The notes under the pieces were generated by a model. The model was not told the DNA's origin, did not search any database, and saw nothing but the letters and a program-made list of their open reading frames with translations. Source: Chthoniobacterales bacterium (GTDB taxonomy: Bacteria; Verrucomicrobiota; Verrucomicrobiia; Chthoniobacterales; UBA10450). Taken from it: a stretch of DNA of 32,470 nt. The stretch spans positions 1-32,470 of the forward strand of contig JACDCC010000303.1 of NCBI GenBank assembly GCA_013694595.1, in the 5' to 3' direction. A program made the translations under genes and the position numbers. Shown here piece after piece: positions 1-32,470 of this stretch (the first letter of the stretch is position 1; each line of letters begins with the position of its first letter).

Positions 1-192
1 CTTGGTATTGCCGGTTCGGTGACGGTAGGTGCGCTAGCTTTTCTGTGGCGACCGAGCATCTGGACGGTTGTGCTCGCGTTCTTTCTGCTGAGCCAGGCGT
101 GGGCGGGGTGGCAGCAGGCCAAAGCCCTCGCCGCCCAGGCCAAGTCCGCTAATTACTCGACGGACGATGCCGAACGTCCGCCAGTGCTCTAG
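1..192 (+). CDS. 3' end of a membrane protein (possibly M50-type metalloprotease C-terminus), truncated by window start
   Basis: Frame 1 is open from base 1 to TAG 190-192: LGIAGSVTVGALAFLWRPSIWTVVLAFFLLSQAWAGWQQAKALAAQAKSANYSTDDAERPPVL. Hydrophobic segment followed by polar tail; convergent 4-nt overlap with the aminopeptidase stop. Confidence 0.55.
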   Translation, partial: LGIAGSVTVGALAFLWRPSIWTVVLAFFLLSQAWAGWQQAKALAAQAKSANYSTDDAERPPVL

Positions 193-2852
193 CCGCGCGG
201 TTGCACTTCCGGCCGACAGGCCGCGAGCTGCTCGATGACTCGCTTCTTGAAGTCTGCGCGGAAGCTGATTTCGTCAGCGGCTTTCGCCACCTCTTTTGCC
301 GCGTCGGGCGGCAGATCGGATTTCGCGTAAGACTGCAGTTCCGCGATGCGCGCAGTATCGGAGAAGAAGGTGAACAACCCCGGCGCGTAGCTGTTTGCGC
401 CGAGCGCGTCCGCCTTGGCGAGGAGCGCTTTCATGTTGGCCTTCGCGAACTGCCACGCCAGGTCGGGCTGCCTGCTTTGCTTTGCCACGAGCGGCACGAC
501 GGCGACCGCGCGGCTGGTGGCGAGTTCGTCCGTAAGGGAGATCTGGAGAGCGCGCGCGGCGAGCTTCGGGTCCGCGGTGGCTGCGAGCGCGTCGTAGTAG
601 TTCTGCTTCTCCTCAATGCTGGTCGTTTTCTGCCCCAGCTCGTGCAGCTTGCTCCAAGTGCCGGGATCTGCGTAACGACCGACGACCAACAGCACCGGCG
701 CGCGCAAGTCGGGTGCGAGCGACTCCGGCTTCGTGAGGGACGCCTGAAAACGCGCGCGGCTCCCGGCAACAATATCTTCATCACCGAACGCGCCGAGTGC
801 TGTGATCAAGCTGGCGCGAAGGGTTCCGTGGCGGGCAGGCTCTCCCGGTTTCGGCTCCCAGCCGATCGCATTGAAACTCGGCCGCAGAATGCTGCGGGCG
901 TATTGCTGAAATCGCTGGCGCTGCGGCTCGTCCGTGATGAGGCCGTTGATATATTCGAACGCGGTGATGACCTGCTCCCGCTCGGCCAGCTCGGTGCGGC
1001 CCGGCAGTTTCTCGACCAGTTCGAGATAGTGGGAAAGCGGCGCGCGTTTCGCCTGCACGAGAGCCCAGGCATCGCCTAACAAATTGACGCGGTCCGGCGA
1101 GCTGAGCTTCGGCAGCTCGGCGAGGAGCAGCTTCCAGGAAGCTTCGTCGTACTGGACGCGATAGTTGCCGGCGCCTTCAACGTTGAACTTCACCGCACGA
1201 TCCGCCGGGATGTCCGTCAGCTCTGCTGTTTTCGATTCCATCAACAGGCTGGCCGGTGCGGGCGAGCCGGAGACCGAGTAGGTGAGGGGAATCTTCCACT
1301 CGAGTGCGGGTGCATCGGGGAAGTTGATCGTGAATCGCTCCTGCGTGAGCGCGATTTTGCCGCTCGCATCGCGATGCACGAGGACAATTGGGAAGCCCGG
1401 CTGTTGCGTCCATCCGGTGGCGATCTCCTCGACCGGCTTACCCGACGCTTCGCCGAGTGCATTCCACAAATCAGCGGTTGTGGTGTTGGAGAACTTGTGG
1501 CGCGCGATGTATTGCCGGATGCCATCGCGGAACAGTTCTTCGCCGAGGAAGCTCTCCAGCATCCGGATGAATGACTGTCCTTTTTTATAGGTGATATCGT
1601 CGAACGCGCTGTTCGCTTCGGTCTCGGTTGCGACGGGCTGCTGGATCGGGTGCGTGGTGGAGCGGGCGTCGCTTTCCATCGCCGTCTCCTTGGGAATGCC
1701 GACGCGGCGGGTCGGGTTACGCGGCACGTCGCGCGTCAGCCAGACTTCCCAATCCGGGTTGAACTGCGCCGTGCATTTGCTGCCCATCCAGGAGGCGAAC
1801 CCTTCGTTCAGCCAGAGATTGTCCCACCACGCCATCGTCACGAGGTTGCCGAACCATTGATGCGCGATCTCGTGCGCGATCACTTCGTAGATGTTCTGCT
1901 TCGTCTCCGCGGACGAACGCGCGGGATCGAACAGCAGACGCGATTCGAAGTAGGTGATCCCACCCCAGTTCTCCATTGCGCCGCCGAACCCGCCTGGCAC
2001 CGCAATCTCATCGAGCTTGGGCAGGGGGTAGGGAGTGCCGAAGTAGTCGTTGAAGTATTCCGTCACCTGCGCGGAACTATCGAGCGCGTAGCGTCCCATC
2101 TCAGCCTTGCCGCGCGTGGCGAAGACGCGATGCACCACGCCGTGGCTTCGCTTCTCGATTGAATCGAGCTCGCCCGCGCAGAGGACGTTCAGGTAGCTCG
2201 CCATCGAAGGCGTCGGGGCGAAATGAAGCTCTTTGCCTTCGGGGACCTTCGCTTCGCGCTCCACCGGCATGTTTGAGACCGCGGTCCAGTTTTCCGGGAC
2301 GACCGCTGTCAATTGGAAGCGGGCGCGGAAGATTGGCTCATCCCAGCAAGGGAACATGCGCCGCGCGTCCGTGGCCTCAAATTGCGTTCCGAGCATCACC
2401 TTCTTCATGCCGGTGCCCTGCTCTTGATACGGCGCGTGGTAAAGTCCCTGGCCCTTCTGGTTGATCTTGCCGGAGAAGGTGAGGGCGAGTGTGTGCCTGC
2501 CGACGGGCAACTCAGAGCCGAGTGCGATTGTCAGCGTCTCGGCCTTGGGATCGAGCTTGATGGCTGCTTTCGGAACAGCCTTGCCGTCAACCGCGGCGCT
2601 CGCGATCTCGATCTCCGCTGCATTCAAGACGATCTCACGAGCAGGTTTGCGGACATCGAGCTTGATCGTTTCCGAGCCGGTGAAGGTGAGCTTCTTCACG
2701 TCGGGCGTGATGCGGATGGCGTATTCCTCGGGCACGACACGCTTCGGGAGCTTCCCGGGCGTGGAGTTAAAATCGAAGGGCTTCTCGGCGCGCATGACGG
2801 GCAGGAAGGTAGCGAGGGCGGCGAAAGTCAACAGAGCGGAAGGGAGGCGCAT
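189..2852 (-). CDS. M1 family zinc aminopeptidase
   Basis: 887 aa with signal-like N-terminus, GGAMENWGG and HEIAHQWFGNLVTMAWWDNLWLNEGFASW (HExxH-x18-E) motifs. Confidence 0.95.
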   Translation of the reverse strand: MRLPSALLTFAALATFLPVMRAEKPFDFNSTPGKLPKRVVPEEYAIRITPDVKKLTFTGSETIKLDVRKPAREIVLNAAEIEIASAAVDGKAVPKAAIKLDPKAETLTIALGSELPVGRHTLALTFSGKINQKGQGLYHAPYQEQGTGMKKVMLGTQFEATDARRMFPCWDEPIFRARFQLTAVVPENWTAVSNMPVEREAKVPEGKELHFAPTPSMASYLNVLCAGELDSIEKRSHGVVHRVFATRGKAEMGRYALDSSAQVTEYFNDYFGTPYPLPKLDEIAVPGGFGGAMENWGGITYFESRLLFDPARSSAETKQNIYEVIAHEIAHQWFGNLVTMAWWDNLWLNEGFASWMGSKCTAQFNPDWEVWLTRDVPRNPTRRVGIPKETAMESDARSTTHPIQQPVATETEANSAFDDITYKKGQSFIRMLESFLGEELFRDGIRQYIARHKFSNTTTADLWNALGEASGKPVEEIATGWTQQPGFPIVLVHRDASGKIALTQERFTINFPDAPALEWKIPLTYSVSGSPAPASLLMESKTAELTDIPADRAVKFNVEGAGNYRVQYDEASWKLLLAELPKLSSPDRVNLLGDAWALVQAKRAPLSHYLELVEKLPGRTELAEREQVITAFEYINGLITDEPQRQRFQQYARSILRPSFNAIGWEPKPGEPARHGTLRASLITALGAFGDEDIVAGSRARFQASLTKPESLAPDLRAPVLLVVGRYADPGTWSKLHELGQKTTSIEEKQNYYDALAATADPKLAARALQISLTDELATSRAVAVVPLVAKQSRQPDLAWQFAKANMKALLAKADALGANSYAPGLFTFFSDTARIAELQSYAKSDLPPDAAKEVAKAADEISFRADFKKRVIEQLAACRPEVQPRG

Positions 2853-2953
2853 CAGTGCACTAAACAGCGGAGATGCAGCTTTGCATCTGCAAGGGTGCGC
2901 CGGCGGAGATCTCTGGCGTCCTCCGGCTGGACGCTAGCGGTTCGAGACCGCTG

Positions 2954-3394
2954 CTACTCCATCACCACCAGGAGCACGAGTTGGCCTTGGCCGACCTGCG
3001 GACCTCTGATCACGAGCGGCTTCTTCTTGCTCAAATCCGCGTCGGTTTCCAGCAGAAGCTTATCTTGCTGGAAGAGCTGCAGGTTCAGCCGGTAGGCTGC
3101 GCTTGCGGCAGGCTTTGAGTTCACCTGCAGGGCGAAATACTTGCTGGTCGCACGCCAATCTTCTTCGCCTTTGGTAAGCGTGTTCCGCGACTGCCCGATG
3201 ACCTGATACTGATTGTAACCGAAGAGCTGCTTCAACGTGCTTTCGAAGCGATTGAGCTCAGCCGGGATCGGCGTCGGCTCAGGCGCGTTCGTCGCCATCA
3301 CGAGGCCGCTCCAGACGCTGCCCGCCGCTTGCGCCGCGGCTATGCTCAAGGTGAGCAAGAGCGCGACTGATGCGGAAAGCAGGCGACGGCGCAT
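2954..3394 (-). CDS. Exported hypothetical protein
   Basis: 146-aa ORF with signal peptide-like N-terminus (MRRRLLSASVALLLTLSIAAAQAAG), collinear with the downstream-oriented sigma/anti-sigma genes. Confidence 0.7.
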   Translation of the reverse strand: MRRRLLSASVALLLTLSIAAAQAAGSVWSGLVMATNAPEPTPIPAELNRFESTLKQLFGYNQYQVIGQSRNTLTKGEEDWRATSKYFALQVNSKPAASAAYRLNLQLFQQDKLLLETDADLSKKKPLVIRGPQVGQGQLVLLVVME

Positions 3395-3399
3395 GGCGG

Positions 3400-3933
3400 T
3401 TACTTGGCGGCGTATTCGGAGGGAAGCGACTGCAATCCATCAACCCAGAGCACGGTTGCCTTGCCATCTTTCGATTCGAACGGCGTGATCGTCGCATCTG
3501 GACTCGCCGCAGGATCAGTGATCCGGGCGTTGATGATTTGGGTGAGATACGCCGACTGCCCGCCGGCGTTGTCATCCCGCATCATGAAGAAGGTGGTCAG
3601 CGCGAGAACCGCGAGGGAAGCGGCGCCGGTCCAGACGACGCGACCGATCGACCACCAGCTTTCGCGCGCCGGCGCGGGAGTGGATTGAGGAGTTGTGGCG
3701 CGGCTATCGCGTGCAATTTCTTCGCGCAGCTGATGGCTGAAGAACTCTTCGTTCGTCATCCGCTGCGTGCTGAGCTCCTGGCGAAGCAAGCTGCCGAGCT
3801 GCCGCGCTTCCTGCTTCTCGAGCCGCGCTGCGGAAAGATCCGGTAACGAAGCTTCAAACTCAGCGAGTTCTTTGCCCGTGAGCTGCCCGTCGATCCAGGC
3901 GGTCCAGTTTTCCTCAAACGCTTTCATAAACAT
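3400..3933 (-). CDS. Probable anti-sigma factor (single-TM membrane protein)
   Basis: Acidic N-terminal cytoplasmic region (FEENWTAWIDGQLTGKELAEFEASLPD), one TM segment (VVWTGAASLAVLALTTFFMM), overlaps the 3' end of an ECF sigma gene. Confidence 0.7.
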   Translation of the reverse strand: MFMKAFEENWTAWIDGQLTGKELAEFEASLPDLSAARLEKQEARQLGSLLRQELSTQRMTNEEFFSHQLREEIARDSRATTPQSTPAPARESWWSIGRVVWTGAASLAVLALTTFFMMRDDNAGGQSAYLTQIINARITDPAASPDATITPFESKDGKATVLWVDGLQSLPSEYAAK

Positions 3934-4525
3934 CCCTCAGCAGGTTCTGCAGTTTCTTGCGCGCGTAAAACAGCCGGGACATCACGGTGCCGATCGAGCA
4001 GCCGAGCGCTTCTGCGATCTCGTGATATTGCATGTCCTCCATCTCCTTCATCAAAATGACCGCGCGATGTTCCGGCGAGAGCTGCGCGATGGCGGCATCA
4101 ATCCGGCCGCGGATTTCGACATGCTGCATCCGCTCGTGCGGCAAGGCGTCGGCGTGCGGCACCGTCCGCGAGGCGGGATCAATTTCCTTCAGCTGCACGG
4201 CGTCATCGAACTCGGCGCCCGATCCTTTGACGTGTTTCTTGCGGAGCCAGTCGATCGTGACGTTCATCACGATACGATAGATCCAGGTATAGAAGCTCGA
4301 CTGGCCACGGAAGCGGCCGATCGATTTCCACGCCTTCAGGAAACTGTCCTGGGCCAAATCCCAAGCGTCCTGCTCGCTATGTACCATATTGTAAATCATG
4401 CCAAAAACTCGCGTTCGGTAACGAACCACCAACTGATCGAAGGCTTCGGTATCGCCGTCCTGGCATCGTTTTACCAGGTCAAGCTCCGATACTTCCACCT
4501 CAGGCGGGGTCGCTTCCTTGTGCAT
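3914..4525 (-). CDS. ECF-type RNA polymerase sigma factor
   Basis: 203 aa; region 2 (FDQLVVRYRTRVFGMIYNMVHSEQDAWDLAQDSFLKAW) and region 4 (LSPEHRAVILMKEMEDMQYHEIAEALGCSIGTVMSRLFYARKKL). Confidence 0.93.
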   Translation of the reverse strand: MHKEATPPEVEVSELDLVKRCQDGDTEAFDQLVVRYRTRVFGMIYNMVHSEQDAWDLAQDSFLKAWKSIGRFRGQSSFYTWIYRIVMNVTIDWLRKKHVKGSGAEFDDAVQLKEIDPASRTVPHADALPHERMQHVEIRGRIDAAIAQLSPEHRAVILMKEMEDMQYHEIAEALGCSIGTVMSRLFYARKKLQNLLRDVYESV

Positions 4526-4568
4526 CTAATTGGACGGAGGTGCGGCTAATTCATTCAACGGACAAGCC

Positions 4569-5225
4569 TTAAAGGCTGCCGAAGCGCCGCAGCCACTCGC
4601 CGCGATACTCGCCCATCAGGGTGATGATGCCATCGCGGACTTGGAAAAGCCGTTGCATCAGCACCGCGTGCTGTCGGGGCGATATCAGCCTCTCGTTCAG
4701 CAACTGCACCGCCGCTTCCATCGAGACGGTGATCGCCTTCAGCGCGCGCTTGAGATAGGCGATCGTCATTCCGATTTCGTCCACATCGTCGTCGCTCAAG
4801 GCCGCCGCCAGCTTGGCGCTCGCGAGCGCCGAATGGGTGGCGAGTTTCACGGCTGACGGCTCGTTTTGCAGGGACGTGTGTTCGTCGAAAAGCTGGTCGA
4901 TCCAGACGGTGAGCGCGAAGGCTGCGCGGTAAAGGCTGTGGTCTTCAAAGCCCTCGCTGCCCGAGTTCGCTTCAGCCGCCGGTTCGTCTTCAGCGGAGCT
5001 CGATTCGTCTGCGAGCAAAGCGTCGACTTCGTCGGTCCAATCGTCACCGTTCAGCAACTGCGTCCAACCCATCTCCCGGGCGATGATCTGGTCGCGCTGC
5101 GGGTGATCGAGGTACTTCTCGAGCAGCTCCATGTATTTCTCAGTCTTATGGTCTTGCTGTTGGAGAAAGCGCTCCCAGTCGTACTCGTCCCAGGCTCGGT
5201 CTGGCTCGTGATCGTAGCCCGCCAT
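4569..5225 (-). CDS. Hypothetical protein
   Basis: 219-codon ORF from ATG at 5225 (MAGYDHEPDRAWDEYDWERFLQQQDHKTEKYMELLEKYLDHPQRDQII...). The 578-aa ORF in the track is an upstream extension antisense/shadow to rlmN. Confidence 0.7.
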   Translation of the reverse strand: MAGYDHEPDRAWDEYDWERFLQQQDHKTEKYMELLEKYLDHPQRDQIIAREMGWTQLLNGDDWTDEVDALLADESSSAEDEPAAEANSGSEGFEDHSLYRAAFALTVWIDQLFDEHTSLQNEPSAVKLATHSALASAKLAAALSDDDVDEIGMTIAYLKRALKAITVSMEAAVQLLNERLISPRQHAVLMQRLFQVRDGIITLMGEYRGEWLRRFGSL

Positions 5226-5320
5226 ATTTTTCTTTAGGCCAGCTTCGAAGCAGGCGCAAAAAAGTTTTGTGCAGCGACGGGAGGCGTCGGGGCCGCCTCT
5301 TGCCTCGTCGCGATGAGTAG

Positions 5321-6454
5321 CTACGGCGTGCTCGGCTGGAGCGGTGCCGTCGCTTCTCGTTTCGCCTGCAATCGCAGCTGGCCGCAGGCCGCAGCGATGT
5401 CGTGACCTTTTTCGCGACGCAGGGTCGAGACCACGCCGTGTTCGCGCAGAATCGCGTGGAACCGCTCCTGTCGCGCACGCGAGGGCCGCGACCACGCTAA
5501 GCCTTCCACCGTGTTGTAGGGGATCAGGTTGATCTTCGCGGAGAGGCGTCGCGCGATTTTCGCGAGTGCGTGTGCTTGTTCTTCGGTGTCGTTGATATCG
5601 GCGATCAGGATGTACTCGAACATGATGCGCCGCTTTTTCGCCACGTAGTAGTCGCAGGCTTCGAGCAGCGTCTTCAGGTTGTACTTGCGGTTCACCGGCA
5701 TAATCCGGCTGCGCACTTCGTCCGTCGCGCCGTGGAGTGAAAGTGCCAGACGGAACTGCGTCGGATCTTCGGCTAGTTCGCGAATCTGTGGAGCCAGGCC
5801 GCTGGTGGAGACGGTGATGTGCCGCGCGCCGATCTCCAGGCCCCACGGGGCGTTGATGATCTGGATCGCACGCTTCAGGTTCTTCAGGTTCGCGAGCGGC
5901 TCGCCCATTCCCATGAAGACGACGTTGTCGATCTTTTCGCCGCTTTGTGCTTCGACGGCCATCAGCTGCTGCACGATCTCGCCCGCGTCGAGGTTCCGTG
6001 TCCATCCATCGAGACCGCTCGCGCAGAATTTGCACCCGTATGCGCAGCCGACCTGGCTCGACACGCAGATTGTCCGGCGGTCTGAGCGTTCGCCGTAAAG
6101 CGCGGGCGAAGCGGGAATCAGCACAGATTCGATGAGATTGCCGTCGCGCAAGCGGAACAGGAACTTTTGCGTTGTATCCTTGGAGCCAAGGACGCGAACG
6201 GTCTCCGGTGCACGGAGCTCGAAGTCCGCCGCGAGCTGCGTGCGTAACGCTTGCGGCAGATCGGTCATTTCGTCGCAGGAGCCGACGCGCTTTTCGTAAA
6301 GCCAATCCATCACCTGCTTCGCGCGATAGGCGGGCTGCCCGTGCTGCCCGAGGTGCGCCGTGAGATCCTCCAGCCCGAGGGAGTGAATAAATGTTTTGGC
6401 GCTCGGCAGCACCTCGGAGTTTACCCTCGGAGTGTAGCCGCGTCCAACCTGCAC
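5321..6454 (-). CDS. rlmN: 23S rRNA (adenine-C2)-methyltransferase RlmN
   Basis: Radical SAM motif CAYGCKFCASG, VVFMGMGEPLANLKN, ALSLHGATDEVRSRIMPVNRKY, CGQL near the C-terminus. Confidence 0.95.
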   Translation of the reverse strand: MQVGRGYTPRVNSEVLPSAKTFIHSLGLEDLTAHLGQHGQPAYRAKQVMDWLYEKRVGSCDEMTDLPQALRTQLAADFELRAPETVRVLGSKDTTQKFLFRLRDGNLIESVLIPASPALYGERSDRRTICVSSQVGCAYGCKFCASGLDGWTRNLDAGEIVQQLMAVEAQSGEKIDNVVFMGMGEPLANLKNLKRAIQIINAPWGLEIGARHITVSTSGLAPQIRELAEDPTQFRLALSLHGATDEVRSRIMPVNRKYNLKTLLEACDYYVAKKRRIMFEYILIADINDTEEQAHALAKIARRLSAKINLIPYNTVEGLAWSRPSRARQERFHAILREHGVVSTLRREKGHDIAAACGQLRLQAKREATAPLQPSTP

Positions 6455-6513
6455 GCGGCTCTTCGAGGCGGGAATCCGGTGCCGGTCAGCAGAGGAGCGT
6501 CAGCTTCTGCGGC

Positions 6514-7262
6514 ATGCCAGCAGTGCATGAGCCGCCGCCAAGGACTCCTCTCACGAGCGGGTGGGAAGCGGTCCGCGCGAACATCTTTCCGGGGCTGGTG
6601 GTGCAAGCGCTGATGCTCGCGTTGCTGCTAGCCTACTACTTCAGTCCGTCGGTCGCAGCGGCGCTCCACGCGATGGCTGAATACGAGCGCTTGGATGGGA
6701 TCGCGTTTGTGGTGATCGCCACGATTCTCGCGGCGTCGATTTTGCCGGAGATTTTCCTGGTTTTGTTTTTCCAGCGGGGGCGGCTACGTGCGGAAAACTT
6801 CCGGAATCTACTCTTCACTGCGCCGATCTGGGGCTTCGACGGCATCACGGTGGATTATCTCTACCGCGGCCTGGCGGTGTCCCTCGGCGACGAAGCGAGT
6901 GTTCATGTGGTGGCAGCGAAGATCTGCATCGACCAGTTCGTCTACAATGTATTGTTTGCTGCGCCGTATGGCGTGATCGCGTATCAGTGGAAAAACAGCG
7001 GCTTCGCGCTCTCCGCATTGCGCCGGAGTTTCACCTTTGAATAATTACCGCGATAAAATCGTGCCGACACTTTTCACCACCTGGGCCGTCTGGATCCCTG
7101 ACCGCGATGATCTATTGCCTGCCGCTCGCCTTGCAGTTCCCACTCTTTAGCCTGGTGCTGACTTTTTGGGTGCTACTCCTCACTTATATGACCAACCGTT
7201 TCGCCGGGAAAACCGCCCACACTGTCCCGATCGCCGCCACCGACGTGGCAGTCGCACGATGA
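6514..7262 (+). pseudogene. Mpv17/PMP22-like membrane protein, apparently frameshifted
   Basis: First part reads to TAA at 7042-7044 (...GVIAYQWKNSGFALSALRRSFTFE*). A coherent continuation follows in other frames: NNYRDKIVPTLFTTWAVWIP then AMIYCLPLALQFPLFSLVLTFWVLLLTYMTNRF... to TGA 7260-7262. Start codon approximate. Confidence 0.5.
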
Positions 7263-7774
7263 GAGCGCACGAACTCTTTCGCAGCATGTCGCCAGCACTG
7301 GCGGCGGACGTTTTTGTATTCCTCCAAAAGGAGCAAAAGCCGGTCTACAAAGCGGCCATTCAAGGGCTGGCAACGCAGCGGAATCTCCGCAGTGTGTTTA
7401 TCGAACGGAAGCCGCCTAACGAACGCTACCCCTGGATGCAGGCGGCGCTCAGCCGTCCGATCAGCGACGCGCTCGCCAGTCACCTGATCCAGGGTTGGCT
7501 GCTAGGCGCAAATAAAGCAATGCTCTGCGATTTCCTCGATGCGCTCGAAATTGCGCACGAGGTGGATGGCACCGTGGAAGAGCTGCCGCCCTGCCCGCCG
7601 AAAGAGCAGATCAAAGGCGCGGTCGCTGTTTTGTTGCAGAAGTACCCCACGGAAGCTGTCGCGGTCTACCTGCACGCATTCCGGGATATGGACAGCTCAG
7701 TTCAGTGGCCGGCGCTGAACGAAATTCTGACAGAGATGCCCAAGCTGCAGTTTGCGCCGCGGGAGGGTGGCTAA
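7259..7774 (+). CDS. Hypothetical protein
   Basis: 172-codon ORF beginning MRAHELFRSMSPALAADVFVFLQKEQKPVYKAAIQGLATQRNLRSVF; ATGA overlap with preceding frame. Confidence 0.7.
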   Translation: MRAHELFRSMSPALAADVFVFLQKEQKPVYKAAIQGLATQRNLRSVFIERKPPNERYPWMQAALSRPISDALASHLIQGWLLGANKAMLCDFLDALEIAHEVDGTVEELPPCPPKEQIKGAVAVLLQKYPTEAVAVYLHAFRDMDSSVQWPALNEILTEMPKLQFAPREGG

Positions 7775-8565
7775 CTGGTAAAGTAGAGCAGCGCCTCGTA
7801 AACACCGGCGCCGCATTCGCTTTCAGCGACGTATCCGCCGGCGTCGCGCACCGTCTGCTTCACCTGCGGGATGGCGTTCGCCGGGCAGGCGGGGTAAGCC
7901 GCATGCGTTCCATCCAACATCGAGATATCATTGTGGTGATCACCGGCCGCGAATGTCTCCTCGCGCGGCACTTCGATGAGCCGTGATAGTTCGGCGAGTG
8001 CAGCGCCTTTGTGGTAATCGGCATGGCAAAATCGCAGGTAAACGGTGTTGTGCTGGTAATGGAACTTCGGATGTGCAGCGCGCGCTTCATCGATGAAGCG
8101 GATGATCTGCGCCATCTCCTCCTCGTTCTGCGCGATCAAGCCTTCGGGCCCATGTCGCTCGTGGATGATCCGGGCTCGCGTATTCCGCTGCACGTAATCA
8201 AGCACCTTCGTGTAAACGGCCGAGGCTGACTGATACAGCTCCGCGTGGTCACGCGCGACGCGCGAGTTCCAGTCGCCGAATGCTTCCCACTTGTCGCCAT
8301 TCAAACCGCGGCGAAAGACATCGCGCTCGCTCGTGAGGATGAAATCGGGCCGCACCGGGAAGTCGAAATCCGTTAGGCCGGTTTCGAGCAGCGACATCGA
8401 CCGTCCAGTGTTGATCGCCCAGATGGCGCCGCCATTCTGCAGTTCCTGGATCAGCGCCATGCAGCGCGCATCGAGCACGGAGTCGCGCGTACCTTCTTGG
8501 TTCAGATGGTGCGCAACCAGAGTGCCGTCGAAATCTGTGCTGAGGAGGCGGATCTTTCCGGGCAT
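7771..8565 (-). CDS. HAD-superfamily (Cof-like) hydrolase
   Basis: MPGKIRLLSTDFDGTLVAHH (DxDGT motif I), FAAGDHHNDISML (motif IV). Confidence 0.85.
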   Translation of the reverse strand: MPGKIRLLSTDFDGTLVAHHLNQEGTRDSVLDARCMALIQELQNGGAIWAINTGRSMSLLETGLTDFDFPVRPDFILTSERDVFRRGLNGDKWEAFGDWNSRVARDHAELYQSASAVYTKVLDYVQRNTRARIIHERHGPEGLIAQNEEEMAQIIRFIDEARAAHPKFHYQHNTVYLRFCHADYHKGAALAELSRLIEVPREETFAAGDHHNDISMLDGTHAAYPACPANAIPQVKQTVRDAGGYVAESECGAGVYEALLYFTS

Positions 8566-8652
8566 GGGAGCGGCTAACCTAGGGTTGCATTCGCTTCAGG
8601 CAATCGGCCTTCGCTTGTGCTTCCAGGCACAAGCAGGCTAAAATCGCGGCAG

Positions 8653-8937
8653 ATGAAATCCGCCTACGAACTCGCCATGGAACGGCTGGAGAAGAAAGCC
8701 CCGTCGGTCACCCTCACAGCGGAGCAGAAGGAGCAGATCGCGGAGATTGACTCCAATTACAAAGCGAAGATTGCGGAGAAGGAACTCTTCCTGAAGGACG
8801 AGATCAGGAAGGCGCGGAGCGGCGGCCGCCTCGATGAAGCCGAGTCGCTCGAGAAGCAGCTCACGGTCCACATTCGGCGGCTGCAGGAAGATTGCGAAGA
8901 GAAGAAGGGAAAGCTCCGGCAGACATTTGGACGCTGA
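8653..8937 (+). CDS. Small charged coiled-coil protein
   Basis: 94 aa, heptad-rich, K/E-rich (MKSAYELAMERLEKKAPSVTLTAEQKEQIAEIDSNYKAKIAEKELFLKDEIRKARSGGRLDEAESLEKQL...). Confidence 0.65.
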   Translation: MKSAYELAMERLEKKAPSVTLTAEQKEQIAEIDSNYKAKIAEKELFLKDEIRKARSGGRLDEAESLEKQLTVHIRRLQEDCEEKKGKLRQTFGR

Positions 8938-8976
8938 AGACCTCGTGGCGCTGGACGGATCGCGGCACCGAATCCG

Positions 8977-9893
8977 GTGCGCGCGCAAGAGCTCGGCTCC
9001 ACGTGGATGCGGCACATGCGGCGCGGCGACTTCGCGGCCGCGTGGGAGGTCAGCGACGAGGTGCTCCGCGGCCGCGCCGGGCAAGCATGCGATCACTTGC
9101 CGCGGCATTTTCAGTGGGTCTGGGATGGGGAGCCACTCGCGGGTAAGCGGGTTCTGATCCGCTGTTATCACGGGCTCGGCGACAGGATCAATTCATCCGC
9201 TATGCGCCGCTCATGAGAGAGAGCGCAGCTCGCGTGAGCGTGTGGGCGCAGCCTGCGTTGCTCCGGTTGCTGCGCAGCGTTCGCGGAATCGATGAGATCT
9301 TTCCGCTGCATCGCGGTGAGCCGGCGATCGCGCGTGATGTCGACGTCGAGGTGATGGAACTGCCGCACGTGTTCCGCTCGACCGTTCAGACGCTCCCGGC
9401 GGACGTGCCGTATCTTCGCGCGCCAGCTGCAGACCGCCCGCGCCTCGATGATGGAGATTTGCATGTGGGGATCGTCTGGAAATGCGGCGACTGGGCGCCG
9501 GAACGCTCGATCCCAGTCGAGCTGCTGGAACCTTTAACACAAATCTCCGGGGTCATGCTGCACGTCCTGCAGCGCGGATCAGGACTGGACGAACGACCGC
9601 CTGGCTTCGGTGTGGTCTCGGGATCGGACGACATCCTGGAAGCGGCACGGACGATTGCCTCGCTCGACCTGATGATCTCGATCGACAGCATGCCGGCGCA
9701 TCTGGCGGGAGCGCTCGCTGTCCCGACCTGGACGTTGCTCCAGGCGAAAGCGGACTGGCGGTGGATGGACGAGCGAACCGACTCGCCTTGGTATCCGACG
9801 ATGCGGCTGTTCCGCCAGCAACAGGAGGGTGATTGGCGTTCTGTCGTAGCTGAAGCCGCTGCAGAGCTACGCCGGATGGCCGGACAGCCGTAA
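8977..9893 (+). pseudogene. Glycosyltransferase family 9-like (heptosyltransferase-type) protein, apparently frameshifted near 9183-9200
   Basis: Frame of ORF 8977..9216 reads ...GKRVLIRCYHGLGDRI; after a +1 shift the protein continues QFIRYAPLMRESAARVSVWAQPALLRLLRSVRGIDEIF... to TAA 9891-9893, including DLMISIDSMPAHLAGALAVPTWTLL typical of GT9/TPR-GT9 proteins. Confidence 0.6.
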
Positions 9894-9903
9894 GGCCGTC
9901 GGC

Positions 9904-10848
9904 TTACACCTCGCGATCTACAGTCGCGACGCTCGAGTCGGTTGAACCGCTGCGCTTCGGCAGATCAGGATCAAGAAAACCGAGCATGTGCGCGTGCTTG
10001 ATGACGCGGACACCTTCCCGCTGCTGAACGTCAACGATCTGCTGGTGGAACGCCTCCATTTTCGTCCAGTGTACCTTTGGCCGGAAATGGTGCTCCGCGT
10101 GGTAGCCATTATAGAAGAAGAGCCAGTTATAGAGCTTTCCGTAGCTGCTGACGCCCCAGGCGATCGGCTTGTCGGGGTCAGCGCCGTAATGGCGGAAGTA
10201 GCCGTTCAAATAGCTGAAGCAGTGGCCGAAATAGAAGAACGGCAGGAAAAAGAAGATTACGTAGCGCCAGTTCAGCAGGAACAGGATGAAAAGCGTGCCG
10301 GCGAATGCCGCCAGCTCGAGGTTTCCCCACAGCAGCTCCGCTTTACCGCGCTTCCGGAGTTCCCGCGCAATGGCCGCCGGGTTGTCGCGGAAGAAGCTGA
10401 GAAACACGTAGCTCCACGGGTTTTCGGCTTCACCGTCGTGGCCATGGCGGTAAATCGAGAGCCAATCGATCGTTTCGCCGTCCTCGTTCGGCCGATCGGA
10501 GTTGCCCTTGTGATGCTGCATATGGACGGCGTCGTAGTACGTCTGCGAGAAGCAGCAGGCGATTGACTGCGTGACACCGAAGAGGTGATTGAGCAGGGGA
10601 GAGCGGAAGAAGGGGTTATGGATGAAGTTGTGGCCGACGCCATTGATGTTGGCATTCACCATCAGCGAGTAGAGGAAGCCAAGGATGAGCATCAGCCAGA
10701 GCGGCGTGTGCGGGTAGAGCCGGAACATCCCCAAGAAGAACGCCAGGTGAAACAGTCCGGCGAGCGCCGGCAGCGCGTCCCAACGCGTATGTGCGAAGAG
10801 CTTGGAGCTGGTCGTCGGACGGTCGACGTGGAGTCGTTCGTGAGACAT
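9904..10848 (-). CDS. Membrane fatty acid desaturase family protein
   Basis: Histidine boxes: GVGHNFIHN, HMQHHKGNSD, NGYHAEHHFRP; multiple hydrophobic segments. Start ATG at 10848 (MSHERLHVDRP). Confidence 0.85.
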   Translation of the reverse strand: MSHERLHVDRPTTSSKLFAHTRWDALPALAGLFHLAFFLGMFRLYPHTPLWLMLILGFLYSLMVNANINGVGHNFIHNPFFRSPLLNHLFGVTQSIACCFSQTYYDAVHMQHHKGNSDRPNEDGETIDWLSIYRHGHDGEAENPWSYVFLSFFRDNPAAIARELRKRGKAELLWGNLELAAFAGTLFILFLLNWRYVIFFFLPFFYFGHCFSYLNGYFRHYGADPDKPIAWGVSSYGKLYNWLFFYNGYHAEHHFRPKVHWTKMEAFHQQIVDVQQREGVRVIKHAHMLGFLDPDLPKRSGSTDSSVATVDREV

Positions 10849-10863
10849 AGGCGGCGCTGAAAT

Positions 10864-10913
10864 TAGATGGGTCCGGGTTGTTGGAAAATAGATGGGCCCG
10901 GGTTGTTGGAAAG
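10864..10913. repeat. Two-copy 25-bp direct tandem repeat
   Basis: TAGATGGGTCCGGGTTGTTGGAAAA followed immediately by TAGATGGGCCCGGGTTGTTGGAAAG (2 mismatches), just upstream of the desaturase start. Confidence 0.85.
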
Positions 10914-11269
10914 CGCTGATTAGCTGGCGCGCCACCTTCTGCCGCGTCGGCAGATGCGATATAGTGCGGCCAGCGACCGCCTCGGAAGTGGGGGCGCTGC
11001 CGACGGCCGCCGCTTAGCAGCAGCCGTGCCGGTGGTCGGGAAATCGGTTGGTCCACCTTGCCGGTATCTGCTGCCATGGACACCATTCCGACGCACCGCG
11101 TCGCGGCGGCACGCTGCTGTCCGCGCTGGGCAGCGGCTGCGCGTGGCAGCGCAGTCAAGCACCTTGCGGAGCCATGCTGGTGAGGCTGACCGCGGCGCGA
11201 AAACAACTCTTCCTGGACCGCTCGCGGACATTCTGATCACGGGCAGCGGGCCAGCCAGCGCCTTTCGAC

Positions 11270-11818
11270 GTGAAACGGCAGCCTCAGTTCACCCACGACA
11301 TCAAATTCTCCGACCTGCAGGCGACCACCATCATGCTGAACGGAGTCTCCTACTTCCAGATTCTGCTGGATGTGAACGAGCCCAACGGCGCCAAGTCGAT
11401 TATCAAACTGGACGAGCTGCGGCTCTATACTTCGCAGATCGGCAGCCAGACCACGACCAATGTCGACAGCCTGGGAACCCTGCTCAACGACCTTGATTTT
11501 TACGGCGACAGCCAGGTGATTATTGACGCATCGCGTAACCACGGCAGCGGCTCGGGGGACGTGAACATTTACATTCCGGGGGAAGCATTCGCGGGTACTT
11601 CACCAGACGACTACGTCTAACTGTACGCACTGTTCTCGGAAGGTAACCTGAAGAACAACCCCGATGGCACTCAGGGTGGCTTCGAAGAGTTCGCGCTCGT
11701 GCGGAACATCACCCCGATTCCTGAGCTCAGCTCCTTCTTCCCGATCATCCGCCTGATGGTGGCGGTGTTCGCAACGAACGTTCTCCGCCGCCGCAAGCGG
11801 GCGCGCACTGTAGCGTAA
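11270..11818 (+). pseudogene. PEP-CTERM-like exported protein, 5' truncated and interrupted by an in-frame stop
   Basis: ORF 11270..11620 ends ...SPDDYV-TAA, but the same frame continues LYALFSEGNLKNNPDGTQGGFEEFALVRNITPIPELSSFFPIIRLMVAVFATNVLRRRKRARTVA to TAA 11816-11818. The C-terminus has PxPE + hydrophobic stretch + Arg-rich tail. Confidence 0.6.
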
Positions 11819-11854
11819 CGGCTGTCAGCTTTCTTTCGGTTTATCTCAGTTTGG

Positions 11855-11888
11855 CGGAGGCGACAGGCGACTGTCGCCTCCGTTTTTT
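11855..11888 (+). terminator. Rho-independent-type terminator
   Basis: Perfect 12-bp stem CGGAGGCGACAG / CTGTCGCCTCCG with 4-nt loop GCGA followed by TTTTTT. Confidence 0.85.
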
Positions 11889-12078
11889 GTACCTGGATCT
11901 CGCCAATAGTGATGGGTCGCAGGCGCTCCTGCGGGCGAGGTCTCGTCCCGTCGATGTGTACGTTTCAAAGTGCTTGCGTGCTGGTTCCGGCAACGGCAGC
12001 AGGGTACCCGAATTGAGCGGCAATCCGCGGTTGCCAATGCTCCCTTCGTCCGCCTAGGTTTAGCGCCCCTTTCGTTAT

Positions 12079-13041
12079 ATGTACGCGCTTTCACCAGAGA
12101 TGAAGATCTTCAGCGGCTCCGCTAACCGCGAGCTCGCGCAGCGCATTTGTGACTCGATTGGCGCACCGCTTGGTCAGGCGACGATCAGCTCGTTCCCGGA
12201 CGGCGAGACGTACGTTCGCATCGAAGAAAACATCCGCGGCCGGGACGTTTATATAATCCAGCCGACGTCGCCGCCCACCAATCAGCACCTGATGGAGCTG
12301 CTGATCATGGTGGATGCGGCCCGGCGCGCCAGTGCCGCCCGGATTACGGCGGTGATCCCGTTTTTCGGGTACGCGCGCCAGGACCGAAAAGACCAGCCGC
12401 GCGTGCCGATCACCGCCAAGCTGGTGGCGAATCTCCTCGCGGCAGCCGGTGTGAATCGCGTCCTCACGATGGACCTGCATGCGCAGCAGGTGCAGGGATT
12501 CTTCGATATCCCGGTCGATCACCTCTATTCGATGCCCGTGCTCATCAAGTACCTCCGGACGAAATTGACGCGCAAAACGGTGGTCGTTTCGCCGGATCTG
12601 GGCGGCCTCAAGATGGCTTCGGCCTATTCGCAGGCGCTGGGCGCAAACCTTGCGATCGTGGCGAAGCAGCGGAAAACGCCCACGGAGACTGAAGCGCTCT
12701 ATGTGATCGGTGAGGTGGAGGGTTGTGACGTGCTGCTGGTGGACGATCTTACCGAGACCGCCGGCACGCTCACGTCCGCGGCCAAGATGTTGAAGGAACG
12801 CGGCGCGTTAGACATCTACGCGGGTGTGGCTCACGCGGTCCTGGTGGATCTTGCCATTCCCCGGTTGCAAAACTCCGAGATCGAGGAATTAATAACGACC
12901 AACAGCACGCCTGTGCGCACGGTGGAAGGGTTTAAAACCACTGTGCTGTGCATCTCCGAGCTTCTCGGCGAAGGCATCAAGCGGATTCATAGTGATGAAT
13001 CCGTCTCGTCGTTGTTCAAGATCGAAGGCAACAGCAAGTAG
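12079..13041 (+). CDS. prs: Ribose-phosphate pyrophosphokinase
   Basis: MKIFSGSANRELAQRIC...FPDGETYVRIEENIRGRDVYIIQPT, ARQDRKDQPRVPITAKLVANLL, DLHAQQVQGFFDIPVDHL, VLLVDDLTETAGTL. Actual start may be the ATG at 12100. Confidence 0.97.
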   Translation: MYALSPEMKIFSGSANRELAQRICDSIGAPLGQATISSFPDGETYVRIEENIRGRDVYIIQPTSPPTNQHLMELLIMVDAARRASAARITAVIPFFGYARQDRKDQPRVPITAKLVANLLAAAGVNRVLTMDLHAQQVQGFFDIPVDHLYSMPVLIKYLRTKLTRKTVVVSPDLGGLKMASAYSQALGANLAIVAKQRKTPTETEALYVIGEVEGCDVLLVDDLTETAGTLTSAAKMLKERGALDIYAGVAHAVLVDLAIPRLQNSEIEELITTNSTPVRTVEGFKTTVLCISELLGEGIKRIHSDESVSSLFKIEGNSK

Positions 13042-13050
13042 GAACTCATC

Positions 13051-13722
13051 ATGGCTACACAAGTAAAACTCGCGGCGGAGCGACGCACGGCACTCGGTCG
13101 TTCGTCAGTGAAGAAAATCAAAGCGGCGGGTGCGGTGCCAGCGGTGATCTACGGTGCCAAAGACAAACCGGAAGCGCTGCAGGTCTCGCGGCGCGACATC
13201 AACGCCATCCTGAGCCATGCCTCCGGCGAAAACATTCTCGTCGAGCTGGAGATCGCGGGAGATGCGAACCGTCTCGCGCTCGTGCAGGAAGTTCAGCATT
13301 CGCCGGTGGGTGGTGCTGTTTTGCATATCGATTTCCATGCCGTTTCGATGGACGAAATGATCGAAGCCGACGTGCCGCTGGAGCCGATCGGCACGGCCAA
13401 CGGCGTGAAGAACTTCGGCGGCCTGCTCGAGCAGAGCCTCCGTTCCCTCGCGATTGAATGTTTGCCGCGCGACTTGCCTGATGTGATCAGCGTCGACGTT
13501 TCGACGTTGAACATCGGTGACGCCATCCACGTTCGTGAGCTCCCTCTGCCGGCGGGCGTTACGACACGCGTCCCGGCGGATCTCACCGCCTTCTCAGTCA
13601 TGGCTCCGACGGTGGAAGACGAAACGCTCGCCGCGGCAGCACCAGCCGCCGCGCCGGAAGTCATCAAGGAGAAGAAGGAAGAACCCGACGCTGCCGGCGC
13701 AGGCACGAAGGACAAGAAGTAA
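13051..13722 (+). CDS. rplY: 50S ribosomal protein L25/general stress protein Ctc
   Basis: L25-like N-terminus (LAAERRTALGRSSVKKIKAAGAVPAVIYG), TL5/Ctc-type C-terminal domain, acidic/alanine-rich tail; adjacent to prs and pth as is common. Confidence 0.93.
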   Translation: MATQVKLAAERRTALGRSSVKKIKAAGAVPAVIYGAKDKPEALQVSRRDINAILSHASGENILVELEIAGDANRLALVQEVQHSPVGGAVLHIDFHAVSMDEMIEADVPLEPIGTANGVKNFGGLLEQSLRSLAIECLPRDLPDVISVDVSTLNIGDAIHVRELPLPAGVTTRVPADLTAFSVMAPTVEDETLAAAAPAAAPEVIKEKKEEPDAAGAGTKDKK

Positions 13723-13778
13723 GCGGCGAGCTTCTTCGCTTGTAGCATCTCTTGCAGGCAGAAACTGCCGCCATCCGT

Positions 13779-14333
13779 ATGGTGGTCGGACTCGGCAATC
13801 CGGGTCCGGAGTACGACCGCACTCGACACAACGTCGGCTTTGCGGTTCTCGATCGATTGGCAGCCGAGTGGCGCGTCGCTTGGCAGCGCTCTGCGAAATG
13901 GGGCGCGTATTGGGCGAAAACAGAGCACGCGCTCCTGGTGAAGCCGATGACCTACATGAACCGTAGCGGCGGCCCGGCCTTGGCAGTCGCGCAGTTTTAC
14001 AAGATCCAGCCGGGTGAGATCCTCGTCGTGCTTGATGAGCTGGCACTGGAGCTCGGCCGTCTGCGCCTTCGCTCGAAAGGCAGCCCCGGCGGCCACAACG
14101 GCCTGGAGTCGATCATCACCAGCTTCGGCACCGAAGAAATCCCGCGGCTGCGCTTTGGCATCGGTGCTCCGCCGATAGCTGGGGCGACCGATTATGTGCT
14201 CGGCCGGTTCTTCGATGAGGAGCAGCCCACCGTGGAAAAAGCCATCACCCGCGCGGCCGAAGCGGTGAAAGTGGCGATTGACAAAAGCGTCGTTTCCGCG
14301 ATGAACACCTTCAACAAAAATCCGGAATCATGA
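13779..14333 (+). CDS. pth: Peptidyl-tRNA hydrolase
   Basis: MVVGLGNPGPEYDRTRHNVGFAVLD, KPMTYMNRSGG, GSPGGHNGLESII. Upstream in-frame ATG at 13752 is an alternative. Confidence 0.96.
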   Translation: MVVGLGNPGPEYDRTRHNVGFAVLDRLAAEWRVAWQRSAKWGAYWAKTEHALLVKPMTYMNRSGGPALAVAQFYKIQPGEILVVLDELALELGRLRLRSKGSPGGHNGLESIITSFGTEEIPRLRFGIGAPPIAGATDYVLGRFFDEEQPTVEKAITRAAEAVKVAIDKSVVSAMNTFNKNPES

Positions 14334-14659
14334 AGAACCGCTACGAAGCATTGCTCGTCCTGAACACGCAGGGCAAAGAAGACACCATCAAAGACGTCGT
14401 CGACCGGCTGGAAGGCGAATTCCAGAAGGAAGGTGCCGAAATTGAGCAGGTGCAGAAGATGGATAAGCGGCAGTTCTCCTACCAGGCGGGCGAGCTCGAT
14501 GCCGGTCACTTCGTGAACTTCATCTTTCACGCCGACTCGCAGCTGATCACGAAGCTGCGCTCCAAGTTCAAGCTCGATCCGGAAGTTTACCGTCAGCACT
14601 ATCAGCGCCTGCGGCCGAAAACGGAGCAGCGCTCGAAAAAGGTCGCCGACGCGAAGTAA
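14330..14659 (+). CDS. rpsF: 30S ribosomal protein S6
   Basis: MKNRYEALLVLNTQGKEDTIKDVVDRLEGEF...; ATGA overlap with pth; followed by ssb. Confidence 0.93.
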   Translation: MKNRYEALLVLNTQGKEDTIKDVVDRLEGEFQKEGAEIEQVQKMDKRQFSYQAGELDAGHFVNFIFHADSQLITKLRSKFKLDPEVYRQHYQRLRPKTEQRSKKVADAK

Positions 14660-14677
14660 TCTCATTAGAACCGCTGG

Positions 14678-15157
14678 ATGGCCGCCAGTTTCAACAAAGT
14701 CATCCTGATGGGGAACCTCACCCGCGATCCCGAGGTTCGTTACACGCCGAAGGGCAGCGCAGTTTGCGATCTCGGCCTTGCCGTAAACCGGCAGTATAGC
14801 CTCGAGGGCGGGGAGAAGCGGGAGGAAGTCACATTTGTTGACGTGGTCCTTTGGGCGCGGCTGGCGGAAATCGCGGGCGAGTATCTCAAGAAAGGCCGGC
14901 CCGTCCTGATCGAAGGCCGGCTACAGCTGGACAGCTGGGACGATAAGCAAAGCGGGCAGAAACGCTCCAAGCTCCGCGTGATTGGCGAAACGATGCAGTT
15001 GCTCGGCAGCCGGCCAAGCGGTGGCGGGGAAGGGGAGGAAACACCGAGCAGCAGTGGGGCCCGATCGTTCAGCGGCGGCAGCGGCGGCGGCCGCCCCAGC
15101 GCTCCACCCCCGAAACCAGCGCCTGCCGAGCCGGACGACGACGAGATTCCGTTCTGA
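14678..15157 (+). CDS. ssb: Single-stranded DNA-binding protein
   Basis: OB-fold NKVILMGNLTRDPEVRYTPKGSAVCDLGLAVNR and acidic C-terminal tip DDDEIPF. Confidence 0.97.
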   Translation: MAASFNKVILMGNLTRDPEVRYTPKGSAVCDLGLAVNRQYSLEGGEKREEVTFVDVVLWARLAEIAGEYLKKGRPVLIEGRLQLDSWDDKQSGQKRSKLRVIGETMQLLGSRPSGGGEGEETPSSSGARSFSGGSGGGRPSAPPPKPAPAEPDDDEIPF

Positions 15158-15208
15158 GACTTGCGCCGGCTTGCCCCGAACACGTGTGAGCGTTAACCTG
15201 CACGTGCG

Positions 15209-15439
15209 ATGAAAGAGAAGCTCACCCTGACGATTGACGGTGACACCATCGCGCGTGCGAAGGCGTTTGCGAAAAAAGAGAAGACGTCGTTATCTCAGCT
15301 TGTTGAACAGCAATTCAACCGGTTGGGCGGCAAATCGTTCACCGAGAAATGGCGCGGTCAGTTCAAATTGCCCAAACCCGATCCCGATGATCCGCGGCTT
15401 AATTACCTCCTGCAGAAATACGTCAAGTCCGACGGGTGA
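15209..15439 (+). CDS. Antitoxin-like protein (DUF6364/RHH-like)
   Basis: MKEKLTLTIDGDTIARAKAFAKKEKTSLSQLVEQQFNRL, followed with 4-nt overlap by a PIN-domain gene. Confidence 0.75.
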   Translation: MKEKLTLTIDGDTIARAKAFAKKEKTSLSQLVEQQFNRLGGKSFTEKWRGQFKLPKPDPDDPRLNYLLQKYVKSDG

Positions 15440-15852
15440 AGCTTTTGTTTGATGCCGACGTCCTGCTGAACGTCGCGCTCGATCGTGCTGCTTTCGCCGA
15501 CGAAAGCACCGAAGCCATCGAACGCTGCCAGAAAGTACCGCGCTCGCTGATACTGGCCTGGCAAACGGTCTCGAACGTGTACTATGTGCTCCGTGCGGCG
15601 CGGAGCGACGCCAAAGCTCGGACGTTCATCTCGGACATGCTTCGTTTCGCGGTCGTGGTGAGCGGCGGGACTGAGGCGGTGAATCGGGCGCTCTCCTTGC
15701 CAATGAACGACTTTGAAGATGCCCTCCAAGTTGCGGCGGCCATGTCAGTAGACGCTGACTTCATCGTCACCAGAAACGTGCGCGATTACCGCGGCTCGCC
15801 AGTGCCGATCCGGACGCCGCATCAATTCCTCATGGAAGAGCGAAAGTCATGA
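15436..15852 (+). CDS. PIN-domain (VapC-like) toxin
   Basis: MKLLFDADVLLNVALDR (first PIN acidic), NDFEDALQVAAA, ADFIVTRNVRDY (later PIN acidic residues); coupled to upstream antitoxin-like gene. Confidence 0.85.
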   Translation: MKLLFDADVLLNVALDRAAFADESTEAIERCQKVPRSLILAWQTVSNVYYVLRAARSDAKARTFISDMLRFAVVVSGGTEAVNRALSLPMNDFEDALQVAAAMSVDADFIVTRNVRDYRGSPVPIRTPHQFLMEERKS

Positions 15853-16949
15853 CTTCCACCGAAGCCTGCATCGCGCTGAACATGCTGCCGACGATGGGGC
15901 CGGTGCGCCTGCGCAAGCTGCTGCGGGTGTTTGAGACACCGGAGCGAATCCTCGCGGCCCGTGGCGCGGCGTTGCGCGCGGTCGAAGGCGTCGGAGACGA
16001 AGTGGTGGATCAGATCACCCGATGGGAGAGCACCGTCGATCTACCAGGTGAATTAGCGCGCATCCGCGAGTTCGGCGCGGAGGTGATCACGGCCGAGTCG
16101 CCGCTTTTTCCACGGCAACTGCGCGAGATCCATGCGCCGCCGATCGTGCTGTACGTCTGGGGTGAGCTGACGGAGCGCGATCAACATGCGATCGGCGTGA
16201 TTGGCTCGCGCCGCACGACCCATTACGGCACCGAGTCGGCAAAGAAGCTTTCGTACCAACTGGCCTACGCCGGGCTCACGGTCATCAGCGGCTTGGCGCG
16301 CGGTATCGACACAGCCGCGCATCAGGGCGCGCTTGCAGCAAAAGGCCGCACGATTGCGGTGATCGGATCGGGTTTGATGAACCTTTACCCGCCCGAGAAT
16401 GCGGCGCTCGCGGAGAAGATTCGTAGCGGGAGTGGCGCGGTCGTTTCCGAGTTCTCCATGCAGGTCGAGCCGGATCGGCAGACATTTCCGATGCGCAACC
16501 GGATCATCAGCGGTTGGAGCCATGGCATTCTCGTCGTCGAAGCAGGGCTGAATAGCGGCGCATTGATCACCGCCACGCAGGCCTTGGAGCAAGGGAGATC
16601 CATCTACGCCGTGCCTGGGCACATCAATGCGCCGAGCGCGCAAGGTTCAAATCGACTCATCCAACAGGGCGCGAAGCTGGTCATGGATGCAAACGACATT
16701 CTCGATGACTTGGAGGTGCTTCTTCCCGAAGCGAAACCCAGCGCGGAAGCGGCGGCGCGACCCTTGCCGGCGCTCACGGAAGACGAGCGTCGGGTGTATG
16801 ACGCGATCGAAGCGACGGAGACTTCGATCGACGACATCGCCACGAAATCAAATTTGCCAAGCGGCAACGTCTCTTCTACGCTCCTCCGCCTTGAGCTGAA
16901 ACGGCTCGTCAAACAGCTGCCCGGCAAGTACTTCGTCAAGCTCGGGTAA
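15849..16949 (+). CDS. dprA: DNA processing protein DprA/Smf
   Basis: AIGVIGSRRTTHYGTESAKKLSYQLAYAGLTVISGLARGIDTAAHQGAL, TIAVIGSGLMNLYPPENAAL, ALEQGRSIYAVPG; C-terminal winged helix. Confidence 0.96.
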   Translation: MTSTEACIALNMLPTMGPVRLRKLLRVFETPERILAARGAALRAVEGVGDEVVDQITRWESTVDLPGELARIREFGAEVITAESPLFPRQLREIHAPPIVLYVWGELTERDQHAIGVIGSRRTTHYGTESAKKLSYQLAYAGLTVISGLARGIDTAAHQGALAAKGRTIAVIGSGLMNLYPPENAALAEKIRSGSGAVVSEFSMQVEPDRQTFPMRNRIISGWSHGILVVEAGLNSGALITATQALEQGRSIYAVPGHINAPSAQGSNRLIQQGAKLVMDANDILDDLEVLLPEAKPSAEAAARPLPALTEDERRVYDAIEATETSIDDIATKSNLPSGNVSSTLLRLELKRLVKQLPGKYFVKLG

Positions 16950-16991
16950 GCTCGCCCGCAACGTGCTGCTAGTTTCAGGGTTCACCTTGCG

Positions 16992-19820
16992 GTGTCGCAC
17001 TCCATGTCCAAGTCATTGATCATTGCTGAGAAGCCCAGCGTCGCCGCTGATCTGGCGAAAGCTCTTGGGAAGGTCCCGAAGAGCGGCGACCACTACGAGA
17101 ACGACCAATACGTCATCACGTCGGCTGTCGGTCACCTTGTGGAGCTCGAGATGCCCGAGGATATCGACAAGAAGAAGTACGGTTTCTGGCGCCTCGAGAC
17201 GCTCCCGATCATTCCGGAGAAGTTCGGCCTCAAGCCGATCGCCGACTCGAAAAGCCGCTACGATCAAATCAAAAAACTGCTCGCACGGAAAGACATCGAC
17301 GCAGTGGTAAACGCCTGCGACGCCGGCCGCGAAGGCGAGCTGATTTTCGACAACATTTACCGGCTGACGAAGTCGAAGCTGCCGGTCAAGCGCGCGTGGA
17401 TGCAGACGATGACCGCGGAAGGCATTCGTGAAGCCTTCAAGAAACTGCGCGACGGGGAGCAGATGGCAGGGCTATCGGATGCGGCGCGTTCGCGCAGCGA
17501 GAGCGATTGGTTGATCGGCATCAACGGAACCCGCGCGATCACGAAGCGCATGTTCGGTTCGCGCGGCAAGAACGTCGCGTCGGTCGGGCGTGTGCAAACG
17601 CCGACGCTCGCGATCGTTTTCGGGCGCGAGCTGGAGATTCGAAACTTCAAGCCGCGGCCCTATTGGCGCGTGACCGCGAAGTTCAAGATCGCGAAAGGCA
17701 CCTACGACGGCGTCTATCAGCGGCCGAATTTCAAGAAGGCGGAAAACGATGAGCATGATCGCATCGATCGCGTCTGGGATCGCACTCTCGCAGAAGCCGC
17801 CCTCGCGGCATGTCAGGGTCAACCACTCGCGAGCGTCACCGAAGAGAAGAAGTCATCGAGCCAGGCATCGCCCCGTCTCTATGATCTGACCACGTTGCAG
17901 CGCGAAGCGAACAACCGGTTCGGCCTGTCCGCGCGTCGCACCTTGCAAATTGCGCAGGCGCTTTACGAGCGGCACAAGGTCATCACCTACCCCCGAACCG
18001 ATTCCCGCGCCCTCCCGGAAGATTACATTGCGACCGTTCGCGAGACGCTCCAGAGCTTGCACGGCGATCTCGGTAAACACAGCCGCGCCGTTCTCGAGCA
18101 CGGCTGGGTGAAGCCGAACAAGCGCATCTTCAACAACGCGCAGATCTCCGACCACTTCGCGATCATCCCCACCACGACCGAGCCGAAGAACCTCGATGAG
18201 ATGGAAGGCAAGGTTTACGACATGATCGCCCGCCGGTTCGTCGCGACGTTCTTCCCCGCGGCCGAGTTCGACATCACGACACGCATCAGCACTGTCGCTT
18301 CCGCGCATCAATTCAAAACCGAAGGCAAAGTGCTCACGGCGCCTGGTTGGCTCGCGGTCTACGGCAAAACGACAGTCGACGACGGCGCGAGCGATTCGAA
18401 AGCTTTGCCGGCCCTGTCGCCCGCAGACAACGCGCAGGCGAAAACCATTTCCGCCGAGCTCCACGACGAGACCACGAAGCCGCCACCGCGTCACACGGAA
18501 GCGACGCTTCTCTCCGCGATGGAAGGCGCCGGCAAACTCGTGGACGACGAGAGCATGGCGGAAGCCATGAAAGAGCGCGGCCTCGGCACACCCGCGACGC
18601 GAGGCGAGATCCTCGAGAAATTGATCAAGGATCAATACATAGAGCGGAACCAACGCGAGCTGGTCCCCACCACGAAGGCCGAATCGCTGCTGCAATTTTT
18701 GGCTGCAGTCAAAGCGGACGCGCTCACGAAGCCCGACATGACCGGCGAATGGGAATACAAGCTGCGCCAGATGGAGCACGGCAAGTTCCAGCGCGACGCC
18801 TTCATGGACGAGATCAAGGAGGTCACTAAAGGCATCGTCGATCGCACCAAGAATTTCGAAGAAGACGACACCAACTCGCGCGAGACCGACATCATCTCAC
18901 CGAGCGACGGCAAGCCGCTCGTCGAAACGTTGCGGGGTTACAAATCGCAGGACGGCAAACTCATGATCTACAAGGTCATGAGTGGCAGAAAGATCGAGGA
19001 AGACGAAGTGCGCGAGCTCGTCGCGAACGGCGAGATCGGACCGCTCGATGGTTTCGTCTCCGCAAAGACGGGCAACCGTTTTCCTTCAAAGATCAAGATC
19101 GTCGATGACGAGAAAAATCCTGGCTCGAAAAAAGCCGAGCTCGATTTCGGAAACAAAGTCGACCTGAACGAGCTCACTCCCTTCTGGACGGATCCGAAAA
19201 CCGGCGCCGAGCTTTGCGAAGCGCCGACCAGCTACGTCCTGCGCCAAAAGGAAGGAGATGGCTGGAAAGAGATTTTCAAAGTTGGCCGTCTCATGTGCCA
19301 GAAACCCGTCACGCGCGAGCACGCCATTCAGCTGGTGGAACGCGGCAAGACCGATCTCATCGAAGCCTTCACCTCGAAGAAGGGCCGCCCATTCGACGCC
19401 TTCCTCGTCCGACAAGGTGCGAAGATCAACTGGGAATTCCCGCCGCGGAAGCCGCGGGAAGCGGGCGCAAAAGGCGCGAACGGCAATGGCCGCGCTCCAC
19501 GGAAACCGAAAGCGCCGCTCGACCTCTCGAAAGCCGTGAAGCTGAGCGAAAGCAAAGCGCACGACGGTGATCTCTATCAAACCGAGGATGCATTCGTCGT
19601 GGCAAAGCCGCAGGCCGATGGCTCCCCGCGAGTCGTCTTCGAGTTGAAGCGAAACCTTTGCGGAAAAGAGATCCCCGCCGAAGAAGCGGAGCGTCTCGTG
19701 GAAATGGGGAAAACGGGCCTAATCGAAGGCTTCGTTTCGAAACGCGGCTCAAATTTCGGCGCCTATCTAAAGCTCTCGAAGGACAAAAAGAAAGCCGAGT
19801 TCGAGTTTCCACCGCGGTAG
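16992..19820 (+). CDS. DNA topoisomerase IA family (topoisomerase III-like) with C-terminal repeat domains
   Basis: KSLIIAEKPSVAADLAKALGK (Toprim), ACDAGREGELIF, SVGRVQTPTLAIV, VITYPRTDSRALPEDY active-site Tyr region, plus repeated CTD motifs (LVERGKTDLIEAFTSKKGRPFDAFL / LVEMGKTGLIEGFVSKRGSNFGAYL). Confidence 0.93.
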   Translation: MSHSMSKSLIIAEKPSVAADLAKALGKVPKSGDHYENDQYVITSAVGHLVELEMPEDIDKKKYGFWRLETLPIIPEKFGLKPIADSKSRYDQIKKLLARKDIDAVVNACDAGREGELIFDNIYRLTKSKLPVKRAWMQTMTAEGIREAFKKLRDGEQMAGLSDAARSRSESDWLIGINGTRAITKRMFGSRGKNVASVGRVQTPTLAIVFGRELEIRNFKPRPYWRVTAKFKIAKGTYDGVYQRPNFKKAENDEHDRIDRVWDRTLAEAALAACQGQPLASVTEEKKSSSQASPRLYDLTTLQREANNRFGLSARRTLQIAQALYERHKVITYPRTDSRALPEDYIATVRETLQSLHGDLGKHSRAVLEHGWVKPNKRIFNNAQISDHFAIIPTTTEPKNLDEMEGKVYDMIARRFVATFFPAAEFDITTRISTVASAHQFKTEGKVLTAPGWLAVYGKTTVDDGASDSKALPALSPADNAQAKTISAELHDETTKPPPRHTEATLLSAMEGAGKLVDDESMAEAMKERGLGTPATRGEILEKLIKDQYIERNQRELVPTTKAESLLQFLAAVKADALTKPDMTGEWEYKLRQMEHGKFQRDAFMDEIKEVTKGIVDRTKNFEEDDTNSRETDIISPSDGKPLVETLRGYKSQDGKLMIYKVMSGRKIEEDEVRELVANGEIGPLDGFVSAKTGNRFPSKIKIVDDEKNPGSKKAELDFGNKVDLNELTPFWTDPKTGAELCEAPTSYVLRQKEGDGWKEIFKVGRLMCQKPVTREHAIQLVERGKTDLIEAFTSKKGRPFDAFLVRQGAKINWEFPPRKPREAGAKGANGNGRAPRKPKAPLDLSKAVKLSESKAHDGDLYQTEDAFVVAKPQADGSPRVVFELKRNLCGKEIPAEEAERLVEMGKTGLIEGFVSKRGSNFGAYLKLSKDKKKAEFEFPPR

Positions 19821-19992
19821 CGCCGCGCCACTTGTAGCGGCGGTCTATGACCGCGGAACGGGCACCTGTCTCGCTATCTCGAGCACCCTCCTGTACCGGA
19901 CCGCCGGAATGAGCAAATAGCTTGCGGAGGTACAATTTTTCTTCTGGCTAGGTCCACGGACGTCCTACCCTCCGCGTCAGGATGCCTGCGAG

Positions 19993-22299
19993 ATGAGCGA
20001 GTTCTACGCGCATACCGCTCCGGGTAATTGCTCGGATTGGGAGCCGCTTTTCACGGCTGAGTGCGCGGCCCTTGCCGGCGGCGAATGTGAAGCCTGCCAG
20101 AAACTCGAACCGCGACACGGCCACCTCAACAAGGTCGCGTGGTGGACGGCAAAATTTTCCGAAGCCGTGTTTCCCGCTGGGAGCGAGAACGCGAAAGCGG
20201 CGCGGGACTGGGGCTATCTCGCGGGCCTTTGGCATGATCTGGGGAAATTTGCGCCCGCGTGGCAGGTCTATCTCCGCTCCAAAGCGGATATGAACAGCGC
20301 GGAGATGGCGGGTCGTGTGGATCACGCCACTGCCGGCGCACAATATGCCGTCAGGGATGGGCATATCGTCGGACACTTGCTCGCTTACTCGATCGCTGGC
20401 CACCACTCCGGACTTCTGGATGCGATCTCACCCAATGCATGTCTCCAGAAGCGTTTCGAGAAAGACATCGCTGATTACGCGAACGCGCCGCGAGAAATTC
20501 TCGACCGCGCGATCCCGGAGCTGCCTCCGTCGATCGCACGCGATGTTCGGAATCCACTCGTCGCTGCCCTCTTCACGCGCCTGACCTTTTCGGCACTGAT
20601 CGATGCGGATTTCCTCGCGACGGAAGCCTTCATGGCACCAGAGCGCCGCACGCTTCGGCCGAAATTAAATGCGGCTCTGTTGCCACAAATGCTGGAGCTT
20701 CTGGAACAACACATCGCTGCTTTTCCCGCTCCGCAGAATGCAGTCGATCGCGCCCGCGCCGAGGTTCACGCGAGTTGCCGCGCGGCGGCTGAATTCGCGC
20801 CGGGATTTTTTTCGCTCACCGTCCCGACCGGTGGAGGCAAGACGCTCTCGTCGCTGGCGTTCGCGCTGCGCCACGCGATCAAACATGGGCAGCAGCGTGT
20901 GATCTACGTGATCCCGTTCACGTCCATCATCGACCAGAACGCGGCGGTCTTCGAAAGCGTCTTTAAGTCGCTCGCCGGATCGGATGCCGATCCGGTTGTC
21001 TTGCAGCATCACTCGAACTTGTCGCCTGAGAAGGAGACCACCCGCTCGCGCCTGGCCGCCGAGAATTGGGACGCGCCGCTCATCGTCACGACCGCAGTGC
21101 AATTTTATGAGTCTCTGCACGCCGCCCGCACGTCGAGCTGTCGCAAACTCCACCACATCGCAAACGCGGTTGTGATTTTCGACGAGGCTCAATGCCTCCC
21201 GGTTGAATATCTGCGGCCATGTCTGGACGTCTTGCGGGAACTGACGGCGCGCTACCACACGACCGCCGTGCTCTGCACCGCAACTCAACCAGCGATCGGG
21301 CAGAGCAGGGATTTTCCCATTGGCTTGGACGACGTTCGCGAAATCGTTCCGAATCCTTCGCAGCTCTACGACACCTTGCGACGCGTGGCGGTAGTGGATC
21401 GCGGCGCTTTGGACGATTATTCTCTGGCGAACGAACTCGCAGCGCGCGAGCAGGCGCTCGTCATCGTCAATACCCGCCGGCACGCGCAGGCGCTCTTTCG
21501 CTTGCTCCCGGAGAGCGATTCGAATTTCCATCTCTCCGCGCTTATGTGCCCCGCGCACCGAGCGGAAGTGCTATCCACGGTCCGCTGCCGTCTGGATAAC
21601 GATGTCCCCGTGCGCCTCATCTCCACGCAGCTGATCGAAGCCGGCGTCGATATCGATTTTCCCTGCGCTTACCGCGCGCTCGCCGGGATCGACTCGATCG
21701 CGCAGGCCGCCGGCCGCTGTAATCGAAATGGGCGCTGGCCCGGCAGCAAGCTCCACCTCTTCCGCTCCGAGCATCAACGCGCTGAAACCTATTTTCGCGA
21801 GACGGCGCAGATTGCGCGGCAAGTTCTCGCCTTGCACGAGGACCCGCTCGGCCTCGCGAGCGTGGCGCAGTTCTTCACCCTTTACTATTTGCAGCACAAT
21901 CCGCCGAACGGGGCGCGCTGGGACGCGAAGCAAATCTGCGACGACTACCGGTTGAACCAGGACCGGAAACTTCCGTTCGTCTTTCAATATCGAACGATCG
22001 CGGAAAAGTTCCGGCTGATCGAAAACGAACAGGTGCCGGTCCTCATCCCGTTCGATGAAACGGCCAAAGCTTTGTTAGCCCAGCTGCGGAACGAAGCGAT
22101 CCCTCTGCATCGTGCGCTCCTCCGCGGACTACAGCGCTACACGGTTCAGATTTACCGCTCTGAGTTCGCAAAGAATCGGGTTCAGTTCGAGTCCGTCCGC
22201 GACGAGCAGTTTCACATTCTCATCTGCCCGGAGACTCATTACTCTGCGCGCTTCGGTCTCCACCTGGATTCAGACAACGATAAGCCTCTCATCTGTTAA
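19993..22299 (+). CDS. cas3: CRISPR-associated helicase/nuclease Cas3 (type I-C)
   Basis: HD nuclease region (LAGLWHDLGKFAPAWQ, DHATAGAQ), Walker A PTGGGKTLSSLAFALRHA, DEAQCLP, QAAGRCNRNGRW. Confidence 0.96.
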   Translation: MSEFYAHTAPGNCSDWEPLFTAECAALAGGECEACQKLEPRHGHLNKVAWWTAKFSEAVFPAGSENAKAARDWGYLAGLWHDLGKFAPAWQVYLRSKADMNSAEMAGRVDHATAGAQYAVRDGHIVGHLLAYSIAGHHSGLLDAISPNACLQKRFEKDIADYANAPREILDRAIPELPPSIARDVRNPLVAALFTRLTFSALIDADFLATEAFMAPERRTLRPKLNAALLPQMLELLEQHIAAFPAPQNAVDRARAEVHASCRAAAEFAPGFFSLTVPTGGGKTLSSLAFALRHAIKHGQQRVIYVIPFTSIIDQNAAVFESVFKSLAGSDADPVVLQHHSNLSPEKETTRSRLAAENWDAPLIVTTAVQFYESLHAARTSSCRKLHHIANAVVIFDEAQCLPVEYLRPCLDVLRELTARYHTTAVLCTATQPAIGQSRDFPIGLDDVREIVPNPSQLYDTLRRVAVVDRGALDDYSLANELAAREQALVIVNTRRHAQALFRLLPESDSNFHLSALMCPAHRAEVLSTVRCRLDNDVPVRLISTQLIEAGVDIDFPCAYRALAGIDSIAQAAGRCNRNGRWPGSKLHLFRSEHQRAETYFRETAQIARQVLALHEDPLGLASVAQFFTLYYLQHNPPNGARWDAKQICDDYRLNQDRKLPFVFQYRTIAEKFRLIENEQVPVLIPFDETAKALLAQLRNEAIPLHRALLRGLQRYTVQIYRSEFAKNRVQFESVRDEQFHILICPETHYSARFGLHLDSDNDKPLIC

Positions 22300-22305
22300 C
22301 TGCCC

Positions 22306-23028
22306 ATGTCCTACGGAATTACTCTTGAGGTTTCCGGCGATTACGCCCTCTTCAGCCGCCCCGAAATGAAGGTCGAGCGCGTGAGCTATGACGTTATGAC
22401 TCCGTCCGCGGCGCGCGGGATTCTCGAGGCCATCTATTGGAAACCGCAGATCCGCTGGGTCATCGACCGGATTCACGTTCTCAATCCGATCCGCTTCACC
22501 AACATCCGGCGCAACGAGATCGACACCAAGATTCCCTTGGGCGGCAAATCGGGAGTCAACGCCGCGATGACCTCCGGCAAAGGAGAACTCGGCATTGCGG
22601 TCGATGCTCATCGTCAGCAACGCGCATCGCTTCTCTTGCGTGATGTCCGCTATCTGATCGATGCCCACTTCGACATCCTCGATCGCCGCTTCGAGAAAGA
22701 CGGCCCGGAGCTTTCCGAAAATGATGTCGCCGGAAAACACCTCGACATGTTTAACCGCCGCGCCCGTTCGGGTCAGGTGTTTCAGCAGCCATATTTTGGC
22801 TGCCGCGAGTTCCCGGTTCGATTCCACTTCGTCGAACCCGGCGCGGCCAGGCCCGAACCGCATGAAAGTCTGCGTGGCGAGCGCGATCTCGGATTCATGC
22901 TGCACGATATCGAGTTTCAGCAGGATGCACGGACGAAGAAAGTTAGCTCGACGACGCCGCATTTCTTCCGCGCGTTGATGAAGGGCGGTGTGATCGAGAT
23001 TCCGGTGCTGCGGCGGACCCACACCTGA
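22306..23028 (+). CDS. cas5c: CRISPR-associated protein Cas5c (Cas5d) pre-crRNA endonuclease/Cascade subunit
   Basis: [51 protein letters not shown]; position between cas3 and cas8c. Confidence 0.95.
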
Positions 23029-23029
23029 C

Positions 23030-24820
23030 ATGATCCTGCAATCTCTCTACGCTCTCTACGAACGTCTGGCCGACAACGAGGCCTATGACGTGGCAGAGCC
23101 GGGCTTTTCGCCGCAGAAGATTTCATTCCGCGTGGTCCTTCATCCCGATGGCTCGCTCTTCGCGATCGAAGACTCGCGCGTGCCCAACGATGCCGGCAAG
23201 CTGGTGTCGGCGCGCATGCGGGTCCCCGGTGAAGCGAAGTCTTCCGGCGCGGGAATCAATCCCGGACTTCTTTGGGATAACCAAACTTACCTCCTCGGGC
23301 GACAGCCGGATGACAAACCGGCTGGGTTCGGCCAGAAACGGTTCGAAGCTTTTCGTCAGCGGCACGTCGCGCTGGAACAGTCCGTCAATCAAGCGGCGTT
23401 CTCCGCTGTTTGCCGATTCCTGGAACAGTGGACGCCGGATCAGTTGCAAGCTCACCCGATCTTATCAGAAGTCGGGACAGGCTTCGGCGTCTTCCAAATT
23501 TTGGGTGAGCCAAAGCCGGTGCACGCCCTGCCAGCGATCCGCGATTGGTGGAAAAATAATCTGCCGAAGAGCGGGGATGTCATCGAGGGGCAATGCCTGC
23601 TCAGCGGCGAGGTGAGCGCCATCGCGCGTCTTCATCCTAAGATCAAGGGAGTCGCCGGAGCGCAGGCGGCGGGGGCCTCGCTCGTTTCGTTCAATGACTC
23701 GGCCTACGAATCGTACGGGAAGGAGCAGAGCTACAACAGTCCGGTCGGTGAAGATGCGGCGTTCCGATATGGCACCGCTTTGAATGCGCTGCTGAGCGGT
23801 CCTCAATCCTCGAAGCACCGGCTCCGCATTGGCGACACAACCTGCGTCTTCTGGACGGATACGAAAACCATTCTCGAAGACATCTTCGCCGCCATCGCCG
23901 GCAGTGGCGACCACGCCGCAGAGGAAACGCAGGATCACCAGGTGCGCGAGAAAGTCCATGCGTTCCTCAGCGCGCTGCAACAAGGTCGCGAGGTCTACGG
24001 CAATCTGGCCGACGATCCGGATGCGACCCGCTTCTATCTCCTCGGCCTGGCGCCCAACGCCGCCCGCCTCTCCGTCCGTTTCTTTTACCAATCGTCCATC
24101 CGCGAGCTGCTCGATCACCTCCGCCGCCACAAGGCCGACCTGGAGATCGTGCGCGAGTTCGAGCAACCGGTCGGCAAACGCCGCGCCGACTCGGAGTTCC
24201 CGGCTTATTGGGAGTTCCTGCGCGAAACTGTCCGGCAAGGCGACGACCCGCCCCCGCTGCTTGGCGGCGCGCTCATGCGAGCCATTCTCGAAAGCACGCC
24301 GTATCCAGAATCTCTGCTCACCGCCATCATCCGCCGCATCCAGATGGAGCGGTCGGTTAATTACCTCCGCGCCGCCGCGATCAAAGCCGTCCTCACGAGA
24401 AATCACCAACTCACCATCACCACCATGCTCGACTCAGAAAATAAACGACCCGCCTACCTCCTCGGACGTCTCTTCGCCGTGCTCGAGAAAATGCAGGAAG
24501 AAGGCCATCGCGAACAAACCGGCGGCCTGCTCGAAAAGACTATTCGCGACACCTACTTCGCCGCGGCGTGCGCGACACCTGCCAGTGTCTTCCCGCGCAT
24601 CGAGCAGCTCTCGACCCATCACCGCCGGCATCTCAATCCTGGCCGCAAAGTTCAATTCGATCAGCTCATCGGCGAGATTAAATGGCCGCAGTCTCCCGGC
24701 TCTGGCACCGCGAAGTCGCACAACCTTGAGGATCAGGGCCTTTTCATTCTCGGCTATTACCACCAGCGCAAAGACCTCTTTACCCGCAAAGAAAAACCAA
24801 TCGAAGCCGCCGCTGCCTAG
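23030..24820 (+). CDS. cas8c: CRISPR-associated protein Cas8c (Csd1)
   Basis: 596 aa; Csd1-like features ([63 protein letters not shown]). Confidence 0.95.
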
Positions 24821-24848
24821 CGCACAACGCTCCACTCACCGCCACACC

Positions 24849-25691
24849 ATGAAAAATCGCTACGACTTTATCCTTCTCTTCGACGCCCAGGACGCCAACC
24901 CGAATGGCGACCCCGACGCCGGTAACCTCCCGCGCCTTGATGCGGAATCAGGCCAAGGCCTCGTCACGGATGTTTGCCTGAAACGGAAAGTTCGGAACTT
25001 CATCCAAACTGCGCATCCCGATCAGCGCATCTACTTCACCGAGGGCGCCGTCCACAATCAGCAGCACGCCGAGGCCTACAAAGCGCTCGATCTCGGCGAT
25101 GCCAAGAAGGGCAAAGCCGCTGAGCGGGACAAAGCGAAAGCCTGGATGTGCCAAAACTTCTACGACATCCGAACTTTTGGTGCGGTCATGTCCACGGAAG
25201 TGAATTGCGGACAGGTCCGCGGCCCGGTCCAACTCTCCTTCGCGCGCTCGATCGATCCCATCGTCTCCAGCGAACACGCGATTACCCGCACTTCGGTCAC
25301 GAACGAAAAGGACATCGAGAAAGGGCGGACGATGGGCCGCAAATTCACGATCCCTTACGGCCTCTACCGCGCGCACGGATTTGTGAATCCCTATCTGGCC
25401 GAGCAGACCGGCTTCTCCGACGACGATTTGGAGTTGTTCTTCACCGCCGTTGAGAATGCCTTCCAGTTTGACCAATCCGCCGCGCGTCCAGCCGGTTCCA
25501 TGGCTGTCCGCAGTCTTCTCGTTTTCAAGCACGACAACCAGCTCGGCAAGGCTCCCAGCCATGCGCTCTTCGATCTTGTCCGAGTGCAGCGGACGGACGA
25601 GAGCAAAGCTGCCCGCGCCTTTTCCGACTACACGGTTTCGGTTGATGAAGCCGCCGTGCCTGAAGGCGTCACCCTCATCCGCCGCATCTGA
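24849..25691 (+). CDS. cas7c: CRISPR-associated protein Cas7c (Csd2)
   Basis: [51 protein letters not shown]...; [32 protein letters not shown]. Confidence 0.95.
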
Positions 25692-25698
25692 GCGCCGT

Positions 25699-26235
25699 GT
25701 GAATGGTCTTTACGAGCTGGCTGATCGCGCGCGCCGGGAGAAGCTGCCATTTCTCGTCGTCGGCGGGCATGCGGTGATTTTGTATCATGTCCCACGCTTT
25801 ACCCGAGACATCGATCTTCTCATTCCGGAAAGCGCCGCCACTGCGTGGCTGGAATTTCTGCAAAAGTTCCGCTATCGCGTCTATCACCAAACGGAGGCGT
25901 TCATTCAGTTGGAGCCTTTCGAGCCGGGAACGTTGCCGCCGGTAGATTTGATGCTGGTGGACGCGGGCACATGGGCCAAGCTCGAGGCCAAAGCAGTGGA
26001 GCGGGAAGCCGGTGGCGATCTGCGGCTGCCAGTGCCTCATGTCTGGCATCTCATCGCCATGAAGCTGGCCGCCGCGCAGTCGATCCAGCGGCGAAAAGAG
26101 GCTTCTGATTGGCCCGATGTTCTTCATTTGGTGCGGGTTTGCCAGATCGATCTGGCGAACCCTGACTTCCGGAGCATGGTCATGCAATATGGGGGAAAGG
26201 AAGCCCTGCGCCGTCTCGAGAAGGAGGCATCGTGA
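25699..26235 (+). CDS. AbiEii-like/DUF6036-like nucleotidyltransferase embedded in cas operon
   Basis: GTG start 8 nt after the cas7 stop; VNGLYELADRARREKLPFLVVGGHAVILYHVPRFTRDIDLLIPE... VDLMLVDAG: minimal NTase signature GG-x(n)-DxD plus a later Asp; C-terminal HLIAMKLAAAQSIQRRKEASDWPDVLHLV. Confidence 0.8.
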   Translation: MNGLYELADRARREKLPFLVVGGHAVILYHVPRFTRDIDLLIPESAATAWLEFLQKFRYRVYHQTEAFIQLEPFEPGTLPPVDLMLVDAGTWAKLEAKAVEREAGGDLRLPVPHVWHLIAMKLAAAQSIQRRKEASDWPDVLHLVRVCQIDLANPDFRSMVMQYGGKEALRRLEKEAS

Positions 26236-26438
26236 AAACTGACCACGCGCACTCCGTCTGGGACATCCGCCTGCCTGAACCAGCCGCGCCCTTGTCCCGA
26301 AGCCATCTTCGGCAGCCGCCCACGTGGCAACAATTTCTTCGCGAAACACAGGAGCCATGGGCCCGCTACATGCGAGAACATGATTCGCCGGAGGAGCGCC
26401 TCGCCGCCAAGCATCCTGCCCGGTTCGTTCTGAGCTGA
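26232..26438 (+). CDS. 68-aa hypothetical protein, translationally coupled to the nucleotidyltransferase
   Basis: GTGA overlap with the upstream NTase stop; MKTDHAHSVWDIRLPEPAAPLSRSHLRQPPTWQQFLRETQEPWARYMREHDSPEERLAAKHPARFVLS; ends 16 nt before cas4. Confidence 0.6.
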   Translation: MKTDHAHSVWDIRLPEPAAPLSRSHLRQPPTWQQFLRETQEPWARYMREHDSPEERLAAKHPARFVLS

Positions 26439-26454
26439 GCCGGGAAATTTTGAA

Positions 26455-27090
26455 GTGACGACGGAGCCTGCGCACGATGAGTCTTCGCTCCTCCCGCTCT
26501 CCGCCCTGCAGCATCTGCTTTTTTGCGAGCGGCAGTGCGCGCTGATTCACATCGAGCAGGTCTGGACGGACAACCAGTTCACCGCTGAAGGAAATCTTCT
26601 GCACGAACGCACCCATGAAGGTCCGGATGAATCGCGCCCCGGTGTGCGCATCGCGCGCGGGATGCCGGTGCGCTCGCTCCAGCTCGGGTTGAGCGGACAG
26701 TGCGATGTTGTCGAGTTTCACCCTGACAGAGCCGTCCTGCCGGTGGAATACAAACGCGGCAAACCCAAGGCGCATGCGGCGGATGAAGTCCAGCTTTGCG
26801 CCGAGGCGATCTGCCTCGAGGAGATGCTGGGCGTTCGCATCGAGCGCGGAATGCTCTACTACGGCAAGCGTCGCCGCCGCACCGACGTCGTTCTCAATCC
26901 TGCGTTACGTGAACTGACGCGCGATGCGGCGCGGCGCCTGCACGTGTTGATTGAATCGCGGATCACGCCGATGGCACAGCGTGAGAAGAAATGTGAAAGC
27001 TGCTCACTGCTCGAGATCTGCATGCCGGACGCGCTGCGGTTGCGCAAAGGCGTGGCGAGCTGGTTCGCCGCCCAGCTGAGAGTTCAATGA
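26455..27090 (+). CDS. cas4: CRISPR-associated exonuclease Cas4
   Basis: FCERQCALIHIEQVW, LPVEYKRGKPKAHAADEVQLCAEAICLEEM, Fe-S cysteines CESCSLLEICMP; GTG start. Confidence 0.93.
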   Translation: MTTEPAHDESSLLPLSALQHLLFCERQCALIHIEQVWTDNQFTAEGNLLHERTHEGPDESRPGVRIARGMPVRSLQLGLSGQCDVVEFHPDRAVLPVEYKRGKPKAHAADEVQLCAEAICLEEMLGVRIERGMLYYGKRRRRTDVVLNPALRELTRDAARRLHVLIESRITPMAQREKKCESCSLLEICMPDALRLRKGVASWFAAQLRVQ

Positions 27091-27227
27091 GCGCCACTGA
27101 TTCGAGCGCGAGCACGAGTACCAGCACGAGCCTGCTTCAGTTCGGCGTTCGATGTTGGACCCATTCGGCTGTCGCTCAGGGCAGGCTGTTGAGCGTTAGA
27201 CGTTTGCTCTCTCTGCCTGCGTCATGA
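27087..27227 (+). CDS. Possible 46-aa small ORF between cas4 and cas1
   Basis: ATGA overlap with cas4 stop and TGA overlapping the cas1 start: MSATDSSASTSTSTSLLQFGVRCWTHSAVAQGRLLSVRRLLSLPAS. Low complexity at the start; coding status uncertain. Confidence 0.25.
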   Translation: MSATDSSASTSTSTSLLQFGVRCWTHSAVAQGRLLSVRRLLSLPAS

Positions 27228-28258
27228 TGCAGCATCTCAACACCCTCTTTGTCACCCTGGAGGGCGCGTGGCTTTTCAAGGACGGGCAAGCCGTCGAAGT
27301 GCGCCACGACGGGCAGACGAACCTGCGCGTCCCGCTCCATAATCTCGATGGCATCGTCTGTCTCGGCTGGGATATCGGTGCTACCGTGCAATTAATGGCC
27401 GCCTGCGCGGAGGCCGGCGTGACGCTCTCCTTTTGTTCGCCACACGGAAAATTCCTCGCCGCCGCCACCGGATTCGCTTCCGGCAACGTCCTCCTCCGGC
27501 GCACCCAATATCGGCTCGCCGACGATGACGCAGCCTGCGCCGGCATCGCTCGCCAAATCGTGGCGGCAAAGATCTCCAACTCCCGCGTCTCTCTCCTGCG
27601 CGCCGCGCGCGATCACCCCGACGAGCCGGCTGCGGCGCAGTTCGGCTCAGCCGCGCAATGGCTCGGGCACCGGATCGATGCCGTCATGCGCGAGTCCTCC
27701 CTGGATATCATCCGCGGGATCGAAGGAGATTCTGCTGCGGCCTACTTCGACTGCATGCCGTCATTGCTGACGACAAACGACCCGACACTACGAATGAACG
27801 GCCGCAGCCGACGTCCGCCGCTCGATCCGGTGAACGCGCTCCTCTCCTTTCTCTACGCGCTGCTGAATCATGACTGCCGCTCCGCCCTGGCGGCGTGTGG
27901 TCTCGACCCTGCGGTAGGCTTTCTCCATCGTGACCGCCCCGGCCGGGCCTCGCTCGCGCTTGACCTCATGGAGGAGTTTCGTCCGGTGCTGGCGGACCGT
28001 CTCGCTCTCTCGCTCCTCAATCGAAAGCAACTCGATGGCGCCGATTTCAATCGCCAGGAAAACGGCGCCGTCGCGTTGCGCGAGGCTTCCCGCAAGAAAG
28101 TGCTCGTCGCCTGGCAGGAGCGAAAACGCGAGGAACTCATCCATCCGTTCCTGCAGGAGAAGGTGCCTTGGGGCATCGTGCCTCACCTGCAGGCACGGTT
28201 GCTCGCCCGCCACCTCCGCGGCGACCTCGACGCCTACCCCGCGTTTCTCTGGAAGTAG
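27224..28258 (+). CDS. cas1: CRISPR-associated integrase Cas1 (type I-C)
   Basis: MMQHLNTLFVTLEGAWLFKDGQAVEVRHDGQTNLRVPLHNLDGIVCLG; VNALLSFLYALLNHDCRSALAACGLDPAVGFLHRDRPGRASLALDLMEEFRP. Confidence 0.96.
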   Translation: MMQHLNTLFVTLEGAWLFKDGQAVEVRHDGQTNLRVPLHNLDGIVCLGWDIGATVQLMAACAEAGVTLSFCSPHGKFLAAATGFASGNVLLRRTQYRLADDDAACAGIARQIVAAKISNSRVSLLRAARDHPDEPAAAQFGSAAQWLGHRIDAVMRESSLDIIRGIEGDSAAAYFDCMPSLLTTNDPTLRMNGRSRRPPLDPVNALLSFLYALLNHDCRSALAACGLDPAVGFLHRDRPGRASLALDLMEEFRPVLADRLALSLLNRKQLDGADFNRQENGAVALREASRKKVLVAWQERKREELIHPFLQEKVPWGIVPHLQARLLARHLRGDLDAYPAFLWK

Positions 28259-28287
28259 TGCGGGCGATTTGATAACCTGAATCACCG

Positions 28288-28578
28288 ATGCAAGTGCTCA
28301 TCACATACGATGTCTCCACCGTCACTGCCGATGGCCGGCGCCGGCTCCGTCGCGCCGCTAAAACATGCCTCGACCACGGGCAGCGCGTTCAGAACTCCGT
28401 CTTCGAATGTCTGGTCAATCCCGGCGAGCTGGTCACCGTTCGTGCGCGCCTGCTTAAGATCATCAATCCGGAGACTGACAGCCTGCGGATCTATATGCTG
28501 GGCAGCGATTGGGATCATCGGGTGGAGCATCACGGCGCGAAACCGTCGTTCGATCCCACCGGGCCGCTCGTTGTGTAG
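28288..28578 (+). CDS. cas2: CRISPR-associated endonuclease Cas2
   Basis: MQVLITYDVSTVTADGRRRLRRAAKTCLDHGQRVQNSVFECLVNPGE...LRIYMLG. Confidence 0.96.
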   Translation: MQVLITYDVSTVTADGRRRLRRAAKTCLDHGQRVQNSVFECLVNPGELVTVRARLLKIINPETDSLRIYMLGSDWDHRVEHHGAKPSFDPTGPLVV

Positions 28579-28772
28579 ACGGGGGGTGCTGGCCGCGCGC
28601 GCACCCGAAGCGGGCAATGCGGCCGGGGGAGATCAGCGCGCGCTGTAAGTCGCGCGCGATGTGTTCTTTGACAGCTGAATGCGCAAATAATCGGCGTGGA
28701 CGCGCGGGTTTTGATGCTGGTGCGGAACTGGGCGTGATTGCAACTGAGCGGGAGTGGTTTATGGCTGAAGGG
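28579..28772 (+). promoter_or_regulatory. Putative CRISPR leader
   Basis: 194 nt between cas2 and the first repeat on the cas2-proximal side; contains CAGCGCGCGCTG palindrome (28633-28644) and TTGACA (28667-28672). Confidence 0.6.
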
Positions 28773-29069
28773 GTCGCGCTCCGCAGGAGCGCGCGGATTG
28801 AAACGCGTTTGCGCTGGACGAGAATGACGAGAATCACGGGTCGCGCTCCGCAGGAGCGCGCGGATTGAAACATGTCGCAGGCGCACCATCCGACCAGACG
28901 AAAAGGTCGCGCTCCGCAGGAGCGCGCGGATTGAAACCGGTGCGACGGGGTGGTCCCGCCCCAAGCGTGATGTCGCGCTCCGCAGGAGCGCGCGGATTGA
29001 AACGATCGCGAAGAAGCTGAATTGTCATTATCGAACGGTCGCGCTCCGCAGGAGCGCGCGGATTGAAAC
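28773..29069 (+). CRISPR. Type I-C CRISPR array, 5 repeats / 4 spacers
   Basis: 32-bp repeat GTCGCGCTCCGCAGGAGCGCGCGGATTGAAAC at 28773, 28840, 28906, 28972, 29038, all identical; spacers 35, 34, 34, 34 nt. Confidence 0.98.
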
Positions 29070-29248
29070 AGTTCTGACGTCGGCCAAAACTCCACATTGT
29101 GCTGAGCGGCGGCCATGGTTTGCCGCTTCGAATCGATCGGCAGCATCGTCGCGGGAGCGGCGCAAAGTTTTTCAAACAATAACGCGCGAATTGTCGCGCA
29201 ATGCGTTGACTCCACAACGTGTAGTGTGTTACCTACATCCCCGACACT

Positions 29249-29758
29249 ATGCGTTGTCCTAAGTGCGGGTTTCGTGACGACAAGGTCATCGACTCGCGCC
29301 AGTCTCGTGATAGCTCCAGCATCCGTCGCCGTCGCGTCTGTTTGCAGTGCTCCTACCGCTTCACGACCTACGAGGAGATCGAGCGCTCGGAGTTGCGTGT
29401 CATCAAGCGTGACCGGACGCACGAACAATTCGATCGGCGCAAGCTGGTGAATAGCCTCGCCAAAGCTTGCGAGAAGCGGCCGATCAGCCTCGTGGTTCTC
29501 GAACAGGCCGTGGATGAAATTGTGCACGAGCTCGAGACCAGCGGACGTGAAGTGCAGTCGACCGCCATCGGCACCAAGGTGCTCGAGAAATTGAAGGACA
29601 TCGACGAGGTGGCGTATCTCCGTTACGCGTCGGTTCATCGCCGTTTTGAAGGAGTGGATCAATTTGTCGAGGCGGTGCAGGCGCTCGGCAAGCGAATCAA
29701 ATCGAACCCATCGCAGCGGGAGCTGTTCCCGCCCGAGGTCGCCCATGGTAGCGTTTAA
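29249..29758 (+). CDS. nrdR: Transcriptional regulator NrdR
   Basis: MRCPKCGFRDDKVIDSRQSRDSSSIRRRRVCLQCSYRFTTYEEIE (zinc ribbon) and ATP-cone domain. Confidence 0.96.
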   Translation: MRCPKCGFRDDKVIDSRQSRDSSSIRRRRVCLQCSYRFTTYEEIERSELRVIKRDRTHEQFDRRKLVNSLAKACEKRPISLVVLEQAVDEIVHELETSGREVQSTAIGTKVLEKLKDIDEVAYLRYASVHRRFEGVDQFVEAVQALGKRIKSNPSQRELFPPEVAHGSV

Positions 29759-30305
29759 GGAAGAATTCCCCTACCTGCGCTGCGATTCCGGGCAGCTGTT
29801 TGAGTTCAATCAGCAGTGGCTGCACGCGGCGATCACCCGCGCTGCGGATCAGGCGGGATACCCGAGCTGGTGGCTCACAGATCACATCACGGAGAGCATC
29901 ACGTTCTACTTGCGGCTCCGGAATGACGAACCGGTGGTGCCGATTAGTCAGCTCTCGCAAACGGTTCGCTACGTCCTCAAGGTGATCGGTTACAAAGAGA
30001 TCATCCCGTATTTCGCGCCGTCGCCGCCGCCGATCGCATTCTCGCTGCTCGAAGTGGCAGAAGCGGCGGGGGCCGGTTACGAGCTGGCCTTCTTCGATGG
30101 CTTGGAAAAGCGGATCGCCGCGCTGGTCAGCACCGGCACCGACAGCCTCCAATTCTACGGCCTCAACGCTTGTGTGAAACATCTCCGCGGCGCGAAAGCG
30201 TGGACGCGGGCGTGCGACACCCTGCGTGACGAAGTGATCTGCTTCGTCCGAGAGAAGCTGGCAGCGAAAACGGAGCTCGAGCAGCTCCGCTGTTCGCTTC
30301 GTTAG
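29745..30305 (+). CDS. Hypothetical protein
   Basis: 186-aa ORF from ATG 29745 (MVAFKEEFPYLRCDSGQLFEFNQQWLHAAITRAADQAGYPSWWLTDHITESITFYLRLR), overlapping the nrdR 3' end. Confidence 0.7.
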   Translation: MVAFKEEFPYLRCDSGQLFEFNQQWLHAAITRAADQAGYPSWWLTDHITESITFYLRLRNDEPVVPISQLSQTVRYVLKVIGYKEIIPYFAPSPPPIAFSLLEVAEAAGAGYELAFFDGLEKRIAALVSTGTDSLQFYGLNACVKHLRGAKAWTRACDTLRDEVICFVREKLAAKTELEQLRCSLR

Positions 30306-30327
30306 CCCGTCGAGAAGGCAAGCGCGG

Positions 30328-30666
30328 ATGACCATCTTCGAGAAGATCGTGGCGCGGGAAATCCCCGCAAAGATCGTCTGGCAGGACGAGGACGTGATTG
30401 CATTCCACGACGTGAATCCCGGCGCCCCGGTGCACGTCCTCGTCGTTCCGAAGCGCGTGATCCCGCGCATCGCCGAGAGCACCGCGGCGGATCAGGCACT
30501 GCTGGGCAAGTTGTTGCTCACCACACGCATTGTTGCCGAAAAACTCGATCTGCTCACGAGCGGCTATCGCGTCGTGATTAACAATGGGCCGGATGCCGGT
30601 GAGAGCGTGCCGCACCTGCATGTCCATGTGCTGGGCAAACGGAAACTCGGCTGGCCACCGGGTTAG
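30328..30666 (+). CDS. HIT (histidine triad) family protein
   Basis: MTIFEKIVAREIPAKIVWQDEDVIAFHDVNPGAPVHVLVVPKR; triad HLHVHVLGKRKLGWPPG. Confidence 0.95.
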   Translation: MTIFEKIVAREIPAKIVWQDEDVIAFHDVNPGAPVHVLVVPKRVIPRIAESTAADQALLGKLLLTTRIVAEKLDLLTSGYRVVINNGPDAGESVPHLHVHVLGKRKLGWPPG

Positions 30667-30799
30667 CCGGAGCGCCATCCCGCACTCCCGCCGGATAAAT
30701 CGAGAGCGGGTGTCAGGCTGGCACGCGTTTGATCGCCGGACATCCACCAGTCTCAGCAGCAGTGTTCTCGTTTTGCGGCGAAGAACCCGCACCTCCGTG

Positions 30800-30991
30800 C
30801 AGCGCGCCACGATAATCATACCTACCGACCTCGCTTCAATTTTCCTCGCCGCGTCTCCGTGGCTGTTCGGCTTCAACGACGCGCCGCCCAAATCCTGGAT
30901 GCCTCACGTTGTTGCGCGTCACATTGATGACCGACCCGCAGCCGCGCAGCCCTGCCCGAGGGAGACAACAGATGGAGACGTAGCCAATTAG
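30800..30991 (+). pseudogene. Remnant of an SPW-repeat membrane protein gene
   Basis: DLASIFLAASPWLFGFNDAPPKSWMPHVVA resembles the SPW repeat; an in-family-looking tail (VTLMTDP...) is found only after a frame change. No plausible intact start. Confidence 0.3.
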
Positions 30992-31033
30992 CCAATTCCG
31001 AGAAGTCGCGCGGCGAAGCCGTGGCGGATCAGC

Positions 31034-31246
31034 GTGCAACGCGATCGTGTATTCTGCCGTATCACAGAGGCACTCCTCGCGTTGCTCGTGTCGGGCATCG
31101 TGGCCGCGTGCGAGAGCTCTGGGCGAGAAGGCGCGAATGCAGCGCCGGGCCGCGACTCCGTAACGGTAAAACGAAGCGCCACGATGTGGCCGGCGCGCGA
31201 CGGCACGAGGATCCGCGAAGTGGAGTCGCCGACCGTCCCGGAATGA
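31034..31246 (+). CDS. Possible small lipoprotein
   Basis: 70 aa; RITEALLALLVSGIVAACESSGREG resembles a signal peptide with lipobox VAAC. Short, no family recognised. Confidence 0.25.
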   Translation: MQRDRVFCRITEALLALLVSGIVAACESSGREGANAAPGRDSVTVKRSATMWPARDGTRIREVESPTVPE

Positions 31247-31292
31247 TTTTCCGCTCGAGGTTCCCGCCGTTTGCCTTCAGCCGGGCAGGAAA

Positions 31293-31352
31293 CGGTGAGG
31301 GAGGGATTCGAACCCTCGGTACTAACGGAGCCCGTTAAGAATGGCTGTTTCC
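31293..31352 (-). tRNA. 3' partial tRNA-Ser (probable att-site fragment, not a functional gene)
   Basis: Minus strand GGAAA-CAGCC-ATTCTTAACGGGCTCCGTTAGTACC-GAGGGTTCGAATCCCTC-CCTCACC-G: T-arm, long class II variable arm (TAACGG/CCGTTA), 3' acceptor half. The matching 5' half (GGTGAGG...) is absent from the adjacent sequence. Confidence 0.65.
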
Positions 31353-31418
31353 CTCGTAGATGGATGCCGCGAAACAACGCTGGACACGATCAAACGTTAT
31401 GCATATTGTTATGCAGCA

Positions 31419-32470
31419 ATGTCGAGTATTCATCGCCAAACAGGTCGTCCAAACTGGTTCTGTGCTTTCACGATTGGGGGCAAGCGGGTTTTCAGATCAA
31501 CCAAGACAGCGGATAAAAAACAAGCACGAGAAATCTGCCGTGCGTGGCACAAGGCTGCTCTACTGGCCCGCAAGGGGAATGGCAAGCTGACAGTGGAGGC
31601 AGCGCGCGAAGTCATTGCGCGCGGGGTCGGAGACGTATTTGCAGCAACGAATGTCGAATCACTGCCGAGCGCGACAGTTCGAACGTGGTGCGAAACGTGG
31701 CTCGAAGCCAAGTCATTGGAAGCCGAAGCTTCTACGCACTCGCGCTATGCTCGCATCGCCGGACGGTTCATCGAGTTCCTGGGAGCCAAAGCGGACAGAG
31801 ACATTGCCACGTTGGAACCCTTAGACATTACGCGCTTCCGTGATCGTGAAGCAAAAGAGCTGTCACGCGCGACCGCAAATCTCAGCCTGAAAGTTTTGCG
31901 TGTTTGCTTCGGCGAAGCAATGCGGCAGGAGCTGCGGACAGGCAACCCGGCGGTGAAAGTGAAGGTTCTCGAATTGCGCGACAAGTCCACGCGTCGCGCT
32001 TTCACGACAGCCGAGATCAAGCGCATTTTGCAAGCGTGCGGCGACGATGCCGAATGGCGCGGGCTGGTATTATTCGGGCTGTATCTTGGACAGCGCCTTG
32101 GCGACTTGGCCAAGCTGACATGGCGCGCGGTGAACTTGGAAAGCAACGAGATTGCCTTCACCGCTCGCAAGACGGGACGGCGCATCGTGCTGCCCTTGGT
32201 TCAACCGCTTGCCGACTACCTCAGCGGACTGCCAGCGGGCGACGATCCTGACGCGTTCATCTTTCCACGTGCAGCGAGCGCGACGCGCACCGGCACGCTG
32301 TCGAATCAGTTTCGCGAGCTTCTCGTGAGCGCCGGTCTGGTTGCGCCGCGCTCTCACGAAAGCACCGGCAAAGGCCGTTCCCAATCGCGGGAAACGTCCG
32401 CGCTCTCTTTCCACAGCTTGCGTCACAGCGTGGTGACGATGCTGAAACAAGCCGGGGTTTCGGATGTGCT
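31419..32470 (+). CDS. Tyrosine recombinase/phage-type integrase, truncated by window end
   Basis: Open frame from ATG 31419 to window end: MSSIHRQTGRPNWFCAFTIGGKRVFRSTKTADKKQ...RAFTTAEIKRILQACGDDAEWRGLVLFGLYLGQRLGDLAKLTW...LSFHSLRHSVVTMLKQAGVSDV (R...HxxR motifs). Not listed in the ORF track because it has no stop in the window. Confidence 0.93.
   Translation, partial: MSSIHRQTGRPNWFCAFTIGGKRVFRSTKTADKKQAREICRAWHKAALLARKGNGKLTVEAAREVIARGVGDVFAATNVESLPSATVRTWCETWLEAKSLEAEASTHSRYARIAGRFIEFLGAKADRDIATLEPLDITRFRDREAKELSRATANLSLKVLRVCFGEAMRQELRTGNPAVKVKVLELRDKSTRRAFTTAEIKRILQACGDDAEWRGLVLFGLYLGQRLGDLAKLTWRAVNLESNEIAFTARKTGRRIVLPLVQPLADYLSGLPAGDDPDAFIFPRAASATRTGTLSNQFRELLVSAGLVAPRSHESTGKGRSQSRETSALSFHSLRHSVVTMLKQAGVSDV

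What the first reader, a model, noticed from the sequence alone, without database searches (positions are those of the whole stretch)
25699..26438. Nucleotidyltransferase + 68-aa protein embedded between effector and adaptation genes of a type I-C operon
Seen: after the cas7 stop (25691) a GTG-initiated ORF with the minimal NTase signature (VVGGHAV...RFTRDIDLLIP...VDLML, all three acidic positions present) begins 8 nt later. It overlaps by GTGA with a 68-aa ORF, which ends 16 nt before cas4. All genes are co-oriented with essentially no intergenic space. Known: canonical type I-C order is cas3-cas5-cas8-cas7-cas4-cas1-cas2 with nothing between cas7 and cas4; AbiEii-type and MNT-type nucleotidyltransferases act as toxins or antitoxins and in abortive infection. 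Inference: this pair could be an accessory defence module, an addiction module that guards the CRISPR-Cas operon (analogous in concept to CreTA), or a regulator of effector/adaptation function. A hitch-hiking TA insertion is the simpler alternative.
Basis: partly seen in the sequence, partly recalled or inferred. Interest (0 to 1): 0.78.

Follow-up and report, generated by a model that had tools for sequence, protein, structure and literature searches.

The report
Toxin-like pair in CRISPR cargo slot
A two-gene module that looks like a toxin and its antidote sits inside a bacterial CRISPR immunity operon, at a joint where related bacteria keep swapping in different toxin-like or nuclease genes; this suggests a built-in, exchangeable accessory position in CRISPR operons, though what the module does for immunity is untested.

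Summary
An intact type I-C operon (cas3-5-8-7-4-1-2, array of 5 repeats) carries two co-oriented genes between cas7 and cas4: a 178-aa nucleotidyltransferase (NT) and a 68-aa protein (S).

NT is a MenT1/AbiEii-class NTase (PF08843; best PDB relative by sequence and fold is the M. tuberculosis toxin MenT1; catalytic residues conserved). S belongs to an uncharacterised small-protein family that follows nearly every relative of this NTase and is under purifying selection. NT-S is therefore a conserved, probably toxin-antitoxin, pair.

It recurs at the same place. Five cas-linked NTs were found, always upstream of cas4, from at least two independent origins and in two I-C architectures. Most relatives (about 75 of 80 loci) have no cas linkage.

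The wider finding is that the cas7-cas4 junction is an exchangeable cargo slot in this phylum: 43 of 66 I-C operons carry an insert there, against 0-13% at other junctions. Occupants include HEAT-PDDEXK nucleases, four-helix-bundle, BRO/ORF6N, Fic, PIN, MazF and MNT genes. They swap cleanly between cas7 stop and cas4 start, and mostly abut cas4.

The literature I could search does not describe this slot. Toxicity and coupling to immunity remain unproven; a tolerated insertion site is the main rival.

The parts
19993..22299 (+). cas3 (HD + helicase)
22306..23028 (+). cas5c
   Evidence: TIGR01876 3e-58
23030..24820 (+). cas8c/csd1
   Evidence: TIGR01863 3e-137
24837..25691 (+). cas7c/csd2, last effector gene
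   Evidence: TIGR02589 7e-111
25699..26235 (+). NT: MenT1/AbiEii-class nucleotidyltransferase, predicted toxin; T35, D37, D39, D83, K122, D137 invariant in the family
   Evidence: PF08843 2.4e-8; PDB 8an4 MenT1 by sequence 5.5e-12 and fold 3.5e-11; alignment A4
26232..26438 (+). S: 68-aa small partner, predicted antitoxin; LP motif and C-terminal RF.L motif; predicted helix 32-50 and helix 53-60
   Evidence: conserved behind NT homologs, purifying selection, model
26455..27090 (+). cas4, first adaptation gene
   Evidence: PF01930 1.5e-26, TIGR00372 1.7e-38
27224..28258 (+). cas1c
   Evidence: TIGR03640 2.8e-145
28288..28578 (+). cas2
   Evidence: TIGR01573 1.5e-17
28773..29069 (+). CRISPR array, 5 identical 32-nt repeats GTCGCGCTCCGCAGGAGCGCGCGGATTGAAAC

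Best explanation
NT-S is a two-gene toxin-antitoxin-like cassette in reverse order (toxin first). Shown: a MenT1-class NTase fold with an intact active site, a co-inherited small partner under purifying selection, and a clean insertion into the operon in the cas direction. Inferred: NT adds nucleotides to tRNA 3' ends and stalls translation, while S, translated from the overlapping GTGA, binds NT and neutralises it, as MenA1 does to MenT1 (possibly through the conserved phospho-acceptor, T35 here). The cassette occupies the cas7|cas4 joint of a type I-C operon. In Verrucomicrobiota (GTDB sense) this joint is a preferred, exchangeable cargo slot: cassettes are placed exactly between cas7 stop and cas4 start, on the cas strand and usually abutting cas4, so they are presumably transcribed with the effector. 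The most likely benefit (inferred) is that a growth-arrest or nuclease module is expressed with the immune system and acts as a back-up when interference fails or the operon is silenced or lost. A neutral 'tolerated site' is the close rival.
For: Family; MenT1 residues from PMC10435456 and PMC11375011. S partner. Recurrence: G151/L148 cas7-NT-S-MazEF-cas4; L130 and L149 cas3-NT-S-cas4 in divergent I-C operons; L131 NT-S-cas4; at least two origins on the NT tree. Slot: cas7-cas4 insert in 43/66 operons against cas8-cas7 0/23 and 0/40, cas1-cas2 0/42, cas4-cas1 7/55, cas3-cas5 3/39, cas5-cas8 2/39. Occupant families. Turnover on the cas7 tree is 31 changes, shuffled mean 32.7. Clean swap: L065/L067 are 92% identical in DNA up to 4 nt before the cas7 stop and resume at cas4 +3; against the empty homolog L088 (7-nt gap), window similarity ends 4 nt before the cas7 stop. 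38 of 50 inserts end within 30 nt of a cas4 start, 26 overlap it.
Against: No experiment shows toxicity or antidote activity. S has no sequence or fold relation to MenA1 and lies downstream, whereas MenA1 lies upstream. Most NT-S pairs have no cas linkage, so no CRISPR-specific role is required. Many slot occupants (four-helix bundle, BRO, ORF6N) are not proven toxins. No regulatory link was seen: no internal promoter or terminator stands out over background.
Confidence: 0.62

Rival explanations
1. Tolerated insertion site: the junction between effector and adaptation genes is simply the place where extra genes do least harm, and NT-S is a hitch-hiking selfish TA with no CRISPR role.
For: NT-S and HEAT-nuclease families mostly lie elsewhere; occupants are diverse and turn over fast; adaptation modules themselves move between effectors (L149: cas1 65% identical to the window, cas7 24%), so the joint is also a recombination point.
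Against: cas1-cas2 and cas4-cas1 joints should be about as tolerant but carry inserts in 0/42 and 7/55; cassettes are fitted to the cas4 start codon in most cases and lie on the cas strand; unrelated toxin and nuclease families converge on the same place.
Confidence: 0.42
2. Addiction guard: loss or silencing of the cas operon stops S synthesis, NT is freed and the cell arrests or dies, so the operon is kept. Conceptually like CreTA but with a protein antitoxin.
For: Co-directional genes with no promoter or terminator clearly above background between them; TA families recur at the slot: NT-S, PIN/RHH, MazF/DUF2281, ParE/Unstab_antitox.
Against: No CRISPR-like antitoxin RNA or ectopic repeat; about a third of operons have an empty slot and persist; many occupants are single genes without an evident antitoxin.
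Confidence: 0.25
3. Accessory factor of adaptation: NT-S modulates Cas4-Cas1-Cas2, by expression coupling or by modifying RNA or protein ends.
For: Always immediately upstream of cas4 in both I-C architectures; overlap or abutment with the cas4 start.
Against: Occupants share no biochemistry; NT relatives occur without cas genes; nothing suggests a physical link to Cas4.
Confidence: 0.1
4. NT is a small-molecule or drug nucleotidyltransferase rather than a tRNA-directed toxin.
For: Weak sub-threshold similarity to aminoglycoside adenylyltransferases (PF10706 E 0.018; ANT(2'')-Ia fold matches).
Against: MenT1 is clearly the best match by sequence and fold; invariant small partner gene; MenT-type R-x-T-x-D-x-D motif.
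Confidence: 0.08

Closest known systems
MenAT1 (MenT1/MenA1, M. tuberculosis; PMC10435456, PMC11375011)
   Same: NTase fold and catalytic residues, 2-gene module, partner of 68 aa; both partners are helical with a longer and a shorter helix
   Different: Partner is downstream rather than upstream and unrelated in sequence; about 26% identity of the NTases; lies inside a cas operon
AbiE (AbiEi/AbiEii, type IV TA)
   Same: PF08843 toxin domain
   Different: No AbiEi-type winged-helix antitoxin; S is a short protein without a recognisable DNA-binding domain
MNT-HEPN (type VII TA)
   Same: Nucleotidyltransferase plus small partner idea
   Different: No HEPN partner; NT does not match PF01909. A pair of genuine PF01909 proteins does sit in the slot of L104
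CreTA (RNA TA guarding CRISPR-Cas; PMC9458426)
   Same: Toxin module physically within a CRISPR-Cas locus
   Different: Protein partner, no ectopic repeat, located inside the operon
Canonical type I-C operon
   Same: All cas genes and their order
   Different: Cassette between cas7 and cas4
HEAT_CxxC_PD-DEXK (PADLOC PDLC01150)
   Same: Already catalogued as a defence-related gene; the commonest single occupant of the same slot (11 operons)
   Different: Unrelated nuclease protein; its placement as one of many exchangeable occupants was not found in the literature searched

Membership tests
AbiEii/MenT nucleotidyltransferases (PF08843) | Family profile match | tested here: met
   34.7 bits against cut-off 22.5
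AbiEii/MenT nucleotidyltransferases (PF08843) | Catalytic residues of MenT1 (R37, T39, D41, K137, D152) | tested here: met
   R33, T35, D37, K122, D137 in the window, invariant in the 31-row alignment
AbiEii/MenT nucleotidyltransferases (PF08843) | MenT-like fold | tested here: met
   pLDDT 94; top PDB hits 8an4/8an5, prob 1.00, TM 0.70
AbiEii/MenT nucleotidyltransferases (PF08843) | Growth inhibition by tRNA modification | not testable with these tools
   needs expression and tRNA assays
MenAT1 | MenA1-homologous antitoxin, upstream gene | tested here: not met
   S is downstream; no match to MenA1 by profile or fold
AbiE | AbiEi antitoxin partner | tested here: not met
   S is 68 aa with no family match; neighbours are cas genes
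MNT-HEPN | HEPN partner and PF01909 NTase | tested here: not met
   NT has no PF01909 match and S has no family match
Toxin-antitoxin pair (generic) | Small partner gene co-inherited and under selection as protein | tested here: met
   (tested on relatives; the window's own S is too diverged for dN/dS)
Toxin-antitoxin pair (generic) | Partner neutralises toxin | not testable with these tools
   needs co-expression and binding assays
CreTA | Ectopic degenerate CRISPR repeats near the toxin | tested here: not met
   only the 5 array repeats in 32 kb; no further match with up to 11 of 32 mismatches
Type I-C CRISPR-Cas | cas3, cas5c, cas8c, cas7c, cas4, cas1c, cas2 and array | tested here: met

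The most novel reading that the evidence does not exclude
The joint between effector and adaptation genes is a dedicated, selectively maintained cassette slot of type I-C operons, through which CRISPR systems acquire and swap toxin or nuclease back-up modules (NT-S being one) that act together with the CRISPR response.
Probability: 0.35. Interest if true: 0.85.

Novelty: new variant of a known kind. Interest (0 to 1): 0.72.

Why it matters
Coupling of CRISPR immunity to suicide or dormancy has been proposed (Makarova et al. 2012, PMC3506569: toxin-like genes mostly near type III loci; Cas2 and Cas4 as possible toxins) and shown for RNA modules (CreTA). A recurrent, swappable protein-cassette slot in a compact type I operon would give many natural replicates of that idea in one fixed position. 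Near-identical operons differ only in the cassette, so the contribution of each cassette can be tested directly. The slot is also a practical place to look for new defence or toxin genes: several occupants (L092, the L078/L176 family, the L058/L062/L120 small protein, the L131 304-aa ORF) match no known family in the libraries tried.

Tried and rejected
CreTA-like RNA guard: rejected, no ectopic repeats.
Homology of S to MenA1: no match by profile or fold.
Recent phage or plasmid cargo: no NT relative in the phage, plasmid or IMG/VR collections searched.
Cassette inherited with the effector: rejected, occupants are nearly randomised on the cas7 tree and only slightly clustered on the cas1 tree (18 changes, shuffled mean 20.1).
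A 6-row NT alignment (A1) was too diverged for a collection scan; three rows (A2) were used.
Shmakov et al. 2018 could not be read, so prior mention of slot genes there cannot be excluded.
The first tree script failed because E-values had been sorted the wrong way; junction counts were recomputed. (other phyla) was made before that fix and was not rerun, so its gap counts are less certain.

Full report
OBSERVATION. The window carries a complete type I-C CRISPR-Cas operon between a type I topoisomerase-like gene (16992-19820) and an nrdR-like gene (29249-29758): cas3, cas5c, cas8c, cas7c, [NT, S], cas4, cas1c, cas2 and a five-repeat array (the two flanking gene names are read from the translations, not searched). 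NT starts 8 nt after the last base of the cas7 stop, overlaps S by GTGA, and S ends 16 nt before cas4. All are on the + strand.

WHAT NT IS. NT passes the Pfam cut-off for AbiEii (PF08843). The only PDB relative found by single-sequence search is MenT1 (8an4, E 2e-7), and a 31-member family profile raises this to 5.5e-12. The AlphaFold2 model (pLDDT 94) also matches MenT1 first (E 3.5e-11, TM 0.70). MenT1 residues shown to matter (R37, T39, D41, K137, D152; PMC10435456, PMC11375011) correspond to R33, T35, D37, K122 and D137, which are invariant in the 31-row alignment. MenT1 adds CMP to tRNA 3' ends, and MenA1 inhibits it by binding and by inducing auto-phosphorylation at T39. That NT does the same is inference.

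WHAT S IS. S has no database match. Nearly every full-length NT relative is followed by an overlapping or adjacent small ORF of about 58-89 aa with an N-terminal LP motif and, in most, a C-terminal (R/P/E)F-x-(L/M) motif. In 13 closely related pairs, dN/dS outside the overlap could be computed for 12: 0.05-0.19 for ten, 0.27 for one and 0.71 for one; NT gave 0.09-0.28. S is therefore a protein under constraint, not a chance frame. S is predicted to be a longer and a shorter helix after a flexible N-terminus, resembling the published description of MenA1 only in outline; no homology was detected.

RECURRENCE WITH CAS GENES. NT relatives were found in 38 of 388 genomes of the phylum and in 46 loci of the GTDB contig collection, overwhelmingly Verrucomicrobiota; the two sets overlap. 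Most are far from cas genes. Five are cas-linked and all lie upstream of cas4 with no cas gene in between: the window; L148 (= G151), cas7-NT-S-...-MazF-...-cas4; L130 and L149, cas5-cas8-cas7-cas3-NT-S-cas4-cas1-cas2, with a divergent Cas8c (PDLC01562 E about 1e-111 or better); and L131, NT-S-cas4, whose contig starts upstream with an unknown 304-aa ORF. In L131's genome the cas7 contig (L176) continues with an unknown gene, an RHH-like ORF and a PIN-like ORF before it ends, so that slot may hold several modules; the two contigs could not be joined. The NT tree requires at least two independent cas associations.

THE SLOT. Type I-C operons found in 388 genomes of the phylum were examined. Of 66 loci where cas7 is followed by cas4, 43 have an insert of at least 250 nt. 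Other joints: cas8-cas7 0/23 and 0/40, cas1-cas2 0/42, cas4-cas1 7/55, cas3-cas5 3/39, cas5-cas8 2/39. Fisher p-values run from 8e-9 to 2e-13. Caveats: loci are related, and the upstream set was drawn mostly from operons with inserts. In other phyla the same gap holds inserts in 6 of 34 loci: Pseudomonadota 4/18, Acidobacteriota 0/4, Planctomycetota 2/12.

OCCUPANTS. HEAT-CxxC-PDDEXK nuclease (11 operons), two four-helix-bundle families (about 10), BRO-N (4, plus one more as a second gene), ORF6N (3), Fic (3), NT-S (2), PIN with an RHH-like partner or PIN-like alone (2), MazF (2, one with NT-S), a pair of PF01909 NTases, DUF4160 and DUF2442 proteins, RhuM, and several orphans; three short gaps (L053, L054, L074) may be non-coding. 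In Pseudomonadota the slot holds ParE/Unstab_antitox modules (L184, L185; L180 by similarity to them). The NT-S pair is thus one of many occupants.

HOW CASSETTES SIT. L065 and L067 share 92% DNA identity through cas8-cas7 up to 4 nt before the cas7 stop and resume at 81% at the third base of cas4, yet one holds a HEAT-nuclease and the other a four-helix-bundle gene. L121/L128 and L066/L076 behave alike. Against the empty operon L088 (7-nt gap), the window's similarity breaks 4 nt before the cas7 stop and resumes 20 nt into cas4. The last insert ORF ends within 30 nt of an in-frame cas4 start in 38 of 50 cases and overlaps it in 26 (the nearest start codon was chosen, so this is somewhat optimistic). 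Occupant identity is nearly random on the cas7 tree (31 changes, shuffled mean 32.7) and weakly structured on the cas1 tree. Cassettes are therefore replaced often and precisely.

MECHANISM. Best reading: NT-S is a toxin-antitoxin-like module of the MenT class with toxin-first order and translational coupling, transcribed with the cas genes. Whether it backs up immunity, guards the operon, or just rides along cannot be decided from sequence. For function: convergence of unrelated toxin and nuclease families on one joint, gene-boundary precision and cas4 fitting. For a ride-along: wide non-cas distribution, empty slots in a third of operons, and shuffling of adaptation modules at the same joint.

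NOVELTY. The held literature returned nothing for genes 'between cas7 and cas4' and no description of such a slot. Toxin-like genes in CRISPR loci, mainly type III, were noted in 2012. Subscription papers such as Shmakov 2018 were not readable, and PADLOC already holds a HEAT_CxxC_PD-DEXK model, so individual occupants have been noticed. The slot as a whole, and the NT-S family, appear undescribed as far as could be checked.

Noticed in passing
L005:272-440 and 1225-1367 (same locus as L033/L148): In the G151 operon a MazF cassette is flanked by two similar stretches that include the end of the S gene (both encode ..RARMNPEPFVL), which looks like an insertion with duplication.
   Followed up: partly
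L176:2210-3329: In the genome of L131, cas7 is followed by an unknown gene (also in L078), then an RHH-like and a PIN-like ORF before the contig ends; the slot may hold several modules in a row.
   Followed up: partly
L065:2430-3296 and relatives: HEAT-CxxC-PDDEXK nuclease is the commonest occupant; 61 of 376 genomes of the phylum carry relatives, about ten at the I-C slot and some next to cas3.
   Followed up: partly
L071, L078, L082, L083, L090, L092, L120 (cas4-cas1 gap): A second, rarer slot between cas4 and cas1 (7 of 55), holding four-helix-bundle genes or a Phd-PIN pair.
   Followed up: partly
L180, L184, L185: Pseudomonadota I-C operons with ParE-type toxin and Unstab_antitox genes exactly between cas7 and cas4.
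   Followed up: partly
L080, L081, L084, L085, L101-L103, L105, L106, L109, L111: Several genomes of one family in the window's class have cas7/csd2 with no recognised cas4, cas1 or cas2 within about 5 kb downstream.
   Followed up: no
L149:2889-12058 vs window: Adaptation genes 64-66% identical to the window's are joined to a very different effector (cas7 24%), showing module exchange at the same joint that hosts the cassette.
   Followed up: partly
L131:158-1072: Unknown 304-aa ORF upstream of NT-S with no NCBIfam or PADLOC match; possible further slot gene.
   Followed up: no
L058, L062, L069, L120 in the cas7-cas4 gap: A small protein family without a Pfam match (tested on L062) recurs in four slots next to larger occupants.
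   Followed up: no
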